A stretch of DNA of 58,954 nucleotides from Acidimicrobiia bacterium (lineage in GTDB: Bacteria; Actinomycetota; Acidimicrobiia; IMCC26256; PALSA-555): contig DASZJD010000066.1 of NCBI GenBank assembly GCA_035948415.1, positions 1 through 58,954 on the forward strand, in the 5' to 3' direction. The notes beneath the pieces are model-generated. The model did no database searches. It saw only the letters and a program-made list of their open reading frames with translations, and was not told where the DNA came from. A program made the position numbers and the translations under genes. Shown piece after piece: positions 1 to 58,954 of this stretch (position 1 is the first letter of the stretch; each line of letters begins with the position of its first letter).

Positions 1-117
1 GACGTCGACGAGGGTGACGTCGGCGTCCTGGAGCGACGGGGTGTTGGCAAAGTCGGAGAGGAGCCGCGGGGTCCAGTGCGTGCTCCCGCCGCCGACGATC
101 GTGACGCGAGGGGTCAT
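1..117 (-). CDS. Family 4 glycosidase (GH4), N-terminal fragment cut by window edge
   Basis: Only the first 39 codons lie in the window; the rest is off the left end. The N-terminus has the Rossmann-type dinucleotide loop typical of GH4 enzymes (VTIVGGGSTHWTPRLL, about residues 5-20) followed by an acidic strand end (VTLVDV). GH4 enzymes such as 6-phospho-glucosidases and alpha-galactosidases cleave glycosides by a redox mechanism using NAD+ and a divalent metal. ATG at 117 is chosen because a GGAGGA ribosome site lies just upstream. A TAGGGT hexamer (139 to 134) could be its -10 element. The substrate cannot be told from this fragment, and another Rossmann protein is possible. Confidence 0.7.
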   Translation of the reverse strand, partial: MTPRVTIVGGGSTHWTPRLLSDFANTPSLQDADVTLVDV

Positions 118-233
118 GGTTCCTCCGCCGGCGACCCTAGACCGCGGCGGCGGGTCGACAGCCGAAGCCGTGGACGGGGTCGCGGCCCGGCGGGCGGCCG
201 CCTCGCCGCGCCCGCACGGCCGATCGCCAGGGG

Positions 234-539
234 TTAGGAGGGGGCGACGAGGTCGGCGTAGCCGGGATGCTCGTCGATGAACCGGGCGATGAAGGGGCAC
301 CGCGGGGTGACGGACAGCCCACGGGCCCGGGCGTCGTCGAGCACGAAGGCGGCGAGCTGGCTGGCGACGCCGTGGCCCTGCGCCGACGGGTCCGTCTCGG
401 TGTGGGTGAACACGATCCGGCCCGGCTCGAGCCGGTACCGGACGTGCCCGACGAGGCGGTCTCCGATCCGGGCCTCGTAGCGGTGCGCGTCGGGATGGTC
501 CGTCACCCGCACCGGCTCCGGCGCGCTCGTCACGCCCAC
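234..539 (-). CDS. Small GNAT-like N-acetyltransferase (Acetyltransf_CG / YjdJ type)
   Basis: A 101-residue single-domain protein. It shows the compact GNAT pattern of the YjdJ family: a strand with HTETDP (about residue 45), the acetyl-CoA loop AQGHGVASQLA and the C-terminal CPFIARFIDEHPGYADL. Family members are about 90-110 residues and bind acetyl-CoA; their acceptors are mostly unknown. Start is the GTG at 539, with GGAGG upstream; a GTG six bases further in is an alternative. It is divergent from the membrane protein gene that begins at 662, and TATCGT upstream may be its -10. Function beyond the fold is inferred. Confidence 0.75.
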   Translation of the reverse strand: MGVTSAPEPVRVTDHPDAHRYEARIGDRLVGHVRYRLEPGRIVFTHTETDPSAQGHGVASQLAAFVLDDARARGLSVTPRCPFIARFIDEHPGYADLVAPS

Positions 540-649
540 TCCGGCCCCGACCTCCGTCGACCCACGCCGGCGACGATAGGGCCGTCGCCCATCCCGTCGT
601 GACGGGACGGTCGCCGACGCAGACAGGCCGGATCGGCGCGCCCTCGGAG

Positions 650-655
650 CAGACT
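650..655 (+). promoter_or_regulatory. Candidate -10 element (CAGACT) for a leaderless start at 662
   Basis: CAGACT is followed by exactly six bases and then the ATG at 662. The same hexamer-to-start spacing recurs across the window. There is no obvious Shine-Dalgarno sequence, as expected for a leaderless message. Not experimentally supported. Confidence 0.45.
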
Positions 656-661
656 GGCGGC

Positions 662-1954
662 ATGGCCGACCCCGACGACGCGCCCGCTCCGGCTCGGGCG
701 CGGCTCGCCGACGTGGCCGTGAGCGCCGCCGGCGAGACCGCGGGCGCGACGAGCGGGGACGAGCACCGAGCCCGTGGCGACGGCGCCGGCGCCAGCCGAC
801 CGCGGTGGCGGTGGCCCCGACGCATCGTCGTCGTCGCGCTGCTCGGCGGGGCCGGGTACGGCGCGTTCACCCGCCGCCACGAGCTGGCGCGGGCCGCCCG
901 GCTGCTGGCCCACCTGGGCTGGGGCTGGCTGCTCGTCGCGATCGTGTTCGAAGCGGCGTCCCTCGTCGCCTTCGCCCGTCTGCAGCGCTGGCTGCTGGCC
1001 GCCGGCGGCGTTCGGGTGGGACCGGGCACGATGCTCGAGATCGTGCTCGCCGGCAACGCCCTCTCGATGTCGCTGCCCGGCGGCGCCGCCTGGGCCGCGG
1101 CGTGGGCCTTCGGTCAGCTCCGGCGCCGGAACGTCGACCGCGTGCTGGCCGCGTGGGTCGTGCTGATGGCGGGCGCGCTCGCGAGTTTCGCGCTCTTCCT
1201 CCTGTTCGTTGTCGGGGCCCTCCTCGCGGGGTCGGAAGGACCGGTGGCGTCGCTGCGCTGGGTCGGCGTGGCCCTGGCCACCATCCCCGCTGTGGTCGTC
1301 GCAGTCGCCGTGCTCGCACGCCGCGCGCCACGCGTGCGAGCGGGCCTGCGCGCCACGTGGCGGTTCGCGACCCGTCACACCGGCGGCGCGCGCGTGGGGG
1401 CTGCCGCCGAGCGCCTCGCGGCGCGGGTGCGAGCGGTGCAGCCGACGACGGCGGCGTGGGCCGAGGCGTTCGGCCTCGCCATGGTGAACTGGCTCGCGAC
1501 GTGCGCCTGCCTCGTGGCCTGCATCTGGGCGGTGCACGGGTCGGTGCCGTGGCACGGCATCCTCGTGGCCTTCGCGGCCGCGCAGGTCTTCGCGAGCATC
1601 CCGATCACGCCGGGTGGGATCGGGATCGTCGAGGGCGGCCTGACCGCGCTGCTCGTCGCCTACGGCATGCCCACCCAGGTCGCCCTGGCCGCGGTGCTGC
1701 TGTTCCGGGCCGTGAGCTTCTGGGCGTTGGTGCCGATCGGCTGGGGCGTGTGGGGGTCGCTCGAGCTCGGTGCCCGCGGGCGCGCCCGCGCGCACCCGTG
1801 GGCCGTGCACCGGCACGGCGACGGCGCGGCGCCGGCGCCGGCGCGCCAGGCACCGGACCGGATCCTGCCCCCGCGCCCCTGCGATGGGTGCGAGCAGCAG
1901 GCCGCACCGGGCGCGCGACCCCGCCGGCCCGCGGCTACGGCGCGACGGCGTTGA
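662..1954 (+). CDS. YbhN / lysylphosphatidylglycerol synthase transmembrane-region family protein (flippase-like)
   Basis: A 430-residue polytopic membrane protein with about eight hydrophobic segments. Family signatures are the conserved GNALSMSLPGGAA region and the later ITPGGIGIVEGGLTALL motif, which match the DUF/PF03706 group that includes YbhN, AglD and the membrane half of MprF. Such proteins are thought to move or handle lipids or lipid-linked sugars. ATG at 662 is preferred over a GTG at 599 because a CAGACT hexamer sits six bases before it. The N-terminal 35 and last 60 residues are polar low-complexity tails. Its 3' end overlaps the convergent gene by 20 bases. The second family member in this window is at 35181-36320. 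Confidence 0.8.
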   Translation: MADPDDAPAPARARLADVAVSAAGETAGATSGDEHRARGDGAGASRPRWRWPRRIVVVALLGGAGYGAFTRRHELARAARLLAHLGWGWLLVAIVFEAASLVAFARLQRWLLAAGGVRVGPGTMLEIVLAGNALSMSLPGGAAWAAAWAFGQLRRRNVDRVLAAWVVLMAGALASFALFLLFVVGALLAGSEGPVASLRWVGVALATIPAVVVAVAVLARRAPRVRAGLRATWRFATRHTGGARVGAAAERLAARVRAVQPTTAAWAEAFGLAMVNWLATCACLVACIWAVHGSVPWHGILVAFAAAQVFASIPITPGGIGIVEGGLTALLVAYGMPTQVALAAVLLFRAVSFWALVPIGWGVWGSLELGARGRARAHPWAVHRHGDGAAPAPARQAPDRILPPRPCDGCEQQAAPGARPRRPAATARRR

Positions 1955-3047
1955 GGTCGGCGAAGCCCGACGGGACGTGGCGACCGATGGCGGCGTGCTC
2001 GAAGATCCCCCACCCGGTCTGGTCGTCGAAGGTCGCCCGGGCCAGGTGGTCGGCGATCGAGAATGCGGCCCGCCCGGCCACCGCCGGGTCGTGGTGGTCG
2101 TACACCGACCCCTCGACCCAGTGCTCCCCCTTCCAGACGCCGTGGGTCCACTCCGGGTCGGCGCCGTACCCGCAGCCGACGTTCAGGGGGATGCCGAGCA
2201 GCGGCTCGATCTCGAGGGTGCCGGTCTTGCCGTCCCGGGTCGTGAGCTCCATCGAGGCGTGCGTGGGCTTCCGGCTGCCCGACTCGTAGTGGATGTCGGG
2301 CAACGGCCAGCCCAGCTGCTCGGGTGGCCGCCCCGTCGCGGCCGGGAACACCCGCACGGCGAAGTTCGTGTTGCGCAAACCCTGCGGGTCCTCCTCGAGG
2401 ATCACGTGCAGCGCGAAGTCGTCGAAGCGCAGCGGGATCCAGCACCACCACATCCCGCCGAACTCGCGGGGCTTGCCGACGGGCTCCGGCTCGCCGACCG
2501 GGCGGATGCCCCACGAACGGTCGCGGGTCGCGGTGAACCGGTCCGGTGTCACCGCGATCCGCTCGCCCTCGACGCGCAGCTCGCCCTCCCAGGTGCCGAC
2601 GCCCGCGAACCGAGACGCGTCGAGCAGGATGCGGTCGCCCTGCCGGCGCACGTGCTGAGGCTCGGAGATCGGCCCGTACTCCGAGCGGTAGCGCAGGTCG
2701 AGCCCGAGGCCGTGGTCGTCGGCGTCGCAGACGACGCGCAGCTCCCGGAACGGCTCGATCACCTCGATGCGATAGGGCCCGACCTCCTGCTTGGTCTTGT
2801 CGTCGGGCCGGACGCCGGAGGTGCGCACGGCCCACTGCCGGTCACCACGCCGCACGGTCGCGTAGGCGTCGATGACGCCGAGGTTCGGGTACACGCCGAG
2901 GCCGGTGATGAAGTAGGCGTCGGCGTCGTGGTCGATGCCCTGGTAGATGCAGCGGTCGTAGCAGTTGCGATCGCTCGTGGTGACGTACCGCATGGGCAGC
3001 GGCGCCTGGTGGATCGGGAGCTCGTCGAGCGGGTCGAACTCGAGCAC
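1935..3047 (-). CDS. AttH/CrtC-like (DUF7064/DUF7065-type) lipocalin-fold protein
   Basis: A 370-residue soluble protein with no signal peptide or catalytic triad visible. The central RDRSWGIRP motif (about residue 190) and nearby FGGMWWCWIPLRFDD resemble the beta-rich tandem lipocalin-like proteins once annotated as hydroxyneurosporene synthase relatives, now DUF7064/7065, common in actinobacteria with steroid or terpenoid metabolism. The fold binds hydrophobic ligands; a reaction cannot be assigned. GTG at 3047 is chosen because coding character starts there; longer N-terminal extensions are Arg/Pro-rich and read as noise. A TACGTT hexamer upstream may be its promoter. It is convergent with the preceding membrane-protein gene. 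Confidence 0.6.
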   Translation of the reverse strand: MLEFDPLDELPIHQAPLPMRYVTTSDRNCYDRCIYQGIDHDADAYFITGLGVYPNLGVIDAYATVRRGDRQWAVRTSGVRPDDKTKQEVGPYRIEVIEPFRELRVVCDADDHGLGLDLRYRSEYGPISEPQHVRRQGDRILLDASRFAGVGTWEGELRVEGERIAVTPDRFTATRDRSWGIRPVGEPEPVGKPREFGGMWWCWIPLRFDDFALHVILEEDPQGLRNTNFAVRVFPAATGRPPEQLGWPLPDIHYESGSRKPTHASMELTTRDGKTGTLEIEPLLGIPLNVGCGYGADPEWTHGVWKGEHWVEGSVYDHHDPAVAGRAAFSIADHLARATFDDQTGWGIFEHAAIGRHVPSGFADLNAVAP

Positions 3048-3192
3048 GGGGCACCTCGCGGGCTCGGGGGTGGTGGCGCGAGAACGTACCCGAGCCGCCC
3101 ACCGCGGACCGTCGCCCCGCCCGCGCCGAGCTCGTCCCCGACCGTCACCGCCGGCCGGTCCGGCGACGACCGGCGGTGAGGCCCGGGATCGG

Positions 3193-4452
3193 TCAGCGCA
3201 GCTGCCCGAGGTAGAAGCGCGTGCCCTGGTCGTCAGCGCACGTCGAGGAGACGCCGTAGGGCAGGACCTCGGGGTCGGTGGCGGTCCCGCCGGCGGCACG
3301 GACCCGGTCGACGGCGGCGGCGATGTCGTCGACCCGGTACATCGGCACCCCGGTCGCGACGTCGTGGCCGCCGTGCATTCCCACCATCGGGATGACGTCG
3401 TCGACCTGCCACCCGTCCTCGACCCGGCCGGGCGCGAACCGCCACCCGAGCACCGAGCCGTAGAAGGAGCGGGCGGCGGCGGCGTCCACCACCTCCATCG
3501 TCACGTAGGCCAGGTCCCCGTGCCGGGTGCGGTTCGGCGGGCCGGGCTCGGCGCCCACCCCGCCGGGGGGCTCGTACACGGCGAACCGGACGCCCTGGTC
3601 GTCGACGCACTCGGCGAGGAGCCCGTACGGCTCCTGGCTCGGCTCGGTGGCGGTCCCGCCCGAGGCCCGCACCCGAGCCGCCGCCTCCTGCACGTCCTGC
3701 ACGGCGAAGCAGAGGAAGAGGGTGCTGCGCAGCTCGCCGCCCCACAGCCCGTGATGGAGGCTCTGGCCTTCGACCTGGCGGCCTTCGGGTCCGCTGCCCG
3801 CGGCGTATCGCCAGCCGAGCACGGTGGCGAAGAAGACGGAGGCGCGCGCGACGTCGGGCACCCACAGCGACACGTAGCCGAGGTCGCCGTGCCGCGGGCC
3901 GACCGGGGTCGGCGCACCCATGATCATCCAGCGGTGACCGAACGGGTCTCGGATCACGCCGTTGCGCCCGTACTCGAAGTCGGCCGCGGCGCGTTCGAGC
4001 GTGGCGCCGGCGGCGACGGCGCGGTCGATCAGCGCGTCGACGTCGGTGACGTGCAGGTGGATCGTGACCGGGACTCCCTGATCGAGCGCGGGCGCGACGA
4101 CGCCGATCTCGGGGTACTCGTCGGACAGCATGACGGGGGCCCCGCCGATCTCGAGCTCGGCGTGGCCAACCCGCCCGTCGGGCATGACGATTGGCTCGCC
4201 CCGGCGGCGAGCCCCGAAGGCCTCGGCGTACCAGTCGAGGGCGCGGGTCGCTCCGGCCACGGCGAGGTACGGCGTGATGACCGCCGGCGCGGCCGTTGTC
4301 GTGGGGTCGGGCTCGAGCGTGAGTGTCGACACGGTGACTCCTGTCGGGAGGGCGAGGGCCCGCTCGAGGCGAGCCCGCAGGCGGGCGGTGAACGACGGGT
4401 CCGGGTCCACGGGCGTGATCGGCGTGCGCAGCGCCTCGAACGGGTCAGGCAT
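3193..4452 (-). CDS. Triple-VOC (glyoxalase/PhnB-like) protein coupled to ECF sigma factor
   Basis: A 419-residue cytoplasmic protein. Residues 1-35 form a short helical lead (DPFEALRTP, then an Arg-rich helix) that is typical of VOC proteins sitting beside ECF sigma factors. It is followed by three VOC modules: a PhnB-like one (about 55-170, AVAGATRALDWYAEAFGA), and two CFP-30-like ones (about 180-300 and 310-415) with paired DLGYVSLWVPD / DLAYVTMEVVD starts and FYGSVLGW-type helices. VOC domains bind metals or small ligands such as dioxygenase substrates or antibiotics. The gene overlaps the sigma gene by 8 bases, so it is translationally coupled; it may sense or act on the signal to which the sigma factor responds. 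Confidence 0.8.
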   Translation of the reverse strand: MPDPFEALRTPITPVDPDPSFTARLRARLERALALPTGVTVSTLTLEPDPTTTAAPAVITPYLAVAGATRALDWYAEAFGARRRGEPIVMPDGRVGHAELEIGGAPVMLSDEYPEIGVVAPALDQGVPVTIHLHVTDVDALIDRAVAAGATLERAAADFEYGRNGVIRDPFGHRWMIMGAPTPVGPRHGDLGYVSLWVPDVARASVFFATVLGWRYAAGSGPEGRQVEGQSLHHGLWGGELRSTLFLCFAVQDVQEAAARVRASGGTATEPSQEPYGLLAECVDDQGVRFAVYEPPGGVGAEPGPPNRTRHGDLAYVTMEVVDAAAARSFYGSVLGWRFAPGRVEDGWQVDDVIPMVGMHGGHDVATGVPMYRVDDIAAAVDRVRAAGGTATDPEVLPYGVSSTCADDQGTRFYLGQLR

Positions 4453-4972
4453 CGCGCCCCTCCTCGTCGGTGTAGGCGCGCCGGAACGCGGAGCGGGCCC
4501 GCACGAGCAGGGCCTCGGTGGCGTGCACCGTGCGCGCGAGATGCGTCGCGACCTCGGGCACGGGGAGGTCGTCGAGGTAGCGGAGCGTCAGCGCGGCACG
4601 GTGCTGGGGCGCGAGCCGATCGAGGGTCTGTCGCGCCCGCACGGCGTCGAGGTGGGCGTCCCACGGGTCCTCCGAGGGGGCCGCCTCGTCGCGAACGGCG
4701 CGCAGGCTGCGCTCCTCGCGACCTTGGCGCCGCCAGTGGTCGACGAGCTTGTGGCGCGCCACGCCGATGATCCAGGGCATGCTCATCGGCGGGGGGTCCT
4801 GCCGCCGGATCGCGTCGGCGGCGGCGAGGAACGTCTCGGCGGTGAGGTCCTCGGCCAGCGCCGCCCCGCCGCAGCGAGCGACGAGGTAGCCGTACACGGG
4901 CGCCAACGCGGTGTCGTAGAAGGCGAGGAGGCTCCCCGGGGCGTCGGCCCGGGCGCTCGACTGCTCGCTCAC
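4445..4972 (-). CDS. ECF-type RNA polymerase sigma factor
   Basis: A 175-residue protein with sigma-70 region 2 (about residues 15-80, EDLTAETFLAAADAIRR and MPWIIGVARHKLVDHWRR) and region 4 (about 110-165, RLAPQHRAALTLRYLDDLPVPEVA with a helix-turn-helix). It would direct core RNA polymerase to a small stress or envelope regulon. GTG at 4972 is supported by a GACGAT hexamer six bases upstream. No zinc-finger anti-sigma gene is adjacent; instead the downstream, overlapping gene encodes a triple-VOC protein, as in other actinobacterial ECF-VOC pairs. The gene upstream of it, DUF2254, is on the same strand 168 bases away. Confidence 0.9.
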   Translation of the reverse strand: MSEQSSARADAPGSLLAFYDTALAPVYGYLVARCGGAALAEDLTAETFLAAADAIRRQDPPPMSMPWIIGVARHKLVDHWRRQGREERSLRAVRDEAAPSEDPWDAHLDAVRARQTLDRLAPQHRAALTLRYLDDLPVPEVATHLARTVHATEALLVRARSAFRRAYTDEEGRDA

Positions 4973-4978
4973 GTCCCT

Positions 4979-4984
4979 ATCGTC
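4979..4984 (-). promoter_or_regulatory. Candidate -10 element (GACGAT) for the ECF sigma gene
   Basis: Read on the minus strand, GACGAT is followed by six bases and the GTG start at 4972, fitting the leaderless pattern seen at other genes here. Confidence 0.4.
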
Positions 4985-5140
4985 GTCCGGGGACGCAGTC
5001 CTCCGACGGGCGACCGGCGGCTTTTTCGGGGGCAGGTCCGAGCGGCCGGCGGACGCCTCGATGCTCCCCGGGCGGCTCGGCGGCCCGGCGCCGAGGCCCA
5101 GCGTCGTCCCCGACGCGGTCGGGCTGGGCAGTGACGGGTA

Positions 5141-6493
5141 TCACACCGGCGCGTGCTGACGCCGGGCGACGGCGGCGACGACGCCGGCGTGGGCCCGCTC
5201 GACGTCGGCGCGGTCGTTGGCCTCCTCGATCGCCGCGTACGCGGCGCGCAGGATCATGTCCGCCTGCCGCTGGACGACCGCGCGTTGGTCGTCGTCGATG
5301 GTCGCGTCGGCGATTCGGCTGAGGCTGTCGAGCTGGCGGATGCCAACCGCGGGCATGCCCCGGCCGGCCTGCCGGATCTTGTCGAAGGCCCGGTTCACGA
5401 GGCGGTCGTACGGGACCGTGACCTCGATGAGTCGAACCCGGCCGCCCCGATCGCGGAAGACCCCATCGCGGAGGGGCTGGGCCGACACGCGGGTGAGGCC
5501 GTCCGTGAGCCAGTCGATGCAGGTCAAGGCGGTGAAGGTGTCGTTCACCGCGGGCGAGAGGGCACGGATGGCGATCTCGACCAGCTGGTCGATGGCGAAC
5601 TGCGGGTCTTGGCGCAAGGTTCGGTGCGAGCCGGTCACGTGGGCACGCGCCAGGCCGTCCGCGACCGCCGGCGCCGAGGCGGCCGGCCACACCACCGCGA
5701 GGGGACGGCCCCGGATGATGAAGTGCCCGGGCCGGTACGCGAGCTGGACGATCGCGTCCGAGTCGCCGGCGATCTGCACGAGGCGGTGGTGACCGATGGC
5801 CTGCAGGTAACCGCTGGACGGCGCGGGAATGCCGACGCCCTCGCGCTCGAGCCGCTCGGCGAGCGCCCCGACCGCCGGTCCCGCCGGCGGCGACGCGGCC
5901 GCGAGGCCGCGGTCGGCGTGGAGCTCGTCGATGGCGTGGTGGAAGTCCCGGGCGATCGCGTGGACGACGTCGGTGAGCTGGATCGTCTGGGAGACGTGAT
6001 GGATGAAGTAGATGAGGACGCCGAGGTCGACGACGAGGAGGACCAGGGCGGCGGTCACCGAGATGTGTGGCACGAAGGTCGCGCCGCCGGTCGAGTTCAC
6101 CGAGCCGAGGGCCAAGACGCTGAACACGAAGGTGGCGACGAAGGTCCCGAGGGTCAGCTGGGTACCGAGGTCGCGGATGAAGTTGCGGAGCATCCGGGGG
6201 CCGAACTGCGTGGACGCCAGCTGCAGGGCCAGGATCGTGATGGAGAAGACCACGCCGACGACGGTGATGACGGCGGCGGCGATGGCCGTGAGGAGCGTTC
6301 GGGCCGCGTCGGGCCCGCCGGTGTTCACCCACGACGGCAGGCTGAAGGCGTGGGCGTGGACGGCGCGGTCGAGACCGTAGGTGAGCCCGAACAGCGCGGC
6401 CGCGGCCACGACGAGGAGGCTCGGGACGAACCAGAGGTTCGTGCGGAGGGCGTCGCGCCGCCAGCCCGGGATGTGGACGCGGGCTCTGTCCAT
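5141..6493 (-). CDS. DUF2254 family predicted membrane protein
   Basis: A 450-residue protein with four N-terminal membrane spans (about residues 20-40, 66-90, 115-132, 145-165) and a large cytoplasmic C-terminal domain. DUF2254 hallmarks are visible: VVGVVFSITILALQLASTQFGPRML in the second span region, and SPAVNDTFTA plus the terminal NDRADVERAHA region in the soluble part. The family is widespread and functionally uncharacterised. ATG at 6493 starts immediately before the membrane domain; upstream in-frame extension is basic and looks non-coding. It lies just outside the direct repeat that bounds the kdp block, so it may be the ancestral neighbour of the acyl-CoA dehydrogenase. Confidence 0.8.
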   Translation of the reverse strand: MDRARVHIPGWRRDALRTNLWFVPSLLVVAAAALFGLTYGLDRAVHAHAFSLPSWVNTGGPDAARTLLTAIAAAVITVVGVVFSITILALQLASTQFGPRMLRNFIRDLGTQLTLGTFVATFVFSVLALGSVNSTGGATFVPHISVTAALVLLVVDLGVLIYFIHHVSQTIQLTDVVHAIARDFHHAIDELHADRGLAAASPPAGPAVGALAERLEREGVGIPAPSSGYLQAIGHHRLVQIAGDSDAIVQLAYRPGHFIIRGRPLAVVWPAASAPAVADGLARAHVTGSHRTLRQDPQFAIDQLVEIAIRALSPAVNDTFTALTCIDWLTDGLTRVSAQPLRDGVFRDRGGRVRLIEVTVPYDRLVNRAFDKIRQAGRGMPAVGIRQLDSLSRIADATIDDDQRAVVQRQADMILRAAYAAIEEANDRADVERAHAGVVAAVARRQHAPV

Positions 6494-6631
6494 CAGACCT
6501 GGGTGCTGCACGGGATCCTCCGGCGCGTCGACATTGCGCCGACCAGACTTCCCGGCTCGCCGCCAGCACTTTAGCCGGCGGCGACCTCGGACGATGGAAG
6601 CCGCGCCTGGTTCGCCGCCGTCCACGGATTG

Positions 6632-6670
6632 GACCTCGAATCAGGGAATGTGCGTGCCCGAGATGGCTCG
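6632..6670. repeat. Left copy of 39-base direct repeat flanking the kdp block
   Basis: These 39 bases match 15801-15839 at 35 positions in the same orientation. The right copy is the 3' end of an intact acyl-CoA dehydrogenase gene plus about ten bases past its stop. The two copies bracket the whole wHTH-kdpCBAF / kdpDE block, as the ends of an integrated island would. Confidence 0.7.
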
Positions 6671-6682
6671 CCGGACCGGCAG
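6641..6682 (-). pseudogene. Remnant of acyl-CoA dehydrogenase 3' end
   Basis: The minus strand encodes LPVRRAISGTHIP then TGA. The intact acyl-CoA dehydrogenase at 15810-17024 ends [13 protein letters not shown] then TGA; 10 of 13 residues match, and nucleotide similarity continues past the stop. No other part of such a gene is present here. The remnant abuts the stop codon of the winged-helix gene, so the junction between island and remnant lies at about 6671-6684. It could be a relic of duplication or the far-end target repeat of an insertion into the gene's 3' end. Confidence 0.65.
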
Positions 6683-6683
6683 A

Positions 6684-7223
6684 TCAGCGGCCCTGCAGCC
6701 GGTAGCCGCGGCCGCGGATCCGGTGGACCGACAGGCCGACCTCGCGCAGCCGCGTCCGCAGGTGCGTCATGGCGGTGCGCAGCGACCGCGCCGCGCCCGA
6801 CCCGAGCTCGCCCCGGTCCTCCAGCAGCTCGTCGGCGACGACCTCGCCGAAGTGGTCGGTCAGCGCGGCGGCCAGCCGCGCCTCGAGGGGCAACAGGTGG
6901 ACGGGCGCGCCGCGGTAGTGGAGGCAGCCGCTGGCGTCCACGAAGGGCGGGGCCTGATGCGCGCTGGCTCGGCGCTCAAGTGCGGCAAGCCGGCCGTCGA
7001 GGTCCCGCTCGCCGCCCGGGATCCGGACCCAGTCAGCGAGGCAGCTCGTGAGCTCGGGTGGGTCGTCGTCGCCGAAGACAAGGTAGAGGATCGCCACGCC
7101 CGCGCCCGTGAGCCGCGCGGCCTTGGCCCGCTCGTCCGGCCAGCGGACCACGACGACCTCGGCCAGGGTGCTCGGGAGCGGCAGGTCGCCGGGCGGGGGC
7201 GGATCGGGCTTCGCGGCCATCAT
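6684..7223 (-). CDS. OmpR-type winged-helix regulator with degenerate receiver-like N-terminus
   Basis: A 179-residue protein. The C-terminal 95 residues form a Trans_reg_C winged helix (PVHLLPLEARLAAALTDHFGEVVADELL, then RTAMTHLRTRLREVGL and VHRIRGRGYRL). The N-terminal part (VVVVRWPDERAKAARLTGAG ... DWVRIPGGERDLDGRLAALE) resembles a shrunken receiver domain but has no aspartate in the expected phospho-acceptor setting. It lies 19 bases after kdpC on the same strand and so probably ends the kdp operon. It may act as an extra, phosphorylation-independent DNA-binding regulator of potassium uptake; its targets are unknown. Confidence 0.75.
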   Translation of the reverse strand: MMAAKPDPPPPGDLPLPSTLAEVVVVRWPDERAKAARLTGAGVAILYLVFGDDDPPELTSCLADWVRIPGGERDLDGRLAALERRASAHQAPPFVDASGCLHYRGAPVHLLPLEARLAAALTDHFGEVVADELLEDRGELGSGAARSLRTAMTHLRTRLREVGLSVHRIRGRGYRLQGR

Positions 7224-7242
7224 CCCGGTTGGCGAACGGGTC

Positions 7243-8052
7243 CTAGTGGACGCTGTCGAGCGCCAGGTTGAGGTCCAGCACGTTGATCGTCTGCTCGCCG
7301 AGCACGCCCCAGGGCCGGCTGTTTGTGTGGTCGCCGATCAGCGTGAGGACTCGCGACTTGGGGAGGTGCCGAGCGTCGGCGACCCGCTGGGCCTGCAGCT
7401 CGGCGTTGGCCACCGAGATGTCGGGGTCGAGGCCGGAGTTCGAGGCCGTCACGGCGTCGACCGGGACCGAGATCTTTTCGCCGAGGTTGTTGAGCTGCCG
7501 GTAGGCGCTGAGGCGCTCGGGCACGGTGTTCGAGGAGCAGGCGTAGGTGCCGTCGCTGTTCTTGGCGTACTTCTGGCCCGGAGTCGGGCTCGTCACCGGG
7601 TTGCCCTGCTTGTCCGTCGGCACGCAGTACGGGTCCGACGGGTTCGCGAAGGGGTTCGTCTTCGACGGGTTCCCCGCGAGGTCGACGGTGTTGAACCCGG
7701 GGATGAAGCCGACCAGCCTCGGGTCGCCGGGCCCGAAGTTCGTCGCGCCCGACGCGCCGCAGGTGGTCGAGGTCGGCGGGCACGTGGCGCCGGTCGGGTC
7801 GTACCCGCTAAGGCCCGAAGCCGAGGGCCGCGGCTGGAAGTACCGAGGGTCGGGGTTGCCGTGCTGGTCCACGAAGTTCTGGCCGATCAGCGCCGAGCCC
7901 ACGACCTTGCCGTGGCGCGTGATCAGCGAGCCGTTCGACCGGTACGGGAACGCCGCCCGGCTGACCCCGGTCACGACGAGCGGGTAGGCCACGCCCGTCA
8001 GCACAGCGAGGACGAGGGTGAGCAGGGCGGCCGGGAGGATCTGGCGGCGCAT
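7243..8052 (-). CDS. kdpC: Potassium-transporting ATPase subunit C (KdpC), with extra extracytoplasmic insertion
   Basis: KdpC is the single-span, inner-membrane-anchored subunit that stabilises and aids the KdpFABC K+ pump. The N-terminal span (LPAALLTLVLAVLTGVAYPL, residues 5-25) and family motifs GSALIGQNF, PRYFQPRPSASG, VPVDAVTASNSGLDPDIS and LGEQTINVLDLNLALD are present. At 269 residues it is longer than the usual 190-220: an insertion of roughly 70 residues at about 90-165 replaces the short usual linker and, with adjoining sequence, contributes four cysteines (two near CPPTSTTC, one in YCVP, one in YACSS). The start codon overlaps the kdpB stop by one base. Confidence 0.95.
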   Translation of the reverse strand: MRRQILPAALLTLVLAVLTGVAYPLVVTGVSRAAFPYRSNGSLITRHGKVVGSALIGQNFVDQHGNPDPRYFQPRPSASGLSGYDPTGATCPPTSTTCGASGATNFGPGDPRLVGFIPGFNTVDLAGNPSKTNPFANPSDPYCVPTDKQGNPVTSPTPGQKYAKNSDGTYACSSNTVPERLSAYRQLNNLGEKISVPVDAVTASNSGLDPDISVANAELQAQRVADARHLPKSRVLTLIGDHTNSRPWGVLGEQTINVLDLNLALDSVH

Positions 8053-10142
8053 CAGCGCATCCCCAGGGCCGCGACGAGGAGGTCGATGAGCTTGATCCCG
8101 ATGAACGGCGCGATGAGCCCGCCGACGCCGTAGATGAGGATGTTCCGGCGCAGGATCGCCGAGGCGCCCATCGCCTTGAACTTCACGCCGCGCAACGCCA
8201 GCGGGATCAGGACGACGATGATGAGGGCGTTGAAGATGACCGCCGACAGGATCGCCGAGTGTGGGGTGTCAAGGCTCATGATGTTCAGCGTGCTGAGGGC
8301 TGGGAACACGCCGACGAACATCGCCGGGATGATCGCGAAGTACTTCGCGACGTCGTTCGCGATCGAGAACGTGGTGAGAGATCCGCGGGTTATGAGCAGC
8401 TGCTTGCCGACTTCGACAACGTCCATGAGCTTCGTCGGGTCGGAGTCGAGGTCGACCATGTTCCCGGCCTCTTTGGCCGCCTGGGTGCCGGTGTTCATGG
8501 CCACCCCGACGTCCGCCTGCGCGAGGGCGGGCGCGTCGTTCGTGCCGTCCCCGGTCATGGCGACCAGGTTCCCGCCGGCCTGCTCGGCGCGGATGCGGGC
8601 CATCTTGTCCTCGGGCGTCGCCTCGGCCATGAAGTCGTCGACGCCGGCCTCCTTGGCGATGGCGGCCGCGGTGAGCGGGTTGTCGCCGGTGATCATCACG
8701 GTGCGGATGCCGAGGGCCCGCATCTCGGCGAAGCGCTCGGAGATGCCGGTCTTGACCGTGTCCTTGAGGTGGATGACCCCGAGTGTCTGTGACCCCTCCG
8801 CCACCACCAGCGGCGTGCCGCCGTCCTGGGCGATCCGCTCGACGATGGGGGCCAGGTCGGGGGGAACCTGGCCCCCTCGCTCCTCCACCCAGTGCCGCAC
8901 GGCGTCGGCGGCACCCTTGCGGATGGAGCGACTGCCCCACTCGATCCCGGACATCCGCGTCTGCGCGGTGAAGGGGACGAGCTCGGCGTCGGGCATGTCG
9001 ACCGCCGTGAGCCCGTACCGGCTCTCCGCGAGCCCGACGATCGAGCGGCCCTCCGGGGTCTCGTCGGCGAGCGAGCTCAGCAGGACGACGTTCGCCAGCT
9101 CGGCCTCGTCGTGGCCGCCGACGGGGAGGAACTCGGAGGCCATGCGGTTGCCGTAGGTGATGGTGCCGGTCTTGTCGAGCAGCAGGGTCGACACGTCTCC
9201 GGCCGCCTCGACCGCCCGGCCCGACATGGCCAGCACGTTGCGCCGGACCAGGCGGTCCATCCCGGCGATGCCGATCGCCGAGAGCAGTGCGCCGATCGTG
9301 GTCGGCGCCAGGCACACCAGCAGTCCGACCAGCACGATGATCGACTGCTCGGCGTTCGAGTAGATCGCGTACGGCTGGAGCGTCACCACGGCCAGGATGA
9401 ACACCAGCGTCAGCCCGACCAGCAGGATGTTCAGGGCGATCTCGTTCGGGGTCTTCTGGCGGTCGGCGCCTTCGACCAGGGCGATCATCCGGTCGATGAA
9501 GGTCTCGCCGGGCGCGGCGGTGATGCGCACCACGATCCGGTCGGACAGCACCTTCGTGCCGCCGGTCACCGCCGAACGGTCACCGCCGGACTCCCGGATG
9601 ACGGGGGCCGATTCGCCGGTGATCGCCGACTCGTCGATGGCGGCGATGCCCTCTACGACGTCGCCGTCGCCGGGCACGGTCATCCCGGCGGTGACCTCGA
9701 CGAGGTCGCCGATGCTGAGGTCGGTGGACGGGATCTCCTTCGTCGAGCCGTCGTCCCGGAGGACGTGGGCCATCGTCTCTCGGCGGGTGCGGCGGAGCGT
9801 GTCGGCTTGCGCCTTGCCGCGTCCTTCGGCCAGGGCCTCGGCGAAGTTCGCGAACAGGACGGTGAACCAGAGCCACAGGGAGACCAGACCGCCGAACACG
9901 CTCGTGGCGGTCGAAACCTTGTTGAGGTCGCGGAAGAAGAGGACCGAGGTCCAGACGGCGCCGATCAGCACGATGAACATGATCGGGTTCTTGGCTTCGG
10001 TTCTCGGGTTGAGTTTCAGGAAGGCGTCGCCGACGGCTCGCCGAACGATCGTCGGTTCGAACAGCGAGGTGCGACGCGTCGCGCGCAGCTCCTCTCCAGA
10101 CGGCGGGGAGGGAGGCGGCATGCTGTCGGTCGCGATGGCCAT
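8052..10142 (-). CDS. kdpB: Potassium-transporting ATPase ATP-binding subunit (KdpB)
   Basis: The catalytic P-type ATPase subunit, 696 residues, close to the family length. The phosphorylation motif DKTGTIT is present with Asp323 as acceptor; the actuator loop is AITGESAPV, and the hinge motif is [16 protein letters not shown]. Membrane spans lie near 50-90, 230-290 and 575-690. It couples ATP hydrolysis to K+ transport through KdpA in the cytoplasmic membrane. The gene starts 9 bases after kdpA ends. Base composition is visibly lower in G+C than the fatty-acid genes to the right (a sampled line at 8281 is about 62% by hand count). Confidence 0.97.
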
Positions 10143-10151
10143 CGATGCTCC

Positions 10152-11897
10152 TTAGAAGTGGCCGGCGAGGTGCTCGACGATCGGGCCGAGCGCGAGGATC
10201 GGGAAGTAGATGAGGCCGACAAGCACCACCGTGACCGCGACAAGCAGGCCCGCGAACAGTGGCGTGTCGGTGCGGAAGGTCCCGGCGGTGATGCGCGCGG
10301 TCTGCTTGCGGACGAGCGACCCCGCGATCGCCATGACCGGGATGATCGTGAAGTAGCGGCCGATCAGCATCGTCATGCCGAGCGTGGTGTTGTACCACTG
10401 CGTGTTGGCGCTGATCCCGGCGAAGGACGAGCCGTTGTTGTTCGCGGCCGAGGTGTACGTGTAGACCATCTCGGTCAAGCCGTGCGGCCCGGACGCCGAC
10501 AGCGAGTGCTGGGCCGAGTCGAGGACGATCGCGACCGCCGAGAACACGAGCGTGACGAGCGGCACCGCCAGCAGGTACACGACGACGAGCTTCATCTCGG
10601 CGCCTTGGATCTTCTTGCCGAGGTACTCCGGCGTCCGTCCGACCATGAGCCCGGCGATGAACACCGCCAGCAGCACGAGGACCAACTTGCCGTAGAGCCC
10701 GCTGCCGGTCCCGCCCGGGCTCACCTCGCCGAGGGCGATGTTCACGAGCGGGACGCTGCCGCCGAGCGGGACGAAGCTCTCGTGGGCAGAGTTCTGCGCC
10801 CCGGCCGACGTGGCCGTGACGCTGTTGGCGCCGATGCTGGCGCTGGCCACCCCGCCGATGTGGAGGTCCTTGCCCTCGAGGTTGCCGCCGGGATGGGTCG
10901 CGGTGGCGGCCTGGCTGACTCCGGACGGGAGCTTCGGGTTGCCGGCCCCCTCCAGCGGAGCGATCAGGACGAGGCCGCCGACGAACAGGACCACCATCGA
11001 GAACAGGACGACGAGGCCCTGCCCTCGCGACTTGACGAGGCGCCCGAACGTCCACGGGAACGCGAACGGGATCATCACGACGAGCCAGTAGAGGAGGACG
11101 TTCGTGATCGGATTCGGGTTCTGGAACGGGTGGGCCCCGTTGGCGTTGAAGTAGCCGCCGCCGTTGTCGCCGAGGGCCTCGATCGGCACCATGCTCCCGA
11201 CCGGCCCGCCGGGCACGCCCTGGGTCTTCACCACCGCGCCCTTCGGCGTGAGCGTCTGCACCGAGAGGGTCTGCACCGTCTTCGAGGCGTGGAAGTTCTG
11301 GATCGCGCCTTGCGAGACAAACACGAGGGCGAACACGAACGAGATCGGCAGCAGGATGCGGACCGTCGAGCGAGTCACGTCGACCCAGAAGCTGCCCAGC
11401 GTGGTCCGAACCCGCCGGGTCAGCGCCCGGATCAGCGCCACGACGACGGCCATGCCAACCGCGGCGGATAGGAACTGCTGGATGGTCAGGGCGAACATCT
11501 GGCTGAGGTGACTCATCGTCAGCTCGCCGGAGTACGACTGCCAGTTCGTGTTCGTCAGGAAGCTGACCGCCGTGTTGAACGACAGCCCCGGCGAGACCGC
11601 CTTCATGTGATCGGGGTTCAGCGGCAGGTGCGCCTGGAACCGCAGGACGGCGTAGGACAGGAGGAGGCCGGCCAGGCTGAACAGCAGCAGGGCAATCGTG
11701 TAGGTGCTCCAGCGCTGCTCGCCCTCGGCGTCGATCCGGCAGACGCGGTAGATCGCGTTCTCGATGGGCCGGAAGACCCGGTCACCCGGCGCGGGGCCGC
11801 CCCGGTAGACCTTGTACATGTAGTTGCCGAGCACCGGTGTGCTGATGACGATCAGGACGCCGAAGACGAGGAACTCCAGCCAGTTCGCGCCTGACAT
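10152..11897 (-). CDS. kdpA: Potassium-transporting ATPase potassium-binding subunit (KdpA)
   Basis: KdpA forms the K+-selective pore of the KdpFABC complex. The 581-residue protein has about ten membrane spans and the repeated pore-loop motifs of the family: SFLTNTNWQSYSGE, LGDNGGGYFNANGAHPF, TSAANNNGSSFAG and the C-terminal GRTPEYLGKKI. The length is slightly above the usual 557-565. The ATG at 11897 lies right before the kdpF stop codon, so the two are almost certainly co-translated, and kdpB follows after 9 bases. It belongs to the operon starting near 12169. Confidence 0.97.
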   Translation of the reverse strand: MSGANWLEFLVFGVLIVISTPVLGNYMYKVYRGGPAPGDRVFRPIENAIYRVCRIDAEGEQRWSTYTIALLLFSLAGLLLSYAVLRFQAHLPLNPDHMKAVSPGLSFNTAVSFLTNTNWQSYSGELTMSHLSQMFALTIQQFLSAAVGMAVVVALIRALTRRVRTTLGSFWVDVTRSTVRILLPISFVFALVFVSQGAIQNFHASKTVQTLSVQTLTPKGAVVKTQGVPGGPVGSMVPIEALGDNGGGYFNANGAHPFQNPNPITNVLLYWLVVMIPFAFPWTFGRLVKSRGQGLVVLFSMVVLFVGGLVLIAPLEGAGNPKLPSGVSQAATATHPGGNLEGKDLHIGGVASASIGANSVTATSAGAQNSAHESFVPLGGSVPLVNIALGEVSPGGTGSGLYGKLVLVLLAVFIAGLMVGRTPEYLGKKIQGAEMKLVVVYLLAVPLVTLVFSAVAIVLDSAQHSLSASGPHGLTEMVYTYTSAANNNGSSFAGISANTQWYNTTLGMTMLIGRYFTIIPVMAIAGSLVRKQTARITAGTFRTDTPLFAGLLVAVTVVLVGLIYFPILALGPIVEHLAGHF

Positions 11898-12005
11898 CTA
11901 GAGCTTCTCCGGACGAATCAGCGCGTACACGAGGTAGGCGCCGGCGAGCGCGGCGATGAAGATCCCCGCCAGGTTGTCGGCACCCATCGCCAACCCGAGG
12001 ATCAC
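11898..12005 (-). CDS. kdpF: Potassium-transporting ATPase small subunit F (KdpF)
   Basis: A 35-residue single-span peptide ending VYALIRPEKL, the typical KdpF ending (LVYALLxPExF). KdpF stabilises the Kdp complex in the membrane. The GTG at 12005 is preferred because it overlaps the stop of the upstream small gene as GTGA, a coupling used throughout this window; the internal ATG at 11987 would give a 29-residue form. The stop is adjacent to the kdpA ATG. Confidence 0.88.
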   Translation of the reverse strand: MILGLAMGADNLAGIFIAALAGAYLVYALIRPEKL

Positions 12006-12169
12006 GCGGCGCGCTCCTCGAGTGCGGGCTCCGGCTCGGGCTCGCCGCCGGGGGTCTGGGCCAGCGCCGCCTCGTCCGAGCCGATGATCTTCTCGCAGGC
12101 CACCACGAACAGGATGGAGACCAGGAAGAAGCCCACCATGATGGCCAGGTAGCTCAGGTCGTTCTTCAC
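12002..12169 (-). CDS. Small single-span membrane protein heading the kdp operon
   Basis: A 55-residue peptide: a hydrophobic span (about residues 6-25, LAIMVGFFLVSILFVVACEK) with the N-terminus short and polar, then a Glu/Pro-rich tail ending ALEERAA. GTG at 12169 has an excellent GGAGG site ten bases upstream; in-frame sequence further upstream is Arg/Ser-rich and lies in the promoter region. It overlaps kdpF by four bases (GTGA). Small proteins of this type precede kdpF in some actinobacteria; I do not know a demonstrated function. It may assist assembly or regulation of the Kdp complex. Confidence 0.75.
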   Translation of the reverse strand: MKNDLSYLAIMVGFFLVSILFVVACEKIIGSDEAALAQTPGGEPEPEPALEERAA

Positions 12170-12238
12170 GCTCCGCCTCCGGTCGCAAGTCCTTCGCCTC
12201 TGGCACGATGACCGGGACGCGCGTCGAAGTGAAGAGCT

Positions 12239-12288
12239 CTTAACGCGGACTTGACGCCGGCGGCCTTTTGTCGACGCGGGCTTAACGC
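12239..12288. promoter_or_regulatory. Putative KdpE operator: two pairs of 11-base-spaced repeats
   Basis: In the 151-base gap between the divergent kdp operon and kdpD, CTTAACGC occurs at 12239-12246 and 12281-12288. Each has a partner 11 bases away: CTTGACGC at 12250-12257 and GTCGACGC at 12270-12277. Direct repeats at 11-base spacing are the known arrangement for OmpR/PhoB-family dimers, the family to which KdpE belongs. The right pair ends about 20 bases before the kdpD -10 candidate, fitting an activator site. Binding by KdpE is inferred. Confidence 0.55.
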
Positions 12289-12308
12289 TCGATCCCGCTC
12301 GGTGGGTC

Positions 12309-12314
12309 GATAAT
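12309..12314 (+). promoter_or_regulatory. Candidate -10 element (GATAAT) for kdpD
   Basis: GATAAT is followed by six bases and the kdpD GTG at 12321, the same spacing as at other leaderless starts in the window. It is one of the few AT-rich spots in this region. Confidence 0.5.
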
Positions 12315-12320
12315 TGCTCC

Positions 12321-14906
12321 GTGGCCAGAGGCAAGCTTCGGATCTATATCGGTGCCGCCCCCGGTGTCGGCAAGACGTACGCGATGCTCGACGAGGGTTG
12401 GCGGCGCCGTGAGCGCGGCACCGACGTGGTCGTCGGCTTCGTGATGACCTACGGCCGCCCGAAGACGATCGCCCAGCTCCGGGACCTCGAGCAGGTCCCG
12501 CCCCGCCGCGTGAGGTACCGGAACCGGGAGTGGGAGGAGCTGGACGTCGACGCCGTGCTCGCTCGCCGACCGCAGGTCGTGTTGGTCGACGAGCTCGCCC
12601 ACACGAACGTGCCCGGCTGCCGCCACACAAAGCGATGGGAGGACATCGAGGAGCTCCTCGACGCCGGCATCGAGGTGATCTCCACTGTCAACATCCAGCA
12701 CTTCGAGAGCCTGAACGACGTCGTGAACCAGATCACCGGGGTCGTGCAGCGCGAGACCGTGCCGGACGCCGTCGTGCGGCGAGCCGACCAGATCGAGCTC
12801 ATCGACATGAGCCCGGAGGCGCTCCGGCGGCGCATGGCCCACGGCAATATCTACCCCGCCGACAAGATCGACGCCGCCCTGGGGAACTACTTCCGGGTCG
12901 GCAACCTGGCTGCGCTCCGCGAGCTGGCGCTGCTGTGGGTGGCCGACCGGGTCGAGGATTCGCTCCAGGACTACATGACCGCCCGCGGCCTGCTCGGTCC
13001 GTGGGAGACGCGCGAGCGGGTCGTCGTCGCCTTGACCGGCGCCTCGGGCAGCGAGGACCTCGTGCGACGCGCCTACCGCATGGCCCGGCGCTCGAGGGGC
13101 GACCTCCTCGGTGTGCACGTCGTCCGCGACGACGGCCGGGCCAAGCCGGGCGAGAGGCGCCTCAGCCGCGACCGCGCCCTGCTCGAGGAGCTCGGCGGCA
13201 GCTACCACGAGGTCCTGGCTAGCGACATCCCGAGCGCCCTTGTCGAGTTCGCGGGCGCGCAACGGGCGACGCGGCTCGTCATCGGCACGACACGCCGGTC
13301 GCGACTCGGTGAGCTCCTGCGGGGGTCGATCATCAACCGGGTCATCCGCCTCGCGCACATCGACGTGCACGTCATCACCACCAACGCCCCGCCCAGCGCG
13401 CGCCCGGCGGGGCCGAGGATCCGGCTCTGGCCCGCCGGTCAGCGCCGACGCAGCCTCTTCGGGTTCGGGATCGCGGCGGCCGTGCTGCCCGTGCTCACCT
13501 TCGCCCTCGCCCGCGGCTCCGCGATCCGACCGGGCCACGCCGGACCGGTTAGCCCGGCCCAGGGGTTCCTGGCCTACCTGGCGCTCACTGTCGTGGTGGC
13601 CGCCGTCGGCGGCGCGATCCCGGCCTTGGCCACCGCGGTCGTGTCGGCGGCAGCCGTCGACTGGTTCCTGATGCGGCCGTACGGGACTTTCGCCCTCGCC
13701 CGAGGCTCCGACGCGGTGTCGATCCTGGCCTTCATCCTCGGCGCGGGCGTGATCAGCGTCGTCGTGGAGCGAGCGGCGCGACATCGCCTCGCCGCGGATC
13801 GCGCGCGCGACGAGTCCGACGCCGTCATGTCGCTTGCGCACCGCCTTGCCGGACCCAACCCGCCCCGAGCGGTGCTCGAAGAGATCCACGCCGCGCTGGG
13901 ACGCGAGTCGGTCGCCCTGCAGGTCCGACAGCAGGACCGCTGGATCACCGAGGCCACCGTCGGCGAGCCCGCCCCGGGTGCGGAGCCCGAGCGCTACGCG
14001 CTGCGCACCGGACAGGTCCTGGCGATGACCGGCCGGCCTCTTCACGAGCAGGAGCAGCGCCTCGCCGCCGCGCTCGTGTCGTACCTCGAGGCGGTGATCG
14101 CCATGGACCGGCTGCAGGGCCAGGCGAACACCGCGGCCGAGCTCGCCCACACCAGCGACCTGCGCGCCGCGCTGCTCGCCGCGGTCAGCCACGACCTGCG
14201 CACGCCGCTGGCCTCGATCAAGGCGCTCGCCACCACGCTGCTCGAGCCCGACGTCCAGTGGTCCGAGCAGGACACCCACGAGTTCCTCGCCACGATCAAC
14301 GCCGAGGCGGACCGGCTCAACAAGCTGGTCGAGAACCTGCTCGACATGAGCCGGCTCCAGAGCGGCGTCCTTCGGCTGTCTCGACAGGCGGTCGGCCTCG
14401 ACGAGGTGATCCCGGCCGCGCTGGCGAGCCTGAGCCAGTCGCCGCGCGAGATCGTCGTCGACGTCCCGGAGACGCTCGCGCGCGTCGACGTCGACCCGGC
14501 GCTGCTCGAGCGGGCGATCGCGAACCTGGTGGACAACGCCCTGCGACACTGCCCGGAGGACACGCCGGTGCGGATCTGCGCCGGCGAGGTCGGCGGGCGA
14601 GTCGACCTTCGCCTCATCGACCGCGGCCCCGGCATCCCCGCCGCGCAGCGCGAGCGGCTCTTCGAGCCTTTCCAACGATTCGGGGACGCGGAGAACGACA
14701 CCGGCGTCGGCCTCGGCCTCGCGGTGGCCCGAGGCTTCGTGGACGCCATTGGCGGCGAGCTCACCGTCGAGGACACGCCAGGTGGCGGCGCGACGATGGT
14801 CATCAGCCTGCCGATCGCCGCCGACCAGCCCTCCTCGTCGTCGCCGACGGCGCCGGAACCGACCCCCGCGGTCGGCTCGGTCCCGAAGCTGGCCCGTCCC
14901 ACGTGA
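12321..14906 (+). CDS. kdpD: Sensor histidine kinase KdpD
   Basis: The membrane sensor of the K+-responsive two-component system, 861 residues. In order: KdpD N-terminal domain with Walker A GAAPGVGKT (residues 11-19) and the VDELAHTN motif; a universal-stress-protein-like domain (about 235-355); four membrane spans (about 375-485); a GAF-like region; HisKA with SHDLRTPLASIK (His624 phospho-acceptor); and an HATPase domain with NLVDNALRHCP and GVGLGLAVARGF. GTG at 12321 directly precedes the conserved KLRIYIGAAPG start. The stop overlaps kdpE by four bases, so sensor and regulator are co-translated. It is divergent from kdpFABC. Confidence 0.96.
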   Translation: MARGKLRIYIGAAPGVGKTYAMLDEGWRRRERGTDVVVGFVMTYGRPKTIAQLRDLEQVPPRRVRYRNREWEELDVDAVLARRPQVVLVDELAHTNVPGCRHTKRWEDIEELLDAGIEVISTVNIQHFESLNDVVNQITGVVQRETVPDAVVRRADQIELIDMSPEALRRRMAHGNIYPADKIDAALGNYFRVGNLAALRELALLWVADRVEDSLQDYMTARGLLGPWETRERVVVALTGASGSEDLVRRAYRMARRSRGDLLGVHVVRDDGRAKPGERRLSRDRALLEELGGSYHEVLASDIPSALVEFAGAQRATRLVIGTTRRSRLGELLRGSIINRVIRLAHIDVHVITTNAPPSARPAGPRIRLWPAGQRRRSLFGFGIAAAVLPVLTFALARGSAIRPGHAGPVSPAQGFLAYLALTVVVAAVGGAIPALATAVVSAAAVDWFLMRPYGTFALARGSDAVSILAFILGAGVISVVVERAARHRLAADRARDESDAVMSLAHRLAGPNPPRAVLEEIHAALGRESVALQVRQQDRWITEATVGEPAPGAEPERYALRTGQVLAMTGRPLHEQEQRLAAALVSYLEAVIAMDRLQGQANTAAELAHTSDLRAALLAAVSHDLRTPLASIKALATTLLEPDVQWSEQDTHEFLATINAEADRLNKLVENLLDMSRLQSGVLRLSRQAVGLDEVIPAALASLSQSPREIVVDVPETLARVDVDPALLERAIANLVDNALRHCPEDTPVRICAGEVGGRVDLRLIDRGPGIPAAQRERLFEPFQRFGDAENDTGVGLGLAVARGFVDAIGGELTVEDTPGGGATMVISLPIAADQPSSSSPTAPEPTPAVGSVPKLARPT

Positions 14907-15640
14907 GCCGGGTCCTGATCGTCGAAGACGATCGCGCGCTGCTGCGCGCCCTCACCGTCAACCTCGAGGCCCGCGGCTACGACGTCGACCCCGCCTCCAC
15001 CGGGGAGGCGGCGCTGGCCCGGGTCGCGACCACCCCGCACGACGCCGCCATCATCGACCTCGGACTCCCCGGCATCGACGGCATCGAGGTCGTCGAGGGC
15101 CTGCGGGGCTGGACGTCGATCCCGATCATCGTGCTGTCGGCCCGACAGCAGGAAACCCAGAAGATCGCCGCGCTCGACGCCGGCGCCGACGACTACGTCA
15201 CGAAGCCGTTCAGCATGGGCGAGCTCCTCGCCCGCCTCCGCGCCGCGCTTCGTCGAGGCAAGCCGTCCGACCAGCCCCTGCCGGTCGTCGAGACCGGCCA
15301 CTTCAGCATCGACCTCGTGAACAAGCGCGTCCACGGCGCCGAGGGCGCCGAGATCAAGCTCACGCCCACCCAGTGGCACCTCGTCGAGATCCTCGTCCAG
15401 AACCCGGATCGGCTCGTGCCGCAGCGCCAGCTCCTCGAGGAGGTGTGGGGCCCCGCCTACGGCGACAACTCGCAGTACCTGCGGGTGTTCATGGCCCAGA
15501 TCCGACGCAAGCTCGAGCCGAACCCCGCCCGCCCCCGGTACTTCCTCACCGAGCCCGGCCTCGGCATCCGCTTCGTCCCCCGGCCCGACGCCGACGAGGC
15601 CCGGCCCGCTCCCGACGCCCCGCCCGGCAGCCGCGCCTGA
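14903..15640 (+). CDS. kdpE: Response regulator KdpE
   Basis: A 245-residue OmpR-family regulator: receiver domain (1-118) with acidic pair EDD at 8-10, phospho-acceptor Asp52 in IIDLGLPG, and Lys101 in YVTKPF; then a winged-helix DNA-binding domain (about 130-228) with LTPTQWHLVEILVQNPDRLV and YLRVFMAQIRRKLEP. KdpD phosphorylates it to activate kdpFABC. GTG at 14903 overlaps the kdpD stop (GTGA). A short Ala/Pro-rich tail follows the DNA-binding domain. It is the last gene of the block before the right-hand repeat. Confidence 0.95.
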   Translation: MSRVLIVEDDRALLRALTVNLEARGYDVDPASTGEAALARVATTPHDAAIIDLGLPGIDGIEVVEGLRGWTSIPIIVLSARQQETQKIAALDAGADDYVTKPFSMGELLARLRAALRRGKPSDQPLPVVETGHFSIDLVNKRVHGAEGAEIKLTPTQWHLVEILVQNPDRLVPQRQLLEEVWGPAYGDNSQYLRVFMAQIRRKLEPNPARPRYFLTEPGLGIRFVPRPDADEARPAPDAPPGSRA

Positions 15641-15800
15641 ACTCAGGCCGCCTCACCGCACGCCGAGGGCGAGCGCCCGCGCCGACCGCCGGCGTCCCGA
15701 ACGTGATCGTGGCGACGCTGGCGACGCGTGGCCAGCGCGGCACGGCATGACGTGGAGGGATGGCAGTGGCGAGACGGCATCGGCACCGCCCTCCCGGCCC

Positions 15801-15839
15801 GACCCCGAATCACGGAATGTGCACGCCCGAGATGGCTCG
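15801..15839. repeat. Right copy of 39-base direct repeat flanking the kdp block
   Basis: Matches 6632-6670 at 35 of 39 positions. It contains the last codons and stop of the intact acyl-CoA dehydrogenase gene. Its geometry, at the 3' end of a complete gene with a partial second copy at the far end of the intervening block, resembles insertion of an element into a gene's 3' end. Confidence 0.7.
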
Positions 15840-17024
15840 TGCGACCACCAGCCGCTGGATCTCCGAGGTCCCCTCGAAGATCGTGTAGATCTTGGCGTCG
15901 CGGTGCCAGCGCTCCACCGGGTAGTCGCGCGTGTACCCGTAGCCGCCGAGGATCTGGATGGCCTCCTCGGTGACCTTGACGGCCACCTCGCCCGCCTTGA
16001 GCTTGCTCATCGAGCCTTCGCCGTTCTCGAACCGCTTGCGCGTCGCGGCCATCCAGCAGGCCCGCCACACCAGCAGCCGGGCGGCGTCGATCTCGGTCTT
16101 CATGTCGGCGAGCTTGAAGGCGATGCCCTGATTCTCGATGATCGCCCGGCCGAACGCCTTCCGCTCCTTCGCGTAGTCGAGCGCGTACTCGTAGGCGGCC
16201 CGGGCGATCCCGAGGGCCTGGGCCCCGACGAGCGGGCGGCTGGCCTCGAAGGTGCTCATCGCGGCCTGCACCTTCGTGCTCTTGCCCTCACGCACGCGGG
16301 CCAGCCGCGCGTCGAGCTTCTCCTTGCCGCCGAGGAGGCAGCGGCCGGGGACGCGCACGTCCTCGAGGATGACCTCGGCGGTGTGGCTGGCCCGGATCCC
16401 GTGCTTCTTGAACTTCTGGCCCTGCCGGAGTCCGGGCGTGCCGGGCGGCACCACGAAGCTGGCGTGCCCGCGAGCCTTGAGCTCCGGGGCGACGGCGGCG
16501 ACGATGACGTGCACGTCGGCGATCCCACCGTTCGTGATCCAGGTCTTGGTGCCGTTCAGCACCCACTCGTCCTTGGCCTCGTCGTAGACGGCGCGCGTGC
16601 GCAGGTTGGCGACGTCGCTGCCGGCGTCGGCCTCGCTCACCGCGAAGGCGCCGAGCTGGAGCTTCTCGGGGGTGCCGAAGCACTGTGGCACCCACTCCGC
16701 CACCTGCTCGGGCGTCCCGCTCCCGACGATTCCGGAGACCGCAAGCGTGGAGCCGAAGATCGCCAGGGTGATGCCGGCGTCGCCCCAGCACATCTCCTCG
16801 CTGATCATCGGAAAAGTGATCCCGGTCGGGTCACCGAAGGCGTTGGCGATGAACTCGACCGAGTAGAGGCCGATGTTCGCGGCCTCCTGGATGATCGGCC
16901 AGGGGGTCTCCTCCCGCTCGTCCCACTCGTGACCGGCGGGGCGGACGACGTCCTCGGCGAAGTCGTGGACCCACTTCTGGATCTGGAGCTGGTCCTCGTT
17001 GAGGTCGAGCGAGAAGTCCGCCAC
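15810..17024 (-). CDS. Acyl-CoA dehydrogenase
   Basis: A 404-residue FAD-dependent enzyme catalysing alpha,beta-dehydrogenation of acyl-CoA thioesters, the first step of beta-oxidation, with electrons passed to ETF. The N-terminal helical domain (to about 125), a middle beta domain with [15 protein letters not shown] and TKTWITNGG, and the C-terminal helical domain are complete. The catalytic base is Glu384 in [13 protein letters not shown] at 17024 has an AGGAGG site upstream. Its 3' end borders the kdp block and is duplicated in part at 6641-6682. Chain-length specificity cannot be told. Confidence 0.93.
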
Positions 17025-17131
17025 GGCTGCCTCCTGGTCGGGGCCTCAGGCCACAAGTTACCCGCCAGTAACCACCCTAGCAAACCTCGGTCGGCACGGC
17101 CGGACCCGGGCACCGGGCGCCAGGGTGGCGC

Positions 17132-17779
17132 TCAGGTGGTGGTCGTGGTGCTGGTGCTCGTGGAGGTGGTCGGCAGCGGCAGGGCGGTCACGGTCAGGGA
17201 CCGGCTGGTCTGGCGGCCGGCGGCGCTCGTGGCGACGAGGACGTAGTGGTGGGCGAGCGGCGGGCAGCGGAAGGGCGCCGAGTGGCTGCCGGACGGAGCG
17301 AACGTCCCCCCGATCGGGAGCCCGTCGGCGCTGATCGTCACGCTCACGGCGTTCTGGGTCGACCAGGTCAGGAGCACCGCGTTGTTCGGCAGGCAGGTCG
17401 GGCTGGTGGGCGAGGCCTGGAGGGCCAGGATCTGGGGCAGCGCCGGCCCGGTGGTCGACGTGGTCGTGCTGCTGCTCGTGGTGGTGCTGCTGCTCGTGGT
17501 GGTGCTGCTGCTCGCGGTCGTGGCGCTGGGGTGGCCGGTGCTGCTCCCGACGGCTAGGGCCAGGACGGCTCCGACCGCCAGGCCGGCCAGGGTGGACCCG
17601 GTCAGCAGGAGGATGGCGCCGCGGTCGCCGGGCCCGGGACCGTCCGGTCCTCCGGGGGGCGGCGGGCCGCCGGGGCCGCCACCGGGGGGGCCGGCGGGGA
17701 CGGTGGGCTCGCCGGTCGGGCGGGCCCGCCCGGAGGGTGGGGCCGGGACCGTCCGGTCGCCCTCGCCGGGCATCGTCAT
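17132..17779 (-). CDS. Membrane-anchored protein with Pro/Gly-rich cytoplasmic head and Ig-like extracellular domain
   Basis: A 215-residue protein of unknown function. Residues 1-53 are Pro/Gly-rich and likely cytoplasmic; a single span covers about 55-78; a Ser/Thr linker (SSSTTT repeats, 88-110) follows; residues 113-200 form a beta-rich domain with two cysteines (TSPTCLP and FRCPP) that could form a disulfide; a Thr/Ser tail ends the protein. This layout suggests an exported, surface-anchored domain. ATG at 17779 has a GGGAG site. The linker is encoded by an 18-base tandem repeat. No catalytic motif is visible. Confidence 0.6.
   Translation of the reverse strand: MTMPGEGDRTVPAPPSGRARPTGEPTVPAGPPGGGPGGPPPPGGPDGPGPGDRGAILLLTGSTLAGLAVGAVLALAVGSSTGHPSATTASSSTTTSSSTTTSSSTTTSTTGPALPQILALQASPTSPTCLPNNAVLLTWSTQNAVSVTISADGLPIGGTFAPSGSHSAPFRCPPLAHHYVLVATSAAGRQTSRSLTVTALPLPTTSTSTSTTTTT
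17466..17519. repeat. Three tandem copies of an 18-base unit encoding the Ser/Thr linker
   Basis: The unit GTGCTGCTGCTCGTGGTG repeats twice exactly and once with changes at its end. On the minus strand it encodes SSSTTT-type hexapeptides, so gain or loss of a unit would keep frame and change linker length. Confidence 0.7.
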
Positions 17780-17878
17780 CGTCGCTCCCTGCGTCGCCGC
17801 GGCCTGGCGGACGGTAGCGGATCGGTCGCGACGCGCCGGTGCCCGCCGAGGTCAGGCGGGCACCGTGACGGCGACGGG

Positions 17879-18343
17879 TCAGCTGGTGCTGGTCGGGGTC
17901 GTGACCCCGCCGTTCTGCAGTCGCTGACACTGCGCGCTCGAGGGGTGGAAGTCGTTCACGAGCTTCGTGACCTGGGCCTCGACCCGCTGCTTGCGCTCGG
18001 CCGCCTTCGACCCGTCGAGGTGCCTCGTCGTGACCGCCCGGTCGATGCGCTGGTCGGCCGCCTTGACGAGGGCGTTGATCAGGTCCTGGCTCGACTTGCC
18101 GTGCTGGGCGGCGAGCTGTCCGATCGTCTGGCCCCCGCACGCCCCGGCCAGGAGGTCTCGCGGCGTGACGCCGAGGGTCCGCGCCGCGACGCGGAGCAGC
18201 CCGACGCGGGCGTGGCCGTGGTGGGTCGCGCTCGGCGCCGGCGTCGTCGGGGTCGTCGTGCCGCCGGTCTGAGCCGCGGCGACGCCGACGCTGCCGAGGG
18301 TGACGAGCCCGGCGGCGAGGGCGGTGACGATGACTCGCTTCAT
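17879..18343 (-). CDS. Secreted small helical protein
   Basis: A 154-residue protein with a clear signal peptide (MKRVIVTALAAGLVTLGSVG, cleavage likely after AAA near residue 24). After a Thr/Pro-rich stretch, about residues 45-135 contain a pattern seen in many actinobacterial secreted proteins: LGVTPRDLLAGACGGQTIGQ, then an Ala-rich LINALVKAADQRIDRAV helix and a Lys/Arg-rich helix. Two cysteines (in GACGG and AQCQR) may pair. ATG at 18343 has AGGAGCG upstream. No enzyme motif is seen; role unknown. It is divergent from the CysQ-like gene. Confidence 0.65.
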   Translation of the reverse strand: MKRVIVTALAAGLVTLGSVGVAAAQTGGTTTPTTPAPSATHHGHARVGLLRVAARTLGVTPRDLLAGACGGQTIGQLAAQHGKSSQDLINALVKAADQRIDRAVTTRHLDGSKAAERKQRVEAQVTKLVNDFHPSSAQCQRLQNGGVTTPTSTS

Positions 18344-18439
18344 GGTTCGCTCCTGTTCGGGGGGTGACCACCAAGGCAACGGCACGGACGTGAGGTGCCG
18401 GTGAAGGCGGGGCTAGGCGCCGGCCAGGCCGTCGGCGGC

Positions 18440-18445
18440 CAGAAT
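18440..18445 (+). promoter_or_regulatory. Candidate -10 element (CAGAAT) for the CysQ-like gene
   Basis: CAGAAT precedes GTG 18453 by seven bases. It overlaps an ATG at 18444, which argues that the GTG rather than the ATG is the real start. Confidence 0.45.
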
Positions 18446-18452
18446 GCCGGGC

Positions 18453-19196
18453 GTGGGCGACCACGAGGACGCAGGCCGGTACGCGGCGGCGGCGGGTGAC
18501 CTGCTCATGGGCCTGCGGGCCCGGGGGATCGCCGACGGGGTCGACGGCTGGCCGCTCGGCGATCGGGGCGACGTGCTCGCCAACCGCTGCCTGCTGGACC
18601 TGCTGGCGCAGGACCACCCGGCCGACGCCGTCCTCTCGGAGGAGTCGGTCGACAGCCGAGCCCGGCTCCGCGCCGACCGGGTGTGGATCGTCGACCCGCT
18701 CGACGGCACCCGCGAGTTCAGCGAGCCGGGCCGCACCGACTGGGCCGTGCACGTCGCGCTCTGGCGGCGCGACGTCGGCGTCCGCGTCGGCGCGGTGGCG
18801 CTCCCCTCCCGGGGCCAGCTGCTGTCGACGGCGTCTCCGCCGGCGGTGCCGGCGCGGCGGGGGCGCCCGCTGCGGGTCGTCGTGAGCCGGAGCCGCCCGC
18901 CCGCCGTGGGTCGGCAGGTCGCGGCTCGGCTCGACGCCGAGCTGGTGACCCTGGGCTCGGCGGGCGCGAAGGCGATGGCGGTCGTCCTCGGCGACGTCGA
19001 CGTCTACCTCCACGCCGGCGGCCAGCACGAGTGGGATTCGGCGGCGCCGACCGCGGTGGCGCAGGCCGCGGGCCTGCACGCCTCGCGCCTCGATGGCGCG
19101 CCGCTCGAGTACAACCGCCGCGACTCGTGGCTGCCGGACCTGCTCGTGTGCCGGCCCGAGCTGACCGAGTCCGTCCTCGCAGTCACGGCCGGATAG
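18453..19196 (+). CDS. CysQ-like / inositol monophosphatase family phosphatase
   Basis: A 247-residue member of the lithium-sensitive Mg2+-dependent phosphatase family. The metal-binding motifs are clear: LSEESVD (first Glu pair, about residue 65), WIVDPLDGTREF (about 88-100) and the C-terminal HEWDSAAP (about 195). CysQ relatives remove the 3'-phosphate from PAP/PAPS in sulfur assimilation; others act on inositol phosphates, and the TREF variant after the DPLDG motif favours the CysQ group. GTG at 18453 is chosen over ATG 18444 because of the CAGAAT hexamer. An alpha/beta hydrolase gene follows after 63 bases. Confidence 0.82.
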   Translation: MGDHEDAGRYAAAAGDLLMGLRARGIADGVDGWPLGDRGDVLANRCLLDLLAQDHPADAVLSEESVDSRARLRADRVWIVDPLDGTREFSEPGRTDWAVHVALWRRDVGVRVGAVALPSRGQLLSTASPPAVPARRGRPLRVVVSRSRPPAVGRQVAARLDAELVTLGSAGAKAMAVVLGDVDVYLHAGGQHEWDSAAPTAVAQAAGLHASRLDGAPLEYNRRDSWLPDLLVCRPELTESVLAVTAG

Positions 19197-19259
19197 GGGG
19201 TTCGGAAGCCCTCGCCGCGTGCCGATCGGACGGTATCGTCCCGGCTGAAGGGGAGGGGC

Positions 19260-20015
19260 GTGGAACTCGTCACTAGCGACGGCGTACGGCTCGTCGCCCG
19301 CCACTGGCGGGCCCGCTCGCCGCGGGCCAGCGTGGTCCTCGCCCACGGCTTCGCCGCCGGGGTGGCCGAGCTGCGGGTCGTCGCGCTCGCGGAAGCGCTC
19401 CGAGACGCCGGCCTCGACGTGCTCGCGTACGACGCCCGCGGGCACGGCGGCTCTGGTGGCGTCGCGACCCTCGGGGACCGGGAGCGCCTCGACGTGGCCG
19501 CCGCCGTCGAGGCGGTGGCCGCCGACGGCCCGGTCGTGATCGTCGGCGCGTCCATGGGCGCGATCGCGGCGCTCCGGTACGCGTCGTCGGCGCCGGGCAC
19601 CGTGGCCGGCGTGGTGTCGGTCAGCTGCCCCGCCCGCTGGCGGCTCCCGCGCAACGCCCGCGGCGTGCTCTCGGCGCTCCTCACCCAGACCGGGTTCGGC
19701 CGCCGACTGGCGCGCCGGCGGATGGGCGTGCGGATCGCGCCGACCGGGACCCGCGCCGTGCCCCCGGTCGAGCTGGTCGGCTCGGTGGGCGCGCCGGTCA
19801 CGATCGTGCACGGGCGTCGCGACCCGTTCATCGCCGTCGGTGACGCCGAGGTGCTCTACGCCGCTGCGCTCGAGCCGCGCCAGCTCGTCGTCGTCGACGA
19901 CCTCGCCCACGCCTTCGACGGGCCCGCGGTCGCGCCGGTGCTCGCCGGCGTGGAGTGGTGCCTGGCGCAGGCGGACGCCCGCGACCCGTTGGGGCGGCGG
20001 GCCGGCGCCGCGTAG
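19260..20015 (+). CDS. Alpha/beta hydrolase
   Basis: A 251-residue cytoplasmic serine hydrolase. Visible elements are the oxyanion region VVLAHGFAAG (about 25-35), the nucleophile elbow IVGASMGAIAALRY (Ser at about 99), the acidic residue in HGRRDPFIAV and the histidine in LAHAF near residue 222. Substrate is unknown; the small lid suggests an esterase or acyl hydrolase. GTG at 19260 has a strong GGGGAGGGG site, and TATCGT at 19234-19239 is a promoter candidate, giving a short leader. It converges on the DegV gene with only six bases between stops. Confidence 0.82.
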   Translation: MELVTSDGVRLVARHWRARSPRASVVLAHGFAAGVAELRVVALAEALRDAGLDVLAYDARGHGGSGGVATLGDRERLDVAAAVEAVAADGPVVIVGASMGAIAALRYASSAPGTVAGVVSVSCPARWRLPRNARGVLSALLTQTGFGRRLARRRMGVRIAPTGTRAVPPVELVGSVGAPVTIVHGRRDPFIAVGDAEVLYAAALEPRQLVVVDDLAHAFDGPAVAPVLAGVEWCLAQADARDPLGRRAGAA

Positions 20016-20021
20016 CGTCGC

Positions 20022-20858
20022 TCAGCCGCCGGCGCGGTCGTCCCACCACCAGGCCAGCCCGGCCAGGCCGGGGCCGGTGTGCACGACCATCACGGGGCCG
20101 AACTCGCCGAGGAACGCTGCTGCGGGGTGGTCACGCTCGCGGACGCGCTCGAGCAGGTCGTCGGCCGCGTCGACCGCCAGCGCGTGGAGCGCGGCCACGT
20201 GCAGCCGCGCCCCCGGAACCCGGGAGCGGCGGAGCAGCCCGACCATGCGGTCGAGGGCGGCGTCGCGGCTCAGCGCCGGCCGCAGGCGACGCACCTTGCC
20301 GTCCCGGAACTCGAAGAGCGGGTTGATCCCGAGCCGGTTGCCGGCCCAGCCCGCGAGGCCCGGCACCCGGCCGCTGCGCACCAGGTGGTCGAGCGTCGGC
20401 AGCGTGGCGACGAGCCGCACCCGGCCGATCACGTGGCGGGCGGCCCGCTCGACGTCGTCGAGCCCTGCACCGGCGGCGGCGGCCTCGGCGGCCGCGAGCA
20501 CGGCCAGGGCCTCGGCCCCGCCGGCGGTGGCGGTGTCGATCACCCGCACCGGCCCGCCCACCGATTCGCCGGCGAGTCGGGCGGCGCCGTAGGTGGCGCT
20601 CATGGACCCGGCGATGGTGAGCACGAGCACGCCCTCGCTGCCGCGGAGCCGATCCTTGATCGCCTGCTCGAACTCGCCCGGGGTCGGCGCCGAGGTGGTG
20701 ACATCCGCCTCTCGCACCAGCTCGTCGAGGGATCGCGTCCCCTCGAGCTCGGCGACGCCCCGCACCGTGAGCCACATCGGCACGACGGTCACGGCGTGGT
20801 TCCTCGCCAGGTCGGCGGGCAGGGCGGCAGCGCTGTCGGTGACGACGGCGACGGTCAC
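20022..20858 (-). CDS. DegV family protein (fatty-acid-binding, FakB-like)
   Basis: A 278-residue DegV protein. Family signatures: the N-terminal VAVVTDSAAALPADLA, the TSAPTPGEFEQAI loop, the acyl-carboxylate loop IAGSMSATYGAARLA and a C-terminal VHTGPGLAG motif. DegV/FakB proteins bind a fatty acid so that a FakA kinase can phosphorylate it to acyl phosphate, the acyl donor for PlsY. The GTG at 20858 overlaps the MFS gene stop (GTGA). A PlsY-like gene heads this three-gene unit, which supports a lipid role. No fakA is in the window. Confidence 0.85.
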   Translation of the reverse strand: MTVAVVTDSAAALPADLARNHAVTVVPMWLTVRGVAELEGTRSLDELVREADVTTSAPTPGEFEQAIKDRLRGSEGVLVLTIAGSMSATYGAARLAGESVGGPVRVIDTATAGGAEALAVLAAAEAAAAGAGLDDVERAARHVIGRVRLVATLPTLDHLVRSGRVPGLAGWAGNRLGINPLFEFRDGKVRRLRPALSRDAALDRMVGLLRRSRVPGARLHVAALHALAVDAADDLLERVRERDHPAAAFLGEFGPVMVVHTGPGLAGLAWWWDDRAGG

Positions 20859-22096
20859 GGCGCCGCCTGTCGCACCGCCGGGCTGGCCACGCGCTCGCTG
20901 ACCAGCATCGAGGCCAGCACGGTCAGCAGCCCGCAGGACAGCAGGACGACGCGCGACGGCTCGAGCTGGCCGACCAGGGGCCAGCGCACGTCGTGGAGGA
21001 GGTCGGCGGCGAGGCCGGCGCCGATGGCGGCGAGGCTCAGCGCGACGCGGATCACGACGTGGAAGGCCGCGAAGGCGAGGACCCGCTCGGTGCCGTCGAG
21101 GCGCGACTGCAGCGCGCCCATCCCGGACGCCAGCGTGAACGCGGCCGCGGCGCCGAACGCGGCCGCGCCGATGTCGGCGATCCACACGTGGCCGGCGAGG
21201 GAGAACACGGCCACGACCCCGCCGATCGTGGCCACGCCGAGGCGAGCCTCGAGCAGCGGGTCGGAGCGACGCCGGCGCTGCAGCACCGCCAGCCCGAGCG
21301 CGGCGCCGACCCCGAACAGGGCGATGAGCACGCCGAACTCGGTGTCACTGGCGTGCAGGACGGTCCGCACGAACACGATGCCGAGCGAGAACAGGGCGCC
21401 GAGGCCGAGCGCCACGGCCGCGGTCGCGGGCATGACCGCTCGCACCAGCGGGATGCGGAAGGCGTCACGGAACCGGACGTCGCGGCGCTCATGGTCCGGC
21501 GCGGTCGGCGCGCCGAGGATCCGGAGCCGGCTGATGTACGCGAACGACACCAGGAACGTCACCGCGTCGATCCAGAACACGAGCGCGAGGGGTCGGTGCA
21601 GCACGGTCGCGATCGGCAGCGCGGCCACGGCCGCGAACGCGCCCGCCCCGAGCGGGATGGTCCCGTACGACGACCCGAGCACGAGCCCGTTGGCGAGCGG
21701 CAGGTCGTCGCCCGCCACGAGGTCCGGGATCGAGGCGTCCCGGGCGGGGAGAAACACGATGCTGGCGGCCTCGATGACGACCGCGCACAGGTAGATCCAC
21801 CAGAGCCCGCGGATCAGCGGCACCGCCGCGATGACGACGGCGCGGAAGCCGTCCATCGCCAGCATGGTCCGGCGCCGGTCCCAGCGGCGCACGGCGCGGG
21901 TGGCGAGCGGGCCCCCGACCGCGGCGGGCAGCAGCCGCAGGGTGAGGATGCCGCCGACCGCCGTCGGCGACCCGGTGAGCTTCAGCGCCAGGGCCATGAA
22001 GGCGACGGTGCCCATCCAGTCGCCGAGGGCCGAGACGCCCTGGCCCGCGAGCAGGTCCCGGAACCCGCGCCGGCGAACCAGCGTCGACACGCTCAC
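20855..22096 (-). CDS. MFS transporter, between PlsY-like and DegV genes
   Basis: A 413-residue major facilitator protein with about 10-12 membrane spans. The N-terminal half has GFRDLLAGQGVSALGDWMGT and RAVRRWDRRRTMLAMDG (an A-loop variant), typical of the enterobactin-exporter / MFS_3 group. The substrate cannot be read from sequence; its coupling to a PlsY-like acyltransferase and a fatty-acid-binding DegV protein makes a lipid, lysophospholipid or fatty acid a reasonable guess. GTG at 22096 overlaps the upstream stop and its own stop overlaps the DegV start, each by four bases. Confidence 0.83.
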   Translation of the reverse strand: MSVSTLVRRRGFRDLLAGQGVSALGDWMGTVAFMALALKLTGSPTAVGGILTLRLLPAAVGGPLATRAVRRWDRRRTMLAMDGFRAVVIAAVPLIRGLWWIYLCAVVIEAASIVFLPARDASIPDLVAGDDLPLANGLVLGSSYGTIPLGAGAFAAVAALPIATVLHRPLALVFWIDAVTFLVSFAYISRLRILGAPTAPDHERRDVRFRDAFRIPLVRAVMPATAAVALGLGALFSLGIVFVRTVLHASDTEFGVLIALFGVGAALGLAVLQRRRRSDPLLEARLGVATIGGVVAVFSLAGHVWIADIGAAAFGAAAAFTLASGMGALQSRLDGTERVLAFAAFHVVIRVALSLAAIGAGLAADLLHDVRWPLVGQLEPSRVVLLSCGLLTVLASMLVSERVASPAVRQAAP

Positions 22097-22695
22097 GGCG
22101 CGACCGGGTCTCGATCGAAGAGGAGCCGACGCACGTACGCGGCCCCGGCGGGCGGCGCCGGGCGGGCGTTGCCGAGGACCCGCTTCAGGAGCATCGGCGC
22201 CGCCACCGCGCCGCCGGCCACGGCGCCGCCGGTCCCGTTCGTGACCGCCAGCACGGGGGCGAGCACGACCGCGGCGACGAAGCCGCCGAGCCCGGTCTGG
22301 TGCGCGAGCCGGAACACCACGAGCGTGGCGAGCAGCAGCAGCGCGCCCGGCCAGGCGGTCACGAGCAGCGATCCGAGCGCGGGCGCGATGCCGCGCCCGC
22401 CGTGGCCGCGCAGAAACGGCGACCAGTCGTGACCCGCGACGGCGCAGCCGCCGGCGACGCCGGCGAGGACCGGGTGGTGCAGCAGCAGCAGCGGCCCGAG
22501 CGCGCCCTTCGCCACGTCGCAGATCCCCGCCCCGGCGAGGGCGGGGAAGCCCGCGACCCGGTACAGCGCGGTGCCCGAGACGGTGCCGGTCTCGGTCTGG
22601 CGCAGGTCGACGCCCCGCCGCCAGCGGGCCATGAGGTTCGAAAAGGGGATCGCGCCGACAAGGAACGAGAGCACGCACACCCCGGCCGCCAGCAT
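22093..22695 (-). CDS. PlsY-like glycerol-3-phosphate acyltransferase homologue
   Basis: A 200-residue membrane protein with about five spans. It keeps PlsY landmarks: AIPFSNLMARW (PlsY motif 1 region), AGHDWSPFLRGHGGRGIAP (cf. GHxxPxFLxFxGGKGVA) and DVAKGALG. However, the highly conserved GSGNIGATN motif reads TETGTVSGTA here, and Lys of GGKG is Arg. PlsY moves an acyl group from acyl phosphate to glycerol 3-phosphate; the altered motif suggests another acceptor or lost activity. ATG at 22695 follows CAGAAT by six bases. It leads the unit with the MFS and DegV genes. Confidence 0.75.
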   Translation of the reverse strand: MLAAGVCVLSFLVGAIPFSNLMARWRRGVDLRQTETGTVSGTALYRVAGFPALAGAGICDVAKGALGPLLLLHHPVLAGVAGGCAVAGHDWSPFLRGHGGRGIAPALGSLLVTAWPGALLLLATLVVFRLAHQTGLGGFVAAVVLAPVLAVTNGTGGAVAGGAVAAPMLLKRVLGNARPAPPAGAAYVRRLLFDRDPVAP

Positions 22696-22701
22696 CGGGT
22701 C

Positions 22702-22707
22702 ATTCTG
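22702..22707 (-). promoter_or_regulatory. Candidate -10 element (CAGAAT) for the PlsY-like unit
   Basis: On the minus strand CAGAAT is followed by six bases and the ATG at 22695, giving a leaderless three-gene transcript. Confidence 0.5.
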
Positions 22708-22752
22708 GCCTGGGCCCGGTCGCGGCCGGCCGATGGCGGGCGGGTCGGCGGG

Positions 22753-23961
22753 TCAGGGTCGACAGACGGCCGGCAGGGGGTGGCGGTACAGGCCGGCCGC
22801 GTTCTGGTGGGTCAGCTTCCGCAGCTCCTCGACGGGCAGGTCGCCCCAGAAGCGCTCGATGACCGCCTGGGTGTTCGGCCACGTGCCGTCGCCGTGCGGG
22901 TAGTCGACCTCGACCATGATGTGGTCGATCCCGATCGCGTGCCGGGTGGCGATCGTCGAGGGGTCGTCGATGGTGCAGAACCAGAAGCTGTGGCGCAGCA
23001 CGTCGGCGGGCCGCATCCCCCGGAACCCGTCGAGCCCGTAGCCGGAGCGGTCGACGATGTTGTCGAGGCGGTCGATGAGCATCGCGACCCAGCCGATGCC
23101 GCCCTCGGACATCGCCACCTTGAGGTCCGGGAGCTTCACCGACCACGCCGACCACAGCCACTCGGCGCACGCGGTGAGCGACAGCTGGCCGAAGAGGGTG
23201 GCGCCGAGCTGGAGCGGCGGGCAGCCGCGCGGGAAGTCGGGCATGCCGGAGGAGCCGACGTGGAGGCTCACCACCGTGCCGGTCTCGGCGCAGGCGGCGA
23301 GGATCGGCGCCCAGTAGTCGTCGAAGATCGAGGGGAAGCCGATCCGGTGCGGACGCTCCGGCAGCGTCACCGACCGGAAGCCCCGCTCGGCGTTGCGACG
23401 GATCTCGGCCGCGCCGAGCTCCGGGTCGGCGAGCCACGTGATGCCCATCGGGATGATCCGGTCCGGGTGGGGCGAGTACCACTCGTCGTAGAACCAGTCG
23501 TTCCACGCCCGCGTCACCGCCAGCCCGAGCTCGGGGTCCTTGGCGTGGGAGTACACGCGCCCGCAGAAGCCCGTGATCATCGACGGGAAGTTCAGGGACG
23601 CCCAGACCCCGTTGATGTCCATGTCGTGGACGCGGGCCTCGATGTCCCAGCAGCCGCGACGCATCTGGTCGAAACGGAACGGCTCGATCTTCACCGTCTC
23701 GAGCCGCCGGCCCGCGACCGCGTTCTGGCCCACCTGGAAGTGCCGCTCGCCCTCGAACTCCCACACCTCGTGGCCGGCCTCGTCCTCGACGACCCGCGGG
23801 GCCCGGTCCTGCAGCGCGCGCGGGAGGCGACCCTCGAACATGTGGGGCGGCTCGACCAGGTGGTCGTCGACCGAGATGATCGTGTATCGCACCTCGCGCG
23901 GCTCGGGCTCCGGGAGGAACAGCTCGGGGTGCAGCGCGGCGGGATCAGCGGTGGTGGTCAC
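22753..23961 (-). CDS. Amidohydrolase-2 family metal-dependent hydrolase/decarboxylase
   Basis: A 402-residue TIM-barrel protein of the amidohydrolase_2 (PF04909) group, which includes ACMS decarboxylase and related C-C lyases. Metal-ligand candidates are SVDDHLVEPPHMF near residue 31 (Asp-x-His variant of HxH), the VSLHVGSSG histidine at about 228, and the VEVDYPHGDGTWP aspartate near 355. GTG at 23961 lies one base beyond the P450 stop, so the two are co-transcribed. The partner P450 suggests a catabolic role for a ring-containing or isoprenoid substrate. A second, related protein is at the right window edge. Confidence 0.82.
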   Translation of the reverse strand: MTTTADPAALHPELFLPEPEPREVRYTIISVDDHLVEPPHMFEGRLPRALQDRAPRVVEDEAGHEVWEFEGERHFQVGQNAVAGRRLETVKIEPFRFDQMRRGCWDIEARVHDMDINGVWASLNFPSMITGFCGRVYSHAKDPELGLAVTRAWNDWFYDEWYSPHPDRIIPMGITWLADPELGAAEIRRNAERGFRSVTLPERPHRIGFPSIFDDYWAPILAACAETGTVVSLHVGSSGMPDFPRGCPPLQLGATLFGQLSLTACAEWLWSAWSVKLPDLKVAMSEGGIGWVAMLIDRLDNIVDRSGYGLDGFRGMRPADVLRHSFWFCTIDDPSTIATRHAIGIDHIMVEVDYPHGDGTWPNTQAVIERFWGDLPVEELRKLTHQNAAGLYRHPLPAVCRP

Positions 23962-23962
23962 G

Positions 23963-25222
23963 TCAGCTCCTCGGGTTCGCCCTGCGCAGCCGCAGGGGGA
24001 CGTGGCGAAGTCCGGTGTGCTTGTTGCTACGCGTCCACTCCGGGACGCCGGCCGGCTCGAGCGCCTCGACTCGGCGGGCCAGCTCGTCGAGGGTGACCCG
24101 CAGCTCGAGCCGGGCCAGGCTGGCGCCGAGGCAGAAGTGGGGCCCGTGCCCGAAGCCCACGTGCGGGTTCGGGTCCCGGCCCACGTCGAACCGCATCGAG
24201 TCTGGGAAGACGCGCTCGTCGCGGTTCGCCGACGCCTCCCAGAACACGACCTTCTCACCGGCGGCGACGGGCACGCCACCGAGCTCGGTGTCGCGGGTCG
24301 CCGTGCGCCGGTTGTACGCCGCCGGGCTGGTCCAGCGCACGACCTCCTCGACGGCGCGGTCGCGGTGGGCCGGCTCGGCGCGCAGCGCCCGCCACTGCTC
24401 GGGCCGCTCGGCCAGGGCCAGGAGACCGCCGGCGGCGGCGCTGCGCGTCGTCTCGGCCCCGGCCGCGTACAGGAGGGAGAAGAAGAGCTGCAGCTCCTCG
24501 TCCGTGAGCTGCGGCGGGTCCTCGTCGTCGAGGCGGGCGTGCACCACGACGGAGAGCATGTCGGGCCCCGGGTGACCCCGCTTCTCGGCGATGAGCGCGG
24601 TGCCGTAGTCGAGCATCGCCGCCTGCGCCGCCACCACCTCGTCGGTGGCCTCGAGGTAGGCACGCGCCTTGAAGTCGAAGGTGAGGTCGACCCACTCGCC
24701 GAGCTGGTGGCGGTCCCCGGGGGGCACGCCGAGGAGCAGCGCGATGGCCTGGAGGGGCAGCTCCCGGACCAGCGCCACCGCGTCGCACTCGTCGCCGACG
24801 TCCTCGAGGACGGCGGCGAAGCGGCGCCGCAGGTCGGCCTCGAGGTCGCCCACGACCTTCGGGGTGAGCCCGACGCTGACCAGCCGGCGGATCCGGGCGT
24901 GCCGCGGGTCGTCCATCATGTTCAGCACGGCCCCGGCGATCGCCTGGTCGGGCAGGATCGTGCCCGCCCGGGCCCGGTGGCCGCCGCGCTCGGAGGAGTA
25001 CGTGGCCGGGTCGTGCGTCACCGCGAGGGTCTCGGCGTGGGTGGCGACCGACCAGAAGCCCTCCCCGTCGGGGGTGTGCGGCGTCGCCTCGTGCCAGAGC
25101 ACCGGCGCCTCGCGGCGATGGGCCACGAAGACGTCGTGCGGGAACCCGTGCGCGAAGTTGTCGAGGTCGGTCAGGTCGAAGCCCGACAGGACATCGGCGG
25201 TCGGCACCGCCCGCACCGTCAC
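23963..25222 (-). CDS. Cytochrome P450
   Basis: A 419-residue bacterial P450. The I-helix oxygen-binding motif is AAGAETTRS, the K-helix ExxR is EEVVRW, and the heme loop is FGHGPHFCLGASLAR with Cys364 as ligand. P450s insert oxygen using electrons from a ferredoxin and reductase, neither of which is encoded nearby. The N-terminal pattern FDLTDLDNFAHGFPHDVF is like that of steroid and alkyl side-chain hydroxylases of the CYP124/125/142 type, but this is only resemblance. The start is uncertain: GTG 25222 is used; TTG 25231 or GTG 25207 are possible. It is divergent from the VOC-P450 pair. Confidence 0.93.
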   Translation of the reverse strand: MTVRAVPTADVLSGFDLTDLDNFAHGFPHDVFVAHRREAPVLWHEATPHTPDGEGFWSVATHAETLAVTHDPATYSSERGGHRARAGTILPDQAIAGAVLNMMDDPRHARIRRLVSVGLTPKVVGDLEADLRRRFAAVLEDVGDECDAVALVRELPLQAIALLLGVPPGDRHQLGEWVDLTFDFKARAYLEATDEVVAAQAAMLDYGTALIAEKRGHPGPDMLSVVVHARLDDEDPPQLTDEELQLFFSLLYAAGAETTRSAAAGGLLALAERPEQWRALRAEPAHRDRAVEEVVRWTSPAAYNRRTATRDTELGGVPVAAGEKVVFWEASANRDERVFPDSMRFDVGRDPNPHVGFGHGPHFCLGASLARLELRVTLDELARRVEALEPAGVPEWTRSNKHTGLRHVPLRLRRANPRS

Positions 25223-25299
25223 ACCGAGCAATGTAGGCGCTCCCCCGTTCGCCGACCGGCGGCGTCGCGTCGAGCGTGCGGGGCCGTCCGGGCGGGCGA

Positions 25300-25305
25300 T
25301 ACGGT
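25300..25305 (+). promoter_or_regulatory. Candidate -10 element (TACGGT) for the VOC-P450 pair
   Basis: TACGGT is followed by six bases and GTG 25312; it marks the start of the plus-strand catabolic genes. Confidence 0.45.
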
Positions 25306-25311
25306 GCGGGC

Positions 25312-25773
25312 GTGCCGACCGTTCGCTTCAACCACATGGAGCTCACGTTCCCGCCCGGCACGCTCGACGAGGCCTTCCGCCGCGACGTCGCCGCCTGCTA
25401 CGGCGAGCTGTTCGGCTGGGAGAGCTCGGACGTCGACATCGTGGGCCAGTCCTGCCAGTTCCTGCGGGTCGACGACGGACAGTTTCTGCTCCTCGCCGAG
25501 TACGAGCGGCCGATGCAGTCGCTCGGCTACGACCACCTCGGGCTCCTCTGCGACAGCCGCGCTGAGGTCGACGAGGTCTTGGCGCGCGCCACGGCCTACC
25601 GGGACCGCGACGACCGCCTGCGGATCAAGGAGTACGAGGACCTCAAGACCGGGAACGTGACCGTGCACGCGTTCTACGTGAAGTACCTCCTGCCGATCTG
25701 GTTCGACGTGCAGTGCATGGAGTGGCAGCCCGGCACGGCACCCGCGCACCACTGGCAGTACGCGCCGGCGTGA
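25312..25773 (+). CDS. VOC-superfamily-like protein
   Basis: A 153-residue protein. The opening VRFNHMELTFPPGTLDEAF, the helix YGELFGW, and the later LGYDHLGLLCDSRAEVDEVLARA match the beta-alpha-beta-beta-beta halves of VOC (glyoxalase/bleomycin resistance) proteins, with candidate metal ligands His6 and a mid-chain His (YDHLG). A Trp-rich C-terminus (IWFDVQCMEWQPGTAP) is unusual. VOC proteins include dioxygenases, isomerases and binding proteins; the reaction here is unknown. The stop overlaps the P450 start (GTGA), indicating that the two proteins are made together. Confidence 0.65.
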   Translation: MPTVRFNHMELTFPPGTLDEAFRRDVAACYGELFGWESSDVDIVGQSCQFLRVDDGQFLLLAEYERPMQSLGYDHLGLLCDSRAEVDEVLARATAYRDRDDRLRIKEYEDLKTGNVTVHAFYVKYLLPIWFDVQCMEWQPGTAPAHHWQYAPA

Positions 25774-26972
25774 GCGTCGCGGTGGAGTTCAACCCGTTCT
25801 CGCCCGACTTCTTCGACGACCCGTACGACACCTACCGGTGGATGCGCGACGAGGCCCCAGCGTACGAGAACGAGCGCTTCGGGTTCTGGGCGCTGTCCCG
25901 CTACGAGGACGTCGTCGCCGCGCACCGGGACTGGCAGACCTTCAGCAGCGCCCACGGCGTGACCATCGACCAGCTCCGTGATCCCGAATCCCCGGTGCCG
26001 GGGACGAGCCTCATCATGATGGACCCGCCCGAGCACGAGCGGATGCGCAAGCTCGTCAGCCGGGTGTTCACCCCGCGCGCGGTCGAGGGACTCGAGCCGC
26101 TGGTGTGGGACGTCGTGCGCTCGCACCTCGACCCGCTCCGGGACCGGGCCACCTTCGACCTCGTCGCCGAGTTCTCGGCCCCGTTCCCCGTCGAGGTGAT
26201 CTCGAGCATGCTCGGGGTGCCGCCCGCCGACCGCCAGCAGATCCGGCACTGGACCGACCAGCTGCTGCACCGAGAGCCGAACGACCCGCAGCCGACGCAG
26301 GAGGGCATCGAGGCCGCGCTCTACCAGGTCGCCTACTTCATGGACCTCATCGCCGAGAAGCGCCGGCGTCCGGGCGACGACATGATCACCCGCCTCCTCG
26401 AGGCCGAGGTCGCCGACGACGACGGCGAGCGGCACCACCTGACCGACGAGGAGATCGCCGGGTTCGCGTTGCTGCTCGCCGCGGCCGGGAGCGAGACGGT
26501 CACGAAACTGGTCGGCAACGGTGCCGTGCTCTTCGCCCGCAACCCCGACCAGTGGCGCCGGCTGCTCGAGGACCGGTCCGCGAGCCCCGCCGCGGTCGAG
26601 GAGGTCCTCCGCTACTGGGCCCCGTCGCAGTACCAGGGCCGGTTCTCGCACGCCCCGTCGACGTGGCACGGGGTCACGATCCCCGCCGGCGCGCCGGTCC
26701 TCCTCATCACCGGCGCCGCCAACCGCGACGAGCGCGCCTACGAGGACCCCGACCGCTTCGACGTCGACCGCCCGGCGCGCCTGCCGGTCGGGCTCGGCCA
26801 CGGCATCCACGCCTGCCTCGGAGCCGCCCTGGCCCGGCTCGAGAGCCGCGTCGCCTTCGAGGCCATCGCCGAGCGGTGGCCGCGCTACGCCGTGGAGGAA
26901 TCGGGCCTGCGCCGGGTGCACATGTCGAACGTGGCCGGCTTCTCCAACGTGCCCGTCCTCGCCGCCGCCTGA
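25770..26972 (+). CDS. Cytochrome P450
   Basis: A 400-residue P450 beginning with the usual VEFNPFSPDFFDDPYDTYRW. I-helix AAAGSETVTK, K-helix ExxR EEVLRYW, heme loop GLGHGIHACLGAALAR with Cys349. The first residue of the heme loop is Leu instead of the common Phe, seen in a minority of P450s. It is coupled to the VOC protein gene by a GTGA overlap. About 80 bases separate it from the next gene, and this gap holds an AT-rich palindrome, so the following operon may be independently controlled. Substrate unknown. Confidence 0.93.
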   Translation: MSVAVEFNPFSPDFFDDPYDTYRWMRDEAPAYENERFGFWALSRYEDVVAAHRDWQTFSSAHGVTIDQLRDPESPVPGTSLIMMDPPEHERMRKLVSRVFTPRAVEGLEPLVWDVVRSHLDPLRDRATFDLVAEFSAPFPVEVISSMLGVPPADRQQIRHWTDQLLHREPNDPQPTQEGIEAALYQVAYFMDLIAEKRRRPGDDMITRLLEAEVADDDGERHHLTDEEIAGFALLLAAAGSETVTKLVGNGAVLFARNPDQWRRLLEDRSASPAAVEEVLRYWAPSQYQGRFSHAPSTWHGVTIPAGAPVLLITGAANRDERAYEDPDRFDVDRPARLPVGLGHGIHACLGAALARLESRVAFEAIAERWPRYAVEESGLRRVHMSNVAGFSNVPVLAAA

Positions 26973-26987
26973 GGCCCGCCCGGATTC

Positions 26988-27002
26988 CGTATATGATATA
27001 CG
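26988..27002. promoter_or_regulatory. AT-rich perfect palindrome, candidate operator/promoter
   Basis: CGTATAT-G-ATATACG is a perfect 7-1-7 inverted repeat in a region of very high G+C, 50 bases before ATG 27053. It contains TATGAT (26992-26997), a possible -10. The symmetry suits a TetR-type repressor. No adjacent regulator gene is seen. Confidence 0.55.
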
Positions 27003-27052
27003 AACCCGGCACGGGGGACCCGAGCCGGGGCCGCGCAGGGGAGGGCGCCCGC

Positions 27053-28318
27053 ATGACCGTCGCGCCTGCACTCGACGAGCTCCCTCGGGCCCAGCTGGTC
27101 TCGGTCGTGCTCGAGTGGATGCTGTCCGGGATGATCGTGACGCGGGCGATGCTCCCGCAGGTGGTGATGCGCGGCGGCGACCTCGACCTCATGAACCAGG
27201 TCGCGATCGACGAGTGGATGGGCGCCAGCCCGGTCTACACGCGCCGGATGCGACAGCTGATGGGCATCGAGGGCGACGACGTCGCCGCCATCATGAAGGC
27301 GCTCCAGCTCGACGTCGGCTTCGTGCACCAGTACATGGACGTCGGCTACCGGCAGGTCGACGAGCAGCACGCGGAGTTCTGGCTCGCCCACTGCGGCGCG
27401 CTCATGGACACCGAGCCGCACGGCGAGGAGCGCGTCGTCGGGATGTGCCACACCATCGAGGACCCCACCTTCGACGCCACCGCCCTCGCCACCAACCCGC
27501 GGGCGCGCATCCGCCCGATCCACCGGCCGCCGCGCGTGCCCGCCGACCGGCACCCGCACTGCCACTGGACGATCACGATCGACCCCGCCGCCGAGCCGGT
27601 CGGGTCGGTGCCGCTCACCGACGCTGTCTCGACGCTCCCGCTGGCGCGGATCCCGAACCCTCGCCCCCCCGACCGCGAGCCGGGCGGTCGGCGCGACTAC
27701 GCGGGCCCGTTCGACCCGGACTTCGAGCTGTCCGACCTGTCGGACGGAGCCCTCGTCGGCGTGGCCCGCGAGTTCCAGGTGCAGGCCCACCTGCTGATGT
27801 GCGCGAGCGAGCTGGCGCTGCGCGACCGGTTCGGGGCCGACGCGGCACGGGAGATCCTCGCCGACGCCTGGGCCGGCGCGGGCTGGATCGCCAGCGAGCG
27901 CCTGGGCCGCGCCCTGCCGGCGACCGGGTCGAGCGCGGACGTGGCGCGCGTCCTGGCCCTGCAGCCCATGCTCCCGCCCGGGTTCGACACCACGATCGAG
28001 GAGCTGGAGCCCGGCCGCGTGCGCGTCGAGCTGCGCCCTTGCACCGACGGGATCCTCGACCCCGACCACCCCGGCTGGTGCGGGCTGCTCGCCCGCGGCG
28101 AGACGCGCGGCGTCGCGGCGATGGCGCACGCGGTCGACCGGCGGGCCCGCGTCGCCGAGCGCGCCGTTCACGACGGCACGCTGCGGATCGACGTCGTCGT
28201 CGACGAGGACGCGGCTCCGGTCCCCGAGCCCGACGCCGCCGCCCTCGTCCGCATCGGCATGGTCAGCGTCTGGGACTTCGACACCGCCGATCGTGTTGCC
28301 GCCCCCCGCCGTCGCTGA
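27053..28318 (+). CDS. Conserved-looking protein of unknown function heading the acyl-CoA operon
   Basis: A 421-residue soluble protein I do not recognise. The N-terminal third is helical and Met-rich (VVLEWMLSGMIVTRAMLPQV). A central segment has FWLAHCGALMDTEPHGEERV, MCHTIEDPTFD and the His/Cys-rich HPHCHWTITIDP. The C-terminal half begins with a second helical stretch (FQVQAHLLMCASELALRDRF) and ends in alternating strands containing TDGILDPDHPGWCGLL. The spaced His and Cys residues could bind a metal or cofactor. ATG at 27053 has GGGGAGGG upstream. It follows the AT-rich palindrome and precedes a hydratase gene by 45 bases, so a role in the same pathway is likely. Confidence 0.6.
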   Translation: MTVAPALDELPRAQLVSVVLEWMLSGMIVTRAMLPQVVMRGGDLDLMNQVAIDEWMGASPVYTRRMRQLMGIEGDDVAAIMKALQLDVGFVHQYMDVGYRQVDEQHAEFWLAHCGALMDTEPHGEERVVGMCHTIEDPTFDATALATNPRARIRPIHRPPRVPADRHPHCHWTITIDPAAEPVGSVPLTDAVSTLPLARIPNPRPPDREPGGRRDYAGPFDPDFELSDLSDGALVGVAREFQVQAHLLMCASELALRDRFGADAAREILADAWAGAGWIASERLGRALPATGSSADVARVLALQPMLPPGFDTTIEELEPGRVRVELRPCTDGILDPDHPGWCGLLARGETRGVAAMAHAVDRRARVAERAVHDGTLRIDVVVDEDAAPVPEPDAAALVRIGMVSVWDFDTADRVAAPRRR

Positions 28319-28351
28319 CCGTCGCCCGGGCCGAGGCCGGCCGGGCCGTGC

Positions 28352-28357
28352 GACACT
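28352..28357 (+). promoter_or_regulatory. Candidate -10 element (GACACT) for the MaoC-type gene
   Basis: GACACT is followed by six bases and GTG 28364, so the enzyme genes may also have their own leaderless start inside the operon. Confidence 0.4.
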
Positions 28358-28363
28358 GCGAAC

Positions 28364-29617
28364 GTGAGCGACGCCGGCCGCATCACCGACGAGGGCGTCG
28401 CGCGCCTGCGGGCCCGGATCGGCGTGCCCGAGCCCCACCCGCAGCCGCCGCACTACCGCGGCCCCGGCGGCGACGCCTTCCGCCACGTGGCCGAGTGCTA
28501 CGGCGACGACAACCCGCTCTGGTCCGAGCCCGACTACGCCGCCGCGACCCGGTGGGGCGGCCTGATCGCGCCGCCGGCGCTGGTCGGCGGCGACACCCTG
28601 ATCGGCGAGGACGAGGTCGCCGAGGTCGCGCCCGAGCAGCGCGAGCTGATGCGCGGCGACCCGCTGCGGGGGGTGCACGCCTACTACGCCGCGAGCGCCC
28701 ACGAGTGGTGGGCGCCGCTGCGGCCCGGGCGACCGACCTGGCGACGGAACGCCCTCGTCGGCGTGCTCGACAAGCCGAGCGACTTCGCGGGCCGGGCCGT
28801 CCACGAGTGGACGGCCCAGGTGTTCCGCGACCCGGACGACCTCCTCGCCGCGCAGCTGCGGCTGATGGTGCGGACCGAGCGCGGCGAGGCCCGCGAGCGG
28901 AGCCGGGAGGAGGAGCTCGCCCCGACCGAGCCGTACACCGACGAGCAGCTCGAGGCGATCGACGCCCAGTACGCGCGCGAGCGCCGCCGGGGCTCCGAGC
29001 CGCGCTGGTGGGAGGACGTCGCGGAGGGCGACGAGCTGGACCCGCTCGTCAAGGGCCCCCTGACCGTGACCGACATGATCTGCTGGCACGTCGGGATGGG
29101 GATGGGCCTCTACGGCGTCCGCCCGCTCCGGCTCGGCGCCGCCAACCGCGCCCGCATCCCCCGCTTCTACCGTCGAGACGACCTGAACATCCCCGACGTC
29201 ATGCAGCGGGTCCACTGGGATCCGGCCTTCGCCCGCGCCGCCGGCAACCCGACCACCTTCGACTACGGCCGCATGCGCGAGACCTGGCTCATCCACCTCT
29301 GCACCGACTGGATGGGCGACGACGCCTGGCTCTGGACGCTCGACTGCGAGTTCCGCCGGTTCAACTACGTCGGGGACACCCACTGGATGCGGGGCGAGGT
29401 CCAGCGCAAGTACTGCGCCGACGGTCGCCCAGCGGTCGACGTGACGCTGCGGGGCGAGAACCAGCGGGGCGAGGTGACGACGCCCGGCCGCGCCACGATC
29501 CTGCTGCCGAGCCGGGAGCACGGGCCGGTCCGGCTCCCCGTGCCGGCTGGGGACGCCCGAGACCTCCAGGGCGCGCTCGACGCCATCAGCGCCCGGTTCG
29601 CGGCGGACCGGACGTGA
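28364..29617 (+). CDS. MaoC/FAS1-type acyl dehydratase (double hotdog)
   Basis: A 417-residue protein with two hotdog domains. The N-terminal one (about 1-180) is FAS1-like: YRGPGGDAFRHVAECYGDDN, then PLWSEPDYAAATRWGGLIAPP. The C-terminal one (about 210-400) starts WWEDVAEGDELDPLVKGPLT and includes MQRVHWDPAFA and VNYVGDTHW-like strands. Such enzymes hydrate enoyl-CoA or act on related thioesters. In the N-terminal domain the NPLH catalytic-type motif reads NPLW, so the usual His is absent there. The stop overlaps the crotonase start as GTGA. It is part of a coupled run to 34712. Confidence 0.8.
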   Translation: MSDAGRITDEGVARLRARIGVPEPHPQPPHYRGPGGDAFRHVAECYGDDNPLWSEPDYAAATRWGGLIAPPALVGGDTLIGEDEVAEVAPEQRELMRGDPLRGVHAYYAASAHEWWAPLRPGRPTWRRNALVGVLDKPSDFAGRAVHEWTAQVFRDPDDLLAAQLRLMVRTERGEARERSREEELAPTEPYTDEQLEAIDAQYARERRRGSEPRWWEDVAEGDELDPLVKGPLTVTDMICWHVGMGMGLYGVRPLRLGAANRARIPRFYRRDDLNIPDVMQRVHWDPAFARAAGNPTTFDYGRMRETWLIHLCTDWMGDDAWLWTLDCEFRRFNYVGDTHWMRGEVQRKYCADGRPAVDVTLRGENQRGEVTTPGRATILLPSREHGPVRLPVPAGDARDLQGALDAISARFAADRT

Positions 29618-30411
29618 CCGACGCCGCCCTCGACGTCCGGCACGACGGCGCCGCGCTCCGTCTCACCCTCGACCGCGCCGAGCGGCGCAACGCCCTCGAC
29701 GACGCGACGACCGCGGCGCTGATCGCCGAGCTCGAGCGCGCCAACCAGGACGAGGCCGTGCGGGTCGTCGTGCTGACCGGACGCGGCGACGACTTCTGCG
29801 CCGGCTTCGACCTCGGCACCCGGGCCGCCGACGGGCAGGCGCGGCCGCGGGTCGGGAGCATCCAGCGACGGGTCCCGGCCCGGGCCCACCGGCTCGTCGC
29901 GCTCCTGTGCTCGATCCAGGTGCCGGTCGTCGCCGCGGTGCGCGGGTGGGCGGCCGGCATCGGCCTCCACCTGGCGCTCGCCGCCGACTTCTGCGTCGCC
30001 GCGCGCGACGCCCACCTCTGGGAGCCGTTCAGCGCCCGCGGCTTCACGCCCGACAGCGGCGGCACCTGGCTCCTCCCCCGCCTGGTCGGCGTGGCGCGGG
30101 CGAAGGAGCTGCTGCTGCTCGGCCGGGAGCTGTCCGGCACCGAGGCCGCCGCCTGGGGCCTCATCCACACCGCCGTCGACGCCGCCGACGTCGAGGCGAC
30201 GGCCGACGAGCTGGCGGGTCGCCTGGCCGCGGGCCCGACCGTGGCCCTCGGCCTCACCCGGTGGCTCGTCCACGCCGGGAGCGGCCTCGACCTCGAGCGG
30301 CACCTGGCCAACGAGGCGCTGGCGCTCGAGCTGTCCTCGCGCACGGCCGACTTCCGCGAGGGCCTCGCGGCGCTGCGGGAGCGGCGGGACGCCCGCTTCG
30401 AGGGCCGATGA
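29614..30411 (+). CDS. Crotonase-family enoyl-CoA hydratase/isomerase (PaaG-like)
   Basis: A 265-residue crotonase. The oxyanion-hole segments CAGFDLG (residues 62-68) and WAAGIGLHLALA are present. The Glu found in classical hydratases at the GGGCE position is His119 here, and the second Glu is missing, but Asp147 in FTPDSGGTWLLPRL matches the isomerase-type acid of PaaG and dienoyl-CoA isomerases. It may therefore shift a double bond or open an epoxide rather than hydrate. The start GTG overlaps the MaoC-type stop, and its stop overlaps the acyl-CoA dehydrogenase ATG (ATGA). Confidence 0.85.
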   Translation: MTDAALDVRHDGAALRLTLDRAERRNALDDATTAALIAELERANQDEAVRVVVLTGRGDDFCAGFDLGTRAADGQARPRVGSIQRRVPARAHRLVALLCSIQVPVVAAVRGWAAGIGLHLALAADFCVAARDAHLWEPFSARGFTPDSGGTWLLPRLVGVARAKELLLLGRELSGTEAAAWGLIHTAVDAADVEATADELAGRLAAGPTVALGLTRWLVHAGSGLDLERHLANEALALELSSRTADFREGLAALRERRDARFEGR

Positions 30412-31661
30412 GCGCGCGCCCCGCTGTCGACGCCGACACCGGCGAGGCCGACGCGGTCGCCGCGACCGCGGCCTGGGTCGAGCAGCACGTCCCGGCGTCG
30501 TGGCGCGCCGCCGCCGCCGGTGGTCGCGACGCCATTCGGGCCGTGCGCAGCCGCGACGACTACGAGGCCTGGTACCCGGTGTTCGGCGCCTCCGGCCTCG
30601 TAGCGCCGACGTGGCCGCCGGCCTACGGGGGCCTCGGCGTGTCGGCCGCGGTCGCCCGCGCGCTCGAGGCGGTGCTCGCCCCGTACCACCTCGGCCGGCT
30701 GAACCCGCTCGGCCTGAACCTCTGCGCGCCCGCGCTCCTCGCGCACGGCACCGAGGCGCAGCGACGACGGTTCCTGCCGCCGATCGTGCGGAACGAGGAG
30801 CGGTGGTGCCAGCTGTTCAGCGAGCCGGGCGCGGGCTCGGACCTGGCGTCGCTCGCCAGCCGGGCCGAGCGGGACGGCGACGAGTGGGTCGTCACGGGCC
30901 AGAAGGTGTGGACGACCTGGGCCCATCGCTCCGACTTCGCGGTGCTGCTTGCCCGCACCGACCCCGACGTCCCGAAGCGGCGCGGCATCACCTACTTCCT
31001 GTTGGCGCTGCAGCAGCCCGGCGTGGACGTCCGGCCTCTGCGTCACCTCACCGGGGAGGTCGACTTCAACGCCGTGTTCCTCGACCGGGCCCGCGTTCCC
31101 GACGACCAGCGGGTCGGCGCCGTCGGCGACGGCTGGCGGGTGGCCAACGCCACCCTGGCGTCGGAGCGCCAGATGGTCGCCGGGGCGGGGTCCGGCGGCG
31201 TGGACCGCATCGGTGGGTCCGGCGTCGAGCACGTGCTGGCGCTGGCGCAGCGCCGCGGGCTCGGAGCCGAGCCGCGCGCCCGGCAGCGCCTCGCCGGGTG
31301 TTACGCCGAGGAGCGCGTCCGCGCCTGGACGAACGCGCGCGCCCGCGCCGGTCGCTCGGCCCGCCGCCCTCCCGGCCCGGAGAGCAGCATCGGCAAGGTC
31401 CACTCGGGGGAGGTCAACCAGCGGCTCCAGCTGCTGGCGACCGACCTGCTCGGCGCCGACGCGACGGGTTGGACGACGAGCGCGCGCGCCGAGCCGACGA
31501 TGCCCCACGAGGTCCACGGCATGCTGCGCAGCCGGGCCAACACCATCGAGGGCGGCACGAGCGAGGTGAACCGCACCATCGTCGGCGAGCGCGTGCTCGG
31601 GCTCCCCCGGGAGCCCGACCCGTGGCACGACGTCCCCTGGCGAGAGGTCCCCCGCTCGTGA
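30408..31661 (+). CDS. Acyl-CoA dehydrogenase
   Basis: A 417-residue flavoenzyme. Characteristic segments are LVAPTWPPAYGGLGVS (about 65), QLFSEPGAGSDLASLA (about 140-155), TGQKVWTTWAHRSDF, and NTIEGGTSEVNRTIVGERVL near the C-terminus, where the glutamate of TIEGGT or nearby takes the role of catalytic base or of the substrate loop. It would desaturate the pathway acyl-CoA. The pattern resembles FadE proteins of actinobacterial steroid degradation, some of which pair as heteromers; no partner is adjacent. Overlaps both neighbours by four bases. Confidence 0.9.
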   Translation: MSARPAVDADTGEADAVAATAAWVEQHVPASWRAAAAGGRDAIRAVRSRDDYEAWYPVFGASGLVAPTWPPAYGGLGVSAAVARALEAVLAPYHLGRLNPLGLNLCAPALLAHGTEAQRRRFLPPIVRNEERWCQLFSEPGAGSDLASLASRAERDGDEWVVTGQKVWTTWAHRSDFAVLLARTDPDVPKRRGITYFLLALQQPGVDVRPLRHLTGEVDFNAVFLDRARVPDDQRVGAVGDGWRVANATLASERQMVAGAGSGGVDRIGGSGVEHVLALAQRRGLGAEPRARQRLAGCYAEERVRAWTNARARAGRSARRPPGPESSIGKVHSGEVNQRLQLLATDLLGADATGWTTSARAEPTMPHEVHGMLRSRANTIEGGTSEVNRTIVGERVLGLPREPDPWHDVPWREVPRS

Positions 31662-32461
31662 CCACGCCCTACACCCGCCTCGAGGTGTCCCGACGGGGCC
31701 CCGTCGGGTGGCTGGTGTTCGACCGTCCCGAGGCCGGGAACGCCCTCGACGCGGCCATGTTCGACGAGCTGGAGCGGGCCTGGCTCGAGCTGGACGCCGA
31801 CCCCACGGTCCGGGTGATCGTGAATACCGGCGCCGGCTCGGCGTTCCAGACCGGCGTGGACCTCGGCGCGCTCCGCGACGACCCGGACGGGCTGCGGGCG
31901 CACGCCCGGCGGACCCGCGACGCCGAGCTGCGGTTCACGGCCTGGCACCTCGGGATCGCCAAGCCGGTCATCGCCGCCGTGAACGGGGTGTGCGCGGGCG
32001 GCGGCCTGCACTTCGTCGCCGACGCCGACGTCGTGATCGCGGCGTCCGACGCCACCTTCGTCGACCCGCACGTGTCGGTCGGCCAGGTCGTCGCGTACGA
32101 GGGCATCGCCCTCGCCCGCAAGTCGCCGATGGAGGCGATCCTCCGGCTGGCGCTGGTCGGCCGCTACGAGCGGCTGACGGCGCGGCGCGCCTACCAGCTC
32201 GGCGTCATCAGCCAGGTCGTCGACCCACCGACGGCGCTGCGCGACGAGGCCCAGGCCCTCGCCGAGACCATCGCCCGCAACTCCCCCGCGGCCATGGCCG
32301 CCACCAAGCGCGCCCTCTGGGGCGCGCTCGAGGCCGGCCTCACCGACGCCAGCCGCGCCGGCGCCCGCGAGCTCGTCTCGCTCTGGGGCCACCCCGACCA
32401 GGACGAGGGACCCCGCGCCTTCGCCGAGCGGCGCGAGGCCGAGTGGGTCGTGGCGCCGTGA
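31658..32461 (+). CDS. Atypical crotonase with His replacing both catalytic Glu (paralogue 1)
   Basis: A 267-residue crotonase with the fold signature GSAFQTGVDLG (residues 60-70) for the oxyanion hole. Where classical hydratases have GGGCE and FGxPE, this protein has AGGGLH (His118) and FVDPHVSVGQV (Asp136, His138), followed by Glu148. His residues in these positions recall crotonase-fold C-C hydrolases such as 6-oxocamphor hydrolase, so ring opening by retro-Claisen cleavage is a candidate activity (inference). It lies in tandem with paralogue 2, and 231 bases of their 3' parts are almost identical. GTGA overlaps on both sides. Confidence 0.82.
   Translation: MTTPYTRLEVSRRGPVGWLVFDRPEAGNALDAAMFDELERAWLELDADPTVRVIVNTGAGSAFQTGVDLGALRDDPDGLRAHARRTRDAELRFTAWHLGIAKPVIAAVNGVCAGGGLHFVADADVVIAASDATFVDPHVSVGQVVAYEGIALARKSPMEAILRLALVGRYERLTARRAYQLGVISQVVDPPTALRDEAQALAETIARNSPAAMAATKRALWGALEAGLTDASRAGARELVSLWGHPDQDEGPRAFAERREAEWVVAP
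32207..32437. repeat. Near-identical 231-base segment, copy 1
   Basis: Differs from 33001-33231 at only 6 of 231 positions (hand alignment), although the 5' parts of the two crotonase genes are clearly diverged. The sharp switch points to gene conversion. Confidence 0.85.
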
Positions 32462-33279
32462 CCTACGAGCACCTCCTCGTCGAGCGCCACGGTCCGGTCG
32501 GCTGGCTCATCAACAACCGGCCCGACCAGCTGAACGCGATGAACGCCCGCATGCGCGACGAGTTCGCCGACGCCTGGGTCGAGCTCGACTCCGACCCGGC
32601 GGTCCGGGTCATCGTCCACACCGGCGAGGGGCGCGCCTTCCAGACCGGGGTCGACGTCAGCGAGATCGCGACCGACGGCGTCGGCATGCAGCGCTACCGG
32701 CAGTCGGTGGAGGACTTCGACCTGCACTTCACGGCGTGGCACCAGCGGGTGTGGAAGCCGGTCATCACCGCGGTGAACGGGATCTGCTGCGGCGGCGGCT
32801 TCCACTGGATCGCCGACGCCGACATCGTCATCGCGGCGTCGGACGCGGTGTTCTTCGACCCGCACGTCTCGGTCGGCCAGGTCGTGGCGCTCGAGGCGAT
32901 CGGCCTGATCCGCAAGATGCCGGTCGAGCCGGTCATGCGCATGGCGCTGGTCGGGCGGCACGAGCGCGTCAGCGCCGTGCGGGCGTACGAGCTCGGCATG
33001 ATCAGCCAGGTCGTCGACCCGCCGGCGGCGCTGCGCGACGAGGCCCAGGCCCTCGCCGAGACCATCGCCCGCAACTCCCCCGCGGCGATGGCCGCCACCA
33101 AGCGCGCCCTGTGGGGCGCGCTCGAGGCCGGGCTCACCGACGCCAGCCGCGCCGGCGCCCGCGAGCTCGTCTCGCTCTGGGGCCACCCCGACCAGGAAGA
33201 GGGACCCCGCGCCTTCGCCGAGCGGCGCGAGCCGCGGTGGGCCGAGCCCGTCGGCCGCGACGCCGGTCCCGGCCGGTGA
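32458..33279 (+). CDS. Atypical crotonase with His replacing both catalytic Glu (paralogue 2)
   Basis: A 273-residue tandem paralogue of the preceding gene. It has FQTGVDVSEI at the oxyanion hole, CCGGGFHW (His116) and FFDPHVSVGQV (Asp134, His136), then Glu146, so the unusual His pair is conserved while much of the N-terminal half differs. Residues from about 182 to 258 are nearly the same as in paralogue 1 because of a shared 231-base block. A heteromer of the two proteins, or two successive steps on related substrates, is possible. GTGA overlaps link it to its neighbours on both sides. Confidence 0.82.
   Translation: MTYEHLLVERHGPVGWLINNRPDQLNAMNARMRDEFADAWVELDSDPAVRVIVHTGEGRAFQTGVDVSEIATDGVGMQRYRQSVEDFDLHFTAWHQRVWKPVITAVNGICCGGGFHWIADADIVIAASDAVFFDPHVSVGQVVALEAIGLIRKMPVEPVMRMALVGRHERVSAVRAYELGMISQVVDPPAALRDEAQALAETIARNSPAAMAATKRALWGALEAGLTDASRAGARELVSLWGHPDQEEGPRAFAERREPRWAEPVGRDAGPGR
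33001..33231. repeat. Near-identical 231-base segment, copy 2
   Basis: Partner of 32207-32437; four of the six differences are synonymous or conservative third-position changes. Encodes the shared C-terminal helices of the two crotonases. Confidence 0.85.
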
Positions 33280-34712
33280 CGCTCGCCGACCTGTTCGGCG
33301 CTGGTGACCCCGCCGCCGTCGTCGTGCACGCCGGGGACCGGCGCGTGACGCGCCGCGAGCTCGACCGGATGGCGGGGAGCCTCGCCGACGCCCTGGCCGG
33401 GCTCGGGGCGCCCGCGGGCAGCCCGGTGGCGGTGATGCTCACCGGACCCGAGGTCGTCGCGGCGCTGTTCGCGACCTGGCGGGCCGGGCTCGTCTACGTC
33501 CCGGTCAACCCGCGGCTCACCGACGCCGAGGTGGGCCGCGTCCTCGCCGCGGTCCCGGTCGCGGTGGTGGTGACGAGCGCCGCCGACGCCCGCCGGTTCC
33601 ACGACGGACCGGTCGTGGTCCTCGACGCCGACGGGGCGCGTCCGGTCCGGGACCAGCCCCCGGCCCGTCCGCCGGCCCGCTACGACTCGGACACGGCGCT
33701 CGTGCAGCTGACGTCGGGGACCACCGGGCCGCCGAAGCCGGTCCGGCTCCGCCACTCCTCGGTTCGGGACCAGTTAGACCGGGTGCTGACGACCCTGCGT
33801 CCGCGTCGCAGCGACGCCAGGCCGCCGGCGGCGAGCATGCCGAACCTGATCCCGCTCTCGCTCTCGCTGTGGGCCGGGATCTACAACGTGTGCTTCGCCC
33901 TCCGCGCCGGGGCGCCCATCGTGCTGCTCGAGCGCTTCGACACTCGGGCGTTCGCCGAGCTCGTCGCCCGGTTCGAGGTGCGGTCGGTCGTGCTCCCGCC
34001 GGCGGCGATGGCGATGCTCGCCGACGACCGGTCCGTCACGTCGCTCGCCCCGCTGCGGCTCGTGCGCAGCATCACCGCGCCGCTCTCGCCGTTCCTCGCC
34101 CGTCGGTTCCGGGATCGGTTCGGCGTCGACGTCCTGAACTCCTACGGGCAGACCGAGCTCGGCGGGGAGGTCATCGGGTGGAGCGCCGCCGACCTGCGCG
34201 CCTTCGGCGCCGCGAAGCTCGGGGCCGTCGGTCGCCCGCACCCCGGCGTCGAGGCGCGCGTCGTCGACGGGGAGCTGCAGGTGCGCACCGGCGCCGGGCT
34301 CGGCGGCTACGCCGACGGGACCGGCTTCGAGGACCGGCTCGACGCCGACGGGTGGTTCCGCACCGGCGACCTGGCCCGGATCGACGACGACGGCTTCGTG
34401 TGGATCGACGGACGCGTGGCCGAGATGATCAACCGCGGCGGCCTGAAGGTCTTCCCGGGCGAGGTGGAGGAGGTGCTGCGCGCCGAGCCGGGGGTGCGCG
34501 ACGTGGCCGTGGTCGGCGCTCCCGACGAGCGGCTCGGCGAGGTCCCGGTGGCGTTCGTGGTCGGCGACGTCGACGACGGCCGGCTCGCCGCCCGGTGCCG
34601 CGCCGAGCTCGCGCCCTACAAGGTCCCGGCTCGGTTCGTGCCGATCGACGCCCTCCCCCGCAACGCGGTGGGCAAGGTCGTGGCCCGCGACCTGCTCGCC
34701 GCGCTGCCCTGA
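33276..34712 (+). CDS. Acyl-CoA synthetase / AMP-dependent ligase (ANL superfamily)
   Basis: A 478-residue adenylate-forming enzyme that activates a carboxylic acid to its CoA thioester through an acyl-AMP. Motifs: phosphate loop LVQLTSGTTGPPKPVRLRH (about 145), SYGQTELGGE (about 290), the hinge DGWFRTGDLARIDDDGFVWI (about 360-380) and the C-terminal catalytic Lys in LPRNAVGKVVARDLL. It is shorter than typical 520-550 residue members, mostly in the N-terminal half. Last gene of the coupled operon, it probably supplies the CoA ester used by the upstream enzymes. A hairpin at 34741-34759 may end the transcript. Confidence 0.9.
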   Translation: MTLADLFGAGDPAAVVVHAGDRRVTRRELDRMAGSLADALAGLGAPAGSPVAVMLTGPEVVAALFATWRAGLVYVPVNPRLTDAEVGRVLAAVPVAVVVTSAADARRFHDGPVVVLDADGARPVRDQPPARPPARYDSDTALVQLTSGTTGPPKPVRLRHSSVRDQLDRVLTTLRPRRSDARPPAASMPNLIPLSLSLWAGIYNVCFALRAGAPIVLLERFDTRAFAELVARFEVRSVVLPPAAMAMLADDRSVTSLAPLRLVRSITAPLSPFLARRFRDRFGVDVLNSYGQTELGGEVIGWSAADLRAFGAAKLGAVGRPHPGVEARVVDGELQVRTGAGLGGYADGTGFEDRLDADGWFRTGDLARIDDDGFVWIDGRVAEMINRGGLKVFPGEVEEVLRAEPGVRDVAVVGAPDERLGEVPVAFVVGDVDDGRLAARCRAELAPYKVPARFVPIDALPRNAVGKVVARDLLAALP

Positions 34713-34740
34713 GCGCGGCCCCGACCACGGGGTCGTGGCG

Positions 34741-34759
34741 GCGGCGCGCTTCGCGCCGC
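34741..34759. terminator. Candidate bidirectional terminator hairpin
   Basis: GCGGCGCG and CGCGCCGC pair perfectly around a 3-base CTT loop between the convergent ligase and DUF3054 genes. There is no T-run, as is common in high-GC actinobacteria. Confidence 0.5.
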
Positions 34760-34764
34760 GGCCG

Positions 34765-35184
34765 TCACCCGGAGCGGCGCTCGCCGGCGCTGACGCCCGC
34801 CGGGGTGGGGGTCGAGCCGGTCACGACCCGCGCGACGGCCCGCCACCCCGCCGTCGCCAAGGCGACGAAGCCGAGGGCGACGACCCCGAACACCACCGGC
34901 GTGGCCCGGCCGGTGACGGTGGCCCGGAGTACGAGCGCCAGCGTGACCCCGAGCAGGCACGTGGCCGACAGGCGACGCCACGGCCGGGACCGGGCGGTGT
35001 AGAGGCCGGTGGCGGCGGCGGCCGCGAACCAGCCCACGAGGAACGGCCACAGCACCACGACGAACCAGCCGGAGCCCCCGTGCAGGTCGTGGCTGCGCCG
35101 GCCCAGCGCCACGAAGGCGACGAGGGCGGCGGCGTCGGCGAGCGCGGCGCCCAGCGGGGCGCGCTCGAGCCGCGGTGGGGTCAC
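34765..35184 (-). CDS. DUF3054 family membrane protein
   Basis: A 139-residue protein with four membrane spans (about residues 12-30, 40-60, 72-92, 98-118). The first span region AALVAFVALGRRSHD, then FLVGWFAAAAATGLY and the later RATVTGRATPVVFGVVAL are diagnostic of DUF3054, a common actinobacterial family without known function. The GTG start at 35184 overlaps the stop of the flippase-like gene by four bases. It is last in the minus-strand group that begins with cydA. The tail past residue 120 is polar. Confidence 0.8.
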   Translation of the reverse strand: MTPPRLERAPLGAALADAAALVAFVALGRRSHDLHGGSGWFVVVLWPFLVGWFAAAAATGLYTARSRPWRRLSATCLLGVTLALVLRATVTGRATPVVFGVVALGFVALATAGWRAVARVVTGSTPTPAGVSAGERRSG

Positions 35185-36320
35185 GAGGCCGAGTGTGCCG
35201 GCCGCACCCCGGCTCGGGTCGCATCGGGCCCGGGTGCCGACCCCGGGGGGGGATGACGATGCCGGAACGCGAAGGCGGCGCCGAGGCCGACGGGGAGCGG
35301 CAGCCAGAACGAGACCAGCCGGAACGTCAGCGTGGCCAGCACGGCGTCGGACGCGCCGACGCCGGCGAGCGCGAGCGTGCCGGTCAGGCCGGCCTCGACG
35401 AAGCCGAGCCCGCCGGGCGTGAACGGGAGGAGGCCGAGGAGGGAGGCGGTCGTGAACGCGAGCAGCACCAGCGTGGGCTCGACCTTGGCGCCGATGGCGT
35501 GGAGCGCGACGAGGAGGCTGAGGTACTCGAACGCCCAGCGGGCCACCGCGTAGGTCACCGCGAGCGCCCAGTGCGAGCCCACGGTGATGCGGAGGGCGTC
35601 GCGCTGCTCGACGAGCCGCGACCCGAGGTCGCGGATCGGTGGCCGACGACGGCGGAGCCGGTTGACAGCCGCGGCGAGGCCGTCCCCGAGCAGCTCGAGC
35701 GGGCGTCGTCGGTGCAGGACGAGCGCACCGACGATCGCGATGACGACGAAGACGACGGCCCCGATCCACGCCGCGTCGGCGAGGCTGCCCGGGACGTTGA
35801 GGCCGGCGAGGATGGCGGGGAGGCTGAAGATCGGCAGGACCAGCACCGCGATCGTGATGAGGATCGACTGGGCGGTCAGCGCCGAGGCCACGGCGGTGAG
35901 GTCGTAGCCGGCGTCGGCGAGCAGCCGAGCCTGGAGCGCGGTGCCGGTGGCGCCCCCGCCGGGGGTGATGCGGTTGAACGCGTTGCCCACCAGCTGGCTC
36001 GTGGCGCCGTCGAACCACGTCACCTCGGGCATGACGACCCGCTGCAGGGCCCAGATCGCCGCGAAGCTGGCCGCCTCGCAGGCGAGGATCACGACGAGCC
36101 AGACGGGGTCGAAGCGGTCGAGGCGCTGCCACGCCGCCAGCACCTCCACGATGCTCGGGGCGAGCAGGTAGAGGCAGATCCCGGTCACGCCGAGGAGCAG
36201 GACGCGTCCGAGCGACCAGCGTCGGTGCGGCGCCGACCCGTCGGTCGCCCCCACCGCCGCGGCGCGCGCACGCGTCGAGGTGTCGGCCCCCGGGTCGGGA
36301 GTCGCTGCCGGCCGCTCCAC
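35181..36320 (-). CDS. YbhN / lysylphosphatidylglycerol synthase transmembrane-region family protein (flippase-like)
   Basis: A 379-residue membrane protein with about eight spans after a 30-residue polar N-terminus. Family motifs: ACEAASFAAIWALQR, NAFNRITPGGGATGTALQ (about 115-130) and LPFTPGGLGFVEAGLTGTLA (about 305-325). It resembles the protein at 662-1954 but is more typical in keeping both PGG motifs. A lipid or lipid-sugar handling role is likely. The GTG start at 36320 lies 123 bases after the cydB stop on the same strand; co-transcription with cydAB is possible but not certain. Its stop overlaps the DUF3054 start. Confidence 0.82.
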   Translation of the reverse strand: MERPAATPDPGADTSTRARAAAVGATDGSAPHRRWSLGRVLLLGVTGICLYLLAPSIVEVLAAWQRLDRFDPVWLVVILACEAASFAAIWALQRVVMPEVTWFDGATSQLVGNAFNRITPGGGATGTALQARLLADAGYDLTAVASALTAQSILITIAVLVLPIFSLPAILAGLNVPGSLADAAWIGAVVFVVIAIVGALVLHRRRPLELLGDGLAAAVNRLRRRRPPIRDLGSRLVEQRDALRITVGSHWALAVTYAVARWAFEYLSLLVALHAIGAKVEPTLVLLAFTTASLLGLLPFTPGGLGFVEAGLTGTLALAGVGASDAVLATLTFRLVSFWLPLPVGLGAAFAFRHRHPPPGSAPGPDATRAGVRPAHSAS

Positions 36321-36443
36321 GCGATGACCCTCCCGCGCTCATCTCGTCGGTCCGCTGCAGCCTCGACGTTATGGCACCGGCCGGCACCCGATCGGGGACC
36401 GGGCCCGGACCGGCGGTCGAGCGGCGCACCCGCGGCCGGGCGC

Positions 36444-37445
36444 CTACAGGCTCGTGCCGTCGAGGCGACCCCGCTCGCCGAGCGTGTAGAGGTAGACGAG
36501 CGACGGCACGCACGTCACCGCGGCGACGAGGAAGATCGCCACGACGATCCGCAGGGTGGCGTCGGGGGCGGCGCCGGCGCCGAGCGACAGGTGGGTGCCG
36601 AGCAGGAACGGGTACTGGGCCACCCCCCAGCCGCCGACGACCGCCGCGACCGCGGCCGCGGCCAGCGGCCGGCCGGCCCGCGGCGCGCCCCGGCCGAGCA
36701 CCGCGAGCGCGCCGAGGCCGCACAGCCCCGACAGGACGACGAGCGGGAGCGCCACCCCGATGAGGTGGTGGAACAGCCGCGGCGCGTCGCCGCGCAGCAC
36801 CCAGATGCCGGCGACCGCGACGACGCCGGCGAGGAGGCCGGCGCCGACGGCCCGGGCCCGGAAGTACCGCTCGAGGTCCCGGAGCCCCCGCCGGTTCGAA
36901 TCCGCCACCAGGAACACCGCCGCGAGGTAGGCGCAGACGATGACGGCGAGCGTCCCGCCGAGCATCGAGGTCGGGTTCACCCAGCTGGCGATCGGGCCGC
37001 CGGCCCCGTCGGCCGGCACCCGGCCCGAGGCGATCCCGCCCGCGACGGCGCCGAGGAAGAAGGGGGTGATGAGCGACGACACCGCGAACGCCACCCCGTA
37101 GAGGCGCTGCTGGGTGAGCGTCTCCGACACCTTCCCGAACGCGAAGCCGGCACCGCGCGCCACGATCCCGACGGCCGCGACCGCCAGGGGGACGTAGAGC
37201 GTCTCCATGATCGACGCGAACGCGCCCGGGAACGACGTCCACAGCACCACGAGGCAGAAGATGAGCCAGACGTGGTTGGCCTCCCACACCGGCCCGATGG
37301 CCTGGTCGATGAGCCCGCGGGGCCGCCGGCCCCGGTCGACGCCGCCGGCGGTGAGATCCCAGAAGCCGGCGCCGAAGTCGGCGCCGCCGAACACCGCGTA
37401 GAGGGTGACGCCGAGGAAGAGGACGACGCCCGCCAGGTCGCTCAC
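36444..37445 (-). CDS. cydB: Cytochrome bd ubiquinol/menaquinol oxidase subunit II (CydB)
   Basis: A 333-residue subunit with about eight spans. Family features are YAVFGGADFGAGFWDL near the N-terminus, IDQAIGPVWEANHVWLIF (about 45-65) and SIMETLYVPLAVAAVGIVARG. With CydA it forms the bd-type quinol oxidase that reduces oxygen to water with high affinity and supports growth at low oxygen. The GTG start at 37445 overlaps the cydA stop (GTGA). No cydDC heme/thiol exporter genes follow, unlike many actinobacteria. Confidence 0.94.
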   Translation of the reverse strand: MSDLAGVVLFLGVTLYAVFGGADFGAGFWDLTAGGVDRGRRPRGLIDQAIGPVWEANHVWLIFCLVVLWTSFPGAFASIMETLYVPLAVAAVGIVARGAGFAFGKVSETLTQQRLYGVAFAVSSLITPFFLGAVAGGIASGRVPADGAGGPIASWVNPTSMLGGTLAVIVCAYLAAVFLVADSNRRGLRDLERYFRARAVGAGLLAGVVAVAGIWVLRGDAPRLFHHLIGVALPLVVLSGLCGLGALAVLGRGAPRAGRPLAAAAVAAVVGGWGVAQYPFLLGTHLSLGAGAAPDATLRIVVAIFLVAAVTCVPSLVYLYTLGERGRLDGTSL

Positions 37446-38848
37446 GGCGTCCGGCCCGCCGTCGCCGGCGCGTCGAGGCGGCGCGCCGGGCCGTAGGGGA
37501 CGTCCTGGTCGCCGACCCCGTCGTCGGCGCGTCGCCAGCGCCGGGCCATGCTCCGCAGCACGAGGATCGTCGCCGCGGTGAGGAGCGCGTAGAGCACCAC
37601 GACCACACCGAGGCTGACCCACACCCCGTCGGCGCGCGTCACCGCGTCGCGGGTGCGGAGCACGCCGTAGACGATGTACGGCTGACGCCCGACCTCGGTG
37701 ACGGTCCAGCCGGCCCACATCGTCACCAGCGCGGCGGCGCCGGCGACCGAGGCCGCCCGCAGGAACCACGGGGAGGCGCTCACGTCTCGGCGCCGCCACC
37801 ACAGCGCGGCGAACCACGCCGCCAGCGCGAGCAGGGCCGTCCCGAGGCCCACCATCACGTCCCACGCCAGGTGCACGATCGTCGTCGGGGGCCGGTCGGC
37901 CGGCGGGACGGCGTCCAGGCCCCGGACCCTCGTGCTCGTGCTCCACCCGGAGAGGAGGGACGCCACGCCGGGGAGCCGCAGGTAGGGCTCGTGCACCCGG
38001 CCGCCGGCGAGGTAGCCGCCGATCGTCTCCGGCACGTGGCGGCCGGTGTTCGGCGCCAGCTCCATCGCCGCGAACTTCGTCGGCTCGTTGTTGAAGACCC
38101 AGCGCGCGGCCGCGTCACCGACGCCGATCTGGAACGGCATGAGCACGGCGGCGACCGTGAACGGGATGAGGAAGCCGATCCGGTGGTAGCGGTCGCGTCG
38201 GCCGCGCAGCATCGCGACCGCGTAGACGCCGCCCACCAGGAAGCCCGCGACGATGTAGGCCGCGAGCAGCATGTGCAGGCCCTCGTGCCAGAAGGCGCCG
38301 TTGAAGATCACCCGGCTCGCGTCGACGGCGACGACGCGGCCGTGGCGCAGCGTGTAGCCACCGGGGTCGTTCATCCACGAGTTGGCGGCGACGACGGACA
38401 GCGCGCCCCCGATCCCGGCCAGCACCACCGGCACCCCGGCCCAGAAGTGCGGCCACGGCGGCATCCGCTTCCAGCCGTAGATGTAGATGGCGACGAAGAT
38501 CGCCTCCAAGAAGAAGAACAGGCCCTCGACGACGAACGGGATCCCGTACGCCGGCCCGAACCGGCGCATGAGCCCGGGCCACAGAAGCCCCATCTCGAAC
38601 GACAGCACCGTCCCCGTGACCGCGCCGACGGCGAACAGCACCGCCGCCACCTTCGACCAGCGCTCCGCCAGCACCAGCGCGTCGCGGTCGTGCCGGCGGA
38701 GCCCCCGGTAGTTCGCCAGCAGCGCCAGGGCCGTGAAGGCCACGCCGAAGGGCACGAGCACGATGTGGACGCCGAGCGTGAACGCCATCTGGGTCCGGGC
38801 CGGCAGCAGCTGGGACGGGTCGGCGGCAGCGAGGACCGCGCTCAGCAC
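37442..38848 (-). CDS. cydA: Cytochrome bd ubiquinol/menaquinol oxidase subunit I (CydA)
   Basis: A 468-residue subunit carrying hemes b558, b595 and d. Conserved segments: QMAFTLGVHIVLVPFGVAF (heme-ligand His in helix 1), WSKVAAVLFAVGAVTGTVLSFEMGLLWP, EGLFFFLEAIFVAIYIYGW, the Q-loop proximal GRQPYIVYGVLRTRDAVT, and a His of AAYIVAGFLVGG. The length fits the short Q-loop (CIO-like) class, compared with 522 in E. coli. GTG at 38848 is chosen because the hydrophobic protein begins there; longer upstream reading is Arg/Pro-rich. An inverted repeat at 38892-38917 lies 44 bases upstream. Confidence 0.95.
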   Translation of the reverse strand: MLSAVLAAADPSQLLPARTQMAFTLGVHIVLVPFGVAFTALALLANYRGLRRHDRDALVLAERWSKVAAVLFAVGAVTGTVLSFEMGLLWPGLMRRFGPAYGIPFVVEGLFFFLEAIFVAIYIYGWKRMPPWPHFWAGVPVVLAGIGGALSVVAANSWMNDPGGYTLRHGRVVAVDASRVIFNGAFWHEGLHMLLAAYIVAGFLVGGVYAVAMLRGRRDRYHRIGFLIPFTVAAVLMPFQIGVGDAAARWVFNNEPTKFAAMELAPNTGRHVPETIGGYLAGGRVHEPYLRLPGVASLLSGWSTSTRVRGLDAVPPADRPPTTIVHLAWDVMVGLGTALLALAAWFAALWWRRRDVSASPWFLRAASVAGAAALVTMWAGWTVTEVGRQPYIVYGVLRTRDAVTRADGVWVSLGVVVVLYALLTAATILVLRSMARRWRRADDGVGDQDVPYGPARRLDAPATAGRTP

Positions 38849-38891
38849 GGCCGCGGCCGCCGGCCCGAGCGCAGGAGGACGACGGCGCCCA

Positions 38892-38917
38892 GCAGGAACC
38901 GAGCTCGCCGTTCCTGC
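38892..38917. promoter_or_regulatory. Inverted repeat upstream of cydA (candidate operator)
   Basis: GCAGGAAC and GTTCCTGC form a perfect 8-base inverted repeat with a 10-base spacer, 44 bases before the cydA start in the 226-base divergent gap with the AlkB-like gene. It does not resemble a Rex site. It could be a regulator site or a leader hairpin. Confidence 0.35.
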
Positions 38918-39062
38918 AACCCGTGCCCCCTGGTGTCGACGCGGCCGCCCCATTCTCGCCGGCCGCGCCGACCGGGAGCGGGCAACGACCGCGGTCGAAG
39001 CCGGGCTCCGTGCCGCTGGCGTCGGGGGTCGGGGTCCCGGCGGGCGGCAAACGCGCGTTCGG

Positions 39063-39068
39063 TAGGGT
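39063..39068 (+). promoter_or_regulatory. Candidate -10 element (TAGGGT) for the AlkB-like gene
   Basis: TAGGGT is followed by six bases and GTG 39075, matching the leaderless pattern. Confidence 0.5.
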
Positions 39069-39074
39069 GGTCCG

Positions 39075-39704
39075 GTGGAGGCTCTGCAAGGGACGTTCCT
39101 GGGGGCGGGCACGCCGTCGGTCGATCCCGACGCGGCCGTGGAGCGCGTCCAGCTCGATGCCACCTCGTGGATCGACGTGTCCCGCGGCTGGCTCCGCGGC
39201 GCCGACACCCTCCTCGAGGCACTCGTCGAGACGGTGCCGTGGCGGCAGGGCCGTCGCAAGATGTACGACCGGGTCCTCGACGACCCCCGGCTGTCTCACT
39301 GGTACAACGCCGCCGACCCGCTCCCCGACCCTGCGCTCGACGCCATCCGGGCGTCGCTCTCGGGCCGGTACCGGGTCCGCTTCGGAGCGGTCGGGCTCAA
39401 CTACTACCGCGACGGCCGCGACAGCGTCGCCTCCCACCGCGACCGGGAGCTCCGGCACCTCGACGAGACCCTCGTGGCGATCGTCACCCTCGGGGCCGCC
39501 CGGCCCTTCCTCGTGCGCCCGCGCGGCGGGGGGCCGTCGCACGACGTGCGGCCAGCGTCTGGTGACCTGCTCGTGATGGGCGGGCGCGCGCAGGCCGACT
39601 GGGAGCACTCGGTGCCGAAGGTGGCCCGTGCCGGGCCCCGCATCAGCGTGTCCCTGCGGTGGTCGTCACAGCACGGCCCGCCCACCGCGCCCCGCCGCCG
39701 CTGA
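39075..39704 (+). CDS. AlkB-like 2-oxoglutarate/Fe(II)-dependent oxygenase
   Basis: A 209-residue protein of the AlkB family, which removes alkyl lesions from nucleic-acid bases by oxidative demethylation. The region GLNYYRDGRDSVASHRDREL supplies the iron ligands His121 and Asp123; the distal ligand is His178 in WEHSVPK; RISVSLRW provides the Arg residues that bind 2-oxoglutarate. The length is usual for bacterial AlkB. It is divergent from cydA and stands alone, so an independent repair role is likely. ALKBH-type substrates other than DNA cannot be ruled out. Confidence 0.85.
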   Translation: MEALQGTFLGAGTPSVDPDAAVERVQLDATSWIDVSRGWLRGADTLLEALVETVPWRQGRRKMYDRVLDDPRLSHWYNAADPLPDPALDAIRASLSGRYRVRFGAVGLNYYRDGRDSVASHRDRELRHLDETLVAIVTLGAARPFLVRPRGGGPSHDVRPASGDLLVMGGRAQADWEHSVPKVARAGPRISVSLRWSSQHGPPTAPRRR

Positions 39705-39830
39705 CGCCCGACCGGCCCGGGCGGGACCCACCCGACCGCCAGCTGGGCGCGACCGCCGGCTTGGATGCTCGCGCCGACGAGCGGCGCGGCCGGCAGACTG
39801 GCGGCCCAGCACCGATCGTGGAGGCGGGCC

Positions 39831-40682
39831 GTGCGACTGGCGACGATCCGAACCGGCGACGGCACGCGCGCCGTGCGCGTGGACGACGACCGGCTCGTCG
39901 AGCTCGACGCCCCTGACGTCGGCGCCCTGCTCGCCGCCGGGCCCGACGCGATGCGCGAGGCCGCGACCGCACGCGGCCCGGCGCGCGACCCCGCCGCGCT
40001 CGACGGGGCCGCGCCCGTCGTCCCCCGGCCGCCGAAGATCATCTGCCTCGGGCTGAACTACGAGCGCCACATCCGCGAGATGGGCCACGAACCGCCCGAC
40101 GTCCCGACGATCTTCGCCAAGTACACCCGCGCCCTCATCGGGCCCCGCGACCCGATCGTGCTGCCCACCGCCTCGGAGCTCGTCGACTGGGAGGCCGAGC
40201 TCGCGTTCGTCGTCGGTGTCGCCGTGCGCCACGCCGACGAGGCCGCGGCACGTCGGGCGATCGCGGGCTACACGATCTGCAACGACGTGTCGATGCGCGA
40301 CTGGCAGTGGCGCACCGACCAGTGGCTGCAGGGCAAGACCTTCGAGCGCTCGACGCCGGTGGGGCCGGTCCTCGTCACCCCGGACGAGGTGGACGACGCC
40401 TGCGACCTGCCGCTCCGCTGCGAGGTCGACGGGGTGGTGCGCCAGGACGCCCGCACCTCGGACCTGGTGTTCGACCCCGTGGCCATCGTCCGGTACGTGA
40501 GCACGATCCTCACCCTCGAGCCCGGGGACCTCATCTCCACCGGCACGCCCGGCGGCGTCGGCGCCGGGCTGAGCCCGCCGGTGTTCCTCCGCCCCGGTCA
40601 GGTCGTCCGCACCGTCGTCGAGGGCATCGGCGAGCTCCGCAACCCGTGCGTGGCCGAGGCGGACGCCCCGCCGCCGCCCTGA
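39831..40682 (+). CDS. Fumarylacetoacetate hydrolase (FAH) family protein
   Basis: A 283-residue member of the FAH superfamily, which includes hydratases, decarboxylases and acylpyruvate hydrolases of aromatic catabolism. Motifs: KIICLGLNYERHIREMG (about 65-80), PTIFAKYTRALIGP, the metal ligands DWEAELAFVVG (about 124-134; E..E..D type), GYTICNDVSMRDWQ and the active-site lysine GKTFERSTPVGP, ending with the STGTPGGVG loop. GTG at 39831 has GGAGG upstream; CAGACT at 39794-39799 is a promoter candidate. Substrate unknown. It is convergent with the ABC permease gene, six bases apart. Confidence 0.88.
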   Translation: MRLATIRTGDGTRAVRVDDDRLVELDAPDVGALLAAGPDAMREAATARGPARDPAALDGAAPVVPRPPKIICLGLNYERHIREMGHEPPDVPTIFAKYTRALIGPRDPIVLPTASELVDWEAELAFVVGVAVRHADEAAARRAIAGYTICNDVSMRDWQWRTDQWLQGKTFERSTPVGPVLVTPDEVDDACDLPLRCEVDGVVRQDARTSDLVFDPVAIVRYVSTILTLEPGDLISTGTPGGVGAGLSPPVFLRPGQVVRTVVEGIGELRNPCVAEADAPPPP

Positions 40683-40688
40683 CCGCGC

Positions 40689-41534
40689 TCACCCGACGCG
40701 GTACCGGCGCACCGCCAGCGCGGTGAAGATCCCGACGATGAGCACCCACGCCACCGCGAAGTGCCCGGCCGCGGTCGTGAGGTGGACGTGGCTCACGCGG
40801 TAGAGGGTGTGGTCGCCGAGGGCGAGGCCCCGGGCGGTGTCGATGGCGGCGGTGATCGGGTTGACCTTCGCCACCGGCTGCATCCAGCCCGGCAGGCGCG
40901 ACACCGGCGCGAAGGCCGAGCTCGTGAACACGAGCGGCAGCACCGGGATGAACACCGCCGGCTGCACCGTCTCGGGGTCCTTGATCGCCAGCCCGACCCA
41001 CGCCGAGAAGGCGGTGAGCGCCATCCCGAACAGGACGATCACGACGACCATGCCGACGGCGCCGAGGAAGCCGTTGTGGAAGGAGAACCCGATGGCCAGC
41101 GCCGCCGCGACGAGCAGGAGCGACTGGATCCCGAGCCGCAGGCTGTCGCTGAGGGTGCGGCCGACGAGGAAGGCGGAGCGGGCGATCGGCAGCGAGCGGA
41201 AGCGGTCGATCATGCCGGACTGGAGGTCGTAGGCGATGCCGACGCCGGAGCCCATCGCCGAGAAGGCCAGGGCCTGCACGAGCACGGCGGGGACGACGAA
41301 GTCCTTGTAGTTCGTGCCCGGCCCGATGTTGGCGACGGCGCCGAACACGAACGCGAAGAGGACGAGCTGCATGAGCGGCTGGATGGTCGAGAACACGATC
41401 AGGCCCGGGCTGCGCAGCACCTTGCGCAGGTTCCGCTGGGCGACGAGGGCGATGTCGGCGAGGACGCGCGGCGGCGCCAGCGCCGCCCGCTCCTCGATGC
41501 TGACGGGCCTGGCCTCGGCGGCGAAGACGGCCAT
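40689..41534 (-). CDS. ABC-2 type exporter permease (DrrB-like)
   Basis: A 281-residue membrane protein with six spans, all in the ABC-2 pattern: RNLRKVLRSPGLIVFSTIQP before span 1 (about 30-50), FRSLPIARSAFLVGRTLSD in the loop and WMQPVAKVNPITAAIDTARG near the last spans. It is the pore of a drug or lipid exporter driven by the ATPase encoded two bases upstream. ATG at 41534 is clear. The DrrA/DrrB type exports antibiotics or glycolipids in actinobacteria; the cargo here is unknown. Confidence 0.88.
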   Translation of the reverse strand: MAVFAAEARPVSIEERAALAPPRVLADIALVAQRNLRKVLRSPGLIVFSTIQPLMQLVLFAFVFGAVANIGPGTNYKDFVVPAVLVQALAFSAMGSGVGIAYDLQSGMIDRFRSLPIARSAFLVGRTLSDSLRLGIQSLLLVAAALAIGFSFHNGFLGAVGMVVVIVLFGMALTAFSAWVGLAIKDPETVQPAVFIPVLPLVFTSSAFAPVSRLPGWMQPVAKVNPITAAIDTARGLALGDHTLYRVSHVHLTTAAGHFAVAWVLIVGIFTALAVRRYRVG

Positions 41535-41536
41535 CG

Positions 41537-42541
41537 TCAGTCCCGCCGGCGGCCGCGCCCGAGGCGGGGCTCCGGCGCGTCGGGGCGGGGCTCCTCGGCG
41601 AGGTGCCCGGTCAGGCTGAGGAACACGTCGTCGAGGGAGGGGCGGCGGAGCCCGAGGTCGGCGACCTCGACCCCGGCGGCGTCGAGCGCCCGCACCGCCT
41701 CGACGAGCGCGGCGGCCCCGGCGTGGACCGGCACCACCAGCGACCCCAGCTCGGCGTCGGTGACGATGTCGCGCCGCGGGACGCCGAAGGCCTGGGCCAG
41801 CGCCGCCGCCGCGGCCGGGACCTGGGCCCGGTCGGGCACCTGCAGGTCGACGACGTCGCCGCCGACCTTCGTCTTCAGCTCGTCCGCGGTCCCCTCGGCG
41901 ATGATGCGCCCGGCGTCGATGACGCTGATCTGCTCGGCGAGGTGGTCCGCCTCCTCCATGTACTGGGTGGTGAGCACGATCGTCTTGCCCTCGTCGCGCA
42001 AGGCCGTGATCACCTCCCAGAGGTGCAGGCGGCTGCGCGGGTCGAGCCCGGTCGTGGGCTCGTCGAGGAACAGCACCTCGGGCGACGCGATGAGGCTGGC
42101 GCCGAGGTCGAGGCGCCGCCGCATCCCGCCGGAGTAGCCGCGCACCACCCGGTCGGCGGCGGCGGCGAGGTCGAAGGCCTCGAGCAGCTCGGCGGCCCGC
42201 TCCTCGGCCACGGCCCGGCGGAGCCGTCCGAGCCGGCCGACGAGCACGAGGTTCTCCCGGCCGGTGAGGTCCTCGTCGACGGCGGCGAACTGCCCGGTCA
42301 GGCCGATGGCGGCCCGCACCTGCTGGGGGTGGGTCACGACGTCGTACCCGGCGACCCGGGCCCGGCCGCCGTCGGGGCGCAGCAGCGTCGAGAGGATCCG
42401 GATCGTCGTGGTCTTCCCGGCCCCGTTCGGGCCGAGCAGGCCGACGAGCCGGCCCTCGGGGACCACGAAGTCCACGCCGTGGAGGGCGACGAAGGACCCG
42501 AACCGCTTCACCAGGCCCTCGACGACCACGCCGGCGTCCAC
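41537..42541 (-). CDS. ABC transporter ATP-binding protein (DrrA-like)
   Basis: A 334-residue ATPase. Walker A LLGPNGAGKTTTI (about 36-48), signature YSGGMRRRLDLGASL, Walker B VLFLDEPTTGLD, and a switch His replaced by Gln in LTTQYMEEAD, as in daunorubicin-type DrrA proteins. The C-terminal 90 residues form the DUF4162-like domain ending in LRRPSLDDVFLSLTGH. It powers the permease encoded downstream. GTG at 42541 is chosen; TAGGTT (42555 to 42550) eight bases upstream is a promoter candidate and overlaps a CCGAA-N4-TTCGG inverted repeat. It is divergent from the marR gene. Confidence 0.92.
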   Translation of the reverse strand: MDAGVVVEGLVKRFGSFVALHGVDFVVPEGRLVGLLGPNGAGKTTTIRILSTLLRPDGGRARVAGYDVVTHPQQVRAAIGLTGQFAAVDEDLTGRENLVLVGRLGRLRRAVAEERAAELLEAFDLAAAADRVVRGYSGGMRRRLDLGASLIASPEVLFLDEPTTGLDPRSRLHLWEVITALRDEGKTIVLTTQYMEEADHLAEQISVIDAGRIIAEGTADELKTKVGGDVVDLQVPDRAQVPAAAAALAQAFGVPRRDIVTDAELGSLVVPVHAGAAALVEAVRALDAAGVEVADLGLRRPSLDDVFLSLTGHLAEEPRPDAPEPRLGRGRRRD

Positions 42542-42546
42542 GCCCG

Positions 42547-42560
42547 CCGAACCTATTCGG
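42547..42560. promoter_or_regulatory. Inverted repeat CCGAA-N4-TTCGG over the exporter promoter
   Basis: A perfect 5-4-5 inverted repeat overlaps the TAGGTT -10 candidate of the minus-strand ABC genes. It could be a MarR-type operator; the regulator gene is 79 bases away on the other strand. Confidence 0.35.
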
Positions 42561-42622
42561 CTTCCGCCCCAGACGCCGTCCTCGTCCCGGGCCCGGCCGT
42601 GGAGACCCGATCGGTGCGGGCC

Positions 42623-42645
42623 TAATGTTTCGCTTCCTATGGAAG
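42623..42645 (+). promoter_or_regulatory. MarR promoter (TAATGT) and start-overlapping inverted repeat
   Basis: TAATGT at 42623-42628 lies ten bases before ATG 42639. CTTCC-TAT-GGAAG (42633-42645) is a perfect 5-3-5 inverted repeat centred on that start codon, a good place for autorepression. Confidence 0.4.
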
Positions 42646-43088
42646 AGCCGCTCGGTCGAGAGCTGGCCGTCACCGGCCGCCGGGTCCGAGACCGGTTCGA
42701 CGCCTGCCTCGGGCAGCACGGCGCCAGCCTCGCGACGTGGGTCGTCCTGCGCTGCGCCGAGCGCGAGGACGGGCTCAGCCAGCGCGAGCTGGCCCGCCGC
42801 GTCAACATCGAGGGCCCGACCTTGGTTCGTCAGCTCGACCGGATGGAGCACGACGGGCTCGTCGAGCGGTGCCGCGACGCCGTGGATCGTCGCGTCGTGC
42901 GCGTGTGCCTCACCCCGACCGGCCGGCAGCGCCACGCCGAGCTCGTCAGCGTGGCGGCGACGCTCGACGCCCAGCTGCGCACCCTGCTCACCGACGACGA
43001 GATCGAGACCCTGCGACGCGTGCTCCCGCGAATCCGCGACTGCTGGCACCCCCACGCGGGGAATGGTCAGCGCGGAGACGGGAGGTAG
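42639..43088 (+). CDS. MarR family transcriptional regulator
   Basis: A 149-residue winged-helix regulator. The DNA-binding part is DGLSQRELARRVNIEGPTLV (about 48-66, recognition helix), followed by RQLDRMEHDGLVERCRDAVD and the wing RRVVRVCLTPTGRQ. Long N- and C-terminal helices would form the dimer. MarR proteins usually repress resistance and efflux genes and release on binding a phenolic ligand. ATG at 42639; two bases separate its stop from the downstream ATPase gene, so it heads that exporter operon and is divergent from a second exporter, both of which it may control. Confidence 0.9.
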   Translation: MEEPLGRELAVTGRRVRDRFDACLGQHGASLATWVVLRCAEREDGLSQRELARRVNIEGPTLVRQLDRMEHDGLVERCRDAVDRRVVRVCLTPTGRQRHAELVSVAATLDAQLRTLLTDDEIETLRRVLPRIRDCWHPHAGNGQRGDGR

Positions 43089-43090
43089 CG

Positions 43091-44071
43091 ATGGGGACGA
43101 CCGGCGCCGATCCCCCGGCCGCAGTGCCGCTCGCGCCGGTCCGGACCGAGGACCTCACGAAGGTCTACCCGGGCGGGACGAAGGCGGTCGACACGCTGAA
43201 CCTCTCGCTCGAGCACGGCGAGATCTTCGGGCTGCTCGGCCCCAACGGGGCGGGGAAGACGACCACGGTGGGGATGCTCACCACGATGGTGGTGCCGACC
43301 GGCGGGCGGGCCTGGGTCGGCGGCGTCGACGTGCTCGCCCACCCCGCGCTCGCCAAGCAGAACATCGGGGTCGTCCCCCAGCAGAACACCCTCGACCGGT
43401 CACTGTCGGTGTGGGAGAACCTCTACTTCCACGGCCGGTTCTTCGGGATGAGCGCCCGCGAGGCCCGCACCGAGGCCGACTATCGCCTCGAGCAGTTCCG
43501 GCTCGTCGACTGGGGCCGGGCCCCCGTCCTCGCGCTGTCCGGCGGCATGGCCCAGCGCCTCATGGTGGCGCGGGCGATCCTCCACAAGCCGACGATCCTG
43601 TTCCTCGACGAGCCCACCGCCGGCCTGGACCCGCAGAGCCGGCTGGCGCTCTGGGACATCCTCGGCGAGCTCCACGACGCCGGCGAGACGATCCTGCTCA
43701 CCACCCACTACATGGAGGAAGCCGACCAGCTCTGCGACCGGGTGGCGATCATGGACCACGGCCAGATCCGGGCCCTCGACCGCCCCTCGGAGCTGAAGCG
43801 GAGCATCGGCGCCGACACCGTCGTGACCGTCAACGCCGACGGGGACCTCGAGCGGCTCGAGCGCGTGCTCGCGGGTGAGGTCCCGGGCGTCACCGAGACC
43901 CACCGGGTGGACGGCTCGGTGCAGCTCCACCTCCGGGGCGGCGACGGGATCCTGCCCCGCGTGATCAGCGCCGCCGAGCGCGACGGCTTCAACGTCACCG
44001 ACCTCTCGGTCGCCGAGCCGACGCTCGAGACCGTCTTCATCACCCTGACCGGAAAGGACCTGCGCGACTGA
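43091..44071 (+). CDS. ABC transporter ATP-binding protein (drug/polyketide exporter type)
   Basis: A 326-residue ATPase: Walker A LLGPNGAGKTTTV (about 50-62), Q-loop VPQQNTLD, signature LSGGMAQRLMVARAIL, Walker B ILFLDEPTAGLD and switch LTTHYMEEADQ with the normal His. The C-terminal domain ends EPTLETVFITLTGKDLRD. It differs from the DrrA-like protein on the other strand, so the two exporters are not a recent duplication. ATG at 43091 has GGAGGTAG directly upstream. The stop overlaps the permease ATG by one base. Confidence 0.92.
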   Translation: MGTTGADPPAAVPLAPVRTEDLTKVYPGGTKAVDTLNLSLEHGEIFGLLGPNGAGKTTTVGMLTTMVVPTGGRAWVGGVDVLAHPALAKQNIGVVPQQNTLDRSLSVWENLYFHGRFFGMSAREARTEADYRLEQFRLVDWGRAPVLALSGGMAQRLMVARAILHKPTILFLDEPTAGLDPQSRLALWDILGELHDAGETILLTTHYMEEADQLCDRVAIMDHGQIRALDRPSELKRSIGADTVVTVNADGDLERLERVLAGEVPGVTETHRVDGSVQLHLRGGDGILPRVISAAERDGFNVTDLSVAEPTLETVFITLTGKDLRD

Positions 44072-44946
44072 TGGCTAGCGCGACGACCACCGTCGACACC
44101 ACCCTCGTCGACACGACGACCCGCACCGCCACCCTCGCCAGCTGGACCGCCTTCAAGGCGCTGCTGCTGCGGGACATGACGGTGCTGCGGAAGAACCTCA
44201 AGGAGTTCATCCCCCGCACGGTGCTGCAGCCGTTCCTGCTCGTGTTCGTGTTCACGTACGTGTTCCCGAAGATCGGGCAGGGCATCGGCGCCGCCCGGGG
44301 CGCCGGCGCGGGTGCGTCCGGCTTCGCGACGCTCCTCGTCGCCGGCGTGGTCGGCATCACGATCCTGTTCCAGGGCATCCAGTCCGTGGCCCTCCCGATG
44401 GTCCAGGAGTTCGGCTACACGAAGGAGATCGAGGACCGGGTGCTCGCCCCGCTCCCGGTGGCGATGGTCGCGGTGGCCAAGGTCGCGTCCGGCGCGATCC
44501 AGGGGCTCATCGCCGCGCTCATCGTGTTCCCGATCGCCGCGGTCGTCCCCGCCAGCCCGATCCACCTGCACGTGTCGTGGCTGGTGCTGCTCACTCTCGC
44601 CCCGCTGGCGTGCGTCAGCAGCGCCGCGCTGGGGCTCACGTTCGGCACCCGCTTCGAGCCGCGCACGGTGCCGATCATGTTCGGGGTGGTCGTGATCCCC
44701 CTCACGTTCCTCGGCTGCGTCTACTACTCGTGGGTGGCGCTCACCCCCATCAAGGTGGGTGGCTTCTCGTGGCTGAAGACGCTCGTGCTCGTGAACCCGC
44801 TCGTGTACATGAGCGAGGGATTCCGCGCCGCGCTCACGAACGCCAACCACATGTCCCTGCTGGCGGTCTACGGCGTGCTGCTCGGCTTCGCCGCCCTGTT
44901 CCTGTACTTCGGGATCAACGGCTTCAAGAAGCGGGTCCTGAGCTGA
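44071..44946 (+). CDS. ABC-2 type exporter permease
   Basis: A 291-residue six-span permease of the ABC-2 class. After a Thr-rich cytoplasmic N-terminus, LLLRDMTVLRKNLKEFIPRT precedes span 1 (about 48-70); EDRVLAPLPVAMVAVAKVAS forms the conserved loop; and LVNPLVYMSEGFRAALTN is the usual motif before the last span. It pairs with the ATPase encoded immediately upstream. The operon MarR-ATPase-permease suggests inducible efflux of a toxic hydrophobic compound; the cargo is unknown. Confidence 0.88.
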   Translation: MASATTTVDTTLVDTTTRTATLASWTAFKALLLRDMTVLRKNLKEFIPRTVLQPFLLVFVFTYVFPKIGQGIGAARGAGAGASGFATLLVAGVVGITILFQGIQSVALPMVQEFGYTKEIEDRVLAPLPVAMVAVAKVASGAIQGLIAALIVFPIAAVVPASPIHLHVSWLVLLTLAPLACVSSAALGLTFGTRFEPRTVPIMFGVVVIPLTFLGCVYYSWVALTPIKVGGFSWLKTLVLVNPLVYMSEGFRAALTNANHMSLLAVYGVLLGFAALFLYFGINGFKKRVLS

Positions 44947-45001
44947 CCGGGGCCGCGGCGACGGCCGAGCGTGCTCCCGCGGCGACCGCGGGCGGGCGGC
45001 G

Positions 45002-45439
45002 TCAGCGCCGCGGCGCCAGGTCGAGGTCGGGGGGTGGCTCCTCCGGGATCTTCCAGCGCAGGAACTCCTTGTCGTAGACCTCGTGGTAGGCGTTGGCGGC
45101 GTCGACCATGGCCCGGAACGCGGGCTCGAAGCGGTCCCAGTCCTCGGACTCGATCGACTTGCTGACGGCGGCGACCTCTTCGTTGATGAACTTGTCCATG
45201 TTGTCGGCGTACTTGGGGCGGAGGAAGGCCCCCTTCTCCATGAGGTTCACGGCTTCCTTGAGCTGGAACCGAGCGAGGGCCCGGTTGTGGGCCTGGCCGG
45301 CGTAGTAGCACTTCCAGATCCGGGCGCCGACGAGCGGCATGATCTCGGCCATGCCCGGCATGAGGTGACCGAGCTCGTCGAGCGAGAAGGTCCCCTTGCC
45401 GGTGTCGATGATGTGTTCGTGGTCCGCGGCGGGCGTCAT
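45002..45439 (-). CDS. Helical protein of unknown function
   Basis: A 145-residue, probably all-helical cytoplasmic protein I do not recognise. It has GTFSLDELGHLMPGMAEIMP near the N-terminus, WKCYYAGQAHNRALARFQLK in the second helix, FLRPKYADNMDKFINEEV and a last helix with NAYHEVYDKEFLRWKIPE. The two-helix-pair pattern recalls four-helix bundles of the cytochrome c' kind, but there is no CxxCH heme motif. ATG at 45439 follows a TAGGCT hexamer (45452 to 45447) by seven bases. It is divergent from the 2-hydroxyacid dehydrogenase gene. The well-kept reading frame suggests a real gene. Confidence 0.65.
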   Translation of the reverse strand: MTPAADHEHIIDTGKGTFSLDELGHLMPGMAEIMPLVGARIWKCYYAGQAHNRALARFQLKEAVNLMEKGAFLRPKYADNMDKFINEEVAAVSKSIESEDWDRFEPAFRAMVDAANAYHEVYDKEFLRWKIPEEPPPDLDLAPRR

Positions 45440-45585
45440 GGCGCGCAGCCTACCGGGCCGGCGCGGCGCGACGGCGAGCCGCGCGTCGGCGCGGTGCGGA
45501 CGAGCGGGCGCCGCCCACCGTCGCCGACGGCGCGGCGCGCGGACGCGCGTCGAGGGCCGGATCGCCACCGCGACGCCGGCCGCGA

Positions 45586-45591
45586 GAGCAT
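45586..45591 (+). promoter_or_regulatory. Candidate -10 element (GAGCAT) for the 2-hydroxyacid dehydrogenase
   Basis: GAGCAT fits NANNNT and is followed by six bases and GTG 45598. Confidence 0.35.
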
Positions 45592-45597
45592 GGCGGC

Positions 45598-46608
45598 GTG
45601 ACCGAGATCCTCCTCACCGAGCAGGCGTTCCGGAGCTTCGGCGATCGGATCGCCCGCTCCGGGATCCCCGCGCGGCTCGTGCGGCTGCAGCCCGACGGCC
45701 GGCTCGTCGTCAACGGGGAGATCGAGCCTCCGGACGCGGCGCAGCCCGAAGTGGCCTGGCTCACGGCCGACGCCTTCTACGACGGGAGCGTCGAGCCGTT
45801 CTTCGCCGTCGTCGCGTCGAAGCCGTCGGTCCGGTGGCTGCACTCGGCGGCCGCCGGCGTCGACCTGCCGTACTACGCCGGGCTCGGCGAGCGGGGGGTG
45901 CGCGTCACGACCTCGCACGTGAACGCCATTCCGATCGCCGAGTACGTCGTCGGCGCGGTGCTGGCCCAGCTCCAGCAGGCGCACCGCTGGCGGGAGGCCC
46001 AGGCGGCGCGCGCGTGGCGTCACCACGAGTTCCGCGAGGTGTGGGGCACGACGTGGCTGATCGTCGGCCTCGGCGCCATCGGCACCGCGGTCGCGACCCG
46101 GGCGCGCGCCTTCGGGGCCCGGGTGCTCGGCGCGCGGCGACACCCGACCGGCGCCGAGCCGGTCGACGAGCTGCTCCTGCCGGACGGGCTGCTGGAGTCG
46201 GTGCCTCGCGCCGACGTCGTGGTGCTGGCGGTGCCGGGCACCGCCGAGACGCATCGGCTCGTCGACGACGCCTTCCTCGCCGCCATGCGGCCCGGCTCGG
46301 TGCTCGTGAACGTCGGGCGCGGCTCGCTCGTCGACGAGGCCGCGCTGCTGCGGGCCCTGGACCGGGGCGTGCCGGAGGCGGCGATCCTCGACGTGTTCGC
46401 GACCGAGCCGCTCCCTGCGCACAGCCCGTTCTGGGACCACCCCCGGGTGGTGGTGACCCCGCACTCCTCCGCCGGTGGCAGCGGCCGGCTGGGGCGCGCC
46501 GCCGACCTCTTCGTCGAGAACCTGGGCCGCTACCGACGCGGCGAGCGGCTCCACCACGAGGTCGACCCCGCCGACCTGCCGTCGGGCTCGCGGCGCGACC
46601 GCCCGTGA
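45598..46608 (+). CDS. D-2-hydroxyacid dehydrogenase
   Basis: A 336-residue NAD(P)-dependent dehydrogenase of the D-isomer-specific family. The nucleotide loop is IVGLGAIGTAVATRA (about 154-168; GxGxxG). Catalytic residues are Arg241 in NVGRGSLVDE, Glu270 in DVFATEPLP and His289 in VTPHSS. The substrate loop GVDLPYYAG and the short length resemble glyoxylate/hydroxypyruvate or phosphoglycerate-like enzymes; substrate is not certain. A 42-codon frame with a GTGA overlap follows it, then the P450 gene in the same frame. Confidence 0.88.
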   Translation: MTEILLTEQAFRSFGDRIARSGIPARLVRLQPDGRLVVNGEIEPPDAAQPEVAWLTADAFYDGSVEPFFAVVASKPSVRWLHSAAAGVDLPYYAGLGERGVRVTTSHVNAIPIAEYVVGAVLAQLQQAHRWREAQAARAWRHHEFREVWGTTWLIVGLGAIGTAVATRARAFGARVLGARRHPTGAEPVDELLLPDGLLESVPRADVVVLAVPGTAETHRLVDDAFLAAMRPGSVLVNVGRGSLVDEAALLRALDRGVPEAAILDVFATEPLPAHSPFWDHPRVVVTPHSSAGGSGRLGRAADLFVENLGRYRRGERLHHEVDPADLPSGSRRDRP

Positions 46609-46730
46609 CCGACGCCGCCGACCTCCGCAGCGTCGACGACGCCGCCGCCGGCGCGCGGGCGGTCGACGATCGGCGAGCTCGACCGAGCCGTGGTGACGCC
46701 GGCCCCAGGCTGACCCGGGGCGGCGGGCGG

Positions 46731-46736
46731 TAGCGT
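46731..46736 (+). promoter_or_regulatory. Candidate -10 element (TAGCGT) six bases before the lost P450 start
   Basis: TAGCGT is followed by six bases and then GCG at 46743, exactly where other genes of the window have GTG or ATG. The same hexamer precedes the GTG at 51134. This supports 46743 as the original start. Confidence 0.45.
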
Positions 46737-46742
46737 CGGGCC

Positions 46743-47948
46743 GCGACCACCTACGACCCCTTCGACGACCGCCCGCCGGAAGACGCCTGGCCGCTGCTGG
46801 CCCGGCTGCGCGCCGAGACCGCGGTCGCGACGATCGCCGGCGGCCTGCGCTACGTCACCCGCTACGAGGACTGCCGCGACGTGCTGCGCGACGTGGCGTC
46901 GTACTCGAACGGGTCGGGGATGAAGGAGCCGGGCGTCGAGATCCCCGCCGAGGAGCGGCTGCTCGGCGAGCTCGACCCGCCGCTCCACACCCCGGTGCGG
47001 CGGGTGATGGTGACCGCGCTCACCCCGCGCGTCGTGCACGCGGCCGAGCCGTTCATCGCCGACACCGCCGCCGCCCTCCTCGACGCCGTCCCGGTCCCCG
47101 GCACCGCCGACCTCGTGCCCGCGTTCACGGTGCCGCTGCCGAACCGGGTCACCGTGCACCTGCTCGGGCTCCCGGCCGCCGACGCCGAGCGGCTGGCGGG
47201 CTGGGCCAAGGAGCTGATGGAGAGCGAGTTCCCGCGCACGAACCGCACCGCCCGCGGCGAGGGCTTCGCCGCCGCGTTCCCCGAGTTCGCCGGCTACATC
47301 GACGACCAGATCGACCGGCGGGCCGCCGGCGCGCGGGCCGACGAGGACGCCGGCGTCCTGACCCGGCTCGTCGCCCTCGAGGTCGACGGCCGGCGCCTCC
47401 CCCGCCGCCAGGTCCGGGCGCTCGTGCGCAACCTCATCACCGGCGGGCTCACCACGACCAGCCAGCTGCTCGGGAACCTGCTCCACGAGCTGCTGCGCGA
47501 CCCCGACCTGGCGAGCGCGGCCCGCGGCGACGACGGCGCGCTGAGCGGCGCCATCGAGGAGAGCCTGCGCCTCGCGCCGCCGGTCCTGTTCGTCGCCCGC
47601 GGCTGCCAGCGCGACACCGAGGTGGGGGGCACGTCGCTGACGGCCGGGGAGCGCGTGATCGTGGGGACGGGGTCGGCGAACCGCGACGAGGCCGTGTTCC
47701 CGGGCGGGGACGAGTTCCGCGTCGACCGGCCCAACGGGGACCAGCACCTCACCTTCGGGTACGGGCCGCACGTCTGCCCCGGGGCGGCGCTGGCGCGGGT
47801 CGTGGCCCGGGTGGGGCTGACCGCGTTCCTCCGACGTTTCCCGCCCGGGGCCGTCCGCCTCGCCGACGGCTTCCGCTACGAGAACGTCCCCACCTTCTTC
47901 GAGTGCGGCCCCCGCCGCCTGCCGATCGAGACCCGCGCCCCCGCGTGA
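46743..47948 (+). CDS. Cytochrome P450 with apparent loss of the start codon
   Basis: A P450 of about 401 residues if read from 46743. The usual N-terminus (TTYDPFDDRPPEDAWPLLAR) is encoded, but its first codon is GCG, not GTG or ATG, and no start codon lies between the in-frame TAG at 46731 and GTG 46881. Starting at 46881 would drop 46 residues of the N-terminal fold. I-helix GGLTTTSQLLGN (a non-acidic, Thr-rich variant), ExxR EESLRL, heme loop FGYGPHVCPGAALAR with the heme Cys near 345. Either a T-to-C change at 46744, a sequence error, or a rare start. The stop overlaps the epimerase GTG. Confidence 0.82.
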   Translation, partial: ATTYDPFDDRPPEDAWPLLARLRAETAVATIAGGLRYVTRYEDCRDVLRDVASYSNGSGMKEPGVEIPAEERLLGELDPPLHTPVRRVMVTALTPRVVHAAEPFIADTAAALLDAVPVPGTADLVPAFTVPLPNRVTVHLLGLPAADAERLAGWAKELMESEFPRTNRTARGEGFAAAFPEFAGYIDDQIDRRAAGARADEDAGVLTRLVALEVDGRRLPRRQVRALVRNLITGGLTTTSQLLGNLLHELLRDPDLASAARGDDGALSGAIEESLRLAPPVLFVARGCQRDTEVGGTSLTAGERVIVGTGSANRDEAVFPGGDEFRVDRPNGDQHLTFGYGPHVCPGAALARVVARVGLTAFLRRFPPGAVRLADGFRYENVPTFFECGPRRLPIETRAPA

Positions 47949-48868
47949 TCGCGGCGAGCCCGTGGCCCGCCCTCGCCGGGCGCCGCGTGCTGATCACCGG
48001 CGCCACCGGTCGCGTCGCGTTCCCGATCGCCCGCGCCCTGGCGGCCACGAGCACGGTGTTCGGCGTGGCGCGCTTCTCGGACCCCGACGGCCCGGCGCGC
48101 CTCGAGGCGGCCGGCGTCACGCCCGTGCGCGCCGACCTCGGGCGCGCCGACCTCGACGCGCTCCCCGACGCCGACTTCGTGTTCCACGCCGGCGCCGCGC
48201 TCGGTCGGGAGTCGTCGGACTGGCAGCGGGCGTTCGCGGTCAACGTCGAGGCCGCCGGGCGGCTCGTCGCCCGCTACCGCGGCGCCGCCAGCTTCGTCGC
48301 CTGCTCCACCGGTTCCGTCTACCAGTACCAGGGCGCCCGTCCCCTGCGAGAGGATGACCCGCCGGGCCTGCACCTCGGCCTGTACAGCCTCTCGAAGATC
48401 GCCGGCGAGGCGGTGGTGCAGTTCGCGGCCCGGCAGCACGAGGTGCCGACGACGATCATCCGCATCTGCTCCGCCTACGGGCCGCTCGGCGGGGCCCCGG
48501 CCGACCGGCTCGACCGCCTGGTCGCCGGTCGCGACATCCCGCTGCACCCGGGCCCGCCGAACCGGTACAACCCGATCTACGAGGACGACTACGTGCGGCT
48601 CGGCGTGCGGGCCCTGCTCGCGGCGCGCGTCCCGCCGCTGGTCGTGAACTGGGCCGGCAGCGAGACCGTCAGCGCCGAGGAGTACTGCGAGCTCCTCGGG
48701 GAGCTCGTGGGCGCCCGCCCGCGCTTCCGGTACACCGACGCCGCGCCGACGCCGCTGTGGCCCGACGTGACCCGCATGCACGACGTGCTCGGCCGCACCG
48801 AGGTGCCGTGGCCGGAGGGGATGCGCCGCATGGCGGCGGCGCGCCACCCCGACCGGGTCGCGCGCTGA
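47945..48868 (+). CDS. NAD-dependent epimerase/dehydratase family protein
   Basis: A 307-residue extended SDR. The nucleotide-binding loop is LITGATGRVAFPIARALA (about 16-33), the catalytic Ser is in CSTGSVYQ and the YxxxK pair in YSLSKIAGE (about 143-152). The C-terminal half carries the substrate-pocket pattern NPIYEDDYVRLGVRAL. These enzymes reduce, epimerise or dehydrate sugar nucleotides or other carbonyl compounds. The GTG overlaps the P450 stop by four bases, so it may act on the P450 product; substrate unknown. Confidence 0.83.
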   Translation: MIAASPWPALAGRRVLITGATGRVAFPIARALAATSTVFGVARFSDPDGPARLEAAGVTPVRADLGRADLDALPDADFVFHAGAALGRESSDWQRAFAVNVEAAGRLVARYRGAASFVACSTGSVYQYQGARPLREDDPPGLHLGLYSLSKIAGEAVVQFAARQHEVPTTIIRICSAYGPLGGAPADRLDRLVAGRDIPLHPGPPNRYNPIYEDDYVRLGVRALLAARVPPLVVNWAGSETVSAEEYCELLGELVGARPRFRYTDAAPTPLWPDVTRMHDVLGRTEVPWPEGMRRMAAARHPDRVAR

Positions 48869-48980
48869 GGGGGAGGGCTCGGGGGACCGGAGCCGCGGTC
48901 GGGCCCGGCCCGGCCACCGACGAGAATGGGGACGCGCCCACCCCAGCCCGGTGGCGCAGCCGGTGACCGATCGGAGGACG

Positions 48981-50084
48981 ATGACGGACGCGCGCGGCGC
49001 CGACCGCGCACCGCGGCGGGCCTCGACGGGGCCGCCGGTCGTCGACCTGGCCCGCCTCGAGGAGCTGGCGACCGCCCGCCTGGACGCCGGGGCCGCCGAG
49101 TACATCAACCGCGGCGCCGGGGACGGCGTGACGCTCGCCGCCAACCGCCGCGCCTGGCAACGCCGGCTCCTGCGGCCCCGGGTGCTGCGCGACGTGCACG
49201 TCGTCGCCACCGGCGGCGTCGTCCTCGGCACCGAGGTGCGCGCGCCCGTCCTCGTCGCGCCGACCGCCATGCAGCGCCTGGCGGCACCCGACGGGGAGCG
49301 GGCGACCGCCCGCGCCGCCGCTCGCGCCGGAACCGTCATGGTGGTGTCGATGGCGGCCAGCTGCTCGCTCGAGGAGGTCGCGGCCGCCGCGCCGGGGGCG
49401 CCGCGCTGGGCCCAGATGTACCTGCTGCGCGACCGGGGTCGCACGCGCGCCCTGGCCGAGCGGGCCGCCGAGGCCGGCTACACGGCCGTCGTGGCGAGCG
49501 TCGACGGCGCCGCCGTCCCGCACGGCGACCACGGGGGCGCTACGCCCCCGGGGCTCGCGTTCCCGAACCTGGCGCCCCCCGGGCGTCCCGGGGACGGCGA
49601 CCTCCTCGCCACCCTGGCCGACTTCGACGCCGGCGTCACCGCCGCCGACCTGGCCCGGTTCCGCGAGTGGAGCGGGCTCCCGCTGGTCGTCAAGGGGGTG
49701 CTGCGGGGCGACGACGCCCGCGCCGGCGTCGACGCCGGCGCCGCGGGCGTGGTGGTCTCGAACCACGGCGGCCGGATCGTCGACGGCAGCGTCGCGACCG
49801 GCGACGTGCTCCCCGAGGTCGTCGACGCCGTCGGCGGCGACGCCGAGGTGTACGTCGACGGCGGGATCCGCGGGGGCGCCGACGTGGTGAAGGCGCTCGC
49901 CCTCGGGGCCCGCGCCGTCATGGTCGGACGACCCGCGGTCTGGGGTCTCGCCCTCGACGGCGAGGAGGGGGTCGTCGCCGTGCTCGACGCGCTCACCCGC
50001 GACCTCGGTCGCGTCATGGCGTTCTGCGGCGCCGCCGACCTGTCCGCGGTCACCCGCGACCTCCTCGCGAGCGCGTCACCGTGA
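48981..50084 (+). CDS. FMN-dependent alpha-hydroxy-acid oxidase/dehydrogenase family protein
   Basis: A 367-residue TIM-barrel flavoenzyme of the glycolate oxidase / lactate dehydrogenase family. Seen: EYINRGAGDGVTLAANR (active-site Tyr region), VAPTAMQRLAAPDGE, QMYLLRD, VVKGVLR (flavin Lys), and the catalytic VSNHGGR (His262) followed by DGGIRGGADVVKALALGA and AVMVGRP for FMN phosphate. The segment after SVDGAAV is shortened and lacks the usual substrate Arg, so the substrate may not be a simple hydroxy acid. ATG 48981 has GGAGG three bases upstream; GTG 48963 and 48951 are alternatives. The stop overlaps the next GTG. Confidence 0.83.
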   Translation: MTDARGADRAPRRASTGPPVVDLARLEELATARLDAGAAEYINRGAGDGVTLAANRRAWQRRLLRPRVLRDVHVVATGGVVLGTEVRAPVLVAPTAMQRLAAPDGERATARAAARAGTVMVVSMAASCSLEEVAAAAPGAPRWAQMYLLRDRGRTRALAERAAEAGYTAVVASVDGAAVPHGDHGGATPPGLAFPNLAPPGRPGDGDLLATLADFDAGVTAADLARFREWSGLPLVVKGVLRGDDARAGVDAGAAGVVVSNHGGRIVDGSVATGDVLPEVVDAVGGDAEVYVDGGIRGGADVVKALALGARAVMVGRPAVWGLALDGEEGVVAVLDALTRDLGRVMAFCGAADLSAVTRDLLASASP

Positions 50085-51106
50085 CGTCGACGGCGCGGCG
50101 ATGGGTGGGTCGCGCCGCGGCCCTGGCCGTCCTCGGCGTCGCGGCCGCGGCGCCCACCGCGGCCGGGGCGCCGGCGCCGGTGGCGGCGTGGGCTCCGCTC
50201 GCGCGCGCGGCGACCGTCGTCGACGTCGCTGGCCCGAGGAGCGACGGGACGTTCGTGGTCGCCACCGCCGGGCGCCTGGCCGTCCTGACCCCCGACGGCA
50301 CGGTGAGCCCGTTCGCGCGCGGGGCCGGCGGCTACGCGACGCGCCTCGGCACCGAGGCCTACCTGGCCCTGACCCCGGACCAGCCCGTCGACGGCGCCGA
50401 CTGCGCCTTCCACCAGGACGACGTCTACGCCCTCGAGCCCGCCGGTCGCCCCGGCGTCGTGGTCGTCGACCCGCAGGGCCGGGCGCGGCGGGCGGTGAAC
50501 CTGCCGCGCGGCGACGTCCCGAACGGGATCGTCTACGACGCCGTCGGCGCCTTCGGGCACCGGCTGCTCGTCACCGCGCGCGCCAAGCGGGGCACCGCGG
50601 TCTTCGCCATCAACTGCGACGGGCAGGTCCACGCCATCACCACGACCGGGCCCCGGGTCGAGGGCGGCCTGGCCGTGGCGCCGGCGACGTTCGGTCCCTA
50701 CGCCGGCGACCTCATCGCCCCCGACGAGCTCAGCGGACGGATCATCGCCTTCGACGCCCACGGCGGATCCCGCACCGTCGCGGTGTCCGGGCTGCCCACG
50801 GGAGGGGACGTCGGCGTCGAGAGCGCCGGGTTCGTGCCCCCCGGGTTCGGCCCGGCCTGGATCGCGCTCCTCGCCGACCGGCGCACGCCCGGCAACCCGC
50901 ACCCGGGCAGCGACCAGGTCCTCCGGCTCGCCGGCGGCGCGCTCCTCGCGGGCGGCGCCCGACCCGGCGACCTCGTCGTCGCCACCGAGGGCGGCGCCCA
51001 GACCGTCGCGGTGTCGTGCGCGGCCACCTGCACCGTCCAGCACGTCGCCGACGGCCCGACCGCGACGCACGCCGAGGGTCACGTCGTGTTCGCGGCCACG
51101 CCGTGA
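50081..51106 (+). CDS. Secreted beta-propeller-like protein
   Basis: A 341-residue protein with an N-terminal signal sequence (RRWVGRAAALAVLGVAAAAP; cleavage likely after AGA or APA near 30; the paired Arg could allow Tat export). The mature part has regular short strands with repeated glycine turns (for example GTFVVATAGRLAVLTPDGTV, then VVVVDPQGRARRAV and RIIAFDAHGGSRTV), suggesting a six-bladed propeller. Two cysteine pairs (GADC/INC and SCAATC) are present. No catalytic motif is evident. GTGA coupling to the FMN enzyme is notable, since that enzyme is cytoplasmic. Confidence 0.68.
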   Translation: MTSTARRWVGRAAALAVLGVAAAAPTAAGAPAPVAAWAPLARAATVVDVAGPRSDGTFVVATAGRLAVLTPDGTVSPFARGAGGYATRLGTEAYLALTPDQPVDGADCAFHQDDVYALEPAGRPGVVVVDPQGRARRAVNLPRGDVPNGIVYDAVGAFGHRLLVTARAKRGTAVFAINCDGQVHAITTTGPRVEGGLAVAPATFGPYAGDLIAPDELSGRIIAFDAHGGSRTVAVSGLPTGGDVGVESAGFVPPGFGPAWIALLADRRTPGNPHPGSDQVLRLAGGALLAGGARPGDLVVATEGGAQTVAVSCAATCTVQHVADGPTATHAEGHVVFAATP

Positions 51107-51120
51107 CGACGACGCCGCGG

Positions 51121-51126
51121 TAGCGT
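51121..51126 (+). promoter_or_regulatory. Candidate -10 element (TAGCGT) for the split-barrel protein
   Basis: TAGCGT precedes GTG 51134 by seven bases and matches the hexamer before the P450 at 46743. Confidence 0.4.
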
Positions 51127-51133
51127 CCGATCC

Positions 51134-51571
51134 GTGATCCTCGCGATGACGCCGTCGGAGCGCGACGCGTTCCTCGCCGGCGTCCACGTCGGCGTGCTCA
51201 GCGTCGCCGAACCCGGGCGGGCACCGCTCACCGTCCCGGTCTGGTACGCGTACGAGCCCGGCGGGCTCGTCACCGTCCTGACCGGCCGCACCTCCCGCAA
51301 GGCCGAGCTCCTCGAGCAGGCGCAGCGCCTGAGCCTCTGCGCGCAGACCGAGACCGCGCCGTACCAGTACGTGAGCGTCGAGGGTCCCGTGGTGCGGGTC
51401 GACACCACCGTCGACGCCGCCGAGCGCCAGGCCATGGCCTACCGCTACCTCGGCCGGGAGTTCGGCGACCTCTACCTCGCCGCCACCGAGGCCGACGCCG
51501 CGGAGGAGGTCGCGATCCGCATGCGGCCCGAGCGCTGGCGCACCGTCGACTACAACAAGCAGTTCGGCTGA
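51134..51571 (+). CDS. Pyridoxamine 5'-phosphate oxidase-like FMN/F420-binding split-barrel protein
   Basis: A 145-residue split-barrel protein. The start LAMTPSERDAFLAGVHVGVL, then LTVPVWYAYEPGGLVTVLTG and the TSRKAELLEQAQRLSLC helix are typical of actinobacterial PNPOx-like proteins that bind FMN or F420 and reduce small molecules or bind heme. The C-terminal MRPERWRTVDYNKQF is the usual ending. It is monocistronic: leaderless start upstream and a stem-loop over the stop codon downstream (51568-51608). Substrate unknown. Confidence 0.85.
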   Translation: MILAMTPSERDAFLAGVHVGVLSVAEPGRAPLTVPVWYAYEPGGLVTVLTGRTSRKAELLEQAQRLSLCAQTETAPYQYVSVEGPVVRVDTTVDAAERQAMAYRYLGREFGDLYLAATEADAAEEVAIRMRPERWRTVDYNKQFG

Positions 51572-51608
51572 CCGGCACCGGGACCGGGTCCCGGACGTCG
51601 TCGGTCAG
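51568..51608. terminator. Stem-loop spanning both stop codons of convergent genes
   Basis: Outer arms CTGACCG (51568-51574) and CGGTCAG (51602-51608) contain the two stop codons; inside, CCGGGACC-G-GGTCCCGG (51578-51594) is a second perfect palindrome. A bidirectional terminator is likely. Confidence 0.5.
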
Positions 51609-52381
51609 TGCGGGATCTCGCCGGCGTTCACGAGGATCGACTGGGCCGTGACCATGCGGGCCCGGTCGGAGGCGAAGAAGACCACGACCTCGGCGACGTC
51701 CTCGTCGGCGGGGATCTCGCCGAGCGGCATGTTCTTGGCGATCCCGGCGACGATCTCGTCGGGGGCGACGCCCTGGGCCTGGGCGGTCATCTCGACGTAG
51801 CCCTCGACCGGTGGGCCCCACATCCACGACGGCACCACCGTGTTCACGCGGATCTTGTGCGGGCCGAGCTCCTTGGCCAGGTAGTACATCGCCGACGTCA
51901 GCGCGCCCTTCGACGACGCGTACGCCATCTGCATGAGCTGCGGCCAGTACATGGCCTGCGACCCGATGAACACGATGGCGCCGCCCCGCGTCTTCAGGTG
52001 CGGGATCGCCGCCTCGCAGATCCGCAGGGTCCCGAGGACGTTCGTGTCGAAGGTCTGACGCCACTGGTCGAAGTCGGCCCCCTCGAGGCCGCCGAAGACC
52101 GTGTCGAGCGCGGCGCAGTTCACGACCGAGTCGAGCCGCCCGAACCGCTCGACCGCGCCGTCGACGAGGCCCGCGCACGCGGCCGGGTCGGTGATGTCGG
52201 TCCGCCGCCACGCCACCCGTCGGCCCGACGGGTCGAGCTCCGACGCCACCGCCTTCAGGTTCTCCTCGCGCCGGGCGCCGAGCATCACCGACGCCCCCTC
52301 CCGGAGGGCCACCGCCGCGATCTCGCGGCCGAGGCCGGGGCCGACCCCCGACACCACCATCGTCGTGCCCTCGAGCAACAC
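51605..52381 (-). CDS. Short-chain dehydrogenase/reductase (SDR)
   Basis: A 258-residue classical SDR. Cofactor loop VSGVGPGLGREIAAVA (TGxxxGxG type, about 10-25), the NAA-like motif VVNCAALDT (about 86), catalytic Ser in FIGSQAMYW and YASSK (Tyr/Lys near 158-162), then KIRVNTVVPSW. The Arg after the first strand (GARRE) suggests NADP preference. GTG 52381 has an excellent AGGAGG site; AAGAAT (52416 to 52411) is a promoter candidate. Such SDRs in actinobacteria often oxidise steroid or terpenoid alcohols, but the substrate is not known. Confidence 0.9.
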   Translation of the reverse strand: MLLEGTTMVVSGVGPGLGREIAAVALREGASVMLGARREENLKAVASELDPSGRRVAWRRTDITDPAACAGLVDGAVERFGRLDSVVNCAALDTVFGGLEGADFDQWRQTFDTNVLGTLRICEAAIPHLKTRGGAIVFIGSQAMYWPQLMQMAYASSKGALTSAMYYLAKELGPHKIRVNTVVPSWMWGPPVEGYVEMTAQAQGVAPDEIVAGIAKNMPLGEIPADEDVAEVVVFFASDRARMVTAQSILVNAGEIPH

Positions 52382-52663
52382 GGGTTCCTCCTCGGTCGGG
52401 TTCTCGGCTCATTCTTGTCACGGGCGCCTCGCCGCCGGCCACGCCGCCGGTGCGAGCCCGCCGCGACGGACCCCGATGCGACGGGCGGGCCGATGCTGGT
52501 GCGGCGGCCACGGGCCGGGCCGTCGGCGACGACTTCCGGGCGCCCTGGTACCCCGGCGCCGGGTTCGGCCTGCCGACCCGGACGCCCGACCCGGAGCGCG
52601 TCGCCGCGGGTTTCTATGCTGCCGGCGCCCGCGGCCTCGCCGGGGGAGAGGCCGTCCAAACCC

Positions 52664-54007
52664 ATGTCGCAACGCGGACAACGACTCATCGCAGCGGCGC
52701 GCCAGCCGCTGCCCGAGGGCACGTTCGCGGTCGGCGCGGGCCTGATGGTCGCCGCGGTCACGACCTACGGGTTCCAGATCCTGGGGTTCCGGGCCCTCTC
52801 GAAGACCGACTACGCGGCGCTGAACGCGCTCTGGGTGTTCGTGTTCATCCTCGCCCCCGGGATCTTCCTCCCGCTCGAGCAGGAGGTCGGGCGCGCCGTC
52901 GCCGCCCGCCGGGCCCGGTCGATCGGCGGCGGCCCGGTGGCCCGTCGGGCCGCGGCGCTGGGCCTCGCCTTCGCCGGCGGGCTCGCCGCGCTGGCGGTGG
53001 TGATCGCCGCCGTGACCCCGATCGTCGGCCGGCTGTTCGCGGGGAACGACGGGCTCGTCGCCTGCCTCGTGCTCTCGCTCTTCACCTACGGCTTCGAGCT
53101 GCTGGCGCGGGGCCTGTTCGCGGGTCACGGCCGCTTCGGCGCCTACGGCGTGAGCATGGGCGCCGAGGGCGTCATCCGGATCCTGCCCGTCGCCGTGCTG
53201 GCGGCGGCCTCGGTCTCGAACCCGCTCTGGTACGGGCTGTGCCTCGCCGGGCCGCCGGCGCTGGCCACCCTCGTCGCGCTCCGCGGCGAGCGCGACCTCC
53301 TGCCGCCCGGGCCCGACGCGCCGTGGTCGGAGCTCTCCGCCAACCTCGGCTACCTCCTCTTCGGATCGCTGTTCGCGCAGATCCTCGGCTACGCGCCGTT
53401 CCTCGGCGCCCAGGTCCTCGCCTCGTCGGGGCAGCGGAGCGCGGTCGCCGACTTCATCGTCGGGCTGTTCCTCGCCCGGATCCCGATCGTGCTGTTCCAG
53501 GCCGTCCAGGCTGCGCTCCTCCCGAAGCTGGCCGCGCTCGTCAGCGCCGGCCGGCACGAGGACTTCCGCGACGCGGTGCGGAAGCTGGTGCTGGTCGTCG
53601 TGACCATCGGCGGGGTCGGCGTGCTCGCGGCGGCGACCCTCGGGCCCTTCGTCGGGAAGGTCCTCTTCGGCGGCAAGTTCCACCTCAACGACCTGGACCT
53701 CGCCCTGCTCGCCGCCGGCAGCGGCCTCTTCATCCTGGCCCTGACGCTGGCCCAGGCGCTCATCGCCCTCCTCGGGCACCGCCAGGCGATGGTGGCGTGG
53801 CTGGTCGGGATCGCCGTCTTCGCCGCCACGACCGCGGCGAGCGGCAGCGACCTGTTCCTGCGGGTCGAGGTCGGCTCCATCGTCGGCGCCGCCGCCGCCG
53901 CCGGCGTCATGTTCCGGGCCCTGCAGGACCGCCTGCGGACCGGGGTGTCGAGCGACAGCCTCGCGGCGCTCGTCGAGCAGATCGAGCACGAGCCGCTCGA
54001 GATCTGA
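52664..54007 (+). CDS. Polysaccharide biosynthesis flippase (Wzx/MVF-like)
   Basis: A 447-residue membrane protein with about 12-14 spans, of the MVF/oligosaccharide flippase group. Typical features: ALSKTDYAALNALWVFVFIL near span 2, LPLEQEVGRAVAARRA in the loop, and IPIVLFQAVQAALLPKLAAL in the centre. It would move a lipid-linked glycan across the membrane; no glycosyltransferase cluster is adjacent, which is unusual. ATG 52664 starts the hydrophobic protein; TATGCT at 52615-52620 is a weak promoter candidate in the 282-base gap upstream, where I see no other gene. The C-terminal 30 residues are cytoplasmic and acidic. Confidence 0.83.
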   Translation: MSQRGQRLIAAARQPLPEGTFAVGAGLMVAAVTTYGFQILGFRALSKTDYAALNALWVFVFILAPGIFLPLEQEVGRAVAARRARSIGGGPVARRAAALGLAFAGGLAALAVVIAAVTPIVGRLFAGNDGLVACLVLSLFTYGFELLARGLFAGHGRFGAYGVSMGAEGVIRILPVAVLAAASVSNPLWYGLCLAGPPALATLVALRGERDLLPPGPDAPWSELSANLGYLLFGSLFAQILGYAPFLGAQVLASSGQRSAVADFIVGLFLARIPIVLFQAVQAALLPKLAALVSAGRHEDFRDAVRKLVLVVVTIGGVGVLAAATLGPFVGKVLFGGKFHLNDLDLALLAAGSGLFILALTLAQALIALLGHRQAMVAWLVGIAVFAATTAASGSDLFLRVEVGSIVGAAAAAGVMFRALQDRLRTGVSSDSLAALVEQIEHEPLEI

Positions 54008-54036
54008 GCCTCGCGTCCCGGCCCGGCGGCGGCTCA
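54005..54036. terminator. Stem-loop spanning both stop codons of convergent genes
   Basis: TGAGCC (54005-54010) and GGCTCA (54031-54036) pair, and each contains one of the two convergent stop codons. The loop is GC-rich and can pair further. A second example of this arrangement in the window. Confidence 0.4.
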
Positions 54037-56028
54037 GTTGACGCCGTCGCGCAAGACCGCGACCAGGACCCGCATGATGAGGACCGTGGAGCAGAAGAGC
54101 CCGAAGTAGCCGAAGAACCGGAAGAGCGACGTGCCACCGGTGAACGGCGGGCCGCCTCGGATCGCGATCAGCGCCACCGACACGCCGCCGACGCCGGCGC
54201 CGAGGATCGCCAGGACAAAGCGGTTCACGAGCCGGGTGACGCCGACGACGTCCCGGGGCTCGGAGAGCAGGCTGACCCGGACCCGCAGCCCGTCTCGCTC
54301 GGTCGCGGTCACGATGCGGTCCAGCTGTCGCGGGACGCGCCGCAACGTGGGCAGCAGCTTGATGAGCTCGGCGCGCGCGATCGCCTCGACGTTCTCCGGC
54401 ATCAGCCGATCGCCGACGATCTCGAGCGCAGCTCGTTCTGCCTCGTCGATGGTCTCGAAGCCCGGCGCCATCGTGCGCAGGGTCCCGTCGAGGGTCACGA
54501 GGGCCCGGAAGAAGGTGCTCAACCCGGTCGCGACGCTCAGGTCGAAGTCGTGGAGGAGGTGCAGGAGCTCGTTGAACATGGCCGGGCTCGGCTTCGCGCC
54601 CGCACCGAGGTGGCGGCCGATGAAGCGGGCGAGCGCGCGCTCGAGGGCCTCGTCGTCGACGGGGCTGTGCACGTCGGCCACCCGGAGCAGGGCCTGGCGG
54701 AGCAGGTCGGGGTCGTTGTTCGCGAGCGCGTACATCATCTCGCGCACCGCGGTCTGCTCGAGCGGGTCCAGCACGCCGGTGGCGCCGAAGTCGATGAGCC
54801 CGAGCCGACCGTCGGCGAGCACCATCACGTTCCCCGGGTGCGGGTCCGAGTGGAACCGCCCGTCGCCGAGGATCTGGCCCAGGACGGTGCGCAGCAGCTC
54901 CCCCGCCAGCCGTGACCGGTCCACCCCGAGCGCGTCGACGCGGTCGGCCTGCCGCACGCTGACGCCGTCGAGCCACTCCATGACGAGGACCCGCGGCGTC
55001 GTCAGGTCCGGGTACACGCGCGGGACCCGAACCTGCGAGCCGGCCGGCAGGTGCCCGCCGATCTGCACCGCGTTCTGCGCCTCGACGAGGTAGTCGAGCT
55101 CCTCGCGGAGGCGCTCGGAGAACTCGCGTGCGATCCCGCGCACGTCCCAGCGGGCCCCCCACGACGTGCGGGACTCGATGGCCTCGGCGACACGCGCGAG
55201 GACTTCGAGGTCCCGGTCGACGAGCTCGGCGACGCCCGGGCGCTGCACCTTGACGATGACGACGTCGCCGCCGTGGAGCCGAGCCCGGTGGGCCTGCCCG
55301 ATCGAGGCCGCCGCCACCGGGGACCAGTCGAACTCGGCGAAGACGGCCTCGACCGGGGCGCCGAGCTCCTCCTCCAGGACGCTCGCCAGCTCGTCCGGGC
55401 CCACGGGCGGGACCGCGTCCTGGAGCTTCGAGAGCTCGGCGGCGACGTCGTCCGAGACCAGGTCCGGCCGGGTCGAGAGGACCTGGCCCAGCTTCACGAA
55501 CATGCCGCCGGCGTCCTCGAGCGCCACCCGCAGCCGGCGGCCGACCGGCGCGCGCTCGTGCCGGGTCTGGCGGCCCATCCCCAGCGCGGGTCCGAGGCCC
55601 TGCCGGGCCGCGATCGCGGTGATCTGGGCGTAGCGCTGGACCCGGTGCCCGCGCCGGCGCAGCGACCGGATCGGTCGCGGGATGCTCGACAGGCCCGTCT
55701 GGGCCCGAGCCATCGCGCCGGGTCGGGCGAGGAACTCGATCCACACCGACGCCACCAGGGAGCCGAACGCGGAGAACAGCAGCACGTTGCGAACGAAGCC
55801 CGTGTTCGGGTTCGACCGCTGCCCCGCGATCGCCAGCGAGATGCCGATGCCGACCAGCCACCCGAAGAACCCCGACGCCACGGTGAGCGAGAACGATCGG
55901 CGCACGCCGAGCAGCCGCCCGCCGACCCACGCCGTGAGCAGGGTCCCGGGCAGGGCGAGCGCGACGACGAGGATCGCGACCCCACCCAGTGACGCCGCCG
56001 CGAGCTCGGGCGCGATCACCGATCGCAC
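54034..56028 (-). CDS. ABC1/UbiB-family atypical protein kinase-like membrane protein
   Basis: A 664-residue protein. The N-terminus has three or four membrane spans (about 12-90), the centre the ABC1 kinase-like domain (about 165-460) and the end two more spans (about 605-655). Diagnostic motifs: DAGGMFVKLGQVLSTRPDL (KxGQ), VAAASIGQAHRARL (Ala-rich nucleotide loop), VIVKVQRPGV (Lys), EELDYLVEAQNA, HSDPHPGNVMV and LIDFGATG (metal Asp). UbiB-type proteins support quinone or lipid transport and metabolism using ATPase activity. Two membrane regions rather than one make this longer than E. coli UbiB (546). GTG 56028 is the first start before the hydrophobic part. Confidence 0.9.
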   Translation of the reverse strand: MRSVIAPELAAASLGGVAILVVALALPGTLLTAWVGGRLLGVRRSFSLTVASGFFGWLVGIGISLAIAGQRSNPNTGFVRNVLLFSAFGSLVASVWIEFLARPGAMARAQTGLSSIPRPIRSLRRRGHRVQRYAQITAIAARQGLGPALGMGRQTRHERAPVGRRLRVALEDAGGMFVKLGQVLSTRPDLVSDDVAAELSKLQDAVPPVGPDELASVLEEELGAPVEAVFAEFDWSPVAAASIGQAHRARLHGGDVVIVKVQRPGVAELVDRDLEVLARVAEAIESRTSWGARWDVRGIAREFSERLREELDYLVEAQNAVQIGGHLPAGSQVRVPRVYPDLTTPRVLVMEWLDGVSVRQADRVDALGVDRSRLAGELLRTVLGQILGDGRFHSDPHPGNVMVLADGRLGLIDFGATGVLDPLEQTAVREMMYALANNDPDLLRQALLRVADVHSPVDDEALERALARFIGRHLGAGAKPSPAMFNELLHLLHDFDLSVATGLSTFFRALVTLDGTLRTMAPGFETIDEAERAALEIVGDRLMPENVEAIARAELIKLLPTLRRVPRQLDRIVTATERDGLRVRVSLLSEPRDVVGVTRLVNRFVLAILGAGVGGVSVALIAIRGGPPFTGGTSLFRFFGYFGLFCSTVLIMRVLVAVLRDGVN

Positions 56029-56048
56029 CGCGCGCGAAGAGCAGCGAC

Positions 56049-56054
56049 CATGAT
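56049..56054 (+). promoter_or_regulatory. Candidate -10 element (CATGAT) for the SGNH hydrolase gene
   Basis: CATGAT is followed by six bases and GTG 56061; no ribosome site is visible, fitting a leaderless start. Confidence 0.35.
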
Positions 56055-56060
56055 GGCCCG

Positions 56061-56984
56061 GTGGCGCGGGGACGAGACGGCTGGTGGCGGGTCGCCGCCG
56101 CCGGCGCGGCCGGCCTGGGGCTCGCGGTCGGCGGCGGGTGGGGCACCGCGGGGCGCGCCGCGGTCGTGCAGACCTACGTCGCGCTCGGCGACTCGTACAC
56201 GGCCGGACCGCTCATCCCGCTCCAGCAGCCGAACCCGCTCGGCTGCCTCCGGTCCGACCACGACTACCCGAGCGTCATCGCCGCCGCGCTCGGCGTGTCG
56301 ACCTTCCGCGACGCCAGCTGCAGCGGCGCCACGACCGACAACATGACCGCGCCGCAGAACGTCACGCCGGGGCCCAACCCGCCCCAGTTCGACCGTCTCG
56401 ACGCGCAGACCCAGCTCGTGACGGTGGGGATCGGCGGGAACGACATCGGGTTCGAGCAGATCGCCACGACGTGCGCCACGGCCAGCCCGGCCGGCACCCC
56501 GTGCCACGACCACTACGTCGTGAACGGCGACGACCAGCTCAGCGACCGCATCGTGGCCACGGCACCGAAGGTCGCGTCGGTCCTGCAAGGGATCCACACG
56601 CGGTCGCCGATCGCCGAGGTCGTCGTCGTTGACTACCTCGCCATCCTCCCTGAAACCGGGTTCGGGTGCTGGCCCCAGGTGCCGTTCGCGTACGGCGACG
56701 TGCCGTACCTCCGGGCGAAGGAGCACCAGCTCAACGCCATGCTGGCTCAGCAGGCGGCCGCGAACGGGGCCCGGTTCGTCGACGCCTACACGTTCAGCAT
56801 CGGCCACGACGCCTGCGACCCGCCGTGCCTCCGCTGGGTCGAGCCGGCGGCGCCGAGCTCGCCGGCGGCGCCGCTGCACCCGAACGCGGTCGGGATGCGG
56901 GCGACGGCGGACGCGGTGCTGGGCGCCCCGCCGCCGGCCTCCGGTCCCTGTCCGGTGACGGCCGGGCCGCGCTTCACCGGCTGA
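56061..56984 (+). CDS. Secreted SGNH/GDSL hydrolase
   Basis: A 307-residue exported esterase or lipase. The N-terminus (ARGRDGWWRVAAAGAAGLGL) looks like a signal peptide with an Arg/Asp-rich head. Block I is ALGDSYTAGP with nucleophile Ser45; block III is GIGGNDIGF; block V has LHPNAVG with His273. Six or more cysteines (for example NPLGCLR, DASCSG, TTCATA, GTPCHD) suggest disulfides as in actinobacterial SGNH lipases such as the Streptomyces coelicolor enzyme. It likely cleaves lipids or acylated surface glycans. The stop codon lies in a 26-base perfect palindrome. Confidence 0.88.
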   Translation: MARGRDGWWRVAAAGAAGLGLAVGGGWGTAGRAAVVQTYVALGDSYTAGPLIPLQQPNPLGCLRSDHDYPSVIAAALGVSTFRDASCSGATTDNMTAPQNVTPGPNPPQFDRLDAQTQLVTVGIGGNDIGFEQIATTCATASPAGTPCHDHYVVNGDDQLSDRIVATAPKVASVLQGIHTRSPIAEVVVVDYLAILPETGFGCWPQVPFAYGDVPYLRAKEHQLNAMLAQQAAANGARFVDAYTFSIGHDACDPPCLRWVEPAAPSSPAAPLHPNAVGMRATADAVLGAPPPASGPCPVTAGPRFTG

Positions 56985-57008
56985 GCGCGGCGCCGCGGCG
57001 CCGCGCTC
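56983..57008. terminator. 26-base perfect palindrome overlapping the SGNH stop
   Basis: The 13-base arm GAGCGCGGCGCCG is followed directly by its reverse complement. It lies between convergent genes and begins inside the TGA of the SGNH gene. A very stable hairpin without a T-run; likely a bidirectional terminator. Confidence 0.55.
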
Positions 57009-57031
57009 GGCCGCGCGGGGACGGCCGGCGC

Positions 57032-57640
57032 CTACCTCGGATCCCGCCACATCAGCCACAGGCGCGGGCCGTCGGCGAAGTCGTAGGTGTCGGTCACGAC
57101 GAACCCGTGCCGCTCGTAGAAGGGCACGTTCGACTCCTTCGAAGACTCGAGGTAGCTCGGCAGGCCGTCGGCGTCGCAGCGGGCCAGCTGGTCGGCGAGC
57201 AGCGCCGACCCGAGGCCCTGGCCCTGGCGGTGCGGGTCGGTCCCGAGCGTGGCCAGGTACCAGTGGGGAGGCGCCGACGGATGGCGCCGCTCCACCGCCT
57301 GGAACCCGGCCAGGCGGCTCGGGAGCACGCGGAGCGAGACGAGCCGGACCAGCCCGGGCAGCATGCGCAGCTGGTCGACGGGGCCGAGCCGCCACCGGCC
57401 GGGCGGGAGCCACAGCGCGACCGCGGCGAGGTCGTCGGTGGTGAAGATCTCGCCGTGCCGCCCGAAGGGGCCGCGCAGCTCCAAGTCGCGGAAGAAGCGC
57501 TCCATGCGCGCCAGCCGCCGGTCGGCGTCGGGGAGGAACCAGGCCATGACCGGGTCGTCGGCGAAGGCGCGGGTCAACGTGCGGGCCAGCTCCGGGTACT
57601 CGGAGCGCTCCGCCGTCCGCACCGCGGCCGTCGCTGCCAT
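57032..57640 (-). CDS. GNAT family N-acetyltransferase
   Basis: A 202-residue acetyltransferase. The core motif A is LATLGTDPHRQGQGLGSALL (about 128-148), which binds acetyl-CoA pyrophosphate, followed by the motif B strand SYLESSKESNVPFYERHGFVV near residue 165-185. The N-terminal half (TLTRAFADDPVMAWFLPD) matches the subgroup that includes Streptomyces resistance acetyltransferases. Acceptor unknown. ATG 57640 follows TACGAT (57654 to 57649) by eight bases. Convergent with the SGNH hydrolase and divergent from the amidohydrolase. Confidence 0.88.
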   Translation of the reverse strand: MAATAAVRTAERSEYPELARTLTRAFADDPVMAWFLPDADRRLARMERFFRDLELRGPFGRHGEIFTTDDLAAVALWLPPGRWRLGPVDQLRMLPGLVRLVSLRVLPSRLAGFQAVERRHPSAPPHWYLATLGTDPHRQGQGLGSALLADQLARCDADGLPSYLESSKESNVPFYERHGFVVTDTYDFADGPRLWLMWRDPR

Positions 57641-57772
57641 CGCCGCGCATCGTACGCGGGCCGGTCACGAGCCGGCCGGGGCGGCCGCACCGGTCGCCGG
57701 GTCGGGCTCGGGGCTACCCTCGCCTCGGCGCCGCGCCGGGCGCGCCGCGACCGGCGGCGCGTGGAGGGGCCG

Positions 57773-58954
57773 ATGGCCTACAGCAGCGGCCGCGTCGTCC
57801 ACGACGCCGACGCGCACCTCATGGAGACGCCGACGTGGCTGCGCGACCACGCCGACCCGGGCCTGCGCGAGCGCATCGAGCCGCTCCGCTACCCCGGCGG
57901 CAACGAGCTCCGCCAGACCGGCGACCCGGCCGACCAGCTGCGCGACCTCGACGCCGCGTTCGAGCGGCTCCGGGCGCGGCACGCGTCGCCCGAGTACCGA
58001 GCCGACGAGGCCGCGCTCATCATGCGGCGCAAGAACTTCGCCGCCACCGGCTCGTTCGTGGCCGAAGACCGGCCGCGGGCCTTGGACCTGCTCGGCTTCT
58101 CGAGCCAGCTGGTCTTCAACACGTTCCACAACCGGCGCCTGCGCGACTGGGAGCACGGCGACGACCCCGAGCTCGCCGACGGGGTGGCCCGCGCGCACAA
58201 CCGCGGCATGATCGAGTTCTGCTCCGTCGACCGGCGGCTGCTGCCGACCCTGTACGTGCCGCTCGCCGAGTTCGAGCGGGCGGCGGCGATGGCGAAGGAG
58301 GCCGTGGCCATGGGCGCGGCGGCGCTCCTCGTCGCCTCGGGCTGCCCGCGCCGCCACTCCCCCAGCCACGTCGGCCTCGACCCGGTGTGGGCGGTGGCGC
58401 AGGAGGCGGGCATCCCCGTGGTGTTCCACGTCGGCGGCACCGGCGACCTCATCGACGCCGCCTACTTCCGGAACGGGCGGCCGGTCCCGCCCGACTTCCA
58501 CGGCGGCGAGGAGAACTTCCGCTCCGTCGACTACATGGGCATCCCGCGCCCGCCGGCGCAGACGCTCGCCACCATGATCTTCGACGGCGTCCTCGACCGC
58601 TTTCCGGACCTGCGCTTCGGCGTCATCGAGCAGGGGGCGGCCTGGGTGCCGTCGTGGCTGCGCCAGATGGAGGCGGCCTTCGACGCGTTCGAGCGGCACG
58701 AGGAGCGGCTCCGCGCCCTCTCGCTCCGGCCCACCGAGTACGTGCGCCGCCAGGTGCGCGTCACGCCCTACCCGACCGAGGACGTCGGCTGGATCATCGC
58801 CAACTCGCCCCCTGAGGTGTGCCTGTTCTCGTCGGACTACCCGCACGTCGAGGGCGGCCGTCGGCCGCTCGAGCGGTTCGAGGCCTCGCTCGGGGACGCG
58901 GACGAGGCCACCCGCCGCCGCTTCTACTGCGACAACTTCGTCGACCTCATGGGC
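57773..58954 (+). CDS. Amidohydrolase-2 family protein, 3' end cut by window edge
   Basis: At least 394 residues with no stop before the window end. It is a TIM-barrel amidohydrolase_2 (PF04909) protein: VVHDADAHLMETP at the start (metal site, Asp-x-Asp-Ala-His), IPVVFHVGGTGD (His near 220), RFGVIEQGAAWVPSWLRQME and CLFSSDYPHVEGGRRP (catalytic Asp near 345). Many relatives in actinobacteria lie in aromatic or steroid degradation loci and act as hydrolases or non-oxidative decarboxylases. ATG 57773 has GGAGGGG upstream; TACCCT at 57715-57720 is a promoter candidate. It is related to, but not close to, the protein at 22753-23961. Confidence 0.85.
   Translation, partial: MAYSSGRVVHDADAHLMETPTWLRDHADPGLRERIEPLRYPGGNELRQTGDPADQLRDLDAAFERLRARHASPEYRADEAALIMRRKNFAATGSFVAEDRPRALDLLGFSSQLVFNTFHNRRLRDWEHGDDPELADGVARAHNRGMIEFCSVDRRLLPTLYVPLAEFERAAAMAKEAVAMGAAALLVASGCPRRHSPSHVGLDPVWAVAQEAGIPVVFHVGGTGDLIDAAYFRNGRPVPPDFHGGEENFRSVDYMGIPRPPAQTLATMIFDGVLDRFPDLRFGVIEQGAAWVPSWLRQMEAAFDAFERHEERLRALSLRPTEYVRRQVRVTPYPTEDVGWIIANSPPEVCLFSSDYPHVEGGRRPLERFEASLGDADEATRRRFYCDNFVDLMG

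Follow-up and report, generated by a model that had tools for sequence, protein, structure and literature searches.

Response regulators of the OmpR/PhoB family commonly bind direct repeats at a pitch of about 11 bp (PMC3264566, PMC4832192), with half-sites such as TGTCA for PhoB (PMC3264566) or the 7-bp repeats with a 4-bp spacer recognized by PhoP (PMC4832192). KdpE is the potassium-starvation regulator of the Kdp potassium pump. Its Escherichia coli kdpFABC site is TTTATA-N5-TTTACA at -72 to -50, and DNA binding by the protein requires R193, R200 and T215 (PMC3264566). Mycobacterium smegmatis KdpE protected AAGAAACCATCAAGGCCG from DNase I and required CCGTAAAGAAACCATCAAGGCC for strong binding in DNase I and EMSA experiments; the footprint covers 18 bp and the minimal site 22 bp, so that one pair of half-sites is sufficient in vitro (PMC5401905). 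The accessible text of that report describes a single 22-bp A-rich site with no mention of a repeat or a second pair, and states that KdpE does not bind PkdpD; it also cites M. tuberculosis KdpE as reportedly failing to bind its own kdp intergenic region (PMC5401905).

The window analyzed here is a 58,954-nucleotide stretch of DNA from an Acidimicrobiia bacterium (contig DASZJD010000066.1), in which a sequence-only reading had proposed a probable KdpE operator, possibly with a motif peculiar to high-GC lineages.

The kdp locus and its response regulator

The minus strand of the window carries kdpF (11898-12005; PF09604, 27.0 bits against a gathering threshold of 21.2), kdpA (10152-11897; PF03814, 699 bits), kdpB (8052-10142; E1-E2 ATPase and hydrolase domains) and kdpC (7243-8052; PF02669, 196 bits; these coordinates are those of the longest ORF and the actual start may be internal). 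Divergent from these, on the plus strand, are kdpD (12321-14906; PF02702, Usp, DUF4118, HisKA and HATPase_c) and kdpE (14903-15640), whose product is the response regulator expected on the repeats between the two transcripts. Its best PDB match is E. coli KdpE (4kny, 7.5e-66), with RegX3 the next family at 3e-43, and alignment to 4kny places the equivalents of R193, R200 and T215 within YLRVFMAQIRRKLE and YFLTEPGLG. Judged by this alignment, the protein is a KdpE ortholog that retains the DNA-contact residues. The Pfam and KdpE matches also bear out the earlier placement of the repeats between the kdpFABC-side and kdpDE genes.

The first gene on the kdpF side is an ORF encoding a small membrane protein of 55 aa (12002-12169, minus strand; VKNDLSYLAIMVGFFLVSILFVVACEKIIG...), which gave no match in a Pfam search and has related ORFs at other loci. 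This protein, roughly MxDVVFxxxxxAFFALxxLFVxxCDRIIG, is conserved between the operator and kdpF in the window and at many other actinobacterial kdp loci; in M. smegmatis the stretch from the transcription start site to kdpF is regarded as 5'UTR (PMC5401905). An Rfam search near the site returned no meaningful RNA element.

Four half-sites in two pairs

Direct reading of the sequence places CTTAACGC at 12239-12246 and again at 12281-12288, CTTGACGC at 12250-12257 and GTCGACGC at 12270-12277. On the minus strand, toward kdpF, the array reads GCGTTAAG-CCC-GCGTCGAC-N12-GCGTCAAG-TCC-GCGTTAAG. Measured from start to start, the two half-sites of a pair are 11 bp apart, the inner half-sites 20 bp and the two pairs 31 bp. 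The kdpF-proximal predicted KdpE dimer site, GCGTCAAG-TCC-GCGTTAAG (12239-12257, minus strand), scores 14.5 bits with a model from which the window was excluded and 16.0 bits with a model seeded on the M. smegmatis site; the kdpF-distal predicted dimer site, GCGTTAAG-CCC-GCGTCGAC (12270-12288, minus strand), scores 10.2 bits when held out. The weakest half-site is the degenerate GTCGACGC, which matches at six of eight positions.

The M. smegmatis PkdpF site, CCGTAAAG-AAA-CCATCAAG-GCC, has matching half-sites, the same 11-bp pitch, the same orientation toward kdpF and the same placement upstream of the kdpF promoter. In the window, by contrast, kdpD is divergent, the half-site is richer in CG, and a second pair lies 31 bp from the first. 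The E. coli site shares 6-bp half-sites at 11-bp pitch and fits the same model, but it is AT-rich and reversed in orientation relative to kdpF. Read on the other strand, as TGTAAA-N5-TATAAA, it is the top match of the model in that promoter (taken from the MG1655 record) at 19.3 bits, a score inflated in AT-rich DNA by the GC-rich background of the model; the earlier view that the motif is unlike the AT-rich enterobacterial site needs correction. A weaker pair in the same promoter (11.0 bits), a candidate only, lies 32 bp nearer kdpF than the known site.

Conservation of the array upstream of kdp operons

Most relatives have the end of kdpC in front of kdpD, and no motif was found there; the search was therefore shifted to the region upstream of kdpF. 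For comparison, the DNA ahead of kdpA (700 bp at most) was taken from 107 actinobacterial loci (the window apart) and 41 non-actinobacterial loci, M. smegmatis itself lying outside the set; related genomes are not independent, so that locus counts are not independent events. Within a phylum-wide sample of 68 actinobacterial loci, whose matches fall outside the order of the window, the spacing of paired GCGTYAAG half-sites shows peaks at 11 bp (23 loci), 21 bp (17) and 32 bp (26) only; every other spacing occurs at 0-5 loci, and shuffles give about 0.5. The 41 non-actinobacterial loci have no peak at 11, 21 or 32 bp in this orientation toward kdpF. The consensus array consists of two pairs of [GC]CGTNAAG-N3-[GC]CGTCAAG placed 32 bp apart (11/21/11), compared with 31 bp in the window, whose array is the highest by half-site matches (30/32).

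The seeded model was started from the M. smegmatis KdpE site alone and trained on the phylum-wide sample only. It scores the window array at 25.4 bits, against a null 99th percentile of 7.0 bits that is exceeded toward kdpF at 23 of 39 Acidimicrobiia-side loci and in the opposite direction at three. Sixteen loci without an array near kdpA (one, L061, a duplicate of L038) were extended upstream, and in 15 an array starts at -1075 to -1319 from kdpA, the exception being L118; scores at these far-upstream loci lie between 9.8 and 36.0 bits, with the low end of this range overlapping the top reverse-strand control at 11.2 bits. Arrays some 1.1-1.3 kb upstream of kdpA occur at L038, L039, L042-L044, L046, L053, L058, L063, L065, L068-L070 and L072. 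At the two of these that were read, L039 and L070, an additional operon-first gene lies between the array and kdpF, and by eye it encodes a DUF4118-like membrane protein similar to the transmembrane part of KdpD. By eye, a third half-site was seen in nearly all of the mycobacterial kdpF promoters inspected, some 21 bp above the known pair.

The same four-half-site layout therefore precedes kdp operons across Actinobacteria and at nearly every Acidimicrobiia-side locus. The check proposed with the sequence-only reading, whether the repeat pairs recur upstream of orthologous kdp operons, thus came out in favor of conservation throughout Actinobacteria.

Two further observations concern mycobacterial loci. 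One genome (G792) has a kdpD copy with no adjoining array; its flank is unlike kdpF, and hence uninformative on the M. tuberculosis kdp intergenic region. At another locus (L135, G406:C12 111712-113421; family f56, genus g99, taken as Mycobacterium), a KdpA with 56% identity to that of the window lies beside two further copies; a protein so unusually near that of the window is a possible case of horizontal transfer.

Promoter register and direction of the array

Of 74 kdpF-facing arrays, 23 have a -10-like TANNNT element 27-28 bp beyond the proximal pair, while any other offset is used by at most one array. The predicted kdpF -10 element of the window, CATCGT (12205-12210, minus strand), shares this register, at 28 bp from the proximal pair. 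On the other side of the array, a -10-like GATAAT (12309-12314, plus strand), recognized from sequence only, stands 20 bp from the distal pair, and just 6 bp separate it from the GTG start of kdpD, which suggests that the kdpD transcript is leaderless.

The second pair had been taken for an activator site before this kdpD -10, but both the orientation of the pairs and their distance to the -10 fit kdpF promoters instead. Among the three other loci with a divergent kdpD, two have a separate kdpD-facing site, consisting of one pair at L052 and of two pairs 32 bp apart at L158. No such separate array is present at the third (L060) or in the window, where the best kdpD-facing match in the orientation that the array takes toward kdpF reaches only 0.2 bits. 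Because L052 and L158 have their own kdpD-facing sites and M. smegmatis KdpE did not bind PkdpD (PMC5401905), we take kdpF to be the main target of the array; an effect of the window array on kdpD is possible, if unsupported.

A shared operator for both directions, with the distal pair acting on the kdpD promoter as well, either to activate it or to block it in autoregulation of kdpDE, strikes us as rather unlikely. It would account for the presence of a single array between the two divergent genes of the window, and KdpE on the distal pair, 20 bp before the kdpD -10, would presumably extend toward the -35 region. Arrays of the opposite orientation do exist, with CTTNAC-type half-sites toward kdpF in E. 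coli and several other lineages; in these, however, the distance from the last half-site to the -10-like element is some 9-10 bp by eye, against 20 bp in the window. The separate sites of L052 and L158 and the unbound M. smegmatis PkdpD also weigh against it.

A probable two-dimer KdpE operator of kdpFABC

The sequence comparisons show the array itself, how it is conserved, spaced and oriented, and that it keeps a fixed distance from a -10-like element; they also identify KdpE and the DNA-contact residues of this protein. Half-sites in 11-bp pairs that match an experimental site lie upstream of kdpFABC, are conserved, and adjoin a cognate KdpE with the necessary residues. The best explanation, which we hold with high confidence on these sequence comparisons, is that the array is the KdpE operator of kdpFABC, at which phosphorylated KdpE probably binds as two dimers and activates kdpF; binding by KdpE, simultaneous occupancy by two dimers, activation and any effect on kdpD are what we infer from the computed features. 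The proposal of a probable high-GC KdpE operator is strongly supported, because the array matches the footprint-seeded model, recurs before actinobacterial kdp operons and adjoins a KdpE ortholog.

Under the proposed mechanism, phosphorylated KdpE from the neighboring kdpE gene would bind each 11-bp-spaced pair as a head-to-tail dimer, two dimers in all. Some three turns of the helix (31 bp in the window, usually 32) would separate them, with both on the same face of the DNA. The proximal dimer would sit immediately ahead of the -35 region in the kdpF promoter, whose predicted -10 is at 12210-12205 (minus strand), and would recruit RNA polymerase at potassium limitation, while the distal dimer would raise occupancy.

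Two features of the window stand against this mechanism: GTCGACGC is degenerate, and the pairs are 31 bp apart rather than the usual 32 bp. The second dimer may also be dispensable, as the M. smegmatis footprint and minimal site needed only one pair (PMC5401905). That the proximal pair alone is functional and the distal pair a degenerate remnant would be in keeping with this in vitro binding, with the position of the weakest half-site in the distal pair and with the score of only 3.3 bits for the distal pair at the other kdp locus in the genome. Yet the 21- and 32-bp spacings are kept phylum-wide and the window array ranks first by half-site matches (30/32), and we regard it as improbable that only the proximal pair functions.

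Specificity within the genome and expectation by chance

With at most one mismatch allowed, the genome of the window holds five near-consensus pairs, two of them at kdp operons, and only at these two kdp loci does a partner pair of positive score lie 31-32 bp away; the other three have no positive-score partner at 31-33 bp. The second kdp locus (G000:C26 43903-45600 and 40366-41010; L051 and L031) has its own array, with a proximal pair of 21.7 bits and a distal pair of 3.3 bits. The three non-kdp pairs were set aside as a regulon: they have no partner pair of positive score, two are apparently inside ORFs and one lies before a small ORF. A strong single pair before a small ORF (L228, G000:C73 44733-44751; 22.3 bits, without a 32-bp partner) is, by its sequence, a possible extra KdpE target.

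This distribution bears on whether another OmpR/PhoB-family regulator, of the PhoP/PhoB, RegX3 or MtrA type, might co-regulate kdp from the array. Direct repeats about one helical turn apart are shared with pho boxes and the M. tuberculosis PhoP site, and a pitch of about 11 bp is used by much of the family (PMC3264566, PMC4832192). The half-sites of the window are GCGTYAAG, however, and neither TGTCA nor PhoP-type 7-bp half-sites were found in the array. The match to the M. smegmatis KdpE site (PMC5401905), together with the finding that, of the genome candidates checked, two-pair arrays stand only at the two kdp loci, makes a different regulator very unlikely.

Shuffling of the window confirms that the four repeats, found exactly where the sequence-only reading had placed them and at the 11-base spacing it gave, are not a chance occurrence. 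The 59-kb window contains two copies of CTTAACGC, both inside the array, against 0.17 expected, and a count of two was reached in 0 of 100 shuffles; exact CTTRACGC-N3-CTTRACGC occurs once (mean of 0.000 in 200 shuffles). The array has 30/32 half-site matches, compared with a maximum of 26 in 200 window shuffles, and scores 24.8 bits against a shuffle maximum of 14.0 (200 shuffles) with a 19-bp position model built without the window, the training set of which consists partly of its close relatives. Although CTTGAC and CTTAAC look like -35 elements, chance repeats or repeated -35-like hexamers are very improbable, as the array score was reached in 0 of 200 shuffles and the spacing and orientation are conserved.

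Possible inversion of the array between lineages

The comparison had a by-product that makes no claim on the window. At a loose threshold, and hence approximately, the phylum-wide actinobacterial sample has 39 forward and 18 reverse arrays, the reverse ones mostly clustered in certain families, and the non-actinobacterial loci with an array call have 15 reverse and one forward. Arrays inverted as in E. coli were seen at L198, L202, L195, L191, L196 (f52), L148, L150 and L171; where such inverted arrays were inspected by eye, roughly 8-10 bp separate a -10-like element from the last half-site. Tentatively, and at somewhat less than even probability, KdpE operators across bacterial phyla may be two-dimer arrays (11/21/11), not single dimer sites as described so far, whose orientation to the kdpF promoter has been reversed as a whole from one lineage to another. 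The reading toward kdpF would be GCGTNAAG in Acidimicrobiia as in many further Actinobacteria, and CTTNACGC in Proteobacteria and some actinobacterial families. If so, the same regulator would meet RNA polymerase from opposite sides, lineage by lineage.

Significance

A single two-part KdpE site was already known, and we found no description in open-access papers of the four-part layout seen across Actinobacteria. The array links the KdpE sites of E. coli and M. smegmatis, which have been called dissimilar in the literature. It predicts a second KdpE dimer, and its consensus is usable to predict Kdp regulation in high-GC bacteria.
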